DNA of 64,000 nucleotides from Flavobacterium channae (lineage in GTDB: Bacteria; Bacteroidota; Bacteroidia; Flavobacteriales; Flavobacteriaceae), in assembly GCF_021172165.1 (NCBI RefSeq), contig NZ_CP089096.1, positions 2,356,001-2,420,000 on the forward strand. Reading direction: 5' to 3'. Positions 1 to 64,000 of the stretch are shown here, one piece after another. Made by a program: the position numbers and the translations under genes. Under the pieces are notes generated by a model that was not told the DNA's origin, made no database searches, and saw only the letters and a list, made by a program, of their open reading frames with translations. Numbering within the stretch: the first letter of the stretch is position 1; each line of letters begins with the position of its first letter.

Positions 1-69
1 AAGAAATTCTATAGTACAAATTTTATGTTCGACAAAAAGAAACGTATTTTAGCACCATAAATTAGAATT

Positions 70-1314
70 ATGCTATTTCTATACAACATAATTACACTTT
101 TAGCTTCACAACTTTTAAAGATTGTAGCGCTTTTTAGTCCGAAAATGAAACTGTTTGTTAACGGAAGAAAAACAGTTTTTGAAACTCTTAAAAACAAACT
201 CAACTCTTCAGATAAAACCATTTGGTTTCACGCCGCCTCATTAGGTGAATACGAACAAGGTTTACCTGTGATTGAATCAATAAAAGAGCGATTTCCAAAA
301 CATAAAATCATTGTCACTTTCTTTTCTCCTTCTGGTTATGAGGTTCGAAAAAACAATACTTTAGCTGATGTCACTGTTTACTTGCCTTTAGACACTATTT
401 CGAATGCAAAAAAATTCATCGAATTAGTTCGTCCTGAAATGGCTTTTTTTATCAAATATGAATATTGGCCAAACTACTTAAATGAACTGAAGAAAAACAA
501 TATTAAAACCTATTTAATTTCTGGAATTTTAAGAGAAAATCAAGCTTTTTTTAAATGGTATGGCGGATTTTACAGAAAAGCATTAAAAACCTTTAACTAC
601 TTTTTTGTTCAGAATGAAAGTTCAAAAAACCTGTTGCAAAGTATCGGTTTTCACAATGTAAAAGTTTCTGGAGACACTCGTTTCGATAGAGTAGTTTCAA
701 TTTTAGAACGAGATAATTCATTAGACTTTATAGAACAATTTAAAGACAAAAAGACTACCATTGTAATTGGAAGTTCTTGGCCAAAAGATGAAAGCTTATT
801 AGTGAATTATATCAATCAGAGTTCTGATGAAGTAAAATTTATAATTGCACCTCACAATATTAAACAAGAGCAAATTTCAAATCTCAAAAATCAAATTCAA
901 AAGAAAACGATTTTGTTTTCTGAAAAAGAGAACGTTCAATTATCAGAATTTAATGTTTTCATTATTGACACCATTGGAATTCTAACCAAAATTTATTCCT
1001 ATGCCGATATTGCCTATGTTGGCGGTGGTTTTGGAAATCCTGGTGTTCACAATATTTTAGAACCTGCCACTTTTGGTGTTCCGGTTATCATTGGACCAAA
1101 TTATTCGCATTTCGCTGAAGCTACTGCATTAGTAAATATGAATGGATGTACTTCTATTCAAAATCAAACACAATTAAACGAAGCTTTTGATTTACTTATT
1201 CAAAATAAAGACGAACGATTAGAAAAAGGACATATTTGTAGCACTTTTGTTCAGATGAATAAAGGAGCGACTCAAACGATAATGAATTACATTACTAACG
1301 AAACTATAAATTGA
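70..1314 (+). CDS. waaA: 3-deoxy-D-manno-octulosonic acid (Kdo) transferase
   Basis: Membrane-associated GT-B glycosyltransferase that adds Kdo from CMP-Kdo to the lipid A precursor. The 414-residue length is normal for the family. Residues 1-25 are a hydrophobic membrane anchor. The motif FHAASLGEYEQG (residues 53-64) carries the family's catalytic glutamate, E60. The C-terminal nucleotide-binding half contains YVGGGFGNPGVHNILEP (about 316-332) followed by a Pro-Val-Ile-Ile-Gly-Pro stretch. The ATG at 70 follows a promoter-like TATTTTAG at 45-52, one mismatch from the Bacteroidota -7 box. The gene stands alone ahead of the S46 peptidase. Whether it adds one or two Kdo units cannot be read from the sequence. 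Confidence 0.95.
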   Translation: MLFLYNIITLLASQLLKIVALFSPKMKLFVNGRKTVFETLKNKLNSSDKTIWFHAASLGEYEQGLPVIESIKERFPKHKIIVTFFSPSGYEVRKNNTLADVTVYLPLDTISNAKKFIELVRPEMAFFIKYEYWPNYLNELKKNNIKTYLISGILRENQAFFKWYGGFYRKALKTFNYFFVQNESSKNLLQSIGFHNVKVSGDTRFDRVVSILERDNSLDFIEQFKDKKTTIVIGSSWPKDESLLVNYINQSSDEVKFIIAPHNIKQEQISNLKNQIQKKTILFSEKENVQLSEFNVFIIDTIGILTKIYSYADIAYVGGGFGNPGVHNILEPATFGVPVIIGPNYSHFAEATALVNMNGCTSIQNQTQLNEAFDLLIQNKDERLEKGHICSTFVQMNKGATQTIMNYITNETIN

Positions 1315-1317
1315 TTT

Positions 1318-1345
1318 TTGTTACAAAACTAAAATTGTAACTTGC
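1318..1345 (+). promoter_or_regulatory. putative promoter of the S46 peptidase gene
   Basis: A TTG at 1318-1320 is followed after 17 bases by TAACTTGC at 1338-1345, one or two mismatches from the Bacteroidota TTG-N17-23-TAnnTTTG pattern. It lies 22 bases before the peptidase ATG. Assigned by pattern only. Confidence 0.4.
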
Positions 1346-1366
1346 ACCCTCAAATATTAAATTGAT

Positions 1367-3520
1367 ATGAAATTTTTAAAATTACTACTTGTTTTAGTTG
1401 TTTTCCAAGTTCAAGCACAACAAGGTGGGATGTGGATTCCATCTTTATTGGAAGGAACTAATGAAAAAGAAATGAAAGCGCTAGGAATGAAAATTAGCGC
1501 AGAAGACATTTATTCGGTAAATCATTCAAGTTTAAAAGATGCAGTTCCACACTTTAATGGTGGTTGTACTGCAGAAATGATTTCTCCAAAAGGACTTTTA
1601 TTAACAAATCACCACTGTGGTTATGACAACATTCAAAACCATTCAACAGTAGAACACGATTATTTAACTGATGGTTTTTGGGCTTATAAATTAGAAGAAG
1701 AATTACCAAACAAAGATTTAACAGTAACTTTTATTGTTAAGATTGAAGATGTAACGAACAAAATCTTTGAAGGTGTTTTAAATCTTCCAACAGAAAGCGA
1801 CAAACAAAAGAAAATCCAACAAAACATTGCAGCAGTTAGCAAAAACTTCCCAAAAGAAGCTTGGCAAGACGCTATGATTAGAACTTTTTATGACGGAAAC
1901 CAATATTTATTATTCGTTACTGAAACATTCAAAGACGTTCGTTTAGTTGGAGCGCCACCAAGTTCCATTGGAAAATTTGGATCAGATACTGATAACTGGG
2001 TTTGGCCTCGTCATACAGGAGATTTTTCATTATTCAGAATTTACGCAGACAAAAACAATCGTCCAGCAGCATATTCAAAAGATAATGTTCCTTATACGCC
2101 AAAACACTTTTTCCCTGTTTCTGCAAAAGGAATTCAAGAAAACGATTTTACAATGGTAATGGGATATCCTGGAAGAACGCAAGAATACTTGCCTTCTTTT
2201 GCCGTAGAACAAATTGTAAATGATTTAAATCCTGCTAAAATTGAAATTCGTGATGCTGCATTAAAAGTACAAGACGGTTTCATGAGAAAAGATAACGCTA
2301 TTAAAATCCAATATGCTTCAAAGTATGCAAGTGTTGCAAATTATTGGAAAAAATGGATTGGCGAAACTAAAGGCTTAAAAAAATCAAATGCAGTTGCTAT
2401 TAAAAAAGCTTTTGAAAAGAAATTCCAAGAAAGAGTAAACAAAGCTGGCAAACAAGCAGAATACGGAACTCTTTTAGCTGATTTTGAAAAAAATTATAAC
2501 GAAATCAGAGAATATGCAATTGCAAGGGATTATTTTACAGAAGTAGTTTTAAGAAACTCAGAGATTTTATCTTTCGGATATCGTTTATACCAATTAGAGC
2601 AAGTTTACAACACAAAAGGTGAACAAGCTTTTAACGACAGAAAAAACAATTTAATTTCAGGATTTGAAGGTTTGTATAATGATTATAATGCACAAGTTGA
2701 CGAAAAAGTATTCGAACAATTAATTGCATTATACGCAACAAAATCACCAAAACAGTTTTTACCTGAAAGTTTAAACAATGCAAACACATCTGCTTTAACA
2801 ACTTCTATTTTTAGTACATCAAAATTAACTAGCTATACTAGTTTAAAAGAATTATTAAGTGGAGATGCTAAATCTGTTTTAGAAAAAATCAACCAAGATG
2901 CAGCATACAAATTGGTAAAATCAATTGCGGATAGTTACCAAAAAAATGTAGCACCTAAGTTTGACGAAATCAATTTAAAAAACGTTGCATTACAAAGAAC
3001 ATATATGAAGGGAATTATGGAATTCTTTCCAAATGATAGAATTTTCCCAGATGCTAACAGTACACTTCGTGTAACTTATGGAAAAGTTAAAGGATACAAA
3101 CCAAGTGATGCTGTTATCTACGAACCTATTAGTTACTTAGACGGTGTTATTGAAAAATATGTTCCAGGCGATTACGAATTTGATGTTCCAAAAAAATTAA
3201 TTGATCTATACAATGCTAAAGATTATGGTAGATATGCAGACAAGAATGGTAAAATGCCATTAGCTTTCATTGCTACTAATCATACTACAGGAGGAAACTC
3301 TGGTAGTCCTGCTTTAGATTCGAAAGGAAACCTTATCGGATTAAACTTTGATAGAGTTTGGGAAGGCACAATGAGCGACATTTATTATAGTCCAGAAATC
3401 TGTAGAAATATCATGGTAGATGCACGATATATTTTGTTTATTATTGACAAGTTTGCCGGTGCTAAAAACCTTATTGAAGAGATGACGATTCAATACCCTA
3501 AGTCTCAAAAAGCCAAATAA
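1367..3520 (+). CDS. S46 family dipeptidyl-peptidase, DPP11 type (Asp/Glu-specific)
   Basis: Secreted or periplasmic serine exopeptidase that releases N-terminal dipeptides. A signal peptide ends near residue 18 (VFQVQAQ). The mature start GGMWIP is typical of S46. The chymotrypsin-like triad is visible: His near 83 in TNHHCGY, Asp219 in HTGDFSLFR, and Ser645 in GGNSGSP. Exactly 18 residues after the serine comes Arg663 (GLNFDRVWEG). In the P. gingivalis enzymes this position is Arg in DPP11 and Gly in DPP7 and sets the acidic P1 preference, so DPP11 specificity is inferred. The 717-residue length is normal for S46. It probably supports peptide catabolism and appears monocistronic. Confidence 0.92.
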   Translation: MKFLKLLLVLVVFQVQAQQGGMWIPSLLEGTNEKEMKALGMKISAEDIYSVNHSSLKDAVPHFNGGCTAEMISPKGLLLTNHHCGYDNIQNHSTVEHDYLTDGFWAYKLEEELPNKDLTVTFIVKIEDVTNKIFEGVLNLPTESDKQKKIQQNIAAVSKNFPKEAWQDAMIRTFYDGNQYLLFVTETFKDVRLVGAPPSSIGKFGSDTDNWVWPRHTGDFSLFRIYADKNNRPAAYSKDNVPYTPKHFFPVSAKGIQENDFTMVMGYPGRTQEYLPSFAVEQIVNDLNPAKIEIRDAALKVQDGFMRKDNAIKIQYASKYASVANYWKKWIGETKGLKKSNAVAIKKAFEKKFQERVNKAGKQAEYGTLLADFEKNYNEIREYAIARDYFTEVVLRNSEILSFGYRLYQLEQVYNTKGEQAFNDRKNNLISGFEGLYNDYNAQVDEKVFEQLIALYATKSPKQFLPESLNNANTSALTTSIFSTSKLTSYTSLKELLSGDAKSVLEKINQDAAYKLVKSIADSYQKNVAPKFDEINLKNVALQRTYMKGIMEFFPNDRIFPDANSTLRVTYGKVKGYKPSDAVIYEPISYLDGVIEKYVPGDYEFDVPKKLIDLYNAKDYGRYADKNGKMPLAFIATNHTTGGNSGSPALDSKGNLIGLNFDRVWEGTMSDIYYSPEICRNIMVDARYILFIIDKFAGAKNLIEEMTIQYPKSQKAK

Positions 3521-3620
3521 TTAGAAAATATTTTTCAAATTAAAAGTTTGGCACGGCATTTGAAATAAAGCATTTCGGAATCCAGAGAAAAAAAATTTAA
3601 AAAAAAAGTCTAAAAATATT

Positions 3621-3648
3621 TTGACATGTTAAAAAATTTATATCTTTG
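3621..3648 (+). promoter_or_regulatory. Bacteroidota-type promoter for the small lipoprotein genes
   Basis: TTG at 3621-3623, a 17-base spacer, then TATCTTTG at 3641-3648. This matches the Flavobacterium consensus TTG-N17-23-TAnnTTTG and gives a leader of about 30 bases before the ATG at 3685. It is the cleanest promoter in the window. Confidence 0.75.
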
Positions 3649-3684
3649 CTCCGAATTAATAATTAACCTTTATAATTTAGTAAG

Positions 3685-3894
3685 ATGAAAAAAGTTGTTT
3701 TAAGTTTAGCAATCGTTGCTGCTATGTTCGTTTCTTGTAAAGAAAATGCTGCTGAGGCAGAAGCTACTGTAGATTCAACTGTAGTTGAAGCTCCAGCTGT
3801 TGAAGAGGCTCCTGTAGCTGATTCTACTGCTGTAGTTGCTGATTCTACTGCTGCTACTGAAGCTCCAGCTGCTGAAGCTGCTCCAGCTAAGTAA
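3685..3894 (+). CDS. small Ala/Glu/Pro-rich lipoprotein (69 aa)
   Basis: Function unknown. A lipoprotein signal peptide (MKKVVLSLAIVAAMFVSC) ends in a clear lipobox with the lipidated Cys at residue 18. The mature part (about 51 residues) is low-complexity and acidic, made of repeated short blocks such as VADSTA, EAPA and VEEAPV. It has no hydrophobic core and is probably disordered and surface- or periplasm-facing. The next gene is a paralogue with the same architecture and an almost identical start. The strong promoter just upstream and the hairpin terminator just downstream suggest an abundant single-gene transcript. Confidence 0.85.
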   Translation: MKKVVLSLAIVAAMFVSCKENAAEAEATVDSTVVEAPAVEEAPVADSTAVVADSTAATEAPAAEAAPAK

Positions 3895-3917
3895 TTTATT
3901 GCTGACAGTAAAAAATC

Positions 3918-3944
3918 AAGCTCCACAATGTGGGGCTTTTTTTT
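3918..3944 (+). terminator. intrinsic terminator after the first small lipoprotein
   Basis: The hairpin AGCTCCAC / GTGGGGCT (one G-T pair, three-base loop) is followed by a run of eight T. It separates the two tandem lipoprotein genes. Confidence 0.85.
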
Positions 3945-3987
3945 GACCAATAATTAAAAACGTTTAATCAATATAAAAAAATAAAAA

Positions 3988-4215
3988 ATGAAAAAAGTTA
4001 TTTTAAGCTTAGTATTTGCTACTACTATGTTTGTTTCTTGCAAAGAAAACACACCTGAGACTACTGAAACTACAGATTCAACTGCTGTTGAAACTCCTGT
4101 TGTTGAAGAAGCTCCTGTTGCAGACTCTACTGCAGTTGCTGTTGATTCTGCAGTTGCAAAATCACAAGAAACTGCTAAAGTAAAACTTCAAAGAATTGAC
4201 GAAGTAGTAAAATAA
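3988..4215 (+). CDS. small Thr/Glu/Val-rich lipoprotein (75 aa), paralogue of the preceding gene
   Basis: A tandem duplicate of the gene before it. It shares the signal peptide pattern MKK-V-LSL...MFVSCKEN with Cys18 as lipidation site, and the segment VEEAPVADSTAV in the mature part. It differs in a Thr/Glu-rich start (TPETTETTDSTAVE) and a basic tail (KVKLQRIDEVVK). No enzymatic motif is present. It is followed directly by a strong terminator. Role unknown; a small envelope or stress lipoprotein is a guess. Confidence 0.82.
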   Translation: MKKVILSLVFATTMFVSCKENTPETTETTDSTAVETPVVEEAPVADSTAVAVDSAVAKSQETAKVKLQRIDEVVK

Positions 4216-4233
4216 TCATTTACTCAAACAACA

Positions 4234-4260
4234 AAAAGCCCTGTTATGCAGGGCTTTTTT
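4234..4260. terminator. bidirectional terminator between lipoprotein and DUF1508 genes
   Basis: AAAAGCCCTG / CAGGGCTTTT with a five-base loop, A-rich on the left and T-rich on the right. It can stop the plus-strand lipoprotein transcript and the converging minus-strand DUF1508 transcript, whose stop codon overlaps it at 4259. Confidence 0.85.
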
Positions 4261-4612
4261 ATTCTATCGGACCAAATATGTCTTCTGCAGAAGAAAAGTC
4301 TAAGAATTCCGCCTTATCGGCATATTTTACAATTTCATCAATTCCTTTTTGCAAAAGCAATTGTGTTGTATATCGTCTACTTACAGCAATTTCATGCTCA
4401 TCTAATATCAATCGAAAGAAAAACTTTCCTCCAGAAGATCTAAAGCGCATAAAAACACATCGCTCTAAAGAAACTTTCAGTTTTTCAATTTCTTCCTCGC
4501 ACTCAAAACGCAATTCAAAATCATTACTTGTAAATATTGTTTTACCTCTTCTAGAGACGAACTCATATTTATAATTCCCATTAAGGCGTTTACTGATTAC
4601 AAATGTCCCCAT
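4259..4612 (-). CDS. DUF1508 (YegP-like) family protein
   Basis: A small cytoplasmic protein with the start MGTFVISKRLNGNYKYEF, typical of the YegP/DUF1508 family (FVISK..NG.Y.F, then a beta-rich 'G..I..S..F' unit). The 117 residues look like two tandem DUF1508-like units: one around residues 1-50 and a more divergent one around 50-105. There is no catalytic motif. The molecular function of the family is not established. The gene is convergent with the small lipoproteins and is probably transcribed on its own. Confidence 0.7.
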   Translation of the reverse strand: MGTFVISKRLNGNYKYEFVSRRGKTIFTSNDFELRFECEEEIEKLKVSLERCVFMRFRSSGGKFFFRLILDEHEIAVSRRYTTQLLLQKGIDEIVKYADKAEFLDFSSAEDIFGPIE

Positions 4613-4675
4613 TAGATTTTTTTGAAATGAATTTTCTAAAGATAAAATAAAAAATCAATTTGATTCTTTTAGAAA

Positions 4676-4710
4676 TAAAAAAAGCCTCTAACAAAGTTAG
4701 AAGCTTTTTG
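4676..4710 (-). terminator. terminator after the distal tRNA-Leu
   Basis: A hairpin with arms AAAGCCTCTAAC and GTTAGAAGCTTT (three-base loop, one bulged region), flanked by A and T runs. It lies immediately 3' of the last tRNA of the minus-strand cluster. Confidence 0.7.
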
Positions 4711-4796
4711 TACTCAAGGCGGGACTTGAACCCGCACGGGCATTACTACCCACTGGATTTTAAGTCCAGCGTGTCTACCAATTCCACCACTCGAGC
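4711..4796 (-). tRNA. tRNA-Leu (UAA), copy 1
   Basis: Read on the minus strand it begins GCTCGAGTGG and ends CTTGAGT plus discriminator A. The acceptor arms pair with two G-U wobbles. The anticodon loop CTTAAAA in the stem GCTGGA/TCCAG gives anticodon UAA. The long variable arm (GTGGGTAGTAATGCCC region) and the T loop GGTTCAAGTCC are as expected for a class II tRNA. No CCA is encoded. It is identical in sequence to the copy at 4858-4943. Confidence 0.96.
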
Positions 4797-4823
4797 GTTG
4801 GTAATTATCTGAAAATTTAAAAA

Positions 4824-4856
4824 TAAAGCCTTTTTGAACCAAGCAAAAAGGCTTTA
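4824..4856 (-). terminator. hairpin between the two tRNA-Leu copies
   Basis: Perfect 12-bp arms TAAAGCCTTTTT / AAAAAGGCTTTA with a nine-base loop, directly 3' of tRNA-Leu copy 2 on the minus strand. It may be an attenuating terminator or a processing hairpin. Together with the hairpin after copy 1 it suggests a duplicated tRNA-plus-hairpin unit. Confidence 0.65.
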
Positions 4857-4857
4857 G

Positions 4858-4943
4858 TACTCAAGGCGGGACTTGAACCCGCACGGGCATTACTACCCAC
4901 TGGATTTTAAGTCCAGCGTGTCTACCAATTCCACCACTCGAGC
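4858..4943 (-). tRNA. tRNA-Leu (UAA), copy 2
   Basis: An exact duplicate of the downstream tRNA-Leu gene: same acceptor arm, anticodon loop CTTAAAA (UAA), long variable arm and discriminator A, with no encoded CCA. It is transcribed after tRNA-Gly and before copy 1 from the same minus-strand promoter. Confidence 0.96.
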
Positions 4944-4962
4944 AAAATTTAAATTTTCATTG

Positions 4963-5035
4963 AGCGAAAAACGGGGTTCGAACCCGCGACCTCAACCTTG
5001 GCAAGGTTGCGCTCTACCAACTGAGCTATTTTCGC
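4963..5035 (-). tRNA. tRNA-Gly (GCC)
   Basis: On the minus strand it starts GCGAAAATAGCTC and its acceptor closes with TTTTCGC plus discriminator T. The anticodon stem CAACC/GGTTG encloses TTGCCAA, so the anticodon is GCC. The D arm (AGCTCAGTTGGTAGAGC) and T loop (GGTTCGAACCC) are canonical. It is the first gene of the minus-strand tRNA cluster. Confidence 0.96.
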
Positions 5036-5069
5036 ATATAATTAAGAACGTTTTTCTTGATTGCGAGTG

Positions 5070-5099
5070 CAAATATATAATATATTTTTCTTTCCACAA
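5070..5099 (-). promoter_or_regulatory. promoter of the tRNA Gly-Leu-Leu cluster
   Basis: On the minus strand, TTG (5099-5097), a 19-base spacer and TATATTTG (5077-5070) fit the Bacteroidota promoter pattern. The box lies 35 bases upstream of tRNA-Gly. Confidence 0.65.
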
Positions 5100-5152
5100 G
5101 AACTTTTAAACAAAAAATCTAACTTTTTCATAACGCTTTGATTACGAATAAA

Positions 5153-7774
5153 TTATTTTTTTACCAACATTCGTTTTATTTCGTTCAACTTCATTAAAGC
5201 TTCAACTGGCGTTAATGTATTGATGTCGATATTTACAATTTCTTCTTTAATTTCTTCTAAAAGCGGATCATCTAAATTGAAGAAACTCAATTGCAATTCA
5301 TCACTAGCCGATTTTATTCCAGCCAATTCTTCACTTGAATGTCTTTTCTCTAGTTGTTTCAATAGTTTTTGTGCTTTTTGAATTACAATTTGAGGCATTC
5401 CAGCCATTTTTGCTACGTGAATACCAAAACTATGCGCACTTCCTCCTTTAACCAATTTACGAATGAATAAAACCGTATCTTTTAATTCCTTTACCGAGAC
5501 ATTAAAGTTTTGAATTCTATCAAACGTAACTTCCATTTCGTTTAACTCGTGATAATGCGTAGCAAACAACGTTTTTGGCTTATTTGGATGTTCATGCAAG
5601 TATTCTGAAATTGCCCAAGCAATCGAAATTCCATCGTAAGTTGAAGTTCCTCTTCCAATTTCATCTAGCAAAACCAAACTTCTTTCTGAAATATTGTTCA
5701 AAATAGAAGCTGTTTCATTCATTTCTACCATAAAAGTAGATTCTCCCATCGAAATATTATCACTTGCTCCTACTCTAGTAAAGATTTTATCCACAACACC
5801 CATTCTAACGCTTTCTGCAGGAACAAAACTTCCCATTTGCGCCATTAATACAATTAAAGCCGTTTGACGCAAAATAGCCGATTTACCCGACATATTCGGA
5901 CCCGTAATCATAATGATTTGTTGGGTTTCTCTATCTAAATATACATCATTCGTAATATAAGGTACTCCAACAGGTAATTGCTTTTCAATTACTGGATGAC
6001 GACCATCTTTAATTTCTAAATCGAAACTATCATCCAATTCTGGACAAACATATTTGTTATCAATCGCTAATTGCGTAAAAGAAGTTAAACAATCCAATTG
6101 CGCTATCAAATTGGCATTCAATTGTACGTGCTTAATATAAGTTGCTATCCAATTAATTAATTGTTCAAACAATTGGGTTTCTAATTGATGGATTTTTTCT
6201 TCAGCACCTAAGATTTTCGATTCGTATTCTTTTAGTTCTTCTGTAATATATCGTTCAGCATTAACTAAAGTTTGTTTACGAATCCATTCAGCCGGAACTT
6301 TATCTTTATGTGTATTTCTAACTTCTATATAATACCCAAAAACATTATTGAAAGACACTTTTAAGGAAGGAATTCCTGTTGCAGCACTTTCTCTTTGTTC
6401 CAATGCTTCCAAATACCCTTTTCCTGTAGATGAAATATTTCGCAATTCATCTAATTCCGGATGAACACCAACAGCTATTGCATTTCCTTTATTCACACTT
6501 ACTGGAGCATCTTCTTGAATAGTTGCTTTAATCTTTTCGCGTAACAATTCGCAAGCATGCAAACTATCACCAATTACTCGTAAAGCTTCATTATTACTTT
6601 CTAATGCCAAAGTTTTAATTGGAATTATAGCATCTAATGAATCTTTCAAGAAATTTACTTCTCTTGGCGAAATTTTACCTGTCGCAACTTTTGAAATCAA
6701 ACGTTCCAAATCTGAAATTTGTTTGATTTGATATTGAATTTGATTTAATATTTCAGGATTCGATTTCAAATACGAAATTACTTCATGGCGACTTCTAATT
6801 TTTGAAATATCTTTCAACGGAAGCGCCAACCATCTTTTTAACAATCTCGCTCCCATTGGTGAAAGTGTTTTATCAATTACATCTAAAAGCGTAACCGCAT
6901 TAGGGTTATAACTGTGATATAACTCTAAATTCCTGATGGTAAACTTATCCATCCACACATAAGCATCTTCAGCTATACGTTGGATATTGGTGATATGTTG
7001 AATTTTATTATGCTGCGTTTCGGATAAATAATATAAAACAGCACCTGAAGCGATTAATCCATCTGTTAATTCCTCCACTCCAAAACCTTTGAGCGAATTG
7101 GTTTGAAAATGCTTGGTTAAACTCTCCAAAGCATAATCTTCTTTATACACCCAATCTTCTAAAAAGAAAGTATGAAAATCCTCTCCGAAAATAGAATTGA
7201 ATTGGTTTTTAAATTGTTTTGGTATTAAAATCTCACTTGGGCGGAAATTTTGCAATAATTTATCAATATACTCTTCGTTTCCTTGCGATACCAAAAACTC
7301 TCCGGTGGAAACATCTAAAAACGAAACCCCTACTATTTTCTTCCCAAAATGAACAGAAGCCAAAAAGTTATTCGATTTCGACTGCAACACCTCATCATTC
7401 ATCGAAACACCAGGAGTTACTAATTCTGTAACACCACGTTTTACAATCGTTTTTGTCATTTTTGGATCTTCTAATTGATCGCAAATTGCAACACGAAGTC
7501 CTGCTTTAACTAATTTAGGCAAATAGGTATTTAATGAATGGTGTGGAAAACCCGCTAACGCAGTTTCGCTATCACTTCCTGCTCCACGCTTGGTTAAAGT
7601 AATTCCTAAAATTCCTGCAGCACGAACTGCATCTTCTCCAAAAGTCTCATAAAAATCCCCTACGCGAAACAGCAAACAAGCATCTGGATACTTATTTTTA
7701 ATTTCGTTATATTGTTTCATCAAAGGGGTTTCCTTTGGAGCTTTATCAGAAGTTGTTGCAGATTTTTTAGCCAC
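5153..7774 (-). CDS. mutS: DNA mismatch repair protein MutS
   Basis: Recognises mismatches and starts repair through ATP-dependent sliding-clamp formation. At 873 residues it is a full-length MutS1. The mismatch-binding Phe-X-Glu is FYE at 41-43 in [12 protein letters not shown]. The core and clamp domains follow. The ABC ATPase has Walker A GPNMSGKS (about 625-632), then STFMVEMNE and Walker [14 protein letters not shown], and the helix-turn-helix/dimer region is present. The start codon is GTG (7774-7772), as in [10 protein letters not shown]. The gene is divergent from the SpoU methyltransferase gene across about 110 bases. No MutL is nearby. Confidence 0.98.
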
Positions 7775-7873
7775 AATTTTTTAATTTTAAGTAGAGTTGC
7801 GAAGGTAAGAATTTCAAATACAATCACAATATGAATTTCAAAAATCGAATTTTCAAATTCTACAATTAATCTT

Positions 7874-7881
7874 TACTTTTG
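7874..7881 (+). promoter_or_regulatory. -7 box just before the SpoU methyltransferase start
   Basis: TACTTTTG matches TAnnTTTG and ends only four bases before the ATG at 7886. In Flavobacterium, transcription starts a few bases after this box, so the mRNA would have almost no leader. No good -33 TTG is seen at the usual distance. Confidence 0.45.
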
Positions 7882-7885
7882 TGGC

Positions 7886-8413
7886 ATGAGAAAATTAGCC
7901 AACGCAGAATTAGAACGTAAAAATATTGAAGAGTTCAAAGAAGCTCAAAAAACACCAATTATTATTGTTTTAGACGATATTAGAAGTTTACACAATATTG
8001 GTTCGGTTTTTAGAACTTCAGATGCTTTTTTAATAGAAAAAATCTATCTGTGTGGCATTACGGCAACTCCTCCAAATAAAGAAATTCACAAAACAGCTCT
8101 TGGCGCTACTGAAACTGTGAATTGGGAATATGCGAAAGATGTTTTAGAAGTGGTGAATCAATTGAAATCAGAAAATGTAAAAGTATATTCGGTAGAACAA
8201 ACCGAAAATTCGATTATGCTAGATGATTTTCAGCCAGAAGCTGAAACAAAATATGCTTTAATTTTTGGAAACGAAGTTAAAGGTGTTTCTCAAGAAGCAA
8301 TTAATTTAAGTGATGGTGTAATTGAAATTCCGCAATTGGGAAGCAAACATTCATTGAATATTTCAGTTAGTGCAGGAATTGTGATTTGGGATTTGTTTCA
8401 GAAGATGAAATAA
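7886..8413 (+). CDS. TrmH/SpoU family RNA 2'-O-methyltransferase
   Basis: A SPOUT-class methyltransferase for rRNA or tRNA ribose methylation using S-adenosylmethionine. Motif 1 is visible as LDDIRSLHNIGSVFRTSDAF (residues about 30-49). Motifs 2 and 3 are ALIFGNEVKGVSQEAI and IPQLGSKHSLNISVSAGIV, which form the trefoil knot. At 175 residues it is a minimal single-domain member without an extra substrate-binding domain. The target nucleotide cannot be deduced. Its start lies next to a -7 promoter box, so translation may be leaderless. Confidence 0.9.
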   Translation: MRKLANAELERKNIEEFKEAQKTPIIIVLDDIRSLHNIGSVFRTSDAFLIEKIYLCGITATPPNKEIHKTALGATETVNWEYAKDVLEVVNQLKSENVKVYSVEQTENSIMLDDFQPEAETKYALIFGNEVKGVSQEAINLSDGVIEIPQLGSKHSLNISVSAGIVIWDLFQKMK

Positions 8414-8421
8414 ATGGCATA

Positions 8422-8940
8422 TTAATCTCCATAGATAATTCCCCAATAACCAATTTTGAGTTTATAATTCACAAATTCTTGATTATCATATATTTCTGTC
8501 CTCAATTCTATCTTTCGATTTAATTTTTCATCATTAATTTCAATATTATAATAATCTCCACCTCTTCCTGTATGATGATAAACATCTATCACATTACCGG
8601 AAATTATAATTTGCTCATTTCCTATTAAAGCGTTACTTACAACAACTAAAAATCGAGTAAAAAAGAACAAACTAAAAAAAATCAATATTGAATATACTAA
8701 AGGTGCAAAAACTCTATCAAACTTTTTTGGTCTTTCATTTTCTTGTTTTATAAATTTAGAATAAAACTTATAAACTAAAAAAGATAGAATACCTGACAAA
8801 ATAATAATTGGTATTATTAGATTTTGAAGAACTATCTCAGACGCTTTACCAATATCAATGATGTCATAAGGAGAAGTATAACTTGCAAAAAAAGCAGTAA
8901 AAAGTCCAAAAAATACTGGGATAACAATTTCTTTTTTCAT
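8422..8940 (-). CDS. membrane protein of unknown function (172 aa)
   Basis: Not recognised. Three predicted membrane segments are at about residues 5-22, 42-60 and 78-100, followed by a soluble C-terminal domain of about 65 residues. That domain is beta-strand-like (IIISGNVIDVYHHTGRGGDYYNIEI) and could be a small OB-like or beta-barrel fold. There is no catalytic motif. The gene lies ten bases downstream of the folK-dNK gene on the same strand, so it is probably co-transcribed, but this gives no functional clue. Confidence 0.6.
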   Translation of the reverse strand: MKKEIVIPVFFGLFTAFFASYTSPYDIIDIGKASEIVLQNLIIPIIILSGILSFLVYKFYSKFIKQENERPKKFDRVFAPLVYSILIFFSLFFFTRFLVVVSNALIGNEQIIISGNVIDVYHHTGRGGDYYNIEINDEKLNRKIELRTEIYDNQEFVNYKLKIGYWGIIYGD

Positions 8941-8950
8941 CTTTTTTTAA

Positions 8951-10081
8951 TTAGCAAATTTTCTTTTTGATCTCACTCAAAATCTTCACATAATCTTCTT
9001 GTTTTTTCACGAAATCTAAATCAGAAACATCAATAATCAACACATTTAAATCGGTTTGGGTTTTGATGTAATCCAAATAACCTTGATTAATTTTTTCTAG
9101 GTAATCGGCCGGAATTTCTTGCTCGTAACTTCTGCCACGCTTTTTGATGTTTACCAGTAATCTTTCAGTATTTTGGTACAAATACACGTACAAATCAGGT
9201 TTTGGCATTTCTTTATGAATGATGTCAAACATGGTTTTGTACAAACGAAATTCATCTTCTTGAAGCGTGACTTTTGCAAAAATCAACGATTTAAAAATAT
9301 GATAATCGGCTACCACAAAATCTTTGAACAAGTCAAATTGCGCCAAATCATCTGATAATTGTTGGTATCTATCCGCTAAAAAAGACATTTCTAAAGGAAA
9401 CGCATAACGGCTTTGATCTTTGTAAAACTTAGGTAAAAACGGATTATCGGCAAAACGCTCTAAAACCAATTTTGCATTACAATCTTGTGCAATTTTTGAA
9501 GACAAAGTTGTTTTTCCAGCGCCAATATTTCCTTCAATAGCAATATAATTGAATTGTTGTAATTCTAATTTTTCAATTGGCGAAACTAACGATGCTACAA
9601 CTTTTATTTCGCTGTTATCCTCAGTTTGAGATAACAATTGCAGAATTGTTTTCTTTAAAATTGGATGTTCCCAATTCAATCCTAAATCCATCATGGGTTG
9701 CAACACAAACTTGCGATTTTGCATTAATGGATGCGGAACTTGCAAGTTTTCAGTAGAAATAATTTCCTCGTCAAAAGCAATGATATCAACATCAATAATT
9801 CGCGCTTGATATCCTGAATCTTTGGTACGAATTCTACCTAACTTCTTTTCTACTCTCAAAACCTGATTCAAAATTTTTTGAGCCGATTTTGTAGTGTGAA
9901 TTAAAATTGCAGCATTATAAAAAGGCTCACTTTCAAAACCCCAAGCTGGCGTTTCGTAAATTTTGGAAACCTTTACAACCGTTGCTACTTCACTATGAAT
10001 CAAATCAATACAAGCCTGAATCGTTTCAAAACGATTTCCTTGATTACTTCCTAACGATACTATAACTTGGTGTTGACTCAT
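8951..10081 (-). CDS. folK: bifunctional HPPK (FolK) / deoxynucleoside kinase fusion
   Basis: Two enzymes in one 376-residue chain. Residues 1-160 are 6-hydroxymethyl-7,8-dihydropterin pyrophosphokinase of folate synthesis: VSLGSNQGNR, AAILIHT, then RIIDVDI with metal-binding D97 and D99 and VPHPLMQNRKFVL. Residues about 176-376 are a deoxyribonucleoside kinase of the dGK/dAK type: P-loop IEGNIGAGKTT (182-192), LERFADNPFLPKFY and a C-terminal KRGRSYEQEI lid. This fusion is known from flavobacteria, where the kinase half was reported as a deoxyadenosine kinase. A shortened -7-like box (10093-10087) lies right before the ATG. Confidence 0.93.
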   Translation of the reverse strand: MSQHQVIVSLGSNQGNRFETIQACIDLIHSEVATVVKVSKIYETPAWGFESEPFYNAAILIHTTKSAQKILNQVLRVEKKLGRIRTKDSGYQARIIDVDIIAFDEEIISTENLQVPHPLMQNRKFVLQPMMDLGLNWEHPILKKTILQLLSQTEDNSEIKVVASLVSPIEKLELQQFNYIAIEGNIGAGKTTLSSKIAQDCNAKLVLERFADNPFLPKFYKDQSRYAFPLEMSFLADRYQQLSDDLAQFDLFKDFVVADYHIFKSLIFAKVTLQEDEFRLYKTMFDIIHKEMPKPDLYVYLYQNTERLLVNIKKRGRSYEQEIPADYLEKINQGYLDYIKTQTDLNVLIIDVSDLDFVKKQEDYVKILSEIKKKIC

Positions 10082-10196
10082 ATTGGCAAAATAACAAACA
10101 TTTTTAGACTTCTAATTTACCTTTTCCATTTTTTTATGAACATGTAACAATTTTTGAGTTTTTTCTACTAATGCTATGAATTAAAATGAAAATGAA

Positions 10197-11963
10197 ATGA
10201 AATTTTTAGGAAATGTATTAGCTACAATTGTTGGGTTATTTGTTTTTTGCATAATGTCCTTTTTTGGTATTATCATAATTGGTGCCATTGCAGGAGGCGG
10301 AGACGAAACCGTTACTGTAAAAAATAATTCCGTTATTGAATTAGATTTATCAAAAGTAAGTTTGGATTATGCTGGAAAAACCAACTACAAAGACTTTAAT
10401 TATTTTGAAGCGCATCATGATGGTGTTACCGATATTTTAAATGCCATTGAAGCTGCAAAAAAAGATAAAAAAATTAAAGGAATTTCGATTCTTAACAACC
10501 AATCACAACTAGGTTTAGCCCAAAGCAAAGCAGTACGAGATAAATTAGAAGATTTCAAAAAATCTGGAAAATTTGTTTATGCTTACGCTAATTTTTACAC
10601 ACAAGGCGAATATTATTTAAATTCGGTTGCAGACCAAGTATATTTAAACCCAATGGGGGAAGTTGATTTCAAAGGATTATCTTCTGAAATTATCTACATG
10701 AAAGAGTTACAAGAAAAATCAGGTATTAAGTTTGAAGTAATTCGTCATGGAAAATACAAAAGCGCTGTTGAACCTTACTTATCACAAGAAATGAGTCCAG
10801 AAAACCGCGAACAAATGACTGTTTTGTTAAACTCGGTTTGGACTACTATTGTAGAAGATATTGCTAAAAGCAGAAAACTATCAGTAGCGCAATTAAATGC
10901 TATCGCCAATTCATTAGGAGCAAGAACACCAGAATTAGCTTTAGCAAATAAATTAGTGGATAAAATAGCTTATGAAGACGAATATCACGATATGATTAGA
11001 GCGAAATTAAAGCTTGACAAAAAAGAAAAATATGATATCGTAAGTATCACAGATTATGCAAAAACTGCCGCTTCAACTGTTGAAGATTATACAAAGAAAG
11101 ATATCATTGCTGTAATTTATGCACAAGGAGAAATTGCAGGAGGTGAAGGTGATGTAAATATAATAGGAGAAGGTTCAATTAAGCGATCTTTACAAGAAGC
11201 AAGAGAGAATGAAGATGTAAAAGCAATTGTTTTACGTGTAAATAGCCCTGGAGGAAGTGCTTTGACTTCAGAGTTGATTTGGAGAGAAATTGAAATCACT
11301 AAAAAAACAAAGCCTGTTGTAGTTTCTATGGGGAATTATGCCGCTTCTGGAGGATATTACATTGCAGCTAATGCGGATCGAATTTTCGCAGAACCAAACA
11401 CGATTACAGGTTCTATCGGAGTTTTTGGAATGCTACCTAATATGAACCAATTAGGTAAAAATATCGGAATTAATGCCGAACAAGTTAAAACTCACGAAAA
11501 CGCAAGTGGTTATAGCATTTTTGAACCAATTGACGAGAACTTTAAAGGATTTGTTTTAGAAAGCATCGAAAAAACCTATGCTACTTTTCTTAAAAGAGTA
11601 GCTGATGGAAGAAAAATGACCACTGAACAAGTTGATGCTATTGCACAAGGACGAGTTTGGACAGGAATTGACGCTCAAAAACTAGGCTTAGTAGACGAAA
11701 TTGGTGGTTTAGATGCTGCCATTAAATATGCAGCAAAACTTGGAAAAACAAATTCGTACAGAACTGAAAACTTCCCAGAATACGAAAAAAGCTTTGAAGA
11801 TTTATTAGCTAATTTCACAGGAATGGCCATGTTTAAAACTAAAGAGCAATTATTAAAAGAACAACTTGGTGAAGAAGGCTATCAAATGCTAGAACAAATA
11901 AAACGAGTTAAAAGCAGAAAAGGTATCCAGGCCATGATGCCATACGAAATTGAGATTCATTAA
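10197..11963 (+). CDS. sppA: signal peptide peptidase SppA, 67-kDa type
   Basis: Inner-membrane protease that clears cleaved signal peptides in the periplasm. An N-terminal membrane anchor spans residues 8-32. The two tandem S49 domains are complete. The catalytic lysine of the first domain is K188 in GKYKSAVEPYLSQEMSP, and the nucleophile of the second is S384 in GNYAASGGYYIA. VLRVNSPGGSALTSE forms the substrate groove. The 588-residue length matches the E. coli type rather than the short Bacillus form. The gene is divergent from folK-dNK and ends at its own terminator. Confidence 0.96.
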   Translation: MKFLGNVLATIVGLFVFCIMSFFGIIIIGAIAGGGDETVTVKNNSVIELDLSKVSLDYAGKTNYKDFNYFEAHHDGVTDILNAIEAAKKDKKIKGISILNNQSQLGLAQSKAVRDKLEDFKKSGKFVYAYANFYTQGEYYLNSVADQVYLNPMGEVDFKGLSSEIIYMKELQEKSGIKFEVIRHGKYKSAVEPYLSQEMSPENREQMTVLLNSVWTTIVEDIAKSRKLSVAQLNAIANSLGARTPELALANKLVDKIAYEDEYHDMIRAKLKLDKKEKYDIVSITDYAKTAASTVEDYTKKDIIAVIYAQGEIAGGEGDVNIIGEGSIKRSLQEARENEDVKAIVLRVNSPGGSALTSELIWREIEITKKTKPVVVSMGNYAASGGYYIAANADRIFAEPNTITGSIGVFGMLPNMNQLGKNIGINAEQVKTHENASGYSIFEPIDENFKGFVLESIEKTYATFLKRVADGRKMTTEQVDAIAQGRVWTGIDAQKLGLVDEIGGLDAAIKYAAKLGKTNSYRTENFPEYEKSFEDLLANFTGMAMFKTKEQLLKEQLGEEGYQMLEQIKRVKSRKGIQAMMPYEIEIH

Positions 11964-11980
11964 TCTTTACTGTAAACATC

Positions 11981-12017
11981 AAAATCCCAAAGACAATTCG
12001 TTTTTGGGATTTTTTTA
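11981..12017 (+). terminator. terminator after sppA
   Basis: The hairpin AAAATCCCAAA / TTTTTGGGATTTT with a loop of about nine bases is followed by a T-rich run. Confidence 0.8.
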
Positions 12018-12059
12018 TATATTTTACCCAAATTTAATGCGTAAATTTACAATTGGTAT

Positions 12060-12067
12060 TACTTTTG
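12060..12067 (+). promoter_or_regulatory. -7 promoter box for the AsmA-like gene
   Basis: TACTTTTG fits TAnnTTTG and sits 35 bases before the ATG. No TTG is present at the ideal upstream distance, so the call rests on the -7 element. Confidence 0.45.
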
Positions 12068-12102
12068 TGTAGCTAAAATCATTCACTTTAAAAAATATAA
12101 TC

Positions 12103-14718
12103 ATGTTAAAGAAAGTTTTAAAAGGACTTGGGATATTTCTTTTGGTAACCATCATCGTATTAGCAGCCGCACCTTATTTGTTTAAAGACAAAATCAAGGA
12201 AATGATTGCTAAAACATTAAACGAAAATGTTAATGCTAACATTGCATTCGAAGATGTGGATTTGAGTTTGTTTAAAAGTTTTCCACAAGCTCATGTAACA
12301 ATTGATAAGCTGAGCATCATAAACAAAGCTCCTTTTGCTGGCGATACGCTTTTATATGCTGGAGAAACCAATGTAACTATGAGTGTAAAAGAACTTTTTA
12401 AAGGCGATGGTGAAACCATGAGTTTAGAAAGTTTTAGCGCTGTTAACGGAATTGTAAATATCATTTTCAATAAAGAGGGTGTAGGTAATTTTGACATCGC
12501 TATAAAAGAAGCAGAAGAAAAAAAACCTTCTGATAGTAAGCCATTTTCTTTAGACATACAAAAGTATGGAGTTGAGAATCTAAAATTCAGTTATATTGAT
12601 GAAGGTTCGAACATGAAAATGGTTTTAGACAGCATTTATCATGAAGGAAAAGGAAATTTTGCTGCTCAAAAATTAGATTTAGAAACCAAAACTTCGGCAA
12701 AATTATCTTTTGAAATGGAGAAAATGAGCTACATGAACAATGTAGGAATCACTTTAGATGCTATTTTAGGAATTGATTTAGAGAAAAGCAAATACGAATT
12801 CAAAGACAATAAAGCCTTAATCAATCAATTACCATTAGAATTTAATGGATTTATTCAAATGGTGGAAGCGGGTCAAACCTATGACTTAACATTCAAAACA
12901 CCAACCTCTGATTTCAAAAACTTCTTAGGATTAGTTCCTGCTGCTTATTCTGGCGATATTAATAAAGTAAAAACATCAGGACAATTCTCGGTAGATGGAA
13001 AAGTAAAAGGAAATTTAACCGAAACTTCGATTCCAACATTTGATGTGAAAATTGCTTCGAATAATGCCTCTTTCCAATATCCTGATTTACCAAAATCAGT
13101 AAAAAATATTGTAATTAACACCCATATTGTTAATGAAACTGGTGCAATGAATGACACTTATGTAAATTTACATCAACTCTCATTTGCTATTGACCAAGAC
13201 GTTTTTAATGCGAAGGCAATTGTGAAAAATATTGCTACAAACGCATTAGTAGATGCCGAATTAAAAGGAACTATCAATTTAGCAAACGTTACAAAAGCCT
13301 ATCCGGTAAAATTAGACAAACCCTTAACTGGAATTCTAAAAGCCGATGTAAAAACGAAGTTCGATATGCAATCGGTTGAGAAAAGTCAGTATCAAAACAT
13401 ACAAAACTCGGGAACCGTTAGTTTAACTGGATTTAATTATGAAGGTCCAGAAATGGCAAAACCATTTAAGATTAATCAAGCTGCAGTTGCTTTTAATCCA
13501 AATCACATCAACTTGAGTCAATTTGATGCTAAAACTGGAACATCTGACATTCAGATTAATGGAACTCTAGATAATTTTTATGGCTTTTTATTTAGAAACC
13601 AAATTTTGAAAGGAAACTTTTATATGAACTCGACCAAATTAGTAGTTTCTGATTTCATGACACCTACTACCACAACTAGTGATGATGGCAAAAAAACTAC
13701 CGAAGCTGTTAAAATTCCTTCATTCTTAGATTGCAGCATTACAGCTAAAGCGGGAACAGTTATTTATGACAATTTAAACTTAAAAGATGTTTCAGGTAAC
13801 CTAACTATTCGTGACGAAGCTGTTATGTTAAACAACTTAAAAATGGGAGTTTTTGGAGGAAATATTGGTTTAACCGGAACCGTTTCAACAAAAGGAAAAA
13901 CTCCAAAATTTGATATGAATTTAGGATTAAATTCGGTTAACATTGCAGAATCTTTTACACAATTAGACATGCTAAAATCGATTGCTCCAATTGCAGGAGT
14001 TGTCAATGGAAAACTGAATTCGACCATTAAATTATCTGGTGATTTACAAAATGATATGACCCCAAATTTAAAAACGATTTCTGGTGATTTATTTGGACAA
14101 TTATTATCAACTACTATTAATGAAAAGAATTCAGCTATGTTAACTGCATTGAGTTCCAACATGAAATTCATCGATATGAGTAAAGTAAATCTTAATGATG
14201 TTAAAGCGGCTCTTTCTTTTAAAGATGGAAAAGTAAATGTAAAACCTTTCGATATCAAATATCAAGATATTACTGTTAATGTTGGCGGAAGTCATGGTTT
14301 TGATCAAACGATGAATTATAATTTAAAATTTGATGTTCCTGTTAAATACTTAGGAAAAGAAGTGACAAATTTAGTGGCAAAATTAACCCCTGCCGACCAA
14401 AAACAGATTACAAGTATTCCGGTTACAGGATTGATGACTGGTAACTTCACGCAACCTAAATTTAATTCCGATTTAAAACAATCTACTACTAATTTAACCA
14501 CACAGTTGGTTAAAATGCAGAAAGACAAATTGGTTAATCAAGGAACTTCTGCCTTGAGCAATTTAATTAACGGAACAAAAGGAAATAACTCTGGAACTAC
14601 AACAGCTACAGACACTACTAAAACTAAATCTACTCCTAAAGAAGAAATTAAAAACACCATTAAAGACAAAGCTGGTGCAATAAAAAATTTATTTGGCGGC
14701 AAGAAAAAAGAAGAATAA
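12103..14718 (+). CDS. AsmA-like envelope protein (871 aa)
   Basis: A large membrane-anchored periplasmic protein of the AsmA/DUF748 group, related to bridge-like proteins proposed to move lipids to or help assemble the outer membrane. One membrane segment is at residues 5-27, followed directly by the AsmA signature (LNENVNANIAFEDVDLSLFKSFPQAHVTIDKLSI). A long beta-rich region repeats 'L.G..N......G' units, with a second AsmA-C-like part around 560-760 (MLNNLKMGVFGGNIGLTGTV). The tail from about 800 is Lys/Thr-rich and low-complexity. The gene is monocistronic. The exact cargo is unknown. Confidence 0.85.
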   Translation: MLKKVLKGLGIFLLVTIIVLAAAPYLFKDKIKEMIAKTLNENVNANIAFEDVDLSLFKSFPQAHVTIDKLSIINKAPFAGDTLLYAGETNVTMSVKELFKGDGETMSLESFSAVNGIVNIIFNKEGVGNFDIAIKEAEEKKPSDSKPFSLDIQKYGVENLKFSYIDEGSNMKMVLDSIYHEGKGNFAAQKLDLETKTSAKLSFEMEKMSYMNNVGITLDAILGIDLEKSKYEFKDNKALINQLPLEFNGFIQMVEAGQTYDLTFKTPTSDFKNFLGLVPAAYSGDINKVKTSGQFSVDGKVKGNLTETSIPTFDVKIASNNASFQYPDLPKSVKNIVINTHIVNETGAMNDTYVNLHQLSFAIDQDVFNAKAIVKNIATNALVDAELKGTINLANVTKAYPVKLDKPLTGILKADVKTKFDMQSVEKSQYQNIQNSGTVSLTGFNYEGPEMAKPFKINQAAVAFNPNHINLSQFDAKTGTSDIQINGTLDNFYGFLFRNQILKGNFYMNSTKLVVSDFMTPTTTTSDDGKKTTEAVKIPSFLDCSITAKAGTVIYDNLNLKDVSGNLTIRDEAVMLNNLKMGVFGGNIGLTGTVSTKGKTPKFDMNLGLNSVNIAESFTQLDMLKSIAPIAGVVNGKLNSTIKLSGDLQNDMTPNLKTISGDLFGQLLSTTINEKNSAMLTALSSNMKFIDMSKVNLNDVKAALSFKDGKVNVKPFDIKYQDITVNVGGSHGFDQTMNYNLKFDVPVKYLGKEVTNLVAKLTPADQKQITSIPVTGLMTGNFTQPKFNSDLKQSTTNLTTQLVKMQKDKLVNQGTSALSNLINGTKGNNSGTTTATDTTKTKSTPKEEIKNTIKDKAGAIKNLFGGKKKEE

Positions 14719-14735
14719 ACAACAAATAACAACAT

Positions 14736-14763
14736 AAACCCTTTCAATTGAAAGGGTTTTCTG
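14736..14763. terminator. palindromic terminator after the AsmA-like gene
   Basis: A perfect 24-base palindrome, AAACCCTTTCAA / TTGAAAGGGTTT, followed by TTTTCTG. Its right edge lies next to the orphan copy of the DUF2797 3' end, so it probably once served that convergent gene as well. Confidence 0.85.
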
Positions 14764-14829
14764 TTATAAGCTCATCTTCACCACATAACCTTCATAAGTT
14801 CTAACATTAAAAACGGTTCCATCTTCAAA
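14764..14829 (-). pseudogene. orphan 3' end of a DUF2797 gene (left copy of the 62-bp repeat)
   Basis: On the minus strand these bases encode the last residues of the DUF2797 protein (...FEDGTVFNVRTYEGYVVKMSL) and then a TAA stop at 14766-14764. Positions 14768-14829 are identical, base for base, to 17299-17360 inside the intact gene, which ends with TAG. There is no upstream part of the gene here. It is a severed or duplicated tail that marks the left border of a cassette. Confidence 0.88.
14768..14829. repeat. 62-bp direct repeat, left copy
   Basis: Perfectly identical to 17299-17360 in the same orientation. It begins AAGCTCATCTTCACC and ends CCATCTTCAAA. Identity stops sharply on both sides (T versus C on the left, A versus T on the right). 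The spacing between copies is 2,531 bases. Confidence 0.97.
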
Positions 14830-15013
14830 AAAAGTAAAAACCGTAACATTTTTACGGTAAAACCGTAAAATCAGATTATTTTTAATACCGATTTTTGTGT
14901 AAATTTTTTAATTATACAAAAATGAAACAAAAAATAACTAAATTTTCGCAAGGGAACAGCCCTCCAAAAAGAAAAATTAACTTTACATTTTTAATATTTA
15001 ACACATTACAAAC

Positions 15014-15571
15014 ATGAAGACAATTCAATTATTTATCACTATTGCATTATTATCATTTTTAACAACTAACGCTCAAATTACAAAAGGGAATTGGATGGTT
15101 GGAGGCACTGGAAGCTTCACAAATTATAAAAGTACTTTTCAAAGCGGTAATACCGAAATTAGTCAAACAGGGAGTGCATTAAATATTTCTCCAAATTTAG
15201 GCTACTTTATTGTAGATAATGTTGTTCTTGGTTCTATTGTAAGTTTTAGCTTTTCAAATCCATCTGGTGACAACAATAATAGTCAAGGTTATGGTTTATC
15301 ACCCTTTATTAGATATTACTTTAGAAAATCTGATAAAATGATTAACCCTTTTTTACAAACGGGTTATAGTTTAAGTAAAGGTAAAAGTGATTCAGGGGGA
15401 TCAAATAAAAGCACTGGATATACAATTAAAGGAGGTTCAGCTATTTTTTTAAACAGTAGTGTTGCTCTTGAACTCTCGCTTAATTATGATTCATCAAAGT
15501 TTAATTCAGATGTAAAATCTAATAATTTTACAGTTGGAATTGGTTTTCAAATACATTTAGAGAAAAAATAA
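15014..15571 (+). CDS. outer-membrane beta-barrel protein (185 aa)
   Basis: A signal peptide ends near residue 20 (LTTNAQ). The mature chain has alternating beta strands (NWMVGGTGSFTNYKSTF, LGYFIVDNVVLGSIVSFSF, LSPFIRYYFR) and ends in an amphipathic strand (FTVGIGFQIHLEKK). This resembles the small OmpX/OprF-type eight-strand barrels common in Bacteroidota. The specific function is unknown. It lies inside the repeat-flanked cassette, 22 bases ahead of the Ig-like protein gene, and the two are probably one transcript. Confidence 0.75.
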   Translation: MKTIQLFITIALLSFLTTNAQITKGNWMVGGTGSFTNYKSTFQSGNTEISQTGSALNISPNLGYFIVDNVVLGSIVSFSFSNPSGDNNNSQGYGLSPFIRYYFRKSDKMINPFLQTGYSLSKGKSDSGGSNKSTGYTIKGGSAIFLNSSVALELSLNYDSSKFNSDVKSNNFTVGIGFQIHLEKK

Positions 15572-15593
15572 AAATCTTTTAAAAAACAATAAA

Positions 15594-17198
15594 ATGAAAA
15601 ACAAAATAAAGTTTTTAAAATTAGTTGTAATACTATTTTTTAGTTTTAATACTCATTCTCAAGTAACAGTAAGTGTACAAAATTTACAATATACAAATAA
15701 TGGTCAACCTACTGTGTATCCATCAAATTGTGGGAATATAGATTTAGCATCAAGTATTAGCACATCATTATATTTAAGTATAAATTTAAGTAAACCTAAT
15801 GGTCAAGTTGTTGGTTTAAGTGATTTGCGTGTTTATACTCAGAAATCCTCCTCAGACTCGAGAATTGAAAGAAGTTGGATACAAATTCAAGAATCATTTT
15901 GGAGTACATCAGAACCAAGTACCTATCTTACAACTGCTAATTTCTCAATAAATTCTTCCGATTTTAATACTTCTGGTGGTACTTTATTTGTAGTTTTTAA
16001 GTCAAGTGGAAATGTTGAATATCAAACTGCTTGTAGCTTTACAATTACCAAAACCCCTCCTCCGTCATTTTCATTATCACCTTCAACAGTAAGTTTAGGT
16101 TGTGGTGATACAAGCCTAAGAACATTTACTATTACTCCAGCAAATATTCCAAGTGGGGCAAATGTAACTTATAGTTGGAATCATCCAGGTTGGACATTAG
16201 TTAGTTCAACAGCTACTTCTAGAACTTTACAACCAAATTCTACTAATAATTTACCTTCAAATGTAACCGTAACCCCAAGTATTAATAGTGTTACTCAAGC
16301 TACTAAAACTTGCGTTGTCAGCCGTGCTCCTTTTAATACAAACACACTTTCAATTTCGGGTAATAATTATGTTTGTGATACTGGTATTTATTCCATAAAC
16401 AATCTACCAAGTAGTGTAGTTATTCAATCTGTTACATCATCAAATAATAATATTGCAACAGTTAGTTTAACTGGTACTAATGAAATTTTAGTTACAAAAG
16501 TTTCAGATGGTATTGTTTCTATTTCTGCTACTGTTCAAAATACTTGTAATCAAATAGCAACGATTTCTAAAGAAAATATACAAATTGGAATTCCTAGTAA
16601 TGTAAACGATGCCGTTATTTCAGGTTCTAGTTCTGTTTGTTCAAATCAGTATTATACTTACACAATCACAGAAGCAAGTCATCCTTGTATAACCACTTTT
16701 AATTGGGATGTTTCTCCAAACTTGCAAATAATTTCTCAAAATTCAAATAGTGTAACTGTAATTAAAAATCCATCTGACAATCAAAATTCGGGTTACATTT
16801 CATATACTATTCCAAATACAAATGTTGAAATTAGAAAAGGAGTTTGGGTTGGTTTACCTGAAAATTCAGGATTAAACATACTTAAAATTGGTTCTTATGA
16901 TTTTTATGCTGGTAGTTGGACAACTCTAAAGGCAACTTATAGCGCACTTATTTACCCTGAAAGTGGAAATTATAATTTAACTTACGAATGGATAATCCCT
17001 AATAGCTATGTGAGAAATTATACCGACACTGCTTACAAAGATGTAAATCCAAGGAGTAGTGATCAATTAAATATTGGCATAAGAGCATGGAATGAATGCG
17101 GTTGCACAGATTGGTTTTATAAATTATTTGACGTAATTAGTGCAGGTACAGGTGGAGGAGGCACAGGTGGAGGAAATGTATTAACACCTGCCAATTAA
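15594..17198 (+). CDS. secreted protein with Ig/PKD-like domains (534 aa)
   Basis: The signal peptide (residues 1-23, ending NTHSQ) is followed by an N-terminal beta domain (about 25-150) and then several PKD- or Ig-like units of about 90 residues rich in Ser, Thr and Asn, many with paired cysteines (for example SLGCGDTSLRTFTITP, GNNYVCDTGIYSI, GSSSVCSNQYYTYTI, WNECGCTDWFYKLFDV). Such proteins are typical type IX secretion cargo or adhesins. It stops after a Gly/Thr linker (TGGGGTGGGNVLTPAN) with no C-terminal sorting domain. No such domain is found in another frame before the terminator, so the end may be lost. Function unknown. Confidence 0.7.
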   Translation: MKNKIKFLKLVVILFFSFNTHSQVTVSVQNLQYTNNGQPTVYPSNCGNIDLASSISTSLYLSINLSKPNGQVVGLSDLRVYTQKSSSDSRIERSWIQIQESFWSTSEPSTYLTTANFSINSSDFNTSGGTLFVVFKSSGNVEYQTACSFTITKTPPPSFSLSPSTVSLGCGDTSLRTFTITPANIPSGANVTYSWNHPGWTLVSSTATSRTLQPNSTNNLPSNVTVTPSINSVTQATKTCVVSRAPFNTNTLSISGNNYVCDTGIYSINNLPSSVVIQSVTSSNNNIATVSLTGTNEILVTKVSDGIVSISATVQNTCNQIATISKENIQIGIPSNVNDAVISGSSSVCSNQYYTYTITEASHPCITTFNWDVSPNLQIISQNSNSVTVIKNPSDNQNSGYISYTIPNTNVEIRKGVWVGLPENSGLNILKIGSYDFYAGSWTTLKATYSALIYPESGNYNLTYEWIIPNSYVRNYTDTAYKDVNPRSSDQLNIGIRAWNECGCTDWFYKLFDVISAGTGGGGTGGGNVLTPAN

Positions 17199-17227
17199 CT
17201 CATACTTATATTTAATCTTAATTTTCT

Positions 17228-17262
17228 ATAGCGACTTTCGTTTAATTGAAAGTCGCTATTAT
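17228..17262 (+). terminator. terminator at the right end of the cassette operon
   Basis: Perfect 11-bp arms ATAGCGACTTT / AAAGTCGCTAT with a ten-base loop, followed by TATCATTTTTG. Confidence 0.8.
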
Positions 17263-17294
17263 CATTTTTGTTTTTTATTAAAGAAATTAATATT

Positions 17295-18086
17295 CTACAA
17301 GCTCATCTTCACCACATAACCTTCATAAGTTCTAACATTAAAAACGGTTCCATCTTCAAATAGCAGATATTGACCTTTAATGCCGGTTAGCGTTCCAGAG
17401 AAGTTTGGTGTTTTATCTAAATTCAAACTCGTAATTTTTTTAGGATATTGCAATACTGGAAAATCTAGTTGGATAATTTTTTCTTCTTTTGGAAAATAGT
17501 CTTTTACTTCAGTTGGCAACCAATCGAAAACTTTATTTCGTTTAGCAATTAAATCCATCTCTAGATATTCATTTTTTAACATTTTTTGCCAATTGGTTTT
17601 ATCTGCAAAATGATTTTTCAAGGCAACTTCTGTAATTCCTGCTAAATACCTATTTGGAACTTCAACTATTGGAATAGCTTGCACAGCGCCTTGGTCTATC
17701 CATCTAGTAGGAACTTGTGTTTTTCTTGTTACCCCTACTTTTACTTCACTTGATAAGGCTAAATACACTACATGAGGTTGTAATTGTATGCGTTTTTCAT
17801 ATTCCAAGTCTCTATCTTCAATATCTAAATGCGCGGTACTTAATTCGGGCTTCATAATCCAATCGCCAACTGCTGGGCTGCTCATAAAACAATCGTAACA
17901 AAATCCTTGACGAAAAATTTTCTTGGCTTTTCCGCAATTCAAACATTGGTAGCCTTGAAATTCAATTTCCATTGGTTTTCCTAATAATTGATTCAGATTT
18001 AAAAAACTGTTTTCAAAAACCAGATAGTATTGAATTGGATTCCCAAATTCGGTTTGCATTTTACTTAGCGTGCCTTGATAATTCAT
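17295..18086 (-). CDS. DUF2797 domain-containing protein
   Basis: A 263-residue cytoplasmic protein. A zinc-ribbon-like pair CLNCGKAKKIF...GFCYDC lies around residues 48-68. The core VVYLALSSEVKVGVTRKTQVPTRWIDQGA (about 107-135) resembles a GIY-YIG-like nuclease fold, but nuclease activity is not established for this family. Function unknown. The last 62 bases before the stop region are duplicated 2.5 kb away, so the gene end appears to have served as an insertion target. The start ATG at 18086 gives the expected family N-terminus. Confidence 0.8.
   Translation of the reverse strand: MNYQGTLSKMQTEFGNPIQYYLVFENSFLNLNQLLGKPMEIEFQGYQCLNCGKAKKIFRQGFCYDCFMSSPAVGDWIMKPELSTAHLDIEDRDLEYEKRIQLQPHVVYLALSSEVKVGVTRKTQVPTRWIDQGAVQAIPIVEVPNRYLAGITEVALKNHFADKTNWQKMLKNEYLEMDLIAKRNKVFDWLPTEVKDYFPKEEKIIQLDFPVLQYPKKITSLNLDKTPNFSGTLTGIKGQYLLFEDGTVFNVRTYEGYVVKMSL
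17299..17360. repeat. 62-bp direct repeat, right copy (within the DUF2797 gene)
   Basis: Identical to 14768-14829. This copy is part of the intact DUF2797 coding region and encodes its last 20 or so residues. Confidence 0.97.
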
Positions 18087-18131
18087 TTGTGTTAAGATTT
18101 ACTTTTTAGTATTATTATTTAAAAAAAATGC

Positions 18132-18139
18132 TATTTTTG
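18132..18139 (+). promoter_or_regulatory. -7 box for the GH3-family gene
   Basis: TATTTTTG matches TAnnTTTG and lies 47 bases before the ATG at 18187. No convincing -33 TTG is present. Confidence 0.4.
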
Positions 18140-18186
18140 GTAAAGTTATTATTCCCAATTAATAATTCAAAATTAGAAATAGGTAA

Positions 18187-19698
18187 ATGCCACTGCAAAT
18201 TATAAATTCTGTTGCCACTTGGATATTGAAGAAGCGAATTCATCAAATGGAATTGTTTTTAAAATATCCTCAAGAAGTTCAAGAAGAATTACTTTTTAGC
18301 TTAATTAAATCGGCAGAAAATACACTAATTGGAAAAAAATACGAATTTTCATCCATAAAAAATTATGCTACATTTAATGAACGCATACCTATTTCAACTT
18401 ATGAAGATTTAGAACCTTTAATTGAACGAACAAGACAAGGAGAACAAAATGTTTTTTGGAATACGAATATTAAATGGTTTGCAAAATCAAGCGGAACTAC
18501 TAATGCTAAGAGCAAATTCATTCCTGTAAGTTCAGAAGCATTAGAAAATTGTCATTACAAAGCAAGTAAGGATTTATTGTGTTTGTATTTAAATAATAAT
18601 GAAGATTCACAACTGTTTGTAGGAAAAAGTCTTCGTCTTGGCGGTAGCAAGCAATTGTATGAAGATAATAATACGTTCTTTGGTGATTTATCTGCCATTT
18701 TAATTGACAATATGCCAATATGGGCCGAGTTTAGCTCTACTCCTAGTAGTAAAATTTCCTTAATGGGAGATTGGGAAACCAAACTTCCAGCAATTATAAA
18801 TGAGACTATCAATGAAAATGTAACTAGTTTAGCTGGAGTTCCTAGTTGGATGATGGTTTTGTTACAAAAATCATTGGAAACCACTGGAAAATCAAATATG
18901 TTGGAACTTTGGCCAAATGCTGAAGTGTACTTTCATGGTGGAGTAAATTTTGACCCTTATAGAGAACAATACAAAAAATTGTTCCCAAAAAGTGATTTCA
19001 AATATTACGAAATATACAATGCTTCGGAAGGATTTTTTGCAATCCAAGACCAAAATGATTCCAACGAATTGTTATTAATGTTGGATTATGGAATTTTCTA
19101 CGAATTCATTCCAATGGAAACTTTCGGCACTTTAAACCAACGAGTAATCCGACTTAATGAAGTAGAATTAAACAAAAACTACGCATTGGTAATTACAACT
19201 AATTCAGGTTTGTGGCGTTATTTAATTGGCGACACCATTCGTTTTACATCGTTAAACCCATACAGAATTAAAGTTACAGGAAGAACCAAACATCATATCA
19301 ACGTTTTTGGTGAAGAATTGATGGTTGAAAATACCGATACAGCTCTAACCAAAACTTGCAAAGAATTCAATTGTGAAATTATGGATTATACGGTGGCTCC
19401 CATTTTTATGAACGATAAACAAAAAGGCGCTCACGAATGGATAATAGAATTTAAAACCAAACCAAATAATATTGAGAATTTCCAAAAGGCTTTAGACGAA
19501 AATCTTCAAAGTGTCAATTCTGATTATGAAGCCAAACGTTACAACAACATGACCTTAAATCCGTTAGTATTAAATGTGGCTCGTGAAAATCTTTTTTATG
19601 ATTGGTTAAAACAACAAGATAAACTAGGTGGTCAACACAAAGTACCACGACTTTCTAATGAACGAAATTATCTAGAAAGCCTATTAACACTACAATAA
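18187..19698 (+). CDS. GH3 family acyl-adenylate-forming enzyme
   Basis: A 503-residue protein of the GH3 (auxin-responsive) branch of the ANL superfamily, in which plant members conjugate amino acids to acyl substrates via acyl-AMP. The phosphate-binding loop is FAKSSGTTNAKSKFIPVS (about 97-114). YEIYNASEGFFAIQD carries the acyl-adenylate motif, and LWRYLIGDTIRFTS the adenine/hinge region. The length is typical of bacterial GH3 proteins in Bacteroidota, whose substrate is unknown. It is followed after six bases by a micro-lipoprotein gene, so the two may be co-transcribed. Confidence 0.88.
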   Translation: MPLQIINSVATWILKKRIHQMELFLKYPQEVQEELLFSLIKSAENTLIGKKYEFSSIKNYATFNERIPISTYEDLEPLIERTRQGEQNVFWNTNIKWFAKSSGTTNAKSKFIPVSSEALENCHYKASKDLLCLYLNNNEDSQLFVGKSLRLGGSKQLYEDNNTFFGDLSAILIDNMPIWAEFSSTPSSKISLMGDWETKLPAIINETINENVTSLAGVPSWMMVLLQKSLETTGKSNMLELWPNAEVYFHGGVNFDPYREQYKKLFPKSDFKYYEIYNASEGFFAIQDQNDSNELLLMLDYGIFYEFIPMETFGTLNQRVIRLNEVELNKNYALVITTNSGLWRYLIGDTIRFTSLNPYRIKVTGRTKHHINVFGEELMVENTDTALTKTCKEFNCEIMDYTVAPIFMNDKQKGAHEWIIEFKTKPNNIENFQKALDENLQSVNSDYEAKRYNNMTLNPLVLNVARENLFYDWLKQQDKLGGQHKVPRLSNERNYLESLLTLQ

Positions 19699-19704
19699 AA
19701 CAGT

Positions 19705-19869
19705 ATGAAAAAGAAGATAATATATTCTCTTATGACATTAGTCCTAATTACAGTATCTTGCGGACCAAGACGTTATAAATGTGGACCTTACAGAAAGTGC
19801 GAAAACACAATAGAAAAAACTAAAAAAAGTTCTTTTAACAACGAATTCTATAAAAACCAATATTGTTAA
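19705..19869 (+). CDS. micro-lipoprotein (54 aa)
   Basis: Small open frame starting six bases after the GH3 gene. The signal (MKKKIIYSLMTLVLITVSC) ends in a canonical lipobox with Cys19. The mature peptide is only 36 residues, basic and cysteine-containing (GPRRYKCGPYRKCENTIEK...NQYC). The pattern M-K-K, hydrophobic core, VSC strongly supports a translated lipoprotein rather than chance. No family is recognised. A second micro-lipoprotein lies on the far side of the OmpA gene. Confidence 0.7.
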   Translation: MKKKIIYSLMTLVLITVSCGPRRYKCGPYRKCENTIEKTKKSSFNNEFYKNQYC

Positions 19870-20007
19870 TTTGATTTTATTGCGAAATCTTTAAGAAAAT
19901 CGATTTACTCAAAATGCAGTAAATCGATTTTTTTTGCATTATATCGGATTTTTAGCTGGTTATCAATAAATAAATGCATATATAATTTTTTTTACAAAAA
20001 ATAGCTC

Positions 20008-20015
20008 TAAATTTG
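20008..20015 (+). promoter_or_regulatory. -7 box for the OmpA/PD40 gene
   Basis: TAAATTTG matches TAnnTTTG and lies 51 bases upstream of the ATG at 20067, in a stretch of about 200 bases without a gene that otherwise holds only AT-rich sequence. Confidence 0.5.
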
Positions 20016-20066
20016 CGCCCGATTTAACCCCTAGATTAACTAACTATTATTTAAGTATTTAAATTT

Positions 20067-21629
20067 ATGAAACTAAACAAAATCCTTACGTTATTTTTAC
20101 TATTAGGAAGCTTTTTATCATTTGGACAAGAACCTAAACGTTCAGAAGGAGCAGAAGCCATTGTAAATGCCATTAATAAAAACACAAAAGGAATTAGCTT
20201 CATTACTAGTGATACAGGAATCAATACGGAATTAAATGAAATTGGTACCACTTTCTTTAAAAACAAATACATCATCTTATCTAATAAAAAAAGAAGACAT
20301 GCTGATGTAACTGTTAATCCAATTACAAATACTCCAAACAATAACTTATATTGTGTAGATGTGAAAGAAGACGGAAACTTATCTTTTCCACTACTTTTCT
20401 CTCAAGCGTTGGATTCTGAAAACGATGAAGGTTCAATCGGATTTTCTTCTGATCAAAGAACTATTTTCTTTACTCAAGAAAACCCTAATAATAAACAATT
20501 ATTTACCCTACACAAAGCAACTCTTAATGAGAAAGATGCTAAAAAATGGACAAACATCACCAATTTAAATGTGGTTCCTGAGCAATATTCAGCTGAAACT
20601 CCAAGCGTTTCTCCTGACGGAAAGAAAATTTATATTGCTTCAAACATTCCTGGTGGATTTGGTGGATTTGATATTTATGAAGCTACTATTGCGCAAGATG
20701 GAACTATTGGGAAATTAGTTAACTTAGGTCCAAACGTAAATACTGCAGACGATGAGAAATATCCATACATGTCTTCTGACAGCAAATATTTATATTTTTC
20801 TTCTAAAGGACATTTAAATTTAGGTGGTTATGATGTATTTAGATCGGCTTATGTTGACAATTCATTCTTAACGGCAATGAATTTAGGTACTGATTTAAAT
20901 TCAAGAAGAGACGATGTTGCTTTTGTAATGACTTCTCCATCTAAAGGATATATTTCAACGGATAAAAAACAATCGGGTAATTTTGATATTTTAAAATTCG
21001 AAATTAAAAAGCAAGAGAATTTACACTTTAGCTATACTGTAGTTGAAGAAGTTACTAAAACAGCTTTACCAAACGCAACAGTTGTTGTAACTGACGAATT
21101 TGGAACTAAATTAGCAGAGACTGTATCTGATAATAATGGCAAAATTAAATTAGCTTTAGAACCATTAACTTTTTATAACGTTGAAGTTATGAAAGATGGT
21201 TACGAAACTAAGAAAACAAACATTGCTACTGGTGATACAGATAAAAACATTGCTTTAACTCAAAAGAAAGCAGTTGTTACTGAAGACGCAATTGTAATTG
21301 AAAATATTTATTTTGATTTCAATAAATCAACAATTAAAAAAGAATCTGAATTATCGTTGAACAAAATTGTTGAAGTTCTTAAGAACAATACAAACATGAG
21401 TATTACAATTAATGCTCACACTGATAGCAAAGGTTCTGAAACTTACAACCAAACACTTTCAGAAAGTAGAGCAAAATCTGCATATCAATATTTACTTAAA
21501 AAAGGTATTCCAGCAACGCAATTAACTTACAAAGGTTTTGGTGAAAGCGAATTGTTAGAAAAATGCGAGAAATGTTCAGCTAAACAAGACCAAACAAATA
21601 GAAGGGTTGAATTCAAAATCGTAAAATAA
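20067..21629 (+). CDS. OmpA-family protein with PD40 beta-propeller repeats
   Basis: A 520-residue envelope protein. The signal peptide ends near residue 20 (LLGSFLSFGQ). Next come TolB-like PD40 blades with SPDGKKIYIASN, SSDSKYLYFSSKG and TSPSKGYISTD (about 115-310). A carboxypeptidase-regulatory-like beta-sandwich follows (VVEEVTKTALPNATVVVTDEFG, about 325-400). Last is an OmpA C-terminal peptidoglycan-binding domain (IYFDFNKSTIKKESE ... NAHTDSKGSETYN ... SESRAKSAYQYLL ... NRRVEFK). This domain order is common in Bacteroidota OmpA proteins, some next to PorP/SprF genes. No PorP gene is adjacent here. A structural or anchoring role is likely. Confidence 0.88.
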   Translation: MKLNKILTLFLLLGSFLSFGQEPKRSEGAEAIVNAINKNTKGISFITSDTGINTELNEIGTTFFKNKYIILSNKKRRHADVTVNPITNTPNNNLYCVDVKEDGNLSFPLLFSQALDSENDEGSIGFSSDQRTIFFTQENPNNKQLFTLHKATLNEKDAKKWTNITNLNVVPEQYSAETPSVSPDGKKIYIASNIPGGFGGFDIYEATIAQDGTIGKLVNLGPNVNTADDEKYPYMSSDSKYLYFSSKGHLNLGGYDVFRSAYVDNSFLTAMNLGTDLNSRRDDVAFVMTSPSKGYISTDKKQSGNFDILKFEIKKQENLHFSYTVVEEVTKTALPNATVVVTDEFGTKLAETVSDNNGKIKLALEPLTFYNVEVMKDGYETKKTNIATGDTDKNIALTQKKAVVTEDAIVIENIYFDFNKSTIKKESELSLNKIVEVLKNNTNMSITINAHTDSKGSETYNQTLSESRAKSAYQYLLKKGIPATQLTYKGFGESELLEKCEKCSAKQDQTNRRVEFKIVK

Positions 21630-21665
21630 AAAAGCACTCTCTCAATTAATCACAACTATAAAAAA

Positions 21666-21800
21666 ATGAAAAAAATCTCTCTAGTATTAGCCTTATCAAC
21701 AATTGTATTATTAACATCATGCTCTAGCGGCTGGAGTTGTAAATCAAGCTATGTAAATGCTAAACAAACTAAAACAATCGAGCAAAAGAAAAATGCTTAA
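21666..21800 (+). CDS. micro-lipoprotein (44 aa)
   Basis: Starts 36 bases after the OmpA gene. The signal peptide MKKISLVLALSTIVLLTSC has a perfect lipobox with Cys19. The mature part is 26 residues (SSGWSCKSSYVNAKQTKTIE...). Directly downstream is a strong terminator, which supports its being the last cistron of the OmpA transcript. It is loosely similar in layout to the 54-residue lipoprotein upstream (a second Cys next to Lys and Tyr). Function unknown. Confidence 0.72.
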   Translation: MKKISLVLALSTIVLLTSCSSGWSCKSSYVNAKQTKTIEQKKNA

Positions 21801-21803
21801 TCA

Positions 21804-21836
21804 TAAAAAAAGGTCGCCAATGGCGACCTTTTTATT
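21804..21836. terminator. bidirectional terminator between the OmpA operon and clpX
   Basis: The hairpin AAAAGGTCGCC / GGCGACCTTTT with a loop of three or four bases, flanked by A and T runs. It serves the plus-strand OmpA/lipoprotein transcript and the converging clpX transcript. Confidence 0.88.
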
Positions 21837-21850
21837 TATTAGTTATTTCC

Positions 21851-23083
21851 TTAAGAAACTGCTTTCAATCTTTGCAATAAATTTTTACTCAAACTGTTTT
21901 CAGCATATTCTTTTGTAACCTGAAGGTGTTTGTCGTCAGAACTTGGCAATTCGTACATAGCATCGGTTAAAATTGCTTCACATAACGAACGTAAACCTCT
22001 TGCTCCAAGTTTATACTCTAAAGCTTTAGAAACAATATAATCCAAAGCTTCTTCTTCGATATCTAAAGTCACTTCATCCATTTCAAACAATTTTTTATAT
22101 TGTTTTACTAAGGCATTTTTAGGCTCTGTTAAAATAGCTCTTAACGTTTTTGCATCCAAAGGATCCATGTGTGTTAAAACGGGTAAACGGCCAATAATTT
22201 CTGGGATTAATCCAAAATCTTTAACATCCTTTGGAATCAAATATTGCAACAAATTATCTTTATCAATATGGTCAGTTCCAATAGACGAACTATACCCCAC
22301 TGCTTGTCTGTTCAAACGTTTTGAAATGATTCTTTCAATACCATCAAAAGCGCCACCAGCGATGAATAAGATATTTTGAGTATTTACTTCAACAAATTTT
22401 TGATCTGGATGTTTTCTTCCTCCTTTAGGTGGTACGTTTACAACGGTTCCTTCTAACAGTTTCAATAAAGCTTGCTGTACTCCTTCACCCGAAACATCTC
22501 GGGTTATAGAAGGGTTATCGCTCTTACGGGCAATTTTATCAATCTCGTCAATAAAAACGATACCTCTTTCGGCTTTAGCTACATCATAATCGGCAGCTTG
22601 CAACAAACGAGTTAAGATACTTTCTACATCTTCTCCTACATAACCAGCTTCAGTTAAAACAGTTGCATCAACTATAGCCAAAGGAACATTCAACATTTTA
22701 GCAATGGTTTTTGCTACTAATGTTTTCCCTGTTCCGGTTTGTCCAACCATCAAGATATTACTTTTCTCTATCTCAACTTCGTCTTCTAATTGAATTTGCA
22801 TCAAACGCTTGTAATGATTATAAACCGCTACACTCATTACCTTTTTAGTTTGATCTTGTCCAATAACGTAGTCATCTAAAAACGCACGAATTTCTTTTGG
22901 TTTTAAAAGAATCAAATCAGCAACCAATTCTGAATTTCCTGATTGCTTTAATTCCTCTAATACAATTCCGTGAGCTTGTTCGATGCATTTATCGCAAATA
23001 TGCGCATTAATTCCTGCAATTAATAAATTGGTTTCAGGCTTTTTCCTTCCGCAGAATGAACACTCTAATACTTCTTTAGCCAT
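21851..23083 (-). CDS. clpX: ATP-dependent Clp protease ATP-binding subunit ClpX
   Basis: Hexameric AAA+ unfoldase that feeds substrates to ClpP. The N-terminal zinc-binding dimerisation domain has C8, C11, C30 and C33. Walker A is GQTGTGKT (114-121) and Walker B is [11 protein letters not shown]. The pore loop GYVGED and sensor motifs are intact, as is the IGF-loop region that docks on ClpP (GRLPV region nearby). At 410 residues it is a normal length. It lies about 80 bases downstream of clpP, and the gap holds an inverted repeat. Co-transcription is likely but not certain. Confidence 0.98.
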
Positions 23084-23103
23084 TTTTTTCTTGGTTAAAG
23101 GTT

Positions 23104-23158
23104 TTGGCTAATGGGTGATGGGCAAACCTTTTACCTATAACCCATTACCTAACACCTT
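23104..23158. repeat. degenerate repeat/inverted repeat between clpP and clpX
   Basis: Contains TAATGGGT at about 23109 and its reverse complement ACCCATTA about 25 bases later, plus AAAGGTTT / AAACCTTT, and repeated 'ACC(C/T)ATTA(C)C' units (TAACCCATTACCTAACACC). It looks like a short decayed repeat tract and could fold as an RNA hairpin between the two cistrons. Confidence 0.5.
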
Positions 23159-23162
23159 TTTA

Positions 23163-23819
23163 TTATCTTGTTAAAACCTCATCAATCATTCCATATTCTT
23201 TAGCTTCAGCTGCTTTCATCCAATAATCCCTTTCGCTGTCTTTATAAACTTTATCGTAAGGTTGTTTTGAATGATGTGAAATGATTTGATATAATTCTTC
23301 TTTTAATTTCAACATTTCTTTCAAGTTGATTTCCATATCGGTAGCCACACCTTGTGCTCCTCCAGATGGTTGGTGAATCATCACTCTAGAATGGGGTAAA
23401 GCAGAACGTTTCCCCTCTGCTCCTGCACATAATAAAACTGCTCCCATAGAAGCCGCCATTCCGGTACAGATAGTAGCCACATCTGGTTTTACAAATTGCA
23501 TGGTATCGTAAATTCCTAATCCAGCATATACACTTCCTCCTGGTGAATTGATATAAATACTGATATCTTTTGAAGCGTCAACACTTTCTAAAAACAACAA
23601 TTGCGCTTGGATAATATTCGCCACATAATCATCAACACCCGTTCCTAAGAAAATGATTCTATCCATCATTAAACGAGAGAAAACGTCCATCGAAGCTACG
23701 TTTAATTGGCGTTCTTCAATAATATATGGCGTCATACTGCTAACGATTTTATCGTAATATAAACTGTTTACTCCGTGATGCTTAGTAGCATATTTTTTAA
23801 ATTCTTTTCCGTAGTTCAT
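23163..23819 (-). CDS. clpP: ATP-dependent Clp protease proteolytic subunit ClpP
   Basis: Serine protease forming the tetradecameric ClpP barrel. The catalytic triad is S124 (GMAASMGAVLL), H149 (VMIHQPSGG) and D198 (KDSERDYWM). The spacings 25 and 49 equal those of E. coli S111/H136/D185. The N-terminus is about 13 residues longer than E. coli's, within the range for the family. Order tig-clpP-clpX on the same strand is the classical arrangement. Confidence 0.98.
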   Translation of the reverse strand: MNYGKEFKKYATKHHGVNSLYYDKIVSSMTPYIIEERQLNVASMDVFSRLMMDRIIFLGTGVDDYVANIIQAQLLFLESVDASKDISIYINSPGGSVYAGLGIYDTMQFVKPDVATICTGMAASMGAVLLCAGAEGKRSALPHSRVMIHQPSGGAQGVATDMEINLKEMLKLKEELYQIISHHSKQPYDKVYKDSERDYWMKAAEAKEYGMIDEVLTR

Positions 23820-23825
23820 AATTTT

Positions 23826-23870
23826 TTGTTTAAATGTTTAAGCGTTTAAAAGTTTAAATGAGTTGAACTA
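23826..23870. repeat. GTTTAA-unit tandem tract upstream of clpP
   Basis: Four imperfect copies of GTTTAAA/G within about 40 bases (GTTTAAATGTTTAAGCGTTT and onward). It is low-complexity and is one of several such tracts in gene gaps in this window. It lies in the clpP leader. Confidence 0.5.
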
Positions 23871-23925
23871 AAAAACATTATATTTTAAATGATTATCTTT
23901 TATTTTATGAAAGAAATGTCTTCAA

Positions 23926-23956
23926 TAAAAAAGCGCCAAAACTAGTCTGACGCTCA
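23926..23956 (-). terminator. probable terminator after tig
   Basis: On the minus strand an AGCG...CGCT stem is followed by a run of six T. The stem is weak. Confidence 0.45.
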
Positions 23957-23980
23957 AAGATAATTATTTTTTGTGAGATA

Positions 23981-25306
23981 TTATTCTCCGTACATTTCTT
24001 TGATAAATTGCTCGTAATTCACTTCTTTAGTTTTAGCTTTTACTTTTTCTTTGTAAAGACCTAACATTTTTTCGCTCATTACTTGCTCTGATAAACGTTT
24101 TACTTCATCTTGGTTTGACATTACGCGAGCTACAATTCCGTTAATTTCATCTTCTGAAGGATTTAATTGACCAAATTGTGCCATTTGTTTCTTGATTAAA
24201 TCAGCTGTATGTGATTGTAAATCTTCGAAAGTGATTTGTAAATTGTTTTCAGCCATTACTTTCCCTTCAATTAATTGGAAACGTAATCCTTTTTCAGATC
24301 TTGCAAATTCTTCTTCAGCTTGTTCAGCAGTTAAAGGTGTTTCACCAACTGTTTGAATCCATTTTTTTAGGAATTCAGCTGGTAAATCGAATTTTGTAGT
24401 TTCGATTAAGAATTCTGTAACATCGTTTAAGAATTTTTGATCAGCTTGTTGTGCGAATTGTGCTTCTGCATCTTCTTTGATTTTCGCTTTTAATTCTTCT
24501 ACAGAAGAGATAACTCCAGGTCCGAATAATTTATCGAATAATTCTTGGTTTAATTCTGCTTTTTCAACTGAATTGATTTCCTCAATTGTAAAATCAACAT
24601 TGATATCTAAACCATGAACATCATCATGACCTACTTTTAAGTAATCCATTAATTTGTGGTCATCGTCAAATAGACCTTTAGTTCCGATAGTTACCACATC
24701 ACCTACTTTTTTACCAATGAAAGCTTTTGCTGCTTTTTTATCAGCAAAAATATCTAATGCAAAATTAGCTGGAGCGCTGATTCCTTTTTCTTCGTTAGTA
24801 AAAGTTCCTCTTACTTCGTAATCTGCTTTAACTTCAGATTGAGAAATTAACTTTCCGTATTGTTTTTGAATTCTTTCTACTTGCTCATTCAACATTTTAT
24901 CATCTGCGATAACATTGAATTTAGTAACATTATTTTTAGCAGTTAAATCTACTGAAAATTGAGGTGCTAATCCTAATTCGAAATCAAAAGACAAATTATC
25001 ATTATCCCAGTTGAAATCTTCTGTTACTTTTGGAAGTGGATTTCCAAGAATATCTAATTTTTCTGCTACTAAGTAATCGTTTAAAGACGATTGTAAAATT
25101 TTGTTTACTTCATCTAACAACACGGCTTTACCATATTGCTTTTGAATTAAACTCATTGGAACTCCTCCTTTTCTAAAACCTGGAACTGATGCGTTTTTTC
25201 TATAGTCAGCTAATACTTTTTCTACTTTATCAGAATAGTCTTCTTTTGTAATTGCTACTGTTACAATAGCATTTAAATCATCAACTTGCGTTTTTGTAAT
25301 GTTCAT
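23981..25306 (-). CDS. tig: trigger factor (ribosome-associated chaperone)
   Basis: Cotranslational folding chaperone. The N-terminal ribosome-binding domain has VPGFRKGGVPMSLIQKQYG (about 41-60), the signature loop contacting the ribosomal exit tunnel. The middle PPIase-like domain is divergent (GTFTNEEKGISAPANFALDIFADK...), as usual in Bacteroidota. The C-terminal helical arms (residues about 260-441) end in KEVNYEQFIKEMYGE. The length of 441 is normal. A 14-bp inverted repeat overlaps its promoter. Confidence 0.95.
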   Translation of the reverse strand: MNITKTQVDDLNAIVTVAITKEDYSDKVEKVLADYRKNASVPGFRKGGVPMSLIQKQYGKAVLLDEVNKILQSSLNDYLVAEKLDILGNPLPKVTEDFNWDNDNLSFDFELGLAPQFSVDLTAKNNVTKFNVIADDKMLNEQVERIQKQYGKLISQSEVKADYEVRGTFTNEEKGISAPANFALDIFADKKAAKAFIGKKVGDVVTIGTKGLFDDDHKLMDYLKVGHDDVHGLDINVDFTIEEINSVEKAELNQELFDKLFGPGVISSVEELKAKIKEDAEAQFAQQADQKFLNDVTEFLIETTKFDLPAEFLKKWIQTVGETPLTAEQAEEEFARSEKGLRFQLIEGKVMAENNLQITFEDLQSHTADLIKKQMAQFGQLNPSEDEINGIVARVMSNQDEVKRLSEQVMSEKMLGLYKEKVKAKTKEVNYEQFIKEMYGE

Positions 25307-25333
25307 TATTTCTTTTGTTTAAGTACCATAAAA

Positions 25334-25373
25334 TTTGGGTTGCAAAATTATAGAATTTTTGCAACCCAAACAA
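25334..25373 (-). promoter_or_regulatory. 14-bp perfect inverted repeat overlapping the tig promoter
   Basis: TTTGGGTTGCAAAA (25334-25347) and its exact reverse complement (25357-25370) with a nine-base spacer. On the minus strand a -7 box TAATTTTG (25350-25343) lies within one arm, and a TTG (25373-25371) lies 20 bases upstream. The structure is also 38 bases past the stop of the upstream membrane-protein gene and could act as its terminator. Both roles are possible. Confidence 0.6.
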
Positions 25374-25407
25374 GTTTTTAATTTATTGAAATTCAATTCG
25401 CTAAAAA

Positions 25408-25752
25408 TTAATCTTCACTAACAAAAATTTTATTCAGAATGGATTGTGTAATTGATAATAAGACACTAAACAAAAGGGCATCAACAAAGCTGTCTACACT
25501 GAATTCTATAATAAAATAATCGCAGATTAAAATTATTATAGCATTGATTACTAATAAAAATAAACCAAGTGTAAAAAAAGTAACAGGAATCGTAAGCAAA
25601 ACTAAAACAGGTTTTAAAAATGTATTTAAAAGTCCCAAAACAACCGCTACCAATAAAGCTCCGGTTAAATCAGTTACATGAACACCTGGCAAAAAATAAG
25701 ACAGTACAAAAACAACAATTGTACTAATAAGAAGTTTAATAATTAAATTCAT
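25408..25752 (-). CDS. YvlD-like / phage-holin-IV family membrane protein
   Basis: A 114-residue protein with four membrane segments (about 4-22, 30-50, 52-76, 88-108). The family signature GLLNTFLKPVLVLLTIPVTFFTLGLFLLVINAI is present. Despite the 'phage holin superfamily IV' label, chromosomal members are widespread and not prophage genes, and no phage gene is nearby. Role unknown. It is transcribed toward tig but is separated from it by the inverted repeat. Confidence 0.85.
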   Translation of the reverse strand: MNLIIKLLISTIVVFVLSYFLPGVHVTDLTGALLVAVVLGLLNTFLKPVLVLLTIPVTFFTLGLFLLVINAIIILICDYFIIEFSVDSFVDALLFSVLLSITQSILNKIFVSED

Positions 25753-25782
25753 TATGATTTTATTTAAAATTTAAAGTTACAA

Positions 25783-25814
25783 AAAAAGGCATCAATAATG
25801 ATGCCTCTTTTTTA
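25783..25814 (-). terminator. terminator after the SGNH lipoprotein gene
   Basis: The hairpin GGCATCA / TGATGCC with a four-base loop and a flanking A/T run on both sides. Confidence 0.8.
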
Positions 25815-25829
25815 ATTATTTTTAAACTC

Positions 25830-27392
25830 TTAATTTGATGGTACAATACTTATACCAGGGAAATTAGCTGGAGAATAAATTGGAATATTAGCATGATAAT
25901 GATTATTAATCACTTTGATAATCTCATTAGCAATTACAGCATAACCTCTTGGATTTGGATGCACACCGTCTAATGAAAACAACACAGAACTTGCGGTTGT
26001 AGGTGAGAAATAATTTGCAGTATAAATGGTACCGTCATCAATTCTCAACCCAGAAACCAATTGATTCATGATTAAATTCATATCTGCAACTGCCAAACCT
26101 TTTGAAGCAGCGATTGATCTGATAGCAGCATTGTAAGATGAAGTAGCATTTACAACTTTTACTTTTTCATTTGTTGTTAAAACCCATTTATTTGCTAATG
26201 GTAATGTTACACCATTAACATTAAAAGGAGCTGTTCCTGCAGGATTTTCTTGACCAATAATAGAACTCGATGGTAAAACAAATAAATCTTCCGCAGTAGC
26301 ATGTCTAGCTTGACCATAAATTGCTCCTAATGCAGCAGCATTAGCCATCAACAAAGAATTACCAGAACCAGCAGCATATGCTTGAATTGTTGCACTAATG
26401 TTTGTTAAATCTGTATCTTTAATTAATACTGGATTTTTTGAACCAGGTGTTGTATTTAAAGGAGAAATTCTACCTCCTGTAGCAACTGATAAAAATTGAT
26501 ATAATGCAATTGCAGTAGCATTAGTCGCCGTAGCTTCTGCTGGTAATGCATTATAAGGAACGGTTGTAAAATAAGGAATAGAAGTCACACTTGGGATTGT
26601 AGCAACAACTCCTTTAGCGCCATTAGAAGTCAACGTATTAATAATATTTGAATAAACCCCTGCAAAAAGATTTGAATTTGTAATATCATTAGATCCATAA
26701 GTAGCAGGATTCATATTTCCTGTAATATTATGATCAGTAGCAGGTGTAACACCGTCAGCTTTAGCACCACCGTTAGTTGCATATGATAATACATCATTTG
26801 CTCCAATCCAGTTAGTGAAGAAAGTAGGATTTTTAGTCATCGCATCTCCTAAAACAGTAGCTGATGGAGAAGTTGCATGTCTAACAAAATAAGGGTTAGA
26901 TTGACCAAGAGCAACGCCTGCTAAATTTCCATAACCAGGAGCAACTAAATGAAAGGATTTTGCACCTGGAACTCCCATATTATTATATGCAGTAGCTTGT
27001 AAATTTGAAACTTCAATAGATGGAGTTCCAGATAAATTTTCTGGACGACCTTGAGAAATGTCAATCACTAATCTTGTAGAACCAATTTGATTACCAAACA
27101 ACATTAATCCTCCTAAATTGCTAGCATCATCTTCATAAGAAGGTTGAGTGAATGCACCACCACCTACTAATGCAAATTTTTGAGCTAATAAATTTGGGAA
27201 AGAATAGGTTTGACCCACTCTTGAAACCGTACCATCCATATAACCAGCAGTTAATGAATTACCAATAGCCACATATGATGTAAAATCAGCATCACCTGAA
27301 GTATAATTTGCATCTACTTCGTTTTCAAATTCTGGTTCACAAGAAGCAAAACCAGCAGCTAAAATAGCTAAGTATATAAATTTATTTTTCAT
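25830..27392 (-). CDS. SGNH/GDSL-family lipoprotein
   Basis: A surface or outer-membrane lipoprotein (520 residues). The signal ends in the lipobox GFASC with Cys18. The SGNH hydrolase blocks are present: block I AIGNSLTAGYMDG with nucleophile S46, block III GANDVLSYA, and block V DGVHPNPRGY with D475 and H478. The large insert between blocks is Bacteroidota-specific. The substrate is unknown; esters of lipids or polysaccharide acetyl groups are possible. It follows the FadL-like porin gene after 17 bases, which suggests that a surface lipase/esterase is paired with a hydrophobic-compound importer. Confidence 0.85.
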   Translation of the reverse strand: MKNKFIYLAILAAGFASCEPEFENEVDANYTSGDADFTSYVAIGNSLTAGYMDGTVSRVGQTYSFPNLLAQKFALVGGGAFTQPSYEDDASNLGGLMLFGNQIGSTRLVIDISQGRPENLSGTPSIEVSNLQATAYNNMGVPGAKSFHLVAPGYGNLAGVALGQSNPYFVRHATSPSATVLGDAMTKNPTFFTNWIGANDVLSYATNGGAKADGVTPATDHNITGNMNPATYGSNDITNSNLFAGVYSNIINTLTSNGAKGVVATIPSVTSIPYFTTVPYNALPAEATATNATAIALYQFLSVATGGRISPLNTTPGSKNPVLIKDTDLTNISATIQAYAAGSGNSLLMANAAALGAIYGQARHATAEDLFVLPSSSIIGQENPAGTAPFNVNGVTLPLANKWVLTTNEKVKVVNATSSYNAAIRSIAASKGLAVADMNLIMNQLVSGLRIDDGTIYTANYFSPTTASSVLFSLDGVHPNPRGYAVIANEIIKVINNHYHANIPIYSPANFPGISIVPSN

Positions 27393-27409
27393 CTTTCAAA
27401 TATTAAAAA

Positions 27410-28648
27410 TTAAAACCCGTATGTTATACCAATTCCTGGAGAGAAAACAACAGATTTATATGTTCCTCCAAAGCTACTTCCATCACTAACATGGTCGTAA
27501 GAATTATCAACTTCATCAAAATGTAAGTAAAGGAAAGAAAGGTCAATACCTAATTTACTGTTTACTTGATAAGTTAAACCTCCTGTATATCCCATAGAGT
27601 CATTTCTAGGTGTTTCTGGTGCAAAATAACCATCTTGTACAGGGCTTTCATCAAAATACCATCCTGCTCTAAAAGTAAATTTATCATTTGCAACATACTG
27701 CATCCCCACTCTATAAGTACTTGCATTTTTGTAATTTCTAGGATTATGAGAATCTTGAAGTGTTGGTGTATTATTAGTAAAGTCAACATCTAAACTTTTG
27801 TAAGCACTCCACATTGCTCTATTATAATCAAATGCAACTAAGAATTTATCAGTAACCTTATATGACATACCTACTGTTAATTCTGCAGGTAATGGTAAAT
27901 CTGCATTAAATTTTGTAGTTGGTGCAGTACCGAATTCTGGATAATCTCCAAAAGTAACATCACCATCTCTAGCCTCCATGATTATTTCTGAACGATAGTT
28001 CATCCCAATACGTAATTTATTTGTAGGATTAAACATGAATCCTGCTGTATAACCCCAAGCGGTGATTCCTTTTGATTCAATAGTTAAATCTGTTCTTTCA
28101 CCACCAGAGTTCGTAGTTGATCTATCTACGTTTCTATTAAAATTAACAGATCCTGTAGCAAAAATTGGACCGCCACCTACACTAAAATGCTCTCCTATTC
28201 TTACAGAAAGAGAAGGTTGAACAAAAATAGCTTGCAAATCAATATTATTTACCAAGTGAGAACCTTGCCAATCTTGATCCCATTCAACAGCACTTCCGTA
28301 AGGTGTATAAACAGCTAAACCAGCCGTAAACCAGTTATTTAACTTGTAAGTTGCATAAACACTAAAAGGAGTTCCAAAATTTTTAGTATCAGCTTCCCAA
28401 CCATATTGAGAATTTTGAAATTTAGTGTTAGCAAACAGCCCATTTGCTCCAACAGATAAATTAAATTTCTTATCTAGGTAAGCCATACCTGCAGGATTAA
28501 AAAAAGCAACCTCTGCACTATTTACTACAGCAACACCTGTGTGCCCCATAGCTAATTGTTTTTGGCCTTGAATACTAACTCTGTATCCTCCTGCAAAAGC
28601 AGAAGAGCCAGCTAAAGCCAATAATGTTAAAGAAAGTAATTTTCTCAT
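27410..28648 (-). CDS. OmpP1/FadL/TodX family outer-membrane transporter
   Basis: A beta-barrel porin for hydrophobic compounds such as fatty acids. The signal peptide ends AGSSAFA (residue 19). The N-terminal hatch sequence GGYRVSIQGQKQLAMGHTGVAVVNSAEVAFFNPAGMAYL carries the FadL NPA signature. The rest shows regular barrel strands ending in SPGIGITYGF. The length of 412 residues fits the family. It is the first gene of an operon with the SGNH lipoprotein. Confidence 0.92.
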   Translation of the reverse strand: MRKLLSLTLLALAGSSAFAGGYRVSIQGQKQLAMGHTGVAVVNSAEVAFFNPAGMAYLDKKFNLSVGANGLFANTKFQNSQYGWEADTKNFGTPFSVYATYKLNNWFTAGLAVYTPYGSAVEWDQDWQGSHLVNNIDLQAIFVQPSLSVRIGEHFSVGGGPIFATGSVNFNRNVDRSTTNSGGERTDLTIESKGITAWGYTAGFMFNPTNKLRIGMNYRSEIIMEARDGDVTFGDYPEFGTAPTTKFNADLPLPAELTVGMSYKVTDKFLVAFDYNRAMWSAYKSLDVDFTNNTPTLQDSHNPRNYKNASTYRVGMQYVANDKFTFRAGWYFDESPVQDGYFAPETPRNDSMGYTGGLTYQVNSKLGIDLSFLYLHFDEVDNSYDHVSDGSSFGGTYKSVVFSPGIGITYGF

Positions 28649-28696
28649 AATGTAAAAATGTGTTAGTTTTTTCTTTGTTATAATAAATCAATACTT

Positions 28697-28726
28697 CAAA
28701 AGTATAACAAAATATGAATTTTACAA
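28697..28726 (-). promoter_or_regulatory. promoter of the FadL-SGNH operon
   Basis: On the minus strand TTG (28726-28724), a 19-base spacer and TACTTTTG (28704-28697) match the Bacteroidota consensus, with a leader of about 45 bases. Confidence 0.65.
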
Positions 28727-28769
28727 TTTTTTTAACTAAAAAATTATGCATGCATAATTTTTTGACGTT

Positions 28770-29534
28770 TTATTTAATAAAATCTATTACATAGTTAAAA
28801 AAATCGATTGGGTTTTCAGCATGCAACCAGTGTCCTGCATTTTTTATTGTTTCAATTTTGGATTTTGGAAAGTGGTGATAAATGGTTTCAAAATCACTAT
28901 CCAATATATAATCCGATTTATCTCCTCTTAAAAACAAGGCCTCTTTATAGAATATATTTTCAAAAGGCAATGCTGTTCCAATGGTCTCTATTTTTTCATT
29001 AAAAACTTTTAGATTGAAACGAAAAGCCAATTGTTCTGGAGCAGCCCAATATAAATTTTTTAATAAAAATTGTCTTGTTCCAAAGTCTTTTATGTAGCCC
29101 GAAACTATTTCTTCCACTTCTCCTCTACTCGGTTTTTTAGAAAAATCAACCGCATTCAAAGCTGCTAAAATGGTTTGGTGATGTGGTGCATAATATTTCG
29201 GACCAATATCAGCCACAATTAATTTAGAAACTAATTCAGGATATGTTGTTGCTAAAAGCATTGCAACTTTTCCACCCATAGAATGCCCTATAATACTGAT
29301 ATCTGCTAGTTTATGATAATCGCAATATTGCTTTACATCTTCTACCATGATATCATATGAAAAATCTTCTGAATGAAAACTTTTGCCGTGATTTCTTAAG
29401 TCTAAAGCGTGAACTTGAAAACCTTCATTTGCAAATTGAGTTCCTAAAGTTTTCCAATTGTCTGACATTCCTAAAAAACCGTGGATAATTACTAATGGCT
29501 TTCCTTCGCCTTCTATTCTTGAATGCAATAACAT
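28770..29534 (-). CDS. alpha/beta-fold hydrolase (YbfF-like)
   Basis: A cytoplasmic esterase-like enzyme of 254 residues. The oxyanion hole region is IIHGFLGMSDNW, the nucleophile elbow is GHSMGG with S85, and the catalytic histidine is H235 in NAGHWLHAENP. The closest recognisable group is the YbfF/acyl-CoA esterase-like hydrolases. The natural substrate cannot be told. Its start is one base from the pdxJ stop, so it is the second gene of the pdxJ operon. Confidence 0.88.
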   Translation of the reverse strand: MLLHSRIEGEGKPLVIIHGFLGMSDNWKTLGTQFANEGFQVHALDLRNHGKSFHSEDFSYDIMVEDVKQYCDYHKLADISIIGHSMGGKVAMLLATTYPELVSKLIVADIGPKYYAPHHQTILAALNAVDFSKKPSRGEVEEIVSGYIKDFGTRQFLLKNLYWAAPEQLAFRFNLKVFNEKIETIGTALPFENIFYKEALFLRGDKSDYILDSDFETIYHHFPKSKIETIKNAGHWLHAENPIDFFNYVIDFIK

Positions 29535-29535
29535 C

Positions 29536-30249
29536 TTATTTCAATTTTTGAAGATACATATTCACTACATTTTCCAATCCTAAATATAAAGATTCTGAAA
29601 TCAGAGCATGACCAATCGAAACTTCAAGCAATCCAGGAATATTGTCTTTGAAAAACTTGATATTATCCAAACTCAAATCATGCCCTGCATTAATTCCTAA
29701 TCCTAGTTCATTCGCTTTGATTGCGGCTTTTACGTAAGGCTCAATTCCGCTTTTATTTCCTAATCCATATTCGTGAGCAAAAGATTCGGTATACAATTCA
29801 ATTCTTTCTGTTCCTGTAGCTTTTGCTCCTTCAATCATTCGTTCATCGGCATCCACAAAAATAGATGTTCGGATTCCGTTTCTTTGAAATTCTTGAATAA
29901 CTTCTATTAAATACGATTGATGTTTTATAGTATCCCAACCCGCATTAGAAGTCAAAGCTCCAATAGCATCGGGAACCAAAGTCACTTGAGTAGGCTTACA
30001 TTCTAAAACCAAATCGATAAAATTATGTTGTGGATTTCCTTCAATATTATATTCGGTATACACAACCGATTTTAAATCGCGTGCATCTTGATAGCGAATA
30101 TGTCTTTCATCGGGTCTTGGATGAATGGTTATTCCTTGTGCTCCAAATTGCTGAATATCTTTTGCAACTTTCAATAAATCAGGAACATTTCCTCCTCTTG
30201 AATTTCGAAGTGTGGCAATTTTATTAATATTTACAGATAACTTTGTCAT
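29536..30249 (-). CDS. pdxJ: pyridoxine 5'-phosphate synthase
   Basis: A TIM-barrel enzyme that condenses 1-deoxy-xylulose 5-phosphate with 3-amino-2-oxopropyl phosphate in the DXP-dependent vitamin B6 pathway. Signature segments are visible: LSVNINKIATLRNSRG at the start, GAQGITIHPRPDERHI, EGNPQHNF, TLVPD, and INAGHDLSLDN near the end. The 237-residue length is normal. A -7 box TATTTTTG (30274-30267, minus strand) lies 18 bases upstream. The gene is divergent from the CBS-nadK operon. Confidence 0.96.
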   Translation of the reverse strand: MTKLSVNINKIATLRNSRGGNVPDLLKVAKDIQQFGAQGITIHPRPDERHIRYQDARDLKSVVYTEYNIEGNPQHNFIDLVLECKPTQVTLVPDAIGALTSNAGWDTIKHQSYLIEVIQEFQRNGIRTSIFVDADERMIEGAKATGTERIELYTESFAHEYGLGNKSGIEPYVKAAIKANELGLGINAGHDLSLDNIKFFKDNIPGLLEVSIGHALISESLYLGLENVVNMYLQKLK

Positions 30250-30342
30250 AATAATTTTAATTTATACAAAAATACAAAGTATAAGTTAGCTAGCATGTAG
30301 TATTTTTTGATTAATTTGCGATATATTTTCATCTTATCTACA

Positions 30343-31002
30343 ATGAATAATTTAACAAGCTACATCACTAACGAAATAAAACCATTAAAACACACGGATT
30401 CAATAGCGGAAGCACAGGATTTATTTTTAGACTTTCGATACAGTCATTTTCCAGTAACCGAAGATGGTGTATATATTGGCTGCGTGAGCAAAGAAAATGT
30501 AGAACTATTAAATAGTGATTCTATCATTAATGATAGTCGATTTCATTTTGAACGTTTTTTTGTTCGTACTACTACCATTTGGCTTGATGTATTGGAGATT
30601 TTTGCTAAAAACGAAAGCAACTTAATTCCCGTTTTAGATGACAAAAATACTTATTTAGGATATTATGAACTTGAAGATGTAATTCGCTTTTTTCATGAAA
30701 CGCCATTCTTAAAAGAAGAAGGTGGAATTATTGTAGTTAAAAAAGAATCGGATAAATTTTCTATGAGTCAGGTGTCCCAAATCATAGAAAGTAATAACGC
30801 CAAAATTTTAGGATCATTTATCTCAAATGTTGTGGGAAAAAAAGTAGAAATTACTATAAAAATCAGTCAAAGTGGCTTAAACGATATTATTCAAACTTTT
30901 AGACGTTATGAATATGAAATCATTTCGGAACATCAGGAAGATTCTTATTTAAATAGCTTAAAAGAACGTTCAGATTACTTAGACAAATATTTAAATATTT
31001 AA
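30343..31002 (+). CDS. CBS domain pair protein
   Basis: A 219-residue cytoplasmic protein with two CBS motifs in the first 130 residues (THSIAEAQDLFLDFRYSHFPV-like and TTTIWLDVLEIFAKNESNLIPVLDD). An ACT-like C-terminal half follows (KFSMSQVSQIIESNNAKILGSFIS). The arrangement suggests an adenine-nucleotide or amino-acid sensing regulator with unknown target. I chose the ATG at 30343 over the upstream TTG at 30307, because the TTG sits in the probable promoter (TTAATTTG) and homologous proteins usually start near MNNLTSYI. It lies 12 bases ahead of nadK. Confidence 0.75.
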   Translation: MNNLTSYITNEIKPLKHTDSIAEAQDLFLDFRYSHFPVTEDGVYIGCVSKENVELLNSDSIINDSRFHFERFFVRTTTIWLDVLEIFAKNESNLIPVLDDKNTYLGYYELEDVIRFFHETPFLKEEGGIIVVKKESDKFSMSQVSQIIESNNAKILGSFISNVVGKKVEITIKISQSGLNDIIQTFRRYEYEIISEHQEDSYLNSLKERSDYLDKYLNI

Positions 31003-31014
31003 AAATAGATCGTA

Positions 31015-31899
31015 ATGAAAATAGCATTATTTGGTCAATATTATCAAAATAGTACGGCCGAAACGGTACAAAAAGTAGTTTCATTTTTAGAGTCAAAAGA
31101 TATTGAAATTGCTTTTGAAGCACATTTTTTAGACATTTTAAAAGAAAAAAATATCGTTTCAAAAAATTATAAAACATACTCTTGCCACAAAACATTAAAT
31201 AATGATTTTAAAGCTTTAATTAGCATTGGCGGTGACGGTACAATACTAAAAGCCGCCACATTTGTTAGAGATAAAAATATTCCTATTATTGGAATTAACG
31301 CTGGAAGATTAGGTTTCTTAGCAACGATTCAGTTTGATAACATTGAACCACTTTTGCAAAAACTACTTGATAATGATTATGCTATTTCAAAAAGAACTTT
31401 ATTGAGTATTAAAACTACTCCAGAATACGACAATTTTAGCGAATTAGATTTTGCTCTAAACGAAGTTACCGTTGCCCGAAAAGACACCACTTCGATGATT
31501 ACTATTATAACCTATTTAAATGGCGAATATCTTACTTCATATTGGGCAGATGGTTTAATTATTTCAACACCTACAGGCTCAACAGGGTATTCTTTAAGTT
31601 GTGGAGGACCAGTTCTTACTCCAAATGTAGAAAGTTTGGTAATTACACCAATGGCACCACACAACCTAAATGCAAGACCTTTAGTTATTCCAGATGATAT
31701 GGAAATTGAACTTCGCATTTCAGGACGTGAAGAACAGTTTTTAATTTCGTTAGATTCGAGGATATCAGCAGTTTCTAAAGATACCGTTGTAAAAATTAAA
31801 AAATCTCCGTTTACCATTTCAATAATTGAGTTCAAAGAAGAATCTTTTTTAAACACTATCAGAAAAAAATTACTTTGGGGAGAAGATAAAAGAAATTAA
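31015..31899 (+). CDS. nadK: NAD kinase
   Basis: Phosphorylates NAD to NADP. The GGDGT motif is at residues 72-76 (ISIGGDGTILKAA), followed by GINAGRLGFLATI. The second signature is ADGLIISTPTGSTGYSLSCGGPVLTPN with the NAD-binding Gly/Thr residues. Length (294) is normal for the bacterial enzyme. It lies between the CBS protein and the PorG-like gene. The order CBS-nadK-porG-uppS-bamA-ompH is a recurrent layout in this phylum. Confidence 0.97.
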   Translation: MKIALFGQYYQNSTAETVQKVVSFLESKDIEIAFEAHFLDILKEKNIVSKNYKTYSCHKTLNNDFKALISIGGDGTILKAATFVRDKNIPIIGINAGRLGFLATIQFDNIEPLLQKLLDNDYAISKRTLLSIKTTPEYDNFSELDFALNEVTVARKDTTSMITIITYLNGEYLTSYWADGLIISTPTGSTGYSLSCGGPVLTPNVESLVITPMAPHNLNARPLVIPDDMEIELRISGREEQFLISLDSRISAVSKDTVVKIKKSPFTISIIEFKEESFLNTIRKKLLWGEDKRN

Positions 31900-31993
31900 C
31901 ATCTTTCTTATATCATTATTCATTTTTTAGCGTTTCTATTTATAATTAATAACAAAAAAATCTCATAAAATAGGGATAAGAAATCAATATTAT

Positions 31994-32001
31994 TATATTT
32001 G
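31994..32001 (+). promoter_or_regulatory. -7 box before the porG-uppS-bamA operon
   Basis: TATATTTG matches TAnnTTTG and sits 17 bases before the ATG at 32018. No -33 TTG is obvious. Confidence 0.45.
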
Positions 32002-32017
32002 CAAACTATTTAAAAAA

Positions 32018-32701
32018 ATGAAGTACCTATTATTTTACACATTACTGATTTTCTGCAACTTCAATGCTTATTCTCAAATCAACGAATTAGGTGTTTTTGT
32101 TGGGGGTGTTAACTATATAGGTGATGTAGGTCCAACAAGTTACATATCTCCAAATGAGCCTGCAATAGGAATACTATACAGATGGAATAGAAGTCCGAGG
32201 CATTCTTACAGATTTTCATATACCCAAGGAAGTTTAACTTCAAATGATAAAGACAGTGATGTTCCTAGTAGAAATTTAAGAGGGTTTTCATTTAAAAATA
32301 GTGTTAAAGAATTTTCAGCTGGTTTAGAATTTAACTTCCTGGACTTTGACTTACATGATTCAAAAACTAAAATATCTCCATATGTTTATAGCGGAATTAG
32401 CTATTTTATTTATGATGAAATATACATACTAAATAATAAAAGCAACGAAGATTATCAAAGCAGCACATTTGCTATCCCTATAATAGTAGGTTTAAAAGGA
32501 CGTTTCTTTGAAAATTTTATTATTGGAGCTGAGGTAGGATTACGATATTCTTTCACTGATAATTTAGATGGAAGTAATCCAAAAAATGATAATTTTGAAA
32601 CTTTACGCTTTGGAAATTTAAACAGTAACGATTGGTATGTGTTTACTGGATTAACACTAACTTACACATTTGGGCAAAACCCATGTTTTTGTTCTGAATA
32701 A
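32018..32701 (+). CDS. porG: PorG-like type IX secretion outer-membrane barrel (DUF6089)
   Basis: A 227-residue outer-membrane beta-barrel. The signal peptide ends NAYSQ (about residue 22). INELGVFVGGVNYIGDVGPTSYISPN and IGILYRWNRSPRHSYRFSYTQGSL are hallmarks of the DUF6089 family, and the C-terminal strand region is WYVFTGLTLTYTFGQNPCF. In P. gingivalis the PorG gene sits directly upstream of uppS and bamA, exactly as here. PorG anchors the PorK/PorN ring of the type IX secretion system. The assignment rests on family character plus synteny. Confidence 0.82.
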   Translation: MKYLLFYTLLIFCNFNAYSQINELGVFVGGVNYIGDVGPTSYISPNEPAIGILYRWNRSPRHSYRFSYTQGSLTSNDKDSDVPSRNLRGFSFKNSVKEFSAGLEFNFLDFDLHDSKTKISPYVYSGISYFIYDEIYILNNKSNEDYQSSTFAIPIIVGLKGRFFENFIIGAEVGLRYSFTDNLDGSNPKNDNFETLRFGNLNSNDWYVFTGLTLTYTFGQNPCFCSE

Positions 32702-32702
32702 T

Positions 32703-33458
32703 ATGGAATTATTACAAAAGATAAATACCGATTATTTACCCAACCATTTAGCTATTATAATGGATGGCAATGGAAGATGGGCAAAACAAAAAGGAATGTT
32801 ACGTGCTTTAGGGCATGAAAATGGAACCAAATCAGTAAGAACAACTGTAGAAGCATGTGCAAAACTAGGTATTAAAAACCTAACACTTTATGCTTTTTCA
32901 ACTGAAAACTGGAATCGACCAAAATTAGAAGTTGACACCCTAATGAAGTTATTAGTTTCTTCATTAAAAAAAGAAATTAAAACATTACAAAGCAATAATA
33001 TCAAATTAAATGCAATTGGAAATTTAACAAATTTACCCGATAGCGTGCAAAAAGAATTACTAGAAGTAATCAATAAAACAGCTGAAAACACAAGAATGAC
33101 GTTAACACTAGCGCTAAGCTATGGTTCACGAGAAGAGTTAATACAAGCTGTTAAAAAAATATCAAACAAAGTTAAAAATAATATAATTTCTGAAGAGGCT
33201 ATTGACGAATCAATTATTAATCAGCATCTTTACACACACAATTTGCCAGATGTAGATTTAGTAATTAGAACTAGCGGTGAACACAGAATAAGTAATTTCC
33301 TATTATGGCAAATTGCATATGCCGAATTTTATTTTACAGATGTCCTTTGGCCAGATTTTTCAGAGAACGATTTATATGAGTCAATTATTAGTTATCAAAA
33401 ACGTGAACGCAGATTTGGAAAAACCAGCGAACAAATTATACCCGAAAAAAATGTTTAA
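32703..33458 (+). CDS. uppS: undecaprenyl diphosphate synthase (isoprenyl transferase)
   Basis: A cis-prenyltransferase making the C55 carrier lipid for peptidoglycan and O-antigen synthesis. The substrate motif is AIIMDGNGRWAKQKG with catalytic D21, then LTLYAFSTENWNRP. The C-terminal signature is VDLVIRTSGEHRISNFLLWQIAYAEFYF. I start it at ATG 32703, one base after the PorG-like stop, rather than the in-frame TTG inside that gene. The 251 residues are normal. It overlaps the bamA start by eight bases. Confidence 0.95.
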   Translation: MELLQKINTDYLPNHLAIIMDGNGRWAKQKGMLRALGHENGTKSVRTTVEACAKLGIKNLTLYAFSTENWNRPKLEVDTLMKLLVSSLKKEIKTLQSNNIKLNAIGNLTNLPDSVQKELLEVINKTAENTRMTLTLALSYGSREELIQAVKKISNKVKNNIISEEAIDESIINQHLYTHNLPDVDLVIRTSGEHRISNFLLWQIAYAEFYFTDVLWPDFSENDLYESIISYQKRERRFGKTSEQIIPEKNV

Positions 33459-36069
33459 AAAAGCAATACAATTATTTTCTATCCTATTATTACTGAATAA
33501 CATTTCTATTTTTGCTCAAGAAACTAAACTTGAAAATGGAAAAGAATATATTTTAGCTAAAATTCAAGTTACAGGAAAAATTTCCTATAACGAGCAAACT
33601 GTTACTACTTTTACAGGACTCGAAAAAGGACAAACAATAATGGTTCCAGGGGAAGACATTAGTATTGCAATTAAAAAACTATGGAAATTAGGATTGTTTT
33701 CTGATGTAAACTTCTATGTAAATGAAATTAAAGGAGATAGTATTTTTCTAGAATTGAATATTAATGAATTACCTAAAATTTCTGATGTAAAAATAAAAGG
33801 GGTTAAAAAAGGTAAATCTGAAGAACTAATTAAAGAAACCGACTTAAAAAAGGGGAAAATTGTTAATGAAAATTTGATCACTACAACAAAAAATTACTTC
33901 GAAAATAAATATAAAAAAGAAGGTTATTACCAAACTAAAGTTGTTATCAACACAATTCCTGATAGTATTGATACTGAAGTTAAAATGGTAATCAACATTG
34001 ATAGAGGAAACAAAGTAAAGGTAAAAAATATAGATTTTGAAGGCAATGAACAACTTAGTGATGCAAAGTTGAGAAAAGCTTTTAAAAACACAAAGCAACG
34101 TAATCCAATTCGCATTTTTAAAAAATCAAAGTTTATCAAAGAAAAATACAAAGAAGACTTAGCTTCTGTAATTGATAAATATAAAGAAAAAGGAAACAGA
34201 GATGCTCGAATAATTTCAGATTCTGTTATTTACGATAAATCTTCTAATACTTTATCTATTAAAGTAAAATTAGAAGAAGGTAGAAAATACTATTTTGGCG
34301 ACATACGCTATTTAGGAAATACCGTTTATACTGACAATCAGTTAAACTCAATTTTAGGAATTAAAAAAGGAGATGTGTATAACGGAACAATCCTGCAAAA
34401 AAGAATTGCTGACAATACAAAACCAGATGGGGAAGATTTAACAAACTTATATCAGAACACTGGATATTTATTTTCAAGTATCAACCCTGTTGAAGTTAGA
34501 ACAGTAAATGACACCATTGATTTTGAAATCAGAATTACCGAAGGACCAATTGCTTATTTCAACAAAATTACAGTTGTTGGTAATGACAAAACAAACGACC
34601 ATGTAATTTATAGAGAACTTAAAACAAGACCTGGGCAAAAATACAGCAAAGAAGATTTAGTTCGTTCGATTCGTGAAATTGGCCAATTAGGATTCTTTGA
34701 TCCTGAAGCGATCAAACCTGATTTCAAAAATGTTGACCCTCAAGCAGGAACAGTTGACATCGAATATAATGTAGTTGAAAAAGGTTCGAGTCAAGTAGAA
34801 CTTCAAGGAGGCTACGGTGGAGGTGGATTTATTGGGACTTTAGGATTATCTTTCAATAATTTCTCTGCAAGAAAAATGTTCAAAAAAGATGCTTACAAAC
34901 CGCTACCTATGGGAGATGGGCAAAAATTAGCCTTACGCTTACAAGGAAGTTCGTATTTCCAAACGTATAGTTTATCATTCTCTGAACCATGGTTTGGAGG
35001 AAAAAAACCCGTAAGTTTTTCTACATCTTTATCTCATAGTAAACAATTTTTATACAATTATAGATCCAGAGATGTCAATAGAAACCAAAGCTTTAATATT
35101 ACCTCTTTATCTGTTGGTATTGCAAAAAGATTAAAAGTACCAGATGATTATTTTGTATTATCACAAGCTGTTTCTTTCCAATATTATGATTTAAACAACT
35201 ACAATACTGGATTGTTTACATTTGGAAATGGAGCCTCTAGAAACTTAGCTTACACAATTGGCCTTTCTAGAAACAGTAAAGGAGTAAACCCAATATTCCC
35301 TACAACTGGTTCCGAATTCAGTATCAGTGGAAAATTTACGCTGCCTTACTCTCTATTTAATGGAATTGACTATGCAGATTTAAAAAACCAGGCAGCATAT
35401 AAAATTAGAGCTACCGAAGCCGGAGAAGCTCCAGACGGATCCAACTATCCTGCCGGAAGTTATTTAAATAGTGAAGGTTATCCTGTTACAGACCCTGCTG
35501 ATGCTGCTGTAGACCAAGGAAAAGTAGATCAAAAAAGGTTCAACTGGTTAGAATATTATAAAATCAAATTTAAAGCAGATTGGTATACTCGTGTTTATGA
35601 AAAATTAGTCTTAAGAACTAATGCTGAGTTTGGATTTATGGGGGCTTATAACTCTGACAGAGGTTTAGTTCCATTTGAAAGATTCTTCTTAGGTGGTGAC
35701 GGTTTAGCTAACTTTTCTTTAGACGGAAGAGAAGTTATACAATTAAGAGGATATCCTAATAACTCATTATCATCACAAGATGGAGGAACAATTTATAATA
35801 AATTTTCATTAGAGCTACGTTATCCAATTACATTAAATCAGTCCGCATCTATTTACGCATTAAGTTTCTTAGAAGCAGGTTCTGCGTTTGACACATTCAA
35901 AGAATACAATCCATTTAAACTTCAACGCTCTGCTGGTGTTGGTATTCGTGTATTTATGCCAGCATTCGGTTTACTTGGTATTGACTTTGCTCATGGTTTT
36001 GATGCAATTCCTGGAGAGACAGTTAAAAGTGGTTGGCAAACACACTTTATTATTGGTCAACAATTTTAA
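33451..36069 (+). CDS. bamA: outer-membrane protein assembly factor BamA
   Basis: Central subunit of the beta-barrel assembly machine. I place the start at ATG 33451 (MFKKAIQLFSILLLLNNISIFAQ, a clean signal peptide), giving 872 residues and an eight-base overlap with uppS. A longer in-frame frame starting at 33313 would only read through uppS. Five POTRA-type repeats occupy about residues 30-440 (for example ISDVKIKGVKKGKSEELI, VKVKNIDFEGNEQLSD, YYFGDIRYLGNTVYTD, YFNKITVVGNDKTND). The 16-strand barrel carries the conserved VRGY-like RGYPNNS loop motif, and the C-terminus is WQTHFIIGQQF. Confidence 0.96.
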   Translation: MFKKAIQLFSILLLLNNISIFAQETKLENGKEYILAKIQVTGKISYNEQTVTTFTGLEKGQTIMVPGEDISIAIKKLWKLGLFSDVNFYVNEIKGDSIFLELNINELPKISDVKIKGVKKGKSEELIKETDLKKGKIVNENLITTTKNYFENKYKKEGYYQTKVVINTIPDSIDTEVKMVINIDRGNKVKVKNIDFEGNEQLSDAKLRKAFKNTKQRNPIRIFKKSKFIKEKYKEDLASVIDKYKEKGNRDARIISDSVIYDKSSNTLSIKVKLEEGRKYYFGDIRYLGNTVYTDNQLNSILGIKKGDVYNGTILQKRIADNTKPDGEDLTNLYQNTGYLFSSINPVEVRTVNDTIDFEIRITEGPIAYFNKITVVGNDKTNDHVIYRELKTRPGQKYSKEDLVRSIREIGQLGFFDPEAIKPDFKNVDPQAGTVDIEYNVVEKGSSQVELQGGYGGGGFIGTLGLSFNNFSARKMFKKDAYKPLPMGDGQKLALRLQGSSYFQTYSLSFSEPWFGGKKPVSFSTSLSHSKQFLYNYRSRDVNRNQSFNITSLSVGIAKRLKVPDDYFVLSQAVSFQYYDLNNYNTGLFTFGNGASRNLAYTIGLSRNSKGVNPIFPTTGSEFSISGKFTLPYSLFNGIDYADLKNQAAYKIRATEAGEAPDGSNYPAGSYLNSEGYPVTDPADAAVDQGKVDQKRFNWLEYYKIKFKADWYTRVYEKLVLRTNAEFGFMGAYNSDRGLVPFERFFLGGDGLANFSLDGREVIQLRGYPNNSLSSQDGGTIYNKFSLELRYPITLNQSASIYALSFLEAGSAFDTFKEYNPFKLQRSAGVGIRVFMPAFGLLGIDFAHGFDAIPGETVKSGWQTHFIIGQQF

Positions 36070-36119
36070 GGTTTGTTTGTACTTTTTTGTTAAATTCGTA
36101 AAAATATTTTATCATTAAT

Positions 36120-36127
36120 TACGTTTG
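36120..36127 (+). promoter_or_regulatory. -7 box before the ompH genes
   Basis: TACGTTTG matches TAnnTTTG, 54 bases before the first ompH ATG. It may provide expression independent of bamA. Confidence 0.4.
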
Positions 36128-36181
36128 ATACTTATTAAAGTAGAATCATAAAGATTCAACCACCAACAAAACTAAATTGAA

Positions 36182-37246
36182 ATGAAAAAACTATTATTTA
36201 TACTTGCTTTAATCTCTTTTTCTGCCAATGCCCAAACCGCAAGAGGTGTTAAAATTGGCTACATAGATATGGAATATATCCTAGAAAAAGTGCCTGATTA
36301 TGCAGATGCCTTGAATCAATTAGAGCAAAAAGCTCAAAAATGGAAGCAAGAAATAGAAGTTAAAAAAAATGAAATCAACAAGTTAAAAGAAGCTTTAAAA
36401 ACAGAAAGAGTTCTTTTAACAAAAGAACTAATTGAAGAAAGAGAAGAAGAAATCGCTCACCAAGAAAAGGAATTACTTGATTATCAAGAAAAAAGATTTG
36501 GACCAGCAGGTGATTTAATTATTCAAAAATCTGTTTTAGTTAAACCTATACAAGATCAAATCTTTACAATTGTTCAAGATGTAGCAGAACAAAGAAAATA
36601 CGACTTTATCTTCGACAAATCTTCAGATTTAACCATGTTGTTTGCCGCTCAAAAGTATGATATTAGTGATTTTGTCGTTAAGAAATTAGCTGCTTCTCAA
36701 AAAAGAGAAGAAATGACTAAAAAACAACTTAAAGCACAGGAAGCTAAAGAAGCTTTAGAGGAAGCTGTTGAAGAAAACCCCGCTTTTACAGAACGCCAAA
36801 GAATCTTAGACGAGAAAAAAGCAGCAAGAGAAAAGCTAATTGAAGAACGCAAACAAGCTACCGAACAAAAGAAAGCTGAAGCTGCAGAAAAAAGAAAAAA
36901 ATTACTTGAAGAGAGAGATGCTAAAAAAAATGGCACAGTAATTGAAAAAGATTCTAACAAGACTGAAACTAAGGACGACACAAAAACAAAATCTAAAGAA
37001 TCAGGAGCAAAAGAATCTGAAACAAAAAAAGAAGGTGAAGTAAAAACTGAAACTGAAGCAAAAAAAGATGGCGAAGTTAAAGATGAAGGAGAGAAAAAAT
37101 TAACTCCTGCTGAAATAAGACAAAAAGCTATCGACGATAGAAATAAAAAATTAGAAGAGCGCAAAAAGGCTATCGAAGAAAAAAAGAAAAAAATGGCTGA
37201 AGAAAAAGAAGCCGCTAAAAAAGAGAAAGAACAGAAAACTGAATAG
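36182..37246 (+). CDS. OmpH/Skp family periplasmic chaperone with long charged tail
   Basis: The signal peptide ends SANAQ (residue 18). The Skp core VKIGYIDMEYILEKVPDYADALNQLEQKAQKWKQEI begins a long coiled-coil hairpin (about 25-165). Beyond residue 170 the chain continues as a Lys/Glu-rich, alpha-helical or disordered tail to residue 354, with runs such as KSKESGAKESETKKEGEVK and EERKKAIEEKKKKM. Classical Skp is about 160 residues, so this tail doubles the protein. Skp carries unfolded outer-membrane proteins to BamA, which is encoded just upstream. Role of the tail unknown. Confidence 0.9.
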   Translation: MKKLLFILALISFSANAQTARGVKIGYIDMEYILEKVPDYADALNQLEQKAQKWKQEIEVKKNEINKLKEALKTERVLLTKELIEEREEEIAHQEKELLDYQEKRFGPAGDLIIQKSVLVKPIQDQIFTIVQDVAEQRKYDFIFDKSSDLTMLFAAQKYDISDFVVKKLAASQKREEMTKKQLKAQEAKEALEEAVEENPAFTERQRILDEKKAAREKLIEERKQATEQKKAEAAEKRKKLLEERDAKKNGTVIEKDSNKTETKDDTKTKSKESGAKESETKKEGEVKTETEAKKDGEVKDEGEKKLTPAEIRQKAIDDRNKKLEERKKAIEEKKKKMAEEKEAAKKEKEQKTE

Positions 37247-37284
37247 AGAACAGAAATTAAATAACTTAAATTTTAAAATTAAAA

Positions 37285-37788
37285 ATGAAACAATTAAAAA
37301 CTTTAGCAATCGCAATCGTACTTTTCATTGGAACTCAGGTTTCAGCTCAATCAAAAGTAGCGCATATAGATGTTCAAACATTAATGACTACTATGCCTGA
37401 AATGAAAACAGCTCAAGAGCAAATGAAAAAGATTCAGGATACTTACGATAAAGATTACAAAAACATGGTTGCAGAATACCAAACTAAATTGCAAAAATAC
37501 GAGCAAGAAGCTCCAACAGCTGGTGACGCTTTAAATGAAACTCGTTCAAAAGAAATGCAAGATATGGGTAGCCGAATTCAACAATTTGAACAAACTGCAA
37601 AAAAAGAATTAGGTCAAAAAGAATTAGATTTAATCAAACCTATTATGGAAAAAGCTCAAAAAGCAATCCAAAAAGTAGCTAAAGCTAAAGGTGTTAACTA
37701 CGTTTTAGATTCTACAACAGGTTCTGGAGTTCTTTTCGCTGAAGGAATTGACTTATTAGCAGACGTTAAAAAAGAATTAGGTTTCTAA
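37285..37788 (+). CDS. OmpH/Skp family periplasmic chaperone
   Basis: A standard-length Skp paralogue (167 residues). The signal peptide ends VSAQ (residue 22). The core AHIDVQTLMTTMPEMKTAQEQMKKIQ starts the trimerisation and coiled-coil region, and the C-terminal strand KGVNYVLDSTTGSGVLFAEGIDL closes the body domain. It lies 38 bases after the long OmpH gene, probably in one transcript, and ends at a strong terminator. Confidence 0.92.
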   Translation: MKQLKTLAIAIVLFIGTQVSAQSKVAHIDVQTLMTTMPEMKTAQEQMKKIQDTYDKDYKNMVAEYQTKLQKYEQEAPTAGDALNETRSKEMQDMGSRIQQFEQTAKKELGQKELDLIKPIMEKAQKAIQKVAKAKGVNYVLDSTTGSGVLFAEGIDLLADVKKELGF

Positions 37789-37810
37789 TTAATTCAAAAA
37801 TAGAATTTAA

Positions 37811-37850
37811 AAACTGTTCAATCTAAGTTAAGATTGAACAGTTTTTTTTA
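37811..37850 (+). terminator. terminator after the bamA-ompH run
   Basis: Perfect 14-bp arms AAACTGTTCAATCT / AGATTGAACAGTTT with a six-base loop and eight T. The T run overlaps the -7 box of murI. Confidence 0.9.
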
Positions 37851-37856
37851 TTTTTG
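37849..37856 (+). promoter_or_regulatory. -7 box directly before murI
   Basis: TATTTTTG (TAnnTTTG) ends five bases before the murI ATG and is built partly from the T tail of the preceding terminator. It implies a leaderless or near-leaderless murI transcript. Confidence 0.45.
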
Positions 37857-37861
37857 TTACT

Positions 37862-38644
37862 ATGAAAAATGAATGTCCTATAGGGTTATTTGATTCGGGA
37901 ATTGGCGGCACTTCTATTTGGAAAGAAGTTCACGCATTATTACCAAACGAAAATACAATCTATTTAGCCGATAGTATTAATGCTCCATATGGACTAAAAT
38001 CTAAAGAAGAAATTATTGCTTTAAGCATTAAAAACACGGAGTTTTTATTGAATCAAAATTGCAAAATGATAATTGTGGCTTGCAATACAGCAACCACAAA
38101 TGCAATAAAAGAACTAAGAGCTAAATACCACGACATTCCTTTTATTGGTATTGAACCAGCAATAAAGCCTGCAGCATTACAGTCGCAAACGCAAACCATT
38201 GGCATATTAGCTACTAAAGGAACCTTAAATAGCGATTTATTTCACAAAAGCGTTGCTAATCATCCTGAAGTAAACATTATAGAGCAAATAGGGCACGGAT
38301 TAGTGCAATTAATTGAAAATGGCGATATGGATTCTCCTGAAATGGAAGAATTGCTTAAAAGTTATTTAACACCGATGATTGAGAAAAACATCGATTATTT
38401 GGTCTTAGGCTGTAGTCATTATCCCTATTTAATTCCGCAAATCAAAAAGATAATACCTTCTCATATTAAAATTATCGATTCTGGTGAAGCTGTAGCCAAA
38501 CAAACTAAAAAGATATTAGAGCTACACAATTTACTTAATAATTCTAACGAAAAAAGCTCGCAAATTTTTTATACAAATAGCGAGCCTGAAGTTTTAGAAA
38601 AAATTCTAAATTATTCCGAAAAAGTAGTTTTTAAAAACTTCTAG
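37862..38644 (+). CDS. murI: glutamate racemase
   Basis: Interconverts L- and D-glutamate by two-base catalysis, supplying D-Glu for peptidoglycan. Signature elements: GLFDSGIGGTSIW with D11, ADSINAPYG, VACNTATTNAI with catalytic C74, and LGCSHYPYLIP with the second catalytic cysteine C184. The 260 residues are complete. Its start is only five bases after a -7 promoter box. It is convergent with the gamma-carbonic anhydrase gene, with one base between the stops. Confidence 0.95.
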   Translation: MKNECPIGLFDSGIGGTSIWKEVHALLPNENTIYLADSINAPYGLKSKEEIIALSIKNTEFLLNQNCKMIIVACNTATTNAIKELRAKYHDIPFIGIEPAIKPAALQSQTQTIGILATKGTLNSDLFHKSVANHPEVNIIEQIGHGLVQLIENGDMDSPEMEELLKSYLTPMIEKNIDYLVLGCSHYPYLIPQIKKIIPSHIKIIDSGEAVAKQTKKILELHNLLNNSNEKSSQIFYTNSEPEVLEKILNYSEKVVFKNF

Positions 38645-38645
38645 T

Positions 38646-39158
38646 TTATTCTTTAAACCAACCAGAATACATTACGTAATTATTAGATATACGCTCAATT
38701 TCTCCAGCGAAATCACTTTGATCAATATCTTTTACCTTTTTAGCAGGAACACCTGCATAAATGCATCCAGATTCAACAATTGTGTTTTGTGTAATAACTG
38801 AACCCGCCGCAACAATTGAATTACTCTCTATAACACAATTATCCATTACAATAGCCCCCATTCCTATCAAAACATTGTCTTTAATAGTACACCCGTGAAC
38901 AATTGCATTGTGTCCTATTGAAACATTATTACCAATAACCGTTGGATGTTTTTGATAAGTACAATGAATTACAGCTCCATCCTGAATATTTACCTTATTT
39001 CCAATTGAAATTGAATTAACATCACCTCTTATTACAGCATTAAACCAAACGCTACAATTTGCGCCAAAAGTTACTTCACCAACAATAGTTGCATTCTCAG
39101 CAACATAACAATCTTCTGGTATTTGAGGAAATTTTCCATTTACTTCTTTAATCAACAT
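38646..39158 (-). CDS. gamma-carbonic anhydrase family protein (left-handed beta-helix)
   Basis: A 170-residue hexapeptide-repeat protein of the YrdA/PaaY/CaiE group. The zinc ligands expected for gamma-class carbonic anhydrases are present: H65 (GAVIHCTYQKHP), H83 (SIGHNAIV) and H88 (VHGCTI). The repeats (ATIVGE, VTFGAN, ISIGNK) build a trimeric beta-helix. Carbonic anhydrase activity is likely, but many members have other or no detected activity. It is transcribed after the PorP/SprF gene but separated from it by a terminator. Confidence 0.88.
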   Translation of the reverse strand: MLIKEVNGKFPQIPEDCYVAENATIVGEVTFGANCSVWFNAVIRGDVNSISIGNKVNIQDGAVIHCTYQKHPTVIGNNVSIGHNAIVHGCTIKDNVLIGMGAIVMDNCVIESNSIVAAGSVITQNTIVESGCIYAGVPAKKVKDIDQSDFAGEIERISNNYVMYSGWFKE

Positions 39159-39177
39159 AACTATTTGTTTTATAAAA

Positions 39178-39201
39178 AAATGTCCCGATAAATCGGGACA
39201 A
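39178..39201 (-). terminator. terminator after the PorP/SprF gene
   Basis: TGTCCCGA / TCGGGACA with a four-base loop, followed on the minus strand by seven T. Confidence 0.85.
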
Positions 39202-39221
39202 GTATATTTGAATTTATATTT

Positions 39222-40223
39222 TTAGTTAACCGCAGGACAGTTACAATCCCAAGCTTTATCTTTACAGAAGATATTCATACCCAGAGTAATTTGGTGAAAT
39301 CCTCCATTATCAAACTTAACATCACCCATAACATGAGAGTAAGTATAAGAAAACATGAATTTATCGTAATTTAAACCAACAATTGGAGTAATCCATTGCA
39401 ATTTTTGCTCTTCTAAAGAACCATCTGAAGCAAACTGTGCTCCATCAAAACTTCTTCTATATGATAAACCACCCCAAAGTTTTCCAAAATCTAATTGTTT
39501 ATAAACCTTTAAGTTTAAGTCAATCGCTTTTTCTTTAGTTTCTGAAGTATATTGAAACATGAATGATGGTTCGAACATTAAATTGTTTTCATTACCAAAA
39601 ACAGCACCAGCACTCCATAAATATTTACTTAAATTATCCGATTCTACATCTGTATACAATTCTCTTTTGTTTGCTAGGAAATTTTTAATTGTGAAATGAG
39701 TAAAGAAATCCATATAATGGTATGAAACTCCTAAATCAACATTAAAATAAGCATCTTTTGTAATTACACCAGGAACAACTGCTGGATCAAATGGTTGACT
39801 AACAAAATCGGTTCCATCTAAAGTACTTTGTACAAAAGCAGCACTTAAACCAAAAGATAACTGATTTAAATCTAAAGTTCCTCTTGAGAATCTTAAGTGG
39901 TGAGCATAAGTTAATTTTGCTCCTTTTTGTGAATGATACCCATTCTTATCATTAAACATTATAACTCCCATACCAGATCTTCCATCTTCATCTAATGCAG
40001 TATTGAAACTGATTGTTTGTAAAGCTGGTGCATCTTCCTGACCAAACCATTGCTGACGAGCTGTAAGTCTAATTTTACCACAATTAGCAGCACCTGCCAT
40101 TGAAGGGTGAATCAAATAATAATTATCCGATAAATAATCCGAATACACAGCTACCCCCTCTTGAGAAAAAGAAAATTGAGCTAATAAAAATGCTAAAATA
40201 AAATAACTCTTTTTAAAATTCAT
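39222..40223 (-). CDS. PorP/SprF family type IX secretion membrane protein
   Basis: A 333-residue outer-membrane beta-barrel. The signal peptide ends FSFSQ (residue 21). The family signature SDNYYLIHPSMAGAANCGKIRLTARQQWFGQ is followed by SFNTALDEDGRSGMGVIMFNDKNGYH. The C-terminus (FDNGGFHQITLGMNIFCKDKAWDCNCPAVN) is complete. PorP/SprF proteins act in type IX secretion, often each dedicated to one large secreted adhesin such as SprB. No giant adhesin gene is adjacent here, so this is an orphan member whose partner must lie elsewhere. Confidence 0.92.
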   Translation of the reverse strand: MNFKKSYFILAFLLAQFSFSQEGVAVYSDYLSDNYYLIHPSMAGAANCGKIRLTARQQWFGQEDAPALQTISFNTALDEDGRSGMGVIMFNDKNGYHSQKGAKLTYAHHLRFSRGTLDLNQLSFGLSAAFVQSTLDGTDFVSQPFDPAVVPGVITKDAYFNVDLGVSYHYMDFFTHFTIKNFLANKRELYTDVESDNLSKYLWSAGAVFGNENNLMFEPSFMFQYTSETKEKAIDLNLKVYKQLDFGKLWGGLSYRRSFDGAQFASDGSLEEQKLQWITPIVGLNYDKFMFSYTYSHVMGDVKFDNGGFHQITLGMNIFCKDKAWDCNCPAVN

Positions 40224-40546
40224 TGTAGTTATTGTTTAATGAAAACATACTTCTTACTATCCTAACCAAAACTTAACTTTAAGTTTAGGATATCGTGATT
40301 AAAAAAGTTGAAATTTCTCCTTTTTTACTACGAACTTGCCAAAGATATAAATTTTTGTGTTTCTTTTACAATTCGCTTAAAATATTCTTAAGATTAATTT
40401 GTGATTTTTAATGTTAAAATTTAAAAATCGGAAAATTGTTGATTTAATTGGTCAAAATATAATAAAAAGTTAAATAAAAAAGTCTCCAATTAAAATAAAC
40501 AAAGATGTCTATCTAACTTTGTATCTTTGCAAAAAAAATAATCATC
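40224..40546. other. divergent intergenic region between PorP/SprF and nifU-like genes
   Basis: About 320 bases, very AT-rich. It holds a minus-strand promoter for the PorP/SprF gene (TTG at 40371-40369, 21-base spacer, TATCTTTG at 40347-40340, leader of about 115 bases) and a plus-strand -7 box TATCTTTG at 40522-40529 for the nifU-like gene. The long PorP leader contains no recognisable riboswitch. No gene was seen. Confidence 0.55.
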
Positions 40547-41446
40547 ATGCAAGTAATCGCAACTAAAATAACTCAAAATCCTGCCATTGTAAAATTTGAA
40601 TTGGATGAAATTATAGTTAGAACTGAAAATTTTGAATTCAAAAACATTGATGAAACTCAAAATTCTCCTTTAGCTAAACAATTGTTTTTTTTACCATTTG
40701 TAAAAACAGTTTACATTTCTGGTAATTTCATAGCTATTGAAAAATTTTCAATAGTTGAATGGGAAGACGTAAAAGAGGATGTAGCCAATCAAATCAATGA
40801 TTTTATAACTAACGGTGGAATTGTAATTAATGTAGACGAAAATAAAGCAAAAAAACAACCTATTACAATTTACGCAGAAACAACTCCAAATCCTTCGGTT
40901 CTTAAATTTGTTTCTAATAAACTATTAACTAAAACTGCTCTTGAATGTAAAAACATTGACGAAACAAGCGCATCCCCTTTAGCAAAAGAACTTTTTAAAT
41001 TCCCATTTGTTAAAGAAGTATTTATTGACGAAAATTACATCTCCGTTACAAAATTTGCAGTAACAGAATGGGACGAAATCACTCTTGAATTAAGAACTTT
41101 CATTAAGGAGTATATTGAAAACGGAAATGTAGTAATTGATGAATCTGCCATTGTAAAGACAGAAATTCATCAAAAACAACAAGAAGCATATTTTGATGCT
41201 TTAGATGTAACTTCACAACAAATCATTAATATCATTGAAGAATATGTTAAACCAGCTGTACAAAGTGATGGCGGAAACATTATGTTTGAATCTTTTGATC
41301 CAGAAGAAAAAAGAGTAAAAGTAGTTTTACAAGGCGCTTGTAGCGGTTGTCCATCATCTACATTTACTTTGAAAAATGGAATCGAAAACATGTTAAAAGA
41401 CATGCTTAAAGATGAAGCAATTAAAGTTGAAGCAATCAACGGTTAA
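40547..41446 (+). CDS. NifU/Nfu-type iron-sulfur cluster scaffold
   Basis: A 299-residue Fe-S carrier. Two tandem Nfu N-terminal domains are clear: residues 1-95 (TKITQNPAIVKFELDEI, SPLAKQLFFLPFVKTVYISGNFIAIEK) and 103-195 (AETTPNPSVLKFVSNKLL, SPLAKELFKFPFVKEVFIDENYISVTK). The C-terminal NifU domain (about 222-299) has the cluster-binding pair C265-x2-C268 in GACSGCPSST. The first repeat has lost the canonical ETTPNP (it has ITQNPA), so it may be structural. It probably delivers Fe-S clusters to target enzymes. Confidence 0.9.
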   Translation: MQVIATKITQNPAIVKFELDEIIVRTENFEFKNIDETQNSPLAKQLFFLPFVKTVYISGNFIAIEKFSIVEWEDVKEDVANQINDFITNGGIVINVDENKAKKQPITIYAETTPNPSVLKFVSNKLLTKTALECKNIDETSASPLAKELFKFPFVKEVFIDENYISVTKFAVTEWDEITLELRTFIKEYIENGNVVIDESAIVKTEIHQKQQEAYFDALDVTSQQIINIIEEYVKPAVQSDGGNIMFESFDPEEKRVKVVLQGACSGCPSSTFTLKNGIENMLKDMLKDEAIKVEAING

Positions 41447-41468
41447 TCACTAATTCATTATAAAATAA

Positions 41469-41496
41469 ATAAAGAGCCTTTCGGCTCTTTTTTTAT
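41469..41496. terminator. bidirectional terminator between nifU-like and PiT genes
   Basis: AAAGAGCC / GGCTCTTT with a TTTC loop, flanked by A and T runs, between convergent stops. Confidence 0.85.
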
Positions 41497-43745
41497 TTCT
41501 TATTATTGTGTTGATTGAATTCTTTGAACATCTCTAACAAATTCATAATCGATTTAATTAAATCATTTGTTTCAAGAAGTAAAGCAAAATACAACTTACT
41601 GTTTTTTGGACTAGTTTCTGTTGTTCTAATTCTGATAATTTGTTTTGAAATTAAATCAGAAACAGAATCTAAGAATACTTTTTTATCATTTAAAATCTCA
41701 TCTAATTTAGAGAAATCTTCTGATTTAAAACTAGATTCTAATCGACTAAACAATTCTTGTAACTGCGTATCTACAGTTTTTAGATCGCGAATTTGATTGA
41801 ATTTTAATTTCTTGTGATTGTTATTTACGTGAGAATGGCTACTTGTCGTAATAAAATCAATTGACTGTACCATATCTTGTAAGTAACCTAAAATTAAAAT
41901 ATAAAACTTACTTGCCTCAACAGAATTCTCATCTAAATTCTTGATAAAATAGAAAACATTACTTTTTAATTCATCAATTTCTTTTTCTAACTTCTTAAGT
42001 GATTTCTTGTTCTCCTTAAGTTTCGCTAAATCTTGTAAACCTAAATTATCAATTACATTAGAATATAATGCGCTAGTTTTTCTTAGTACTTTAGAAATCT
42101 GAGAAGAACTTTCTGTAATCATTTCTTTTAATGTTACAATATCTTCTTTTCTCAAACTTTTAATCTCTTCTTCTTCTTTAACTTTCTTTTTATGAATTTG
42201 ATTACTTCTGTAAAAGAAAATAGCTACGATAATCATAAATGCGAAGAAAGCAAAAACTTCTCCAATGAATAAAATATAAGCAATAATAGCTGATGACAAG
42301 AACGCTGCGATAGCTGTTACAAACCAACCTCCAATTACATTGAACACACCCGCAACACGGTAAACAGCACTTTCTCTATCCCAAGCTCTATCCGCAAAAG
42401 ACGAACCCATTGCAACCATAAATGTTACATAAGTAGTAGATAAAGGTAATTTCATTGAAGTACCAATAGAAATTAATACAGATGCAACAATTAAGTTAAC
42501 AGATGCACGAACCATATCAAACATTGGTTGCTCATCTCTTTTTCCAGTATATTCAGGTTGAACAAACTGAGCGTCTAATTTTTTTTGTAATGATTTAGGT
42601 AAAATAAAACTAATAATATTACCTACATACATTATAGCTCGAACTAAATTTCTAGATAAATTATTTGCGTTATATTTTTCATTTCCTTCTCCTTGTCTTG
42701 AAAGATTTTGTTCTGTTTCTAAAACGGTTCTTGCTTTTTTAGAAGTCCATAAAGTATAAACCATGATAGCACCAGCTGCAGCTAAGAAAATGAATGGAGC
42801 AGGAAGATTTTCACCTTCTAAACCAGACATCATGAATTCAGTAGCACCTAAAGTTTGTCCAGGAGCAGCATACATTTCATAAGCTTGATAAGCTGCAATT
42901 GGAACTCCAATAAAATTTACTAAGTCATTACCCGCAAAAGCTAAAGCTAAACCGAAAGTTCCAACGATTATGATAAATTTAAAAATATTAAATCTAACAA
43001 CACTCATTAAAAACTGACATATAATTGTCCAAATTACCAATGAATATCCAATAATTGTAAATGGCTCTTCTTTAATGAAATCTTTAACATCTGAAGGAAC
43101 AAAAGTAACCGATTTCAAACCTTTTACTAAGATAAAGAAAGTAATAGCTGTCATGGCAAAACCACCAAAAATAGCACCTACATACTTATATCTTTTATCG
43201 ATATGAAAACTAAATAATAAACGAGAAATATATTGAACTAGGGAACCTAATCCAAAAGATAATGCTACTGACAACAATATACTGTAAACAATTTCTGTTG
43301 CTTTCTTAGTGTTAATATAAGTTCCTAAAGCATCAAAATTACCATCAGCAACATATACTTTATAAACTGCTAAAACAACTGAAGAACCTAATAAAGAGAA
43401 AATTACAGAAACCGTTGTTGATGTTGGCAAACCTAACGTATTAAATACATCTAGCAACAATACATCGGTAATCATTACTGCCAGGAATATTATAATAACA
43501 TCGTTAAAACTAAACATACTTGGCGTGAAAATACCATTTCTAGCAATTTCCATCATTCCGTTAGAATAAAGAGCTCCAACTGCAACACCTAAACTCGCAA
43601 CAATCATAATAGTTTTAAAAGAAACTGCTTTTGACCCAATTGCTGAGTTTAAGAAATTAACTGCATCATTACTAACTCCTACCATTAAATCGGTAATTGC
43701 AAGTATTGCTAATGCAATCAACATTATAATATAAATTTGTTCCAT
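41493..43745 (-). CDS. PiT-family inorganic phosphate transporter with C-terminal PhoU-like domain
   Basis: A 750-residue inner-membrane phosphate symporter. The two PiT signatures are GVSNDAVNFLNSAIG (residues 23-37) and FAGNDLVNFIGVPIAAYQAYEM (about 268-289), and about 12 membrane segments run to residue 520. The rest, to residue 750, is soluble and helical (EEEIKSLRKEDIVTLKEMITESSSQISKVLRKTSALY ... FYILILGYLQDMVQSIDFI) and resembles PhoU-type helical bundles. PhoU domains usually regulate phosphate uptake, so the fusion may place the regulator on the transporter itself. It is an established layout in Bacteroidota. Confidence 0.88.
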   Translation of the reverse strand: MEQIYIIMLIALAILAITDLMVGVSNDAVNFLNSAIGSKAVSFKTIMIVASLGVAVGALYSNGMMEIARNGIFTPSMFSFNDVIIIFLAVMITDVLLLDVFNTLGLPTSTTVSVIFSLLGSSVVLAVYKVYVADGNFDALGTYINTKKATEIVYSILLSVALSFGLGSLVQYISRLLFSFHIDKRYKYVGAIFGGFAMTAITFFILVKGLKSVTFVPSDVKDFIKEEPFTIIGYSLVIWTIICQFLMSVVRFNIFKFIIIVGTFGLALAFAGNDLVNFIGVPIAAYQAYEMYAAPGQTLGATEFMMSGLEGENLPAPFIFLAAAGAIMVYTLWTSKKARTVLETEQNLSRQGEGNEKYNANNLSRNLVRAIMYVGNIISFILPKSLQKKLDAQFVQPEYTGKRDEQPMFDMVRASVNLIVASVLISIGTSMKLPLSTTYVTFMVAMGSSFADRAWDRESAVYRVAGVFNVIGGWFVTAIAAFLSSAIIAYILFIGEVFAFFAFMIIVAIFFYRSNQIHKKKVKEEEEIKSLRKEDIVTLKEMITESSSQISKVLRKTSALYSNVIDNLGLQDLAKLKENKKSLKKLEKEIDELKSNVFYFIKNLDENSVEASKFYILILGYLQDMVQSIDFITTSSHSHVNNNHKKLKFNQIRDLKTVDTQLQELFSRLESSFKSEDFSKLDEILNDKKVFLDSVSDLISKQIIRIRTTETSPKNSKLYFALLLETNDLIKSIMNLLEMFKEFNQHNNKK

Positions 43746-44069
43746 TCTTTAATGAATTAATTTTGTACAAAAGTCCTTCAAGATTTTGAATCTTATGTTA
43801 ACTTAATGTTATCAATTTTACCACAGTCCATTTTCAAAATTAAGCAGTTAATCTTAATTTAAAACAAATTTAATGCAATATAAATACTAAAAAACCTAAA
43901 ATCCTTTAAACAAATTTACTGAAATTTAAATAGTTAGTTGTTGAATATATCAATCGAATTATCAATTCATAACAGATTAGAATTCCTTTAAAACATCAAA
44001 ACCTCTAATGAAAGCGTCTTATCCTTTTTTTAATTTAAAATTGGTTTCAATATCTTTGTAAAAAAAAAT
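43746..44069. other. divergent intergenic region between PiT and mscS genes
   Basis: About 320 bases of AT-rich sequence. A -7 box TATCTTTG at 44051-44058 lies 11 bases before the mscS ATG. A small hairpin AAGATTTTGAATCTT lies near 43780 in the PiT leader. No gene or recognisable riboswitch. Confidence 0.45.
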
Positions 44070-44888
44070 ATGCAAGCAATTGAAATACAAAATTACTTTA
44101 CAACCATTCAAAATTTAGTTTTAGAATACTCGCCAAAATTTGTTGCAGCAATACTAATTTTACTTATTGGACTTTGGGGAACAAGTTTCATTACCAAAAC
44201 AGCAAAACGCATCATGGTAAAACGCCATGTCGAATCAACGTTATCTAACTTTATTGGAAATGTTATTTTCTGGACGTTACGCATTTTACTTTTTGTAACT
44301 GTAATTTCAAAATTAGGAATAGAAACTTCTTCTTTTGTAGCTATATTAGGAGCAGCTGGTTTAGCAATAGGTCTATCACTTCAAGGTTCATTATCCAATT
44401 TTGCTGGAGGAATTTTGATTATTTTATTCAAACCTTTCCGATTAGGAGATTTTATCGAAGCACAAGGAGTAGCTGGAACAGTAAAAGACATTAAAATATT
44501 TTCCACAGTAATTACTTCTCCAGATAATAAACAAATTGTAATTCCAAATGCTTCTCTTTCAAATGGTGTTATAACCAACTTTACAGCAAATGGTGTTAGA
44601 AGAGTTGATTTAATAATTTCGGTAGATTACAATACCGATTTACAATTAGCAAAAAACACTATTGATAGAGTTTTAAAATCTATTCCAGAAATTTTACAAC
44701 AACCTGAAGCTACAATTTTTATAAACGAATTAGCTACAAGTTCAATTGATTTTACTGTTAGACCTTACACAGAAAATGAAAACTTTTGGAAAGTAAAATC
44801 AGATGTGTTAGAAAAAATTAAGAAAGAATTCGATCTTGTTGGAATTGAAATACCATATCCACACCAAGTTGAAATTCATAAAGAATAA
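44070..44888 (+). CDS. small-conductance mechanosensitive channel (MscS family)
   Basis: A 272-residue channel that opens on membrane stretch to relieve osmotic downshock. Three membrane segments are at about 20-40, 65-85 and 92-125. The pore-lining TM3 shows the Gly/Ala pattern AILGAAGLAIGLSLQGSLSNFAGGILIILFKPFRLGDFIE. The beta domain follows (GTVKDIKIFSTVITSPDNKQIVIPNASLSNGVITNFT) and the alpha/beta end closes the vestibule. It is convergent with tsaB, with only two bases between the stops. Confidence 0.93.
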   Translation: MQAIEIQNYFTTIQNLVLEYSPKFVAAILILLIGLWGTSFITKTAKRIMVKRHVESTLSNFIGNVIFWTLRILLFVTVISKLGIETSSFVAILGAAGLAIGLSLQGSLSNFAGGILIILFKPFRLGDFIEAQGVAGTVKDIKIFSTVITSPDNKQIVIPNASLSNGVITNFTANGVRRVDLIISVDYNTDLQLAKNTIDRVLKSIPEILQQPEATIFINELATSSIDFTVRPYTENENFWKVKSDVLEKIKKEFDLVGIEIPYPHQVEIHKE

Positions 44889-44890
44889 AA

Positions 44891-45550
44891 TTATTTGATT
44901 AAAACAAAGTCTTTTAAATAATAAGGTTCAAAATAAGCGACATCAACAAAGTCGCTTTTTTTGTACTTATCAAATGACAACTCGCTCATTTCTTTTGAAG
45001 ATGGAAAAACAACATCAGAATGAAATTTGAATTTTTCATTTATTAAAGTCATTTTGAATTTTTCAGTACCATCTCCTACCAAATGAATATTTTCATTTAT
45101 TTCCTGATACGAATTCTCATCGATTATTTCAGCTTCTGTTTTTCTTATTAAATTGTAGTCTTTATCATAAATAGCAGTAAATACTTCCATTCTGCGAGCA
45201 TCGATCATTGGGATAATGATTCCACTTTCTACTTTAATTTGTTTTGCCAAAAGTTGCAACGTATCAATTGCTATTAATGGAATATTTAAAGCATAACAAA
45301 AGCCTTTTGCAGAGGAAACTCCAATTCGCAATCCAGTGTAAGAGCCTGGACCTTGACTAACAGCTACTGCTGACAAATCTTTAAACTGCAAATTATTTTC
45401 AGCCAATAATGCTTCAATAAAAACGTGTAATTTTTCAGCATGAGAAAAATTTTGCTCAGCAATTTCTCTGAAAGCAATTGTTTTCCCTTCTTTTGCCAAA
45501 GCTACAGAACAATTTTTTGTTGCCGTTTCTATATTAAGTATAATCGCCAT
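44891..45550 (-). CDS. tsaB: tRNA N6-threonylcarbamoyladenosine biosynthesis protein TsaB
   Basis: Partner of TsaD and TsaE in making t6A37 of ANN-decoding tRNAs. The ASKHA-fold start IILNIETATKNCSVALAKEGKTI and the family segment AVSQGPGSYTGLRIGVSSAKGFCYAL (about 59-84) are clear. I use the ATG at 45550 (MAIILNIET); a start seven codons upstream is possible but not typical of the family. The 219 residues are normal. It follows the efflux operon but is separated from it by a terminator. Confidence 0.93.
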   Translation of the reverse strand: MAIILNIETATKNCSVALAKEGKTIAFREIAEQNFSHAEKLHVFIEALLAENNLQFKDLSAVAVSQGPGSYTGLRIGVSSAKGFCYALNIPLIAIDTLQLLAKQIKVESGIIIPMIDARRMEVFTAIYDKDYNLIRKTEAEIIDENSYQEINENIHLVGDGTEKFKMTLINEKFKFHSDVVFPSSKEMSELSFDKYKKSDFVDVAYFEPYYLKDFVLIK

Positions 45551-45596
45551 AATTGAGTTTTTGAAATGCAAAGTTAAGAAGTTATAATCGTAAAAA

Positions 45597-45625
45597 AAAT
45601 AAGGCGTAGTTTCCTACGCCTTATC
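45597..45625 (-). terminator. terminator after the efflux operon
   Basis: AAGGCGTAG / CTACGCCTT with a four-base loop and, on the minus strand, a long T run. Confidence 0.88.
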
Positions 45626-45649
45626 AACCCAAATTAAATTATAAGAAAT

Positions 45650-46963
45650 CTATTTCTTACTTTCTTTTTTATCTTTTTCAGTTTCTACTCTAACTTTATC
45701 GTTAGATGCTAATTCTTTTGAAACCGTTGTATATGGTCCGATAATAATTTCTTCACCTGGTTTTAATCCAGACATGATTTCTATATTGCTATCATCTTGA
45801 ATTCCTGTTTTTACAACTCTTAACTTAGCCTTATCTCCTACTTTTACAAAAACACATTCGTATTTTTTATCACTTTTAGGAGCATTTCCTTTTTGTTCTT
45901 GTTCTTTCTTTTCTAATTCAGCAACAACATCTTTTTTAACCGAAGTTGTATCGTCTTTTACAACAACTGCACTTATTGGCACCGCAACAACTTTTTCTTT
46001 ACGTTTTGTAATAATATCAACCGTAGCTGTCATTCCAGGTCTAAATGGTGAATAATTTTCAGGCTTACCTTCTAATAAATCCATATATGACTCTTTCAAA
46101 ATTCTAACTTTAACTTTGAAATTAGTTACTTGATCTGCAGTTAAAGCCGTACTAGCCGAGTTAGAAATACTTGTTACAATTCCTTTAAACTCTCTTTTTA
46201 AATATGCATCAACTTCAATTTTTGCAGAATCACCGATATTAACTTTAACAATATCATTTTCGTTTACATCAACTTCAACTTCCATATTGTTTAAGTTCGC
46301 AATTCTCAAAATTTCAGTACCCGCCATTTGTTGCGTTCCTAAAACTCTTTCACCTAACTCTACATTTAACAATGAAATTGTTCCATCAGCTGGAGCATAA
46401 ATTGTAGTTCTTCCTAAATTATCTTTAGCTTCTGTAACTGTTGCCGAAGCACTTTGTACTTGATAGTAAGCCGATTGTTTATTTGCTACAGCCACTTCAT
46501 AAGATGAAACCACTTTATCCCATTCTGACTTTGAAATGATTCCTTTTTCAAATAATCTTTGATTTCTATCGTAATTTGCTTTTGCTTCTTTTACTTGCGC
46601 ATCTGCCTGACTTAAACCCGCTTTAGTTGTTGACATAGAAGCAACAGAACGGTTTACACCAGATTCATATAAATCAGGATTGATTCTTACTAATAAATCT
46701 CCTTTTTTAACTTGTTGTCCTTCTTTTATAGGCAACGCAATAATTTCACCCGAAACTTCAGAAGATATTTTAACTTCTATTTCAGGTTGGATTTTTCCTG
46801 TTGCAGATACTGTTTCTATAATTGTAGTTTCCGCAACTTTTGATAACTCAACAATTTTTGAATCATCATTATTTCCAATAACACCACCTTTTTTAAGTCC
46901 AACTAACAATAAGATTAATCCGATTGCACTTCCTAATAAAATGAATATGGTTTTCTTTGACAT
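45650..46963 (-). CDS. efflux periplasmic adaptor protein (MacA/HlyD-like)
   Basis: Membrane fusion protein of a tripartite pump, 437 residues. One N-terminal membrane anchor is at about 5-23. The lipoyl half-motifs are EVSGEIIALPIKEGQQVKKGDLLVRI and IYAPADGTISLLNVELGERV, flanking a coiled-coil hairpin (about 105-175). Beta-barrel and membrane-proximal domains follow. A Lys/Glu-rich insert (KKEQEQKGNAPKSDKKYE) sits in the last domain. The gene is 19 bases after the TolC-like gene, and no ABC or RND pump gene is next to the pair, so the inner-membrane partner must be elsewhere. Confidence 0.9.
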   Translation of the reverse strand: MSKKTIFILLGSAIGLILLLVGLKKGGVIGNNDDSKIVELSKVAETTIIETVSATGKIQPEIEVKISSEVSGEIIALPIKEGQQVKKGDLLVRINPDLYESGVNRSVASMSTTKAGLSQADAQVKEAKANYDRNQRLFEKGIISKSEWDKVVSSYEVAVANKQSAYYQVQSASATVTEAKDNLGRTTIYAPADGTISLLNVELGERVLGTQQMAGTEILRIANLNNMEVEVDVNENDIVKVNIGDSAKIEVDAYLKREFKGIVTSISNSASTALTADQVTNFKVKVRILKESYMDLLEGKPENYSPFRPGMTATVDIITKRKEKVVAVPISAVVVKDDTTSVKKDVVAELEKKEQEQKGNAPKSDKKYECVFVKVGDKAKLRVVKTGIQDDSNIEIMSGLKPGEEIIIGPYTTVSKELASNDKVRVETEKDKKESKK

Positions 46964-46982
46964 GACTAAGTATTTATTTTAA

Positions 46983-48305
46983 CTATTGTTTTTTAATTAA
47001 TGGAATTCCGAAATAGAATTCTAATATTTTGGTTCTAAAAATATAATCGTATTTGGTTCTTAAAACTTCTGATTGTGCGTTTTCTAAGGCAATTGTTGAT
47101 TGAGAAAAATCAAATGCATTTAACAAGCCAACTTCATATCTTGCTTTAGAAAAATCAAATGCTTGTTTACGAGCTTCTAATGTTTTTTGAGCAGCTTCAA
47201 ACGCTTTCTTAGCATTCGAAACATCATTATATGCTTGATAAACATTACGTTCTAAATCCAACTCAGCTTGTTTTAACTGAAACTCTGAACGCTCTTGATT
47301 AATTTTTGCTCTTTGAACTCTTGCTCTACTTGCAAAACCATTTAAAATAGGCACATTCAATTGTAATCCTACTGCCGTTCCATCAAACAATGTTAACTGA
47401 TCAATAAAATTAAAAGGTGTACTTTCAGACCAACGTGTATTATATCCAACAAAACCAGCTAATGTTGGCAAGTACGAAGAACGAGAAATTGCAACATCTT
47501 TTTTTGCAACATCAACATTTGACATAGCAATTTTTACATCTTTTACAGACTCTCTTGCTTTTTCTAGTATAGCTTCTTGAGATTCGTTTTGAATATTTGT
47601 AATAGGCAAATCAATCACTTCATCAGAAATATCAAATGTTGCATAATCTTCAATTAACAATGTTTGACACAAACCAATTTTAGCAATCAAAAGTGCATTT
47701 TCAGTATTAATTATTTGCTGTTGTTGTGTTGCATCTGTTGCTTGCAATTCATAAATATCTCCAGCTGGAACAGAACCTGCATCAATAAGTTCTTGAGTTC
47801 TTTTCAGATTCTCTTTGGTAATTAAATTTTGATTTAACTGAACCTTTAATTGTTCTTTATTAAATAGAATTTGCAAGTATGAATTTGCTACAGAAAGCGC
47901 AATATCATCTTTCATTTTATCTAAACGATACGAATTAGCAATTTTATTTAACTTAGTTCTCTGTAATGTTTTCCAATTAGCCAAACCATTAAACAAAACA
48001 ATATTTGAGTTAGCAGAAGCAGAAAATGATTTAAAAGTTTGATTTTGAAATTGATTCGTAACCGGGTTAATACTTGCCCCAGTATTTACACTATAATTAG
48101 CATTACCGCTTAATGTCGGTAAAAAACCACCTATCGCTTCTAATTTTTCAACTTCTGAAGTTTTTAAATCCAATTCTGACTGCTTAACGGAAATATTATT
48201 TTTAATAGCATAATCTACACATTCTTCCAAAGTCCATTTTTTACTTTGAGCCGAAAGTTGAAAACCTATCAACAATAGAAAAAAAACTATTTTTTTTGTT
48301 ATCAT
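46983..48305 (-). CDS. TolC-family outer-membrane efflux protein
   Basis: The outer-membrane channel of a tripartite exporter, about 440 residues. The signal peptide is MITKKIVFFLLLIGFQLSAQ, and I start at this ATG (48305) rather than seven codons earlier. The two OEP repeats are seen as WTLEECVDYAIKNNISVKQSELDLKTSEVEK...FLPTLSGNANY and VKIAMSNVDVAKKDVAISRSSYLPTLAGFVGY, each followed by long helices. Export substrate unknown. It is the first gene of a two-gene operon with the MacA/HlyD-like adaptor. Confidence 0.92.
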   Translation of the reverse strand: MITKKIVFFLLLIGFQLSAQSKKWTLEECVDYAIKNNISVKQSELDLKTSEVEKLEAIGGFLPTLSGNANYSVNTGASINPVTNQFQNQTFKSFSASANSNIVLFNGLANWKTLQRTKLNKIANSYRLDKMKDDIALSVANSYLQILFNKEQLKVQLNQNLITKENLKRTQELIDAGSVPAGDIYELQATDATQQQQIINTENALLIAKIGLCQTLLIEDYATFDISDEVIDLPITNIQNESQEAILEKARESVKDVKIAMSNVDVAKKDVAISRSSYLPTLAGFVGYNTRWSESTPFNFIDQLTLFDGTAVGLQLNVPILNGFASRARVQRAKINQERSEFQLKQAELDLERNVYQAYNDVSNAKKAFEAAQKTLEARKQAFDFSKARYEVGLLNAFDFSQSTIALENAQSEVLRTKYDYIFRTKILEFYFGIPLIKKQ

Positions 48306-48406
48306 TTTATGTGCTTTAATTCTCATTTCCTATAAGACCTCTTTTTCATTATTTTGTTACAGCATATCAATTAAAATTTTACTTTTACACTCAAAAAATC
48401 ATTTTA

Positions 48407-49798
48407 ATGAAAACTCTTTTAGTAGCAATCTCCTTAATATCAGTATTGCTTTTCACTATTTCTTGTGGCACTTCAAATAAAATAGAAGCATTAAAACCGG
48501 CTCCATCAAACAACAATCCTGTAGTTTTTAAAAACAAAGTTTCTTTTATTTCGATGCCAGTTGAAATCACTTTAAAGGAATTAGAACAGCAACTAAATAA
48601 AAATGTTACGGGTTTAATCTACAACGATTCGATTTTAAATGACGATAAAACCGAAATGAAGATTTGGAAAACGGCTCCTATTAAGCTAAGTGAGAAAGAC
48701 GGTAATATTATATCGGTTATTCCTTTAAAAATTTGGGCAAAATTCAAATACGGAACCGATTTTATGGGATTAAATGATACCAGAGAAATCAATCTTAACG
48801 GCACCATTACTCTTGATAGCAAAACACATTTAACCAATTGGAAATTGACTACTGATTCAAAAATCGAAGACTTTGAATGGAGTGAAAGTCCAAATATTGT
48901 TGTGGCTGGAAAAAAGGTTCCAATAACATACATTATCAACCCAACACTTAGCATGTTTAAATCGAAAATTTCAAGAATGATTGACAAAGCAATTAACGAA
49001 AACTGCGATTTTAAACCTCATGTTTTAGATGCATTACAAAAATTAAGCAATCCGATTTTAACTAGCGAACAATACGAAACTTGGTTTAAAATGGTTCCTT
49101 TAGAATTGTATGTTACTGAAGCAAAACTCAACAAAACCAAAATCATGTTGAACATGGGATTGAAATGCAACATGCAAACTATGGTAGGACAAGAACCAAA
49201 AAACGGTTTTGATGCCACAAAAATTGTTTTAAAACCTGTCGCTACAATTCCAGACAACACCAACGTATCTGTGGTGGCTGTTTCAACTTTTGAAAGTGCA
49301 AGCAAAATTGTAACTAAAAATTTCCAAGGACAAGAATTTGCATCGGGAAGTAGAAAAATTGTAGTTCAAAAAGTAGACTTGTGGCAAAAAGATGGTAAAA
49401 TGATTATTGCTTTAGATGTTATGGGAAGCATCAACGGAACCATCTATTTATCTGGAATTCCAAATTACAACTCAGTAACAAAAGAAATTTATTTTGACCA
49501 AATGGAATATGTTTTAAATACCAAAAGTGTTTTGATGAAATCGGCCAATTGGTTATTACATGGCACTATTTTGAAAAGTATTCAAGAGAACTGTCGCTAT
49601 TCCATAAAAGGAAATTTAGAAGAAGGCAAGCAAAACTTAAAACCATATTTAACCAATTATTCTCCAATGAAAGGTGTTTTTGTAAACGGAACAATCAACG
49701 ATTTTGAATTTGAAAAAGTTGAACTTACCGATAAAGCAATTATTGCATTTATAGCAACATCAGGAAAAATGGACATTAAGATTGATGGATTAGAATAA
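48407..49798 (+). CDS. DUF4403 family lipoprotein
   Basis: A 463-residue lipoprotein. The signal ends LLFTISC with the lipidated Cys20. The mature protein begins a pair of related lipid-binding-like beta/alpha halves: FISMPVEITLKELEQQLNKNVTGLIYND and DLWQKDGKMIIALDVMGSINGTIYLSGIPNYN. Members of DUF4403 are predicted to adopt a tubular lipid-binding fold, but function is unproven. It is divergent from the TolC-like gene. No enzyme motif is visible. Confidence 0.78.
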   Translation: MKTLLVAISLISVLLFTISCGTSNKIEALKPAPSNNNPVVFKNKVSFISMPVEITLKELEQQLNKNVTGLIYNDSILNDDKTEMKIWKTAPIKLSEKDGNIISVIPLKIWAKFKYGTDFMGLNDTREINLNGTITLDSKTHLTNWKLTTDSKIEDFEWSESPNIVVAGKKVPITYIINPTLSMFKSKISRMIDKAINENCDFKPHVLDALQKLSNPILTSEQYETWFKMVPLELYVTEAKLNKTKIMLNMGLKCNMQTMVGQEPKNGFDATKIVLKPVATIPDNTNVSVVAVSTFESASKIVTKNFQGQEFASGSRKIVVQKVDLWQKDGKMIIALDVMGSINGTIYLSGIPNYNSVTKEIYFDQMEYVLNTKSVLMKSANWLLHGTILKSIQENCRYSIKGNLEEGKQNLKPYLTNYSPMKGVFVNGTINDFEFEKVELTDKAIIAFIATSGKMDIKIDGLE

Positions 49799-49800
49799 AT

Positions 49801-49834
49801 AAAAAAGGCGTTTTAATGAAACGCATTTTTTATT
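49801..49834. terminator. bidirectional terminator between DUF4403 and the Sco operon
   Basis: GCGTTT / AAACGC with a loop of about four bases and A and T runs on both sides, between convergent stops. Confidence 0.75.
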
Positions 49835-50108
49835 CTACTTTCTTTTTAGTGTATTTTAATCGATATATCGCATATCCTAAAATGCCTACTAAGATGTAAG
49901 GAATTGCCATTAAATATACAATCCCATCATTTACTGCTTCGGCTTGCACTCCACCTTCTTCACTTTCAAGTGCCGCTCTACACATAGCACACTGAGCCTC
50001 AGCAATGAAAGGCAAAAGCAAAAAGCATAAAGTAAAAAGTATTTTATTAAATACTTCCTGCTTTGTTTTTTTTACTTTTAACTTTTTACTTTTCACTTTA
50101 AGATGCAT
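49830..50108 (-). CDS. small membrane protein with CxxC (92 aa), Sco/oxidase cluster
   Basis: The chain has a first hydrophobic stretch (LFTLCFLLLPFIAEAQ, about 26-41) that looks like a signal peptide or helix, then AQCAMCRAALESEEGG with a CxxC, then a membrane segment (GIVYLMAIPYILVGILGYAIY) and a basic tail. The CxxC suggests metal or redox chemistry linked to cytochrome oxidase assembly, by context only. The first 20 residues (KVKSKKLKVKK) come from a low-complexity repeat tract. The true start may lie inside it or use a non-ATG codon. It overlaps the DUF420 gene by 11 bases. Confidence 0.6.
   Translation of the reverse strand: MHLKVKSKKLKVKKTKQEVFNKILFTLCFLLLPFIAEAQCAMCRAALESEEGGVQAEAVNDGIVYLMAIPYILVGILGYAIYRLKYTKKKVE
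50045..50100. repeat. low-complexity ACTTTT-unit tract
   Basis: Repeats of ACTTTT(A/T/C) units on the plus strand (TTTACTTTTAACTTTTTACT and onward). It encodes the Lys-rich N-terminus of the 92-residue protein on the minus strand. Confidence 0.6.
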
Positions 50109-50640
50109 AATAAGGAGAAATCATTAAATAAACTATTACACCTGTAACTGCAACGTATAACCAAATAGGAAATGTAATTTTAGCTATTTTTTTGTGTTTG
50201 TCAAAACGCTCTGACCATGCTTTTACATAAGTAGTCAGAACTAATGGAATAATAATAATTGACAATAAAATATGAGTAATTAATATAAAATAATATACGT
50301 ATTTAATTGCTCCTTCTCCACCAAATTTAGTCGAATCAGATGTCATGTGATAAGCTACATACATAGCTAAAAAAGCAACAGAACAAGCAATCGCAAATTT
50401 CATTAAATTTTCATGCAATTTTCTATTACCATTTTTTATAGCCACGACAGCACTAACCAAAAGAACAGCGGTTAAACCGTTTATTGTTGCGTAAATTGGC
50501 GGTAAAAAAGACAATGGTTGCACATCATAACCAAGCTTTCTTAAATTCACACCAAATAACAATGCAACTACTGCTGGTATAACAACCGACAAAACAACAA
50601 TTAACTTGTTATACTTTGTTTCTTTACTTAATGAACTCAT
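50098..50640 (-). CDS. DUF420 family membrane protein
   Basis: A 180-residue inner-membrane protein with five membrane segments (about 12-30, 42-62, 78-98, 112-135, 155-175). Histidines lie near the membrane faces (NGRKLHENLMKFAI, AMYVAYHM, FILITHILLSIII), as in DUF420/CtaM-like proteins linked to heme-copper oxidase maturation. It follows the Sco gene with one base between them, which supports an oxidase assembly role. Confidence 0.85.
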   Translation of the reverse strand: MSSLSKETKYNKLIVVLSVVIPAVVALLFGVNLRKLGYDVQPLSFLPPIYATINGLTAVLLVSAVVAIKNGNRKLHENLMKFAIACSVAFLAMYVAYHMTSDSTKFGGEGAIKYVYYFILITHILLSIIIIPLVLTTYVKAWSERFDKHKKIAKITFPIWLYVAVTGVIVYLMISPYYAS

Positions 50641-50641
50641 A

Positions 50642-51268
50642 TTACTCCTCTAATAATTTTTTAATATCTTCTTTGATTGCTTCTACTCCTGATTCTTCCA
50701 ATCCATCATAATATAAAATTGGATTTCCTTGAGCGTCTTTTCTACATCTAATTTTTCCTTCTTTATCAATTAAAGCAAATAATCCCGAATGCTCAAATCC
50801 GCCAGCGACTTTATTATTCACACCAGCATATAAATTAAATCCTTTATTTGCCAAATTGAAAATATACGCCTTATCTCCAGTTAAAAAATGCCAGTTATAA
50901 TGCTTTACGCCTAACAAATCAGCATGTTCTTTTAATACTTTTGAAGTATCATGTTCTGGATTAATTGTAATAGATGCAATACCAAAATTAGGATTACCAT
51001 AAAATTCATCTTGCAATTGCAACATGCTTTGATTCATTTTTGGACAAATAGTAGGACAAGTTGAAAAGAAAAACTCAACCACATATACTTTACCTAGATA
51101 ATCTTCATTTGAAATAGTTTTATTATTTTGATTGGTTAGTTTGAAAGCTGGTACTGGACCGATTTCAACTAAATCAGATTTTTGAAATTTTCCAACAATT
51201 TTTGGTACTGCCCAAATCCCGAAAATTAAAACAATAAATGAAATCCCAATATACGATTTATTTTTCAT
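50642..51268 (-). CDS. SCO1/SenC family copper chaperone
   Basis: A 208-residue membrane-anchored thioredoxin-fold protein that delivers copper to the CuA site of cytochrome oxidase or acts as thiol reductase. One N-terminal membrane segment (about 5-23). The metal site is C71-x3-C75 in FFSTCPTICPKMNQS, with the third ligand H160 in GGFEHSGLFALID. It lies between DUF420 and a cysteine-less relative, five bases apart. Confidence 0.93.
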   Translation of the reverse strand: MKNKSYIGISFIVLIFGIWAVPKIVGKFQKSDLVEIGPVPAFKLTNQNNKTISNEDYLGKVYVVEFFFSTCPTICPKMNQSMLQLQDEFYGNPNFGIASITINPEHDTSKVLKEHADLLGVKHYNWHFLTGDKAYIFNLANKGFNLYAGVNNKVAGGFEHSGLFALIDKEGKIRCRKDAQGNPILYYDGLEESGVEAIKEDIKKLLEE

Positions 51269-51273
51269 TCTCT

Positions 51274-51975
51274 TTATTTTTGTTTTTCAATATTCTCTTT
51301 AATATTATCTCTAAAAGCGTCTTTTCTTTCGTTTTTATTCTTTTTAAGCGCTAATCTATATTCACGCAAAATGATTTTGATATCATCCGTCATTTCATTG
51401 TGTAAATCAGCAGCCGAAATTGTATTATAACTTTCTTTATACTCGCTTTCGCCTTGCTTGTTTTTTCCTTTTCTACCACGATGATTCAATTCTTTATCAA
51501 CTATTATAACAGCAGGCGTTCCTTTATTCTCATCAAGTTGCCCAATCAATTTATAACTATCGTAAAATTCTTGAATCTTCTCTGGTGTTGAAAAAACAAA
51601 TTTCCAACCACTCATATCACCAGTAATAGGTGCTAATTCATCAATAATTTGTTGACAATCCTTTTCATTTCCTAAAGGCACTACCATAATCATTTGAAAA
51701 TCTTTAAAGCCTTTATACTTGTTGTAAATCTTCTGATTTAGATTAAAAAAGTTGCCGCGATTTTCAATTACTTTATCTCCAACAAAACCAAGAACGGTGA
51801 TTTTTCCTTTCATTGATTCTTTTGTACCTTCTAAACCAATCCAATCGGCTGGAATATCTTTATTATTCTTAGAGATTGTTGGTAAAAAAAGTGAATTATG
51901 AGATGCCGTAGAAAACACCAAATAAATGGCGATAGGCAATATAAAAAGAGAAATGAGGACTAATTTATTTTTCAT
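51274..51975 (-). CDS. Sco-like membrane-anchored protein lacking the CxxxC motif
   Basis: 233 residues with an N-terminal membrane anchor (about 5-23). The segment GKITVLGFVGDKVIENRGNF aligns with the Sco segment GKVYVVEFFFSTCPTICPKM in the next gene, but both cysteines are replaced (DKVIENRG), and the copper-binding histidine region reads GQLDENKGTPAVIIVD with no His. Only one Cys is present in the whole protein. A thioredoxin-like fold without redox or copper chemistry is inferred. The C-terminal tail is Lys/Arg-rich and helical. It is the first gene of the Sco operon and may be an assembly partner. Confidence 0.65.
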   Translation of the reverse strand: MKNKLVLISLFILPIAIYLVFSTASHNSLFLPTISKNNKDIPADWIGLEGTKESMKGKITVLGFVGDKVIENRGNFFNLNQKIYNKYKGFKDFQMIMVVPLGNEKDCQQIIDELAPITGDMSGWKFVFSTPEKIQEFYDSYKLIGQLDENKGTPAVIIVDKELNHRGRKGKNKQGESEYKESYNTISAADLHNEMTDDIKIILREYRLALKKNKNERKDAFRDNIKENIEKQK

Positions 51976-52012
51976 TAAATGAAACTAATTTTGTTCGTAC
52001 AAAAATAAAAAA

Positions 52013-52034
52013 AATCCCGATGTAAATCGGGATT
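52013..52034 (-). terminator. terminator after the cytochrome oxidase genes
   Basis: AATCCCGAT / ATCGGGATT with a short loop, followed on the minus strand by a T run. A -7 box TATTTTTG (52007-52000, minus) for the following Sco operon lies right behind it. Confidence 0.82.
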
Positions 52035-52052
52035 ATATATTAGAAACTAGTG

Positions 52053-52403
52053 TTAAAATATCCACTTTAAGTGACCAGTTTTATAAACTTCATAAATGTA
52101 GTCTCCTTCTACTAATAAAATAAAACATAAGTAAAGGATTAAGAATACTACTGTCCAAACGATAGATCTTCTAAACCATTTTTTCTCACCTTCCATGTGC
52201 ATGAAAGCCCAAGTAATATAGTAAGCTTTTACAATTGTTAAGATGATGAACAACCAGTTAAGTAAGTTCATACCTAAAACATTAGTAAAATGTAATGATT
52301 TTGGTTTATAGATACCGAATAAAACTTCTACGATAGTAATTACAGATAGTATTCCAAAAACTACCCAAATTCTTTTTGTATTTGATTCGTGTGCGTGTGC
52401 CAT
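52053..52403 (-). CDS. cytochrome c oxidase subunit IV family protein
   Basis: A 116-residue small oxidase subunit with three membrane segments (about 12-30, 45-63, 78-98). The His-rich start MAHAHES and the motif LLNWLFIILTIVKAYYITWAFMHMEGEKKWFRR match CyoD/CtaF-like subunit IV. It follows the large subunit III gene by 19 bases and closes the operon. Confidence 0.88.
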   Translation of the reverse strand: MAHAHESNTKRIWVVFGILSVITIVEVLFGIYKPKSLHFTNVLGMNLLNWLFIILTIVKAYYITWAFMHMEGEKKWFRRSIVWTVVFLILYLCFILLVEGDYIYEVYKTGHLKWIF

Positions 52404-52422
52404 GATAAATCTTATTATATAA

Positions 52423-53403
52423 TTATACTAAATAGAAGAAAGTAAATACGAATACCCACACTAAATCGACAAAGTGCCAGTACAATCCAACTTTTTCAAC
52501 CATTTCGTAGCTTTTTCTTTTCTCGTAAGTACCTAATAACACATTAAAGAAAATGATGATATTAATTAATACTCCTGTAAATACGTGGAAACCGTGGAAA
52601 CCAGTAATGAAGAAGAAGAAATTAGCAAATAATTTATGTCCGTACTCGTTTCTAACTAAGTTAGCTCCTTCAACAACATATTTAGCTTCGCTTAATCTTT
52701 TTAAAGATTCTTCTCTAGATAAAACCGTTTTATGTTTTTCAGCATTTAAAAACTCCGAACGAACTAAAATAGACTCATCAGCTTTAAAACCTTCAACAAC
52801 TTCATTTACTGAATAAGATGGTAATGAAGCTTCGCTCATAAACCACATACCGTTATTTCTATTCAATTGCTCTCTTGCTTCTGGTAAAGTAGCAGCAAAA
52901 TCAGCTAAAGCAACTCTTTTATAAGTTCCGTCTTCTTGCTTTTGAACAAATTGTAAGATAGAACCACCTTTTGTTTCAACAGCTCCATATTCTCCTTTGA
53001 TGAAATTTTTCCATTCCCAAGCTTGAGAACCTAAGAAGATAAAACCTCCAATAATAGTTAAAAACATGTAGAAAGCTACTTTCGATTTTTTCAAGTGATG
53101 ACCAGCATCAACAGCTAAAACCATAGTAACTGAAGAGAAAATTAAGATAAAAGTCATTAACGCTACATAATACATTGGCGCGTTTACACCGTGTAAAAAT
53201 GGAAAGTGGTTAAAAACTTCATCCGCGATAGGCCAAGTTTCAATGAATTTAAATCTTGAAAAACCATACGCAGCTAAGAAACCAGAAAAGGTTAATGCAT
53301 CTGATAAGATGAAATACCACATCATCATTTTACCATAGGTTGCCCCTAATGGTCCTGGACCTCCGTCTAAAGCGTGTTCGTCTGAAATAACTGTCGCTCC
53401 CAT
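52423..53403 (-). CDS. cytochrome c oxidase subunit III, long form
   Basis: A heme-copper oxidase subunit III of 326 residues. Membrane segments include MMMWYFILSDALTFSGFLAAYGF (residues 26-48), YVALMTFILIFSSVTMVLAV and, at the end, LFANFFFFITGFHGFHVFTGVLINIIIFF and YWHFVDLVWVFVFTFFYLV, with the HxxH-type histidines of the family. An extra domain of about 110 residues (about 135-245, polar, outside the membrane) is inserted between segments, longer than in typical subunit III. It is followed by subunit IV. Confidence 0.93.
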   Translation of the reverse strand: MGATVISDEHALDGGPGPLGATYGKMMMWYFILSDALTFSGFLAAYGFSRFKFIETWPIADEVFNHFPFLHGVNAPMYYVALMTFILIFSSVTMVLAVDAGHHLKKSKVAFYMFLTIIGGFIFLGSQAWEWKNFIKGEYGAVETKGGSILQFVQKQEDGTYKRVALADFAATLPEAREQLNRNNGMWFMSEASLPSYSVNEVVEGFKADESILVRSEFLNAEKHKTVLSREESLKRLSEAKYVVEGANLVRNEYGHKLFANFFFFITGFHGFHVFTGVLINIIIFFNVLLGTYEKRKSYEMVEKVGLYWHFVDLVWVFVFTFFYLV

Positions 53404-53448
53404 AAATTTTTTAATTGTTAAAAAGTTCCCAAATTTATTATTTTTTTT

Positions 53449-54036
53449 CTATTTGAAAAAATAGAAAAATAAAAACAAATAAACCCAAATAAAATCCATA
53501 AAGTGCCAATACATCGCACTTAGCTCTATACCAAGGGTTTGAGCCGAATTGTATTTTTGTTTATAATGATTATAAATTACTACTAAAAGTGAAATTATAC
53601 CTCCTAAAAGGTGCGCAATATGAACTAAAACAGCAATATATAAAAATGAAGTTGTTACATTACTTTCACTTCCAGTAAAAAAATAGCCATTTTCGATTAC
53701 TTGCCCAAATCCTTTAAACTGTAATACTATAAATGTAATTCCAAGCGCTAATGTAATCAATAAAAACATTGAAGCACCACTTCTATTATCTTTTTTTGTT
53801 GCTTGCAACGCTAAATAAAAAGTAAAACTACTAACTAACATTGCCACAGTACTCGCTACGAAAGCCGAAGGCAGAACAAAATCTTTTAACCAATCTGGTC
53901 GTGATTTACTTACTACATAAGCACTTGTTAAACCAGCGAAAATCATACAAATACTAATCATTCCAAACCACAACAACATTTTGTAAGTTCTTCCTTTTCT
54001 AGCTTGTTCTTCTTCGAATGTCATTCTATTTTCCAT
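53449..54036 (-). CDS. cytochrome c oxidase subunit III, short form
   Basis: 195 residues and five membrane segments. The C-terminal signature VHIAHLLGGIISLLVVIYNHYKQ and LSAMYWHFMDFIWVYLFLFFYFFK is typical for CoxC/CyoC proteins. It is a second, minimal subunit III directly before the long one. It starts two bases after heme O synthase. Subunits I and II are not in this window. Confidence 0.92.
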   Translation of the reverse strand: MENRMTFEEEQARKGRTYKMLLWFGMISICMIFAGLTSAYVVSKSRPDWLKDFVLPSAFVASTVAMLVSSFTFYLALQATKKDNRSGASMFLLITLALGITFIVLQFKGFGQVIENGYFFTGSESNVTTSFLYIAVLVHIAHLLGGIISLLVVIYNHYKQKYNSAQTLGIELSAMYWHFMDFIWVYLFLFFYFFK

Positions 54037-54038
54037 AA

Positions 54039-54941
54039 CTATCGTAAAAATTTATCTAAAACATATATTATTTGTAACAAAGAAATATAAGAAACGCTAA
54101 TTATCATAAGCTTTCTTGCCGCTTTCGCATCCATTTCTTTGTAAAGTTTAACCGCATAAAACAACATCCATAATCCTAACAACACAACCAATCCTGCCGA
54201 AATTTTAGACAACATTAATTTACCTGTAAACCCAAAAACTGGAATTACCGAAGCTAAAATCATCCAAATAGTATATAAAATGGTTTGTAAAGCTGTTTTT
54301 TTATCGCGTTTCCCTGTTGGTAACATGAAAAATCCTGCCTTTTCATAATCTTCATATAAAAACCAGCCGATTGCCCAAAAATGAGGAAATTGCCAAAAGA
54401 ATTGTATAATAAATAAAGTTCCTGCTTCTATTCCAAATTGACCTGTAGCCGCAACCCAACCCAACATAAAAGGAATTGCCCCTGGAAAAGCACCTACAAA
54501 AACCGACAAAGGTGTCACGGTTTTTAATGGCGTATACAAACTCACATACATGAAAATCGAAATTGCACCAAACATAGCGGTTTTAGGATTTACATTATAC
54601 AAGATAGTCAATCCTAAAACGGTTAAAATAAAACCTAAAATAAACGCTTTTTGTTTAGAAATACGACCAGAAGGTAACGGACGATTTTTAGTTCGATCCA
54701 TTTTGGCATCCAATTCAATTTCGATGATTTGATTGAAAACATTAGAAGCACCCACCATGCAATAACCACCAACAACCAAAAGCAATAAAACCAACCATTC
54801 AAAAGGTTGTTCCTCATTAAATCCTAACAAATATCCTGCAATGGTAGAAACCACTACACTAATAGACAAGCGTGCCTTAGTAATTTCTACAAAGTCTTTG
54901 TATAACGATTTCTGAATTTGAGGTTGTGTATTCGTGTCCAC
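54039..54941 (-). CDS. ctaB: protoheme IX farnesyltransferase (heme O synthase)
   Basis: A UbiA-type membrane prenyltransferase that converts heme B to heme O for terminal oxidases. About nine membrane segments. The allylic substrate site is NVFNQIIEIELDAKMDRTKN with NRPLPSG (about 68-92), and the second Asp-rich loop is WFLYEDYEKAGFFMLP. The start codon is GTG (54941-54939). A -7 box TATCTTTG (54978-54971, minus) lies 30 bases upstream. First gene of the oxidase operon. Confidence 0.95.
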   Translation of the reverse strand: MDTNTQPQIQKSLYKDFVEITKARLSISVVVSTIAGYLLGFNEEQPFEWLVLLLLVVGGYCMVGASNVFNQIIEIELDAKMDRTKNRPLPSGRISKQKAFILGFILTVLGLTILYNVNPKTAMFGAISIFMYVSLYTPLKTVTPLSVFVGAFPGAIPFMLGWVAATGQFGIEAGTLFIIQFFWQFPHFWAIGWFLYEDYEKAGFFMLPTGKRDKKTALQTILYTIWMILASVIPVFGFTGKLMLSKISAGLVVLLGLWMLFYAVKLYKEMDAKAARKLMIISVSYISLLQIIYVLDKFLR

Positions 54942-54970
54942 TTTTGTGTTTTTCGCTGTGAAATTGCGCG

Positions 54971-54978
54971 CAAAGATA
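54971..54978 (-). promoter_or_regulatory. -7 box of the ctaB-cytochrome oxidase operon
   Basis: TATCTTTG on the minus strand, 30 bases before the GTG start. No TTG is found at 17-23 bases upstream. Confidence 0.5.
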
Positions 54979-55031
54979 CGATATGAAAATTAGATTTTAG
55001 AATTTACAATTTAGAAAATTCGTTAAATCTA

Positions 55032-57137
55032 CTAATAATCAAAATACCAGTTAAATAAATCGCTTCTAAGTCCAATTGAAAACCAAGTCGTGTTTGATTT
55101 TACAGATGTAGCCGTTTCAGCTGTTGGATCGAAATTTCTTAACAACACATTCCCGAAAACTTTTAAATTATATGCTGGATTCACTAAGTAACCTACTTGC
55201 AAATCAGCAATCATAACAGTTGTTTTGTTTCCTTGCGCAATTGAAACTCCGGTGTCATAAGGACGATTTTCGTCATAGTCCAAATAAATATTCCCTCCGT
55301 AGTTGAAGTTATCGGTTCCGTTGTTAAAATCAAATCCACGTTGTCCATAAATTAACTTCGCATCTGCAAAATATCTTCCTCTGTAATAACGAGCAATTGC
55401 AACTAATTCTCTGAAATTTGCTCCCCAAGCATGTCCCATACTTTGATTATTATGCCCGTAGTTTGTTATTGGATTACTATGCGAATACACGTAAGGACGC
55501 ACTTGGTTGTATTCTATCTGTAGTAATAAATTCTTTATTTTGAAAGCATCGTAATATTTTGCTCCAATTTGGTAAGCAAATTTATTTCTCCAACTTTGAT
55601 TGCTTTCTTTCACATCGCCAATAGCAAATTCATCAATTAAAAATTGTCCGTAGAAATTAATTTGATTGTTCCATTTGTATTTTGAAGTCAATCCTAATAA
55701 TGCATTTCCTGTTTTAGAAGAAGAACCAAACTCCACAGTTCTATAGAAAATCAATGGATTTACAAAATTGAAATCAAAACCTCTATCATTAGCATTTGTC
55801 CAAACAACATTTTCGAAGAAACCTAAATTCCATCGTTTTGTAACATTCCAACTCAAATAATGACTTGCCATATATTTTGTAGCATAGGTTCCGTCGATTG
55901 TTGCTGCATCGCGAACGTCTTTCAACCACATGTAGGTATTGGTGTATTTTATTTTCCAAAATGTAGTATTGATTTTAAAATACGGATACGGACTAGTGGC
56001 ATCACTTTGCAATAACGAACGATATCCATCACCTAAGAAATTTCTACCGTAACCCAATTGAAGATTGATAAACTTACTTGGCTGATATTTGATATTAGCT
56101 TCGGCCAAAGGAAAATCGTACGCATCTTCTTTGAAACGTTTTGCAATTCCAACGCCAGGAATAATAGCAGGATTTCCTCCTGAAGGTCGAATACTTTCGG
56201 CATACGTATTGTAATAATCTGCAAATCGACCTTGACTTTCATAAACCGAAGTTGTAAAAGTCAATTGTGAACCCAAACCTCCTGTCACAATCAAACCTCT
56301 GGTATTTACAAAAGTATTAGAAGCTTCACTTTCTGTATCTTTTCCTAATCTAAAATCAAAAATTGGATTCAATGTAAACCAATAACCTTCGCCTTGAATG
56401 GCTACTAAATTTTCATTCCATAATTTTCTTCCCCACCAAGAAGCTTTTTGTTTAGCAAAAGATTGATTTACTGTTTCAAAATCATAATATTTTGCAACTT
56501 CATCATAAGAATATGGTTTAGATGCTGTATGGTTATTACTTCCTACTTGATTTAACAACGCGTCAAAAACACCATAATTTTGATGTGAAAATTGTACAAT
56601 TCCAGTACTTTTGAATTGTGGATTTTCGAAAGGTTTTAATTTTATTTCGTCGTATTCCAACAATTCTTTCTTATTATCAATAAGTCTTGTATTGGTCTTG
56701 GTCAATATAGCTTCCTGAGCTTCCTCATCGCTCATTGAAGGAACCAACGGAATATTTATCTTAATAGAGAATTTAGAATACGTTGGTTTTCCCGAATAAG
56801 TAGCCGGTTTGATTTTTGGCAACGTTCCAAAAACACGATTTGATTCATTTTTTAGAGATTCGTGTGCTGCATCTGTGTATAATACTTTGAAATTCCCGAT
56901 AGTATCTACTTCAAAAACGGCAATAACTACACCTTTGTAATTTTGCTCTTGAAGCTCTTGCGGAACTTTAAAATTGTTGTAAAAATAATTTTGAAGAGTA
57001 TTGTAAAAACATTTTTCTTGTTGTTTTCCTATTGCGTTTTCACATTCAGGAAATTTAGGAAATTGTTCGTTTGAAGTATTTTGAGCATTCGTTACAAAAC
57101 CCAAAACCATTAGTAATACACAATATATTTTTCTCAT
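55032..57137 (-). CDS. RemB-like outer-membrane beta-barrel with TonB-C-like N-terminal domain
   Basis: 701 residues. The signal peptide ends VTNAQ (residue 19). Residues 26-132 match the C-terminal domain of the two TonB proteins encoded next door (FPKFPECENAIGKQQEKCF ... GVVIAVFEVDTIGNFK ... LPKIKPATYSGKPTYSKFSIKINIPL). The remaining 550 residues are dense beta strands (WTLNPIFDFRLG, NLQLGYGRNFLGDGYRS, YLSWNVTKRWNLGFFENVVW) resembling Wzi/capsule-assembly barrels. Length, layout and the nearby sprA fit the gliding protein RemB of F. johnsoniae, from memory and unverified. Likely surface motility or polysaccharide role. Confidence 0.6.
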   Translation of the reverse strand: MRKIYCVLLMVLGFVTNAQNTSNEQFPKFPECENAIGKQQEKCFYNTLQNYFYNNFKVPQELQEQNYKGVVIAVFEVDTIGNFKVLYTDAAHESLKNESNRVFGTLPKIKPATYSGKPTYSKFSIKINIPLVPSMSDEEAQEAILTKTNTRLIDNKKELLEYDEIKLKPFENPQFKSTGIVQFSHQNYGVFDALLNQVGSNNHTASKPYSYDEVAKYYDFETVNQSFAKQKASWWGRKLWNENLVAIQGEGYWFTLNPIFDFRLGKDTESEASNTFVNTRGLIVTGGLGSQLTFTTSVYESQGRFADYYNTYAESIRPSGGNPAIIPGVGIAKRFKEDAYDFPLAEANIKYQPSKFINLQLGYGRNFLGDGYRSLLQSDATSPYPYFKINTTFWKIKYTNTYMWLKDVRDAATIDGTYATKYMASHYLSWNVTKRWNLGFFENVVWTNANDRGFDFNFVNPLIFYRTVEFGSSSKTGNALLGLTSKYKWNNQINFYGQFLIDEFAIGDVKESNQSWRNKFAYQIGAKYYDAFKIKNLLLQIEYNQVRPYVYSHSNPITNYGHNNQSMGHAWGANFRELVAIARYYRGRYFADAKLIYGQRGFDFNNGTDNFNYGGNIYLDYDENRPYDTGVSIAQGNKTTVMIADLQVGYLVNPAYNLKVFGNVLLRNFDPTAETATSVKSNTTWFSIGLRSDLFNWYFDY

Positions 57138-57149
57138 TAAATCTCTTTT

Positions 57150-57893
57150 TTAATAATTGCTGTTTGCTATTTCACCATTCGCAATTGCTTTAGCAGCAGA
57201 TGTTCCAATTCTTTTAACGCCAAGTTGAATCATTTCAACAGCTTCTTCGTATGTTCTAACACCACCAGCCGCTTTTACTGGTAGCGGACATGAGTTTTCC
57301 AACATTAATTTAATTGTAGCAAAAGTGGCTCCGTTTGGAACACCTTCTGGAGTTTTATAAAAACCTGTTGAAGATTTCACAAACACTTTATCGTATTCTT
57401 TTTCACTAAAGTTAGCAATTACCACATTTTTGATTAATGCTGTAAGTTGCACAATTTGATGATTATCAAGCGCAGCCACTTCAATAATCCATTTTACTAT
57501 TTTATTGTGAGCTAATCCTAATTTTGTTCCTTCAAAAACTTGTTCTTTTACAGCTTCAATTTCACCTCTTTTGAAAGCTTCATAATCGACAACATAATCC
57601 AAATCGTCAACACCATTTTTGATAGCCTGAGTTGCTTCACCAAGCTTATCTTCTAGAGTTCCATTACCTTCAGGGAAATCAATCACTGTTCCAATTGTAA
57701 CTTTGGAATTGGCTTCTTGAATCATTTTTTTAGCCAAAGCCACTTTATCTGGTCGAATCATAATTAATTTAAAATCATTATCGATCGCTTCTTGGATACA
57801 ATTCTCAACAACTTTGGTGTTTTCCTTTTCTGAAAGATTGGCTTGAGCAGCCGTTTTAAGGTAAGTTGAATCTAAATATTGTTTAATATTCAT
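57150..57893 (-). CDS. deoC: deoxyribose-phosphate aldolase
   Basis: Cleaves 2-deoxyribose 5-phosphate to glyceraldehyde 3-phosphate and acetaldehyde. A class I TIM-barrel aldolase. The Schiff-base lysine is K173 in VFVKSSTGF, preceded by IIEVAAL and followed by VKAAGGVRTYEEAVEMI. I use ATG 57893 (MNIKQYLDSTYL); the 14 in-frame codons upstream read through leader sequence and are not typical. The 247 residues are normal. It lies 12 bases before the RemB-like gene, so the two may be one transcript. Confidence 0.95.
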   Translation of the reverse strand: MNIKQYLDSTYLKTAAQANLSEKENTKVVENCIQEAIDNDFKLIMIRPDKVALAKKMIQEANSKVTIGTVIDFPEGNGTLEDKLGEATQAIKNGVDDLDYVVDYEAFKRGEIEAVKEQVFEGTKLGLAHNKIVKWIIEVAALDNHQIVQLTALIKNVVIANFSEKEYDKVFVKSSTGFYKTPEGVPNGATFATIKLMLENSCPLPVKAAGGVRTYEEAVEMIQLGVKRIGTSAAKAIANGEIANSNY

Positions 57894-57921
57894 ATTACGT
57901 TGGATTACGAAAGTGTAAAAA

Positions 57922-57955
57922 TAAAAAAATCCCATCGAAATGGGACTTTTTTATA
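57922..57955 (-). terminator. terminator after the distal tonB gene
   Basis: TCCCAT / ATGGGA with a four-base loop and A/T runs on both sides, 17 bases after the tonB stop on the minus strand. Confidence 0.82.
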
Positions 57956-57969
57956 GAAATAATATTTCA

Positions 57970-58734
57970 TTATCTAATTTTAAACACAACTGGAATAGAG
58001 TATTTGATTTTTACCGCTTTATCTCCTTGCATTGCAGGAATTATTTTTGGTAATTTTTTAACCGCTTTTTCAGCAGCTAATTGCATTTCTAAAGTTGATC
58101 TTTTATTGCTGATAGCTTTTACATTAGTAATCGCACCTTTTTCATCAATTACAAACTCTACCTGAGCAACACCTTGTTTTCCATCACTTAAATCCACTTC
58201 AGGATACATTAAATTTCTTACAATAGCTTTGGCCAATTGCTCATCAAAACATGCCTTTTGTTGATCTCTACTCAAACCTTTACAAGCTGGAAACATTGGC
58301 AATCTTTCAACAGAAAAAACATTTGGCTCTACTGGATTATCAACAGGTATTTTTTCTTTACCAGTATCAGTATCGCTTGGAGTAGTATTTGTCTCAGTAT
58401 TTGTATTATTCGGATTGTCTTGTGTTGCTATTTGTGTGTTAGAATCTTCTTTCTTTGGTTCATCTATTGTTGGCTTAAAAACATGAGCAACTCTAGGAAC
58501 TTTTGCAACTACAGGCTTACTTAACTCTTGTGGTTTAGTTGCCGGTGCGGGATTATAAACAAATGTAGGCTCAGGAAATATTTCAGTTGTTGGTATATAA
58601 GCAACAGCCTTAGACTCATTTTTGAAATTAAATTCAAGAACAAACAATACAACAAGCATAGTGGCAATTAAACCAACTTGAAAATAGATGAAACTATTTT
58701 TCGCTCTTTTCGGAAACTCAACATTTGCTTTCAT
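57970..58734 (-). CDS. energy transducer TonB (254 aa)
   Basis: Inner-membrane-anchored protein that energises TonB-dependent outer-membrane receptors with ExbB/ExbD. One membrane segment at about 15-35. A Pro/Lys/Thr-rich periplasmic linker runs to residue 140. The TonB C-terminal domain (145-254) begins LPMFPACKGLSRDQQKACF, a paired-Cys extension typical of Bacteroidota TonBs, then GVAQVEFVIDEKGAITNVKAIS and ends KIKYSIPVVFKIR. It is separated from its upstream paralogue by a terminator. Confidence 0.92.
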   Translation of the reverse strand: MKANVEFPKRAKNSFIYFQVGLIATMLVVLFVLEFNFKNESKAVAYIPTTEIFPEPTFVYNPAPATKPQELSKPVVAKVPRVAHVFKPTIDEPKKEDSNTQIATQDNPNNTNTETNTTPSDTDTGKEKIPVDNPVEPNVFSVERLPMFPACKGLSRDQQKACFDEQLAKAIVRNLMYPEVDLSDGKQGVAQVEFVIDEKGAITNVKAISNKRSTLEMQLAAEKAVKKLPKIIPAMQGDKAVKIKYSIPVVFKIR

Positions 58735-58796
58735 AAGTATATAGATTTATAGTTAACAGTTTGTTAATTAACCTATACAATTTATGTGCCAAAAAA

Positions 58797-58822
58797 AATC
58801 CCAACTAAAAAGTTGGGATCTG
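58797..58822 (-). terminator. terminator between the two tonB genes
   Basis: ATCCCAACT / AGTTGGGAT with a four-base loop and, on the minus strand, a run of eight T. Confidence 0.88.
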
Positions 58823-58825
58823 ATA

Positions 58826-59563
58826 TTATTGTAATTTGAATGTAATTGGCTGACTGTATTTTACTTTTACAGGTTTACCTCTTTGCATTCCTGGTTTAAA
58901 CTTAGGAAGTTTTTCAATAACTCTTTTTGCTTCTTTCTCTAAAAGCTCTCCACCTTTAGGACCTCTAACTTGTACATTTGTAATTCCACCATCTTTATCG
59001 ATTACGAATAAAACTGAAACTCTACCTTGAATTCCATCTTCCATCGCTCTCTCTGGATATTGTTGATTCTTTTTAATATGCTTAGCCATTTGCTCCATAA
59101 AACATTCTAAACGTCTATTTTTTGGCTCTTTTTCACAACCAGGAAAAACAGGAACATCTTCGATAACTGCAAAAGGAACTTCTTCATCAATTTCTTCAGC
59201 TGTTCCACCTTCGCTACCATATTGAGATGCATTGTTAACTACAACAACTGGTTTGTTTTCATCAACCTCTGTAGTTTCAATTTTTTTATCTTCAATAACT
59301 TGTTTGTTATCTACGATTTGGATTACTTCTGGTGCTGGCGGTGGTGGTGGTGGTAATTTTTGCACAGGAGGCATAGTTAAGATTGCCTCTTCATCTTCTA
59401 CAAAATTATCCACTATATCTAATTTTTCAACCTCTACTCTTGGATCTTCTGATTTAAGCTCAATGCCAACGTAAGTCAACAATAACACAGCAGTAAGACC
59501 TACAAGGAAATATAGCGAACTATTTCTCTTAGGATCTACATTAGGATTTTTCTTTACTTCCAT
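58826..59563 (-). CDS. energy transducer TonB (245 aa)
   Basis: Second TonB of the locus. The membrane segment is at about 16-33, preceded by VDPKRNSSLYF, a pattern common in flavobacterial TonB. A proline run (LPPPPPPAPE, 70-79) starts the periplasmic linker. The C-terminal domain (136-245) is VPVFPGCEKEPKNRRLECF ... GRVSVLFVIDKDGGITNVQV ... KVKYSQPITFKLQ, closely related to the 254-residue paralogue next to it. Each tonB gene has its own terminator, so they may be regulated separately. Confidence 0.93.
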   Translation of the reverse strand: MEVKKNPNVDPKRNSSLYFLVGLTAVLLLTYVGIELKSEDPRVEVEKLDIVDNFVEDEEAILTMPPVQKLPPPPPPAPEVIQIVDNKQVIEDKKIETTEVDENKPVVVVNNASQYGSEGGTAEEIDEEVPFAVIEDVPVFPGCEKEPKNRRLECFMEQMAKHIKKNQQYPERAMEDGIQGRVSVLFVIDKDGGITNVQVRGPKGGELLEKEAKRVIEKLPKFKPGMQRGKPVKVKYSQPITFKLQ

Positions 59564-59607
59564 AATTTTAATTTTGAGGTGCTAATATAGTTAATATTAG
59601 AACTGTT

Positions 59608-60015
59608 TTAAAAAAATTTATTAAAAATTTTATTTTTCATACAATACAAACTAACAAAACCTACAACGGCTCCTGATGAATTAGCTAGCGCATCATAAAT
59701 ATCAGCTTGTCTTGTTTTGGTTAATACGCCTTGTAATACCTCAATAATTATGCCATAAACAATTGCAAAAAGGACTATTGACCAATCATTTTTTATCTTA
59801 AAATAAGATTTTTTATTAGCTAAGCCCCACAAAATGACAAATACGAAGTAAAAAACAAAATGTATTATTTTATCGTTCCCAACAATTTTAACTCTTGGAA
59901 GCGAACTCATACTTACCAAACTAGCGACAGTTATTGCAACTGTCCAAAGAATGGCAAGTAATAGAAATTTATGCTCCGATAAGCGCTTTATAATCTTCAC
60001 TTGATAAAAGTGCAT
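59608..60015 (-). CDS. VanZ family membrane protein
   Basis: 135 residues with four membrane segments (about 14-36, 50-66, 78-97, 110-128). The VanZ pattern is present: an acidic-ended loop [20 protein letters not shown] and [29 protein letters not shown]. The family is named for a teicoplanin-resistance protein but chromosomal members are widespread with unknown function, so resistance is not implied. Its start overlaps the end of gcvH by 47 bases, showing a shared transcript. Confidence 0.85.
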
Positions 60016-60349
60016 CTACTTCAGACGCATCAGAAATTTTTACTTTTACCATCCAACCATCTCCATAAGGATCAGAGTTTACTTTTTCTGGATCAGACTC
60101 TAAAGAATCATTAAATTCAATAATTTCACCTGATAAAGGTAAAAATAAATCAGAAACTGTTTTAACAGCCTCAACTGTTCCAAACACTTCGTCTTTATCT
60201 AAAGTTTGATCTAAAGTTTCTACTTCAACATATACAATATCACCCAATTCTTTTTGAGCAAAATCAGTAATTCCTACAGTAGCAACATCACCATCGATTG
60301 AAACCCATTCGTGATCTTTAGTGTATTTTAAATTAGTTGGTATATTCAT
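59969..60349 (-). CDS. gcvH: glycine cleavage system H protein
   Basis: Lipoyl carrier shuttling the aminomethyl group between the P, T and L proteins. 126 residues. The lipoylated lysine is K63 in [21 protein letters not shown], preceded by [20 protein letters not shown] -7 box TACATTTG (60379-60372, minus) lies 22 bases upstream. The partner genes of the glycine cleavage system are not in this window. It directly follows sprA, after a terminator. Confidence 0.97.
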
Positions 60350-60427
60350 TTGGTTTTAATTTTTTGACGTACAAATGTAATTGTATTTATTGAATTGAAA
60401 AAAAGGTTTTTGTTATTTTTTTGAATA

Positions 60428-60463
60428 AAAAAACCATCTAAATAAGATTTTAGATGGTTTGTA
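60428..60463 (-). terminator. terminator after sprA
   Basis: The hairpin AAACCATCTAAA / TTTAGATGGTTT with a loop of about six bases. On the minus strand a run of seven T follows. Confidence 0.88.
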
Positions 60464-60482
60464 AATATTTTATAAAGTAGTA

Positions 60483-63400
60483 TTAATTACTAAAATTGTA
60501 TCGCAATGTAAATCCGGCTCTAATATTTGTAATAGGGAAAGACGTTGAAATAACAGCTTGTGAAAACTGATGATCATAAAAGAACAAAGCTGATAAATTT
60601 TTACTAAAAGAATAATTCGCCGTCAACTTAATTGACCACAAATCTTGTCCACCGCCTAATTGGTTATTATCATAATCTAAATAACGAACTATTGTATTAT
60701 TCTTTCTTAATGCAAAATCTGCTTTAATCTCAATATCACTTTTTATAATTCCGCTTGCGTTATCAGCTAAAGCAGAATTAATAGTTACATCTTTTATTCT
60801 ATAACCTAAACCAATTATATATTCGTTACCACTAACCTCGGTAAGCAAGTTATTATCAAAACTCATATTTAAAGTTCTATCTTTTTTAATTTCTGCCAAA
60901 ACTTTGATTGAATTTTTCATTTCAAACTCAACCTTTACTAGTGGATTGAATTGCTCAGCTAAGTTAACATTTGAAACAATTTTAGATGCAAAAAAGTTAC
61001 CGTTAGCATCAACTGGAGCTGTGTTCAAATTGGAACGAAATGCATTTACGTTGTAACTAGCTCTATATCCGTGTTGCAATGAAAAACGTTTAAAATTATC
61101 TTTGAACCATTGGTAACGCATTAAACCAGTATATTTAATTGTCCAATTTGGAAGTGGCATATTTCTAAATACACCTGTTGAAACTTTATCAGCACTTTGC
61201 CCAGAATAAGCGGCCAAGAATGAAGGTAATAATACTTGTTGACTATTTTTACCATAACCTACAGGATATCCTTCAGCATCTCTTGGGAATGTTGTTCCTC
61301 CATAATATCCTTCAGCCAATCTATTTGCAACTACCAATCTATTATCTCTAAAATCTTGGAAAGCTTGAGAGAAATTCACATCGCTTTGTGAAAATGCTGT
61401 TTTGATTAATATTGTAGAAATATTAAAATTACCAAAATCGTATGGTGAACGAGAATTATACTGACCTCCTGTTACATCATATTGTTCAGAGAAATTATAA
61501 GCATAAGTTCTATCTGCAGTTAAATCAATTTTCAAATCAGGAAAAACTTCCATTTGAGCTGTTAAATTCAATTTCTTATTTTGAACTTGCGTAAAGTTCT
61601 GATTGAATTCCGGAAAAGAAGTCAACCAACCATTTCTTGCTGCTTCATAACGCACATCCGATTGACTTCCTAAAACAAATCCTAGAGTTGGTTTAGACGT
61701 ACCGAAGAAACCTAATCCTGGCAAATAACCTGGTAAAACTGTACCATTACTCTCCGTATAATTTATCTGAATATTCTTAACACTAGTAATTACCCCAATT
61801 AAGCCACTCATAAAAACGCTTCTTTCAGAAGAAATAGTGTTTTTTGGCGCTTTTATTTGTTGCCCAGGTTTTGGAACAGCATTTTTATCTTTGGTGTTAT
61901 TAGCTTGTTTTTTCTTAGTGTTTTTAGTTTTAGTTAAACCTACATATTTATAGAACAAATCCATATTTAAAGTTGTATTCAACTTATGAGAATTTGCATT
62001 TTGAATGGTATTCCCTAAAGCATAAACATTTCCATCTTCACCAGTAATTGTTGTAAAAGCATCTGAAGCTCTTTGCCAGTTATAATCTCCTGTATACGTA
62101 TAAGTAGACTTAACAAAACTGAAAACCGGTATTTTATTTATTGGCAAATCGTAATTAACAACCAATTGTTGATTGTGCTGATTTGACTGTCCAATATTCC
62201 AATAATCATCCCAAATATCCAAACCATCAATTGGTAAGTTATTTTCATCTAAATAATTTCGCACAATATTATTAGATGAAGCCGTATAATTAAATCGTAA
62301 TGACTTCGTTAAATTATAATTAAAACCATAAGTGTAATTAAAGAAATAATTTCTTCTATACAAATCTCCTAGACCAATTCCTTCTACATCAACTAATCTA
62401 AATCGCTGCCTATTGAACTGACGAATAATATTAGAACTAAACGAGATATTTGTTGGCAAGAAGTTAAAATTGAAATCGCTCAACATTTTATAATAACCAC
62501 TTTTCTTGAACAACTTAGTGTTTTTAAAAGGTTCAACAGTTTTTGGTTTAAATGTATAAGCATAATCAACAGTAGTTCTATTTTGCTTGTCAATTAAATT
62601 TTCAATTTCATAATCATGATGTTCTGTTTCATTTAATGAGTACGATAATGTTAAATTCTCGACATCATAAAAATGTGCTTTCTTTTCAGGATTCTTCTCT
62701 TTCTTAACACCTATTAAATTAAAACTTGTACGTTTAGTATAATCTATAGCTCTGTTTTCATAATTAGCACGATCATCAGGATTTGAAGTAATATCTAACA
62801 ATTGATCCAATTCAATATCTTGATAGAACGGATCAAATTTTGGTGTAATTGTCTCTTCTCCAACCGCATAGTTGAATGGTAAATTTATTCCCCATTTTTT
62901 TGGCAATAATTTCCCAAGATTCACATTTGTTACTAAATCATACTGGAATACATCTTCTCTACTTCTTTCATTTGGACCTTGTTCTAATGAACCAAAACCA
63001 ATTGTACTCATTCGAGTTGTAGCAGAAACAGTAGCAAAGTCAGCTAAATTAGTGTCTAAATTAGCAACAGCAGCATAACCTCCTTTGTTGTCCATATCCG
63101 ACATACGAAGCTCGTTGAACCAAACTTCTCCACGTTGAATATTACCTGTTTTATTTTTAATCCCAATCATTAAAGTTCTAACCAAACCAAAGTTCGGATT
63201 TCCTTTAATACCTAATGTTAACCTATTATCTGAAGAACCTATTTTAACATCTTCTTCCTCTATAAATCCAATTCCACTAGGATCAGTATAATCAATTGCT
63301 GGGTCATTTTGAAGATTTAAAATCTTTAATTTAGTTAAAAAATCTAAAGGCAATTCGATTTCATTTTCAGCTGGCCAAACTGCTTCAGCTGTCGAAGCCC

Positions 63401-64000
63401 CAAAATCTGTAACCTTTAACGGAATTTCAACTTGATAAAAATTATCAGTAAAATCATTCCCAAAACGAATAAAAGCAATTAATTCATCATCTTGTAAGTC
63501 TCCATCTTGAACACCTTCTGCATGTAAAAACATACGTAGTTTTTTAAACTGACGCATATCAACACTTACATTTTTAAATACAGCTCTTGCATCATTTGGT
63601 TCCAAACCATTAACTGTACCGCCTAATTTGTCATAAACACGCAGTGAAAGTGATTGTTCATTTTGATTGATTACTGTATTATTGTTATACAATTGTTCAC
63701 GAACTACTCCTGGCGGCGTAACATATCTGATAGGCGAACGCTGACCATTTTCTTGAATATTTAAAGCAACAACATCAAACCCAGTATTTGGATCATCTGG
63801 ATCTGTATCTAATTCATCAAAATTACCCGTATATCTTCTCCATTCACCACGTACCAAATCTAAAGCTCCAAAACGCAAAGTCACTTCATCTTTAAAACCA
63901 CTCATGTACATTCTCATGAAACGGATAGAACGAAAATCATTAATTGGACCAACTTTATTTGCATCAGTAAATTCTAAAATAGGAATTTTATACAAAATCC
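60483..64000 (-). CDS. sprA: type IX secretion translocon / gliding protein SprA (C-terminal part)
   Basis: The frame is open to the window edge, so this is the last 1,170 or so residues of a protein that is normally about 2,400 long. SprA (Sov) forms the giant 36-strand outer-membrane translocon of the type IX secretion system. Recognisable parts are RSIRFMRMYMSGFKDEVTLRFGALDLVRGEWRRYTG near the left end, GEVWFNELRMSDMDNKGGYAAVANLD, and rows of barrel strands ending in FPITNIRAGFTLRYNFSN. It is required for secretion of gliding adhesins. The order sprA-gcvH-vanZ resembles F. johnsoniae. Confidence 0.93.
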   Translation of the reverse strand, partial: ILYKIPILEFTDANKVGPINDFRSIRFMRMYMSGFKDEVTLRFGALDLVRGEWRRYTGNFDELDTDPDDPNTGFDVVALNIQENGQRSPIRYVTPPGVVREQLYNNNTVINQNEQSLSLRVYDKLGGTVNGLEPNDARAVFKNVSVDMRQFKKLRMFLHAEGVQDGDLQDDELIAFIRFGNDFTDNFYQVEIPLKVTDFGASTAEAVWPAENEIELPLDFLTKLKILNLQNDPAIDYTDPSGIGFIEEEDVKIGSSDNRLTLGIKGNPNFGLVRTLMIGIKNKTGNIQRGEVWFNELRMSDMDNKGGYAAVANLDTNLADFATVSATTRMSTIGFGSLEQGPNERSREDVFQYDLVTNVNLGKLLPKKWGINLPFNYAVGEETITPKFDPFYQDIELDQLLDITSNPDDRANYENRAIDYTKRTSFNLIGVKKEKNPEKKAHFYDVENLTLSYSLNETEHHDYEIENLIDKQNRTTVDYAYTFKPKTVEPFKNTKLFKKSGYYKMLSDFNFNFLPTNISFSSNIIRQFNRQRFRLVDVEGIGLGDLYRRNYFFNYTYGFNYNLTKSLRFNYTASSNNIVRNYLDENNLPIDGLDIWDDYWNIGQSNQHNQQLVVNYDLPINKIPVFSFVKSTYTYTGDYNWQRASDAFTTITGEDGNVYALGNTIQNANSHKLNTTLNMDLFYKYVGLTKTKNTKKKQANNTKDKNAVPKPGQQIKAPKNTISSERSVFMSGLIGVITSVKNIQINYTESNGTVLPGYLPGLGFFGTSKPTLGFVLGSQSDVRYEAARNGWLTSFPEFNQNFTQVQNKKLNLTAQMEVFPDLKIDLTADRTYAYNFSEQYDVTGGQYNSRSPYDFGNFNISTILIKTAFSQSDVNFSQAFQDFRDNRLVVANRLAEGYYGGTTFPRDAEGYPVGYGKNSQQVLLPSFLAAYSGQSADKVSTGVFRNMPLPNWTIKYTGLMRYQWFKDNFKRFSLQHGYRASYNVNAFRSNLNTAPVDANGNFFASKIVSNVNLAEQFNPLVKVEFEMKNSIKVLAEIKKDRTLNMSFDNNLLTEVSGNEYIIGLGYRIKDVTINSALADNASGIIKSDIEIKADFALRKNNTIVRYLDYDNNQLGGGQDLWSIKLTANYSFSKNLSALFFYDHQFSQAVISTSFPITNIRAGFTLRYNFSN

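Follow-up and report, generated by a model that had tools for sequence, protein, structure and literature searches.

An orphan DUF2797 gene tail beside a beta-barrel and Ig-like gene pair in Flavobacterium channae, possibly a scar of one homologous and one illegitimate join

Homology-facilitated illegitimate recombination has been described mainly from laboratory crosses. Genomic islands at the 3' ends of tRNA or other genes rebuild the gene end, and their insert is bracketed by direct repeats. Homology-facilitated illegitimate recombination is documented for E. coli conjugation as well as for three species with natural competence (PMC3240628). For the T6SS arrays of V. cholerae, effector displacement with orphan 3' regions has been described and Rhs loci are mentioned; the authors propose for the displaced 3' regions a mechanism akin to homology-facilitated illegitimate recombination (PMC5361080). 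In hotspots without mobile elements, genes are exchanged via recombination at the flanking core genes (PMC5635113). In the present study, we analyzed a duplicated gene end in a stretch of 64,000 nucleotides from F. channae (hereafter the window) and compared it with its relatives. One relative indicates that the underlying process is already known from other bacteria, and this locus may be a further case.

Structure of the junction

The original prediction described a perfect 62-bp repeat in the same orientation, and sequence comparison verified it: positions 14768-14829 and 17299-17360 agree in 62 of 62 bases, and with the left copy extended to 14765-14829 the match is 64 of 65. The genome-wide search that had been proposed returned these two places only, no third copy being found across the 2.81-Mb host genome (G000, one contig of 2,808,467 bases). 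The right copy (17299..17360, minus strand) is, as claimed, the 3' end of an intact DUF2797 gene (17295..18086, minus strand; PF10977, E 5.5e-96) with a TAG stop (plus strand 17295-17297), and the left copy is an orphan DUF2797 3' tail (14764..14829, minus strand) that carries its own TAA stop (plus strand 14764-14766). The outer flank of the left copy is ancestral, and the right copy adjoins new DNA.

The orphan abuts an ancestral shared terminator hairpin, AAACCCTTTCAATTGAAAGGGTTT (14736..14759). A similar hairpin lies 3' of the DUF2797 stop at the empty sites L003, L005, L007, L008, L010-L013 and L016, and is absent from this position at the empty sites L014 and L029. The gene before it (12103..14718, plus strand) stands where an AsmA gene had been predicted; its position was right, but its identity has sub-threshold backing (NCBIfam AsmA match of 28.5 bits, cut-off 412) and Pfam gave no match even at E 1, hence the name AsmA-like. 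On the right the junction is flanked by a GH3-family gene (18187..19698, plus strand; PF03321).

The barrel and Ig-like gene pair

Foreign DNA with the two predicted genes lies between the copies, so that the gene end is present twice. The first encodes a small outer-membrane beta-barrel (15014..15571, plus strand; PF13505, E 2e-9), matched at E<=1e-10 in 49 of 398 genomes of the genus, its own genome counted. The second (15594..17198, plus strand) encodes a 534-aa protein that sequence comparison showed to be a mosaic. It had no match in Pfam or NCBIfam. This Ig-like protein is matched at E<=1e-5 in 25 of 398 genomes, its own included, and its relatives bear PF19408 and PF18962 in precomputed annotation. 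A 31-aa leader ORF (14922..15017, plus strand) overlaps the barrel start (ATGA) and was recognized by homologues upstream of barrels: a close one stands 5' of the barrel in L004, and related SPP-type ORFs occur in 8 more among 21 upstream regions examined. The hairpin downstream of the Ig-like gene (17228..17259) belongs to the insert, judged by its sequence; none like it was seen 3' of the DUF2797 stop at 11 empty sites.

Across the genus we compared 21 barrel-Ig sites, 14 with both genes and the others with one; L223 and L228 among them are one site in two genomes. Direct repeats bracket 7 of the 21, against 0 of 140 control placements; the flank is short at six sites (L227, L230, L231, L235, L237 and L198), which include one of the seven positives. 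By these counts the pair acts like a mobile module, in keeping with the swap-in cassette for surface proteins that had been suggested. A stronger version of this reading seems rather improbable to us. In it, the pair would be a module devoted to mobility without an integrase, landing at gene ends and terminators, in many cases leaving behind a second copy of the host gene end or terminator, and exchanging protein modules of its own; orphan tails across Bacteroidota would then document a common path of gene gain that has not been counted so far. The repeats here are host gene ends, which would set the insert apart from an integron gene cassette.

The junction among relatives

The 181 DUF2797 loci collected were reduced to 136 distinct ones, the window locus counted, by dropping 45 with an identical DUF2797 gene; a few bear other taxon names. 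A convergent AsmA-like gene lies within reach at 113 of the 136 and is lacking at 23. Both kinds of site that the original prediction would look for were found: 78 of the 113 junctions are empty (gap <=350 bases, L163 counted as empty), and 35 are occupied by varied cargo. Next to the AsmA-like gene, orphan tails of DUF2797 that differ in length and cargo were found in the window and at L058, L072, L164 and L286, the search covering those 61 of the 113 junctions whose gap was at least 60; no tail copy of the AsmA-like gene was found in these 61. The sole explanation offered for this bias toward DUF2797 is the better conservation of that end.

Two further DUF2797 tail copies, at L004 and L163, adjoin runs of N, and since N separates the copies at L163, we dropped this locus as a plain tandem tail. 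An account by assembly artefact or chance can point to both loci and to the uncertainty of some cases, yet we give it almost no weight: an exact 62-mer pair is expected about 4e-25 times in a 64-kb stretch. As the source of the window repeat itself an artefact is unlikely, because the host genome is a single contig and N-free relatives show the same architecture.

Similar scars occur at genes other than DUF2797, where partial copies of gene tails number 16 and those of gene heads 5. Among the tail copies are arrays of paralogues (L017, L223 twice, L235) and an inverted hit (L277), and the copies of L073 and L080 may stem from one event; all five head copies (L058, L223 twice, L235 twice) have the look of paralogues. 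The clpX case of L073 and L080 was ruled out as a clpX/OmpA-like junction, as the insert follows clpX in a different gene order.

These results bear on the comparison with genomic islands at tRNA ends that the original prediction had drawn. As in such islands, the DUF2797 end is rebuilt and direct repeats with sharp edges bracket the insert, and a tyrosine recombinase acting in trans could integrate site-specifically at this gene end; 10 Phage_integrase matches elsewhere in G000 would fit, and so would L220, where the barrel-Ig pair stands between IS91-type transposase and integrase genes. However, the tail copies measure between about 33 and 187 nt and have different inner ends, so that a site-specific core was ruled out and no constant attachment core was found among them. 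Furthermore, several unrelated genes are scarred, and no integrase was found among the two proteins of the window insert, as predicted, or among the ORFs of at least 70 aa of L058, L164, L286 and L072. We restrict this absence to these five inserts because the cargo family survey, which took in 63 of the 86 ORFs of at least 70 aa predicted in the inserts (the other 23, from L047, L075, L078, L241, L244, L246 and L292, repeat cargo already included), covers families seen among the matches listed, 25 of 63 for Pfam and 25 of 42 for PHROGs. Since tail lengths, inner ends and cargo vary, unrelated genes are scarred and one join (L072, below) is non-homologous, a site-specific process is unsupported; a site-specific island is not needed to explain the window locus, and we hold a recombinase in trans to be a quite doubtful source of it.

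On balance we lean toward regarding the DUF2797/AsmA-like junction of Flavobacterium as a hotspot where insertion proceeds without an integrase. It shares fixed core neighbours, varied cargo, empty sites and, in the five inserts scanned, the lack of an integrase with the hotspots without mobile elements; the model given for the latter has two homologous crossovers, which by itself would leave no orphan tail.

Origin of the orphan tail

The clearest signals of donor and recipient come from L072 (F. rhamnosiphilum). Its GH3 side and AsmA-like side resemble L080, and so do the orphan tail and its terminator; the insert is alignable to L078 alone, and the DNA just upstream of DUF2797 is likewise donor-like (L078). 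Over the final 66 nt of DUF2797, the L078 type is seen at 11 sites and the L080 type at 3; over the first 66 nt the counts are 0 and 8. At the inner join the end of the donor trehalase gene, which has lost its own stop, is fused into the recipient DUF2797 tail with about 6 bp (ATATTT) in common; by this comparison the join is non-homologous, that is, without extended homology. Since the insert and the DUF2797 end are donor-like and the GH3 gene is recipient-like, a homologous switch should lie between them. The gene body is mixed (62 sites of L078 type, 57 of L080 type), so a clean transfer of the whole gene was dropped, and either the true parent is a genome other than these two or crossing over took place several times. 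The pattern indicates homology-facilitated illegitimate recombination in L072, though the position of the homologous crossover is not pinned down and its exact site has to be deduced.

For the window we infer the same course, and we consider one homologous plus one illegitimate join at DUF2797 somewhat better than an even chance. Incoming DNA with the cargo beside a DUF2797 gene would pair with the recipient DUF2797 region, and homologous recombination within this region would make the first join. The other end, which has no matching sequence, would join illegitimately inside the recipient DUF2797 3' end. The recipient's own tail would then stay behind next to the AsmA-like terminator, and the gene would be completed by the incoming 3' end, in the window one that was the same or nearly identical. 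Such gene-end joins may survive because both neighbour genes stay intact. The DNA was presumably taken up by transformation. The host genome encodes the ComEC and DprA families, whose presence is no proof of competence; a single natural-competence test of F. johnsoniae was negative (PMC7965970).

Within the window, the DUF2797 3'-end tract 17295..17403 (minus strand) shares derived sites with the barrel carrier L004 at 10:5 (shared-derived to unshared), against 7:47 over the remainder of the gene (Fisher p 9.5e-5), which suggests that the gene end travelled together with the cargo. The orphan and the intact copy bear the same derived sites and are identical over 62 bases; no divergent donor is therefore visible, and a same-species donor or later homogenizing must be assumed. 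At L286, the orphan and its flank, like much of the backbone, are nearest to L063 and L049, and the last 100 nt of DUF2797 are nearest to other loci; in the last 195 nt L063 ranks third.

The identity of the window copies counts against the preferred one-homologous, one-illegitimate course. So do the orphans of L058 and L164, which are closest to their own intact copies (91.6% and 92.5%, no near relatives being at hand for comparison) and would also fit duplication within the lineage. The mixed body of DUF2797 in L072, the third rank of L063 in L286, the bias of the tails toward DUF2797 and the negative competence test of F. johnsoniae count in the same direction.

Alternatively, insertion itself could have doubled the gene end: a foreign fragment would be captured at a staggered break or when replication restarted, and the end copied in the process, much as in a target-site duplication that is long and varies in length. 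The identical window copies, the L058 and L164 orphans and the variable tail lengths would suit this, but orphan and intact end resemble different lineages in L072, L286 leans the same way, and the tract shared with L004 suggests that the end moved with the cargo; we regard this duplication as possible, at fairly long odds. Less probable still is Campbell insertion, a RecA-mediated single crossover of a circle carrying the cargo and one gene-end copy. It yields identical direct repeats, and 62 bp exceeds the 30-bp RecA threshold cited in PMC2884548; on the other hand, no circular source is known, the L072 join is non-homologous and the first arrival at a new gene would be left unexplained.

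Our reading of L072 as one homologous and one non-homologous join agrees with homology-facilitated illegitimate recombination as described before. The difference is that here natural scars at gene ends are concerned, with the window case deduced by analogy. In contrast to the V. cholerae T6SS arrays, an unrelated housekeeping gene serves as the anchor here, and the cargo is freely variable. Our search of an open-access literature collection found no report of one-sided insertion with partial duplication, nor one linking homology-facilitated illegitimate recombination to an orphan and direct repeat. The entry of genes into hotspots without a mobile element has so far been mostly a statistical inference. 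As a physical scar, an orphan gene tail records the side that paired and the point at which the other end was joined. If this reading is true, such scars could be counted per genome, and it would become directly measurable how much of natural gene gain is due to one-sided recombination.

Repeat, empty sites and occupied sites at the DUF2797 gene end

The direct repeat of the original prediction was borne out when the window sequence was compared with itself, positions 14768-14829 and 17299-17360 being identical; with one mismatch allowed, it reaches 14765 on the left and 17296 on the right. The right copy belongs to the intact DUF2797 gene (17295-18086, minus strand, PF10977 match), which reads ...MSL-TAG at its end on the minus strand. 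The left copy, beside the AsmA-like gene, keeps only the final ~22 codons and ends ...MSL-TAA. The proposed genome-wide search for the repeat found these two places only, both in the window.

DUF2797 loci were gathered from genomes, giving 136 distinct loci, the window among them, and an AsmA-like gene was within reach in 113. The original prediction had pointed to relatives for empty sites and for other cassettes at the same gene end, and both were found: 78 of the 113 junctions counted as empty, their gap being at most 350 bases (median 48.5), and the other 35 were occupied with varied cargo. This cargo includes a LacI/TonB-receptor/MFS/trehalase set, SprB-repeat and Porph_ging proteins and, among the matches listed, ParD antitoxin, ferritin-like, glyoxalase and DUF6705 proteins. 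DUF6705 matched 4 of 63 insert proteins among the matches listed, counted as a whole set rather than locus by locus. At the same junction, the inserts of loci L006, L017 and L142 hold recurring small secreted proteins with a common look (YYxKD stretch), with terminators repeated in some; these might represent an immunity-type gene array.

We examined the DUF2797 3' end in 11 empty relatives. In eight of them (L003, L005, L007, L008, L010-L013), the gene stops with TAA, a hairpin of the form AAACCCTTTC...GAAAGGGTTT comes only a few bases further on, and the AsmA-like gene is next. L016 has the same hairpin type after a TGA stop, and L014 and L029 are without that hairpin. The orphan tail with its TAA stop beside the AsmA terminator, as originally described, has this same flank in the window. 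Because the left copy has the flank of an empty site and the right copy leads into new DNA carrying its own hairpin (17228-17259), the left copy retains the outer flank of the former junction, and it is the right copy that abuts the insert.

Recurrence of tail scars in relatives

Besides the window (65 nt), DUF2797 tail copies adjoin the AsmA-like gene at L058 (130 nt, 96%), L072 (52-71 nt by method, 79-85%), L164 (187 nt, 92.5%) and L286 (33 nt or more, 86%). In L004, a partial second DUF2797 copy of 644 nt lies away from the AsmA-like gene; the copy in L163 measures 90 nt and is separated from the gene by a short run of N. Among 61 junctions with room for one, DUF2797 tail copies numbered 7 against 0 AsmA-like tail copies (sign test, 0.016); calculated alike, 5 against 0 gave 0.06 when the two N cases were omitted. 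This bias may come from the DUF2797 end being better conserved. At 8790-9840 of L004, the two DUF2797 copies are accompanied by repeated GGAAAACATTTCCGCGCTATCGGG stretches and a run of N close by, and the fragment between the copies resembles the C-terminal part of a putative REP-associated transposase.

Across 1450 ORFs in 156 sequences (2.12 Mb), we counted 16 partial tail copies versus 5 partial head copies, both counts containing paralogue arrays. Outside DUF2797, partial copies were found for, among others, clpX (L073, L080), a nifJ-type gene (L230), a PhnA-domain gene (L236) and a peptidase-like gene (L231); the names clpX, nifJ, pyrG, uvrA and peptidase are putative assignments from sequence. 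In L223 and L228, each pair of barrel and Ig-like genes at the nifJ-pyrG site is followed by another copy of the host terminator. In L222, a 198-bp direct repeat of intergenic DNA (82%; 6460-6656 and 9543-9739) brackets such a pair upstream of a uvrA-like gene, and therefore the duplicated stretch need not be a gene tail. The scar is not confined to one particular gene.

Origin of the scar

Locus L072 (F. rhamnosiphilum) was compared with L078 and L080 in 200-base tiles. Where both were comparable, its GH3 and AsmA-like sides showed 89-97% identity to L080 and 76-83% to L078, and the 7-kb insert aligned to L078 only (86-98%). Immediately upstream of DUF2797, both length and sequence agree with L078 (24 L078-type versus 6 L080-type sites, 225 to 150 bases upstream). 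The gene body is mixed (62 versus 57), its first 66 nt being L080-type (0 versus 8) and its last 66 nt L078-type (11 versus 3). The orphan tail with the terminator behind it resembles L080; the tail by itself is nearest to L073 (85%). At the inner edge, the donor trehalase gene lacks its own stop and continues into the recipient DUF2797 tail, with about six bases (ATATTT) in common. The trehalase/DUF2797 fusion shows a non-homologous inner join, and the lineage mosaic argues for a switch by homology on the outer side, at some point from the insert to the GH3 gene. The true parent is probably neither L078 nor L080. The pattern matches homology-facilitated illegitimate recombination, by which this case seems largely resolved; L286 lends weaker support to the same mechanism.

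For the window itself, the mechanism is proposed by analogy with these relatives. Among the loci compared, only L004 also has a barrel relative. Judged against 15 relatives, the two share a 109-base tract at the very end of DUF2797 (10 shared-derived versus 5 unshared sites), and the rest of the gene gave 7 versus 47 (Fisher p 9.5e-5). No comparable closeness was seen in the adjacent GH3 DNA (12 against 195 sites) or AsmA-like DNA (10 against 78). This confinement to the gene end suggests that the DUF2797 end and the barrel moved together. The orphan carries the same derived bases as the intact end, which would mean either that donor and recipient shared one allele or that the two copies have since been homogenised.

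The mechanism and hotspot type are already known from published work. Homology-facilitated illegitimate recombination has been reported in E. coli conjugation (PMC3240628) and proposed for small variable segments (PMC2884548); in Vibrio cholerae, an akin mechanism was proposed for effector genes that had been displaced, with mention of orphaned Rhs 3' regions (PMC5361080). Hotspots without mobile elements, with recombination at flanking core genes, have been described (PMC5635113). Tested under one set of conditions, Riemerella columbina proved naturally competent and F. johnsoniae did not (PMC7965970). In the literature searched, where barrel-Ig proteins were not sought by name, no description of genus-wide orphan-tail scars or of the barrel-Ig module was found.

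The barrel-Ig pair as cargo

The barrel gene and the gene of the 534-aa Ig-like protein make up a unit, both being present at 14 of 21 sites and twice in tandem (L223, L228). Counting the window's own genome, Ig-like relatives occur in 25 and barrel relatives in 49 of 398 genus genomes. Direct repeats of at least 37 bases surround 7 of the 21 sites; when a 2.2-kb stand-in was placed at random 140 times, none of the placements was so bracketed. A 31-aa leader ORF, MKQKITKFSQGNSPPKRKINFTFLIFNTLQT (14922-15017), overlaps the start of the barrel and could be a leader peptide or RNA regulator; of the 21 regions upstream of barrel genes that we checked, 10, including the window's, have a related SPP-type small ORF. 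In L220 (genome G281), a set of IS91-type transposase and tyrosine integrase genes flanks the pair on either side (2585-4431 and 10107-11338), a possible vehicle carrying it about.

The Ig-like protein (15594-17198) is a chimera, its N-terminal 155 and C-terminal 200 residues having different nearest relatives. Residues 1-155 show 71-74% identity to the related proteins P0007, P0042 and P0050; residues 331-534 show 94-95% to P0003 and P0008 and 12-16% to P0042 and P0050. Several relatives have the type IX sorting domain PF18962, and the window's protein ends in a glycine-rich tail, as do P0002-P0006 and P0008. It is a fair guess that this is a swappable surface or secreted protein.
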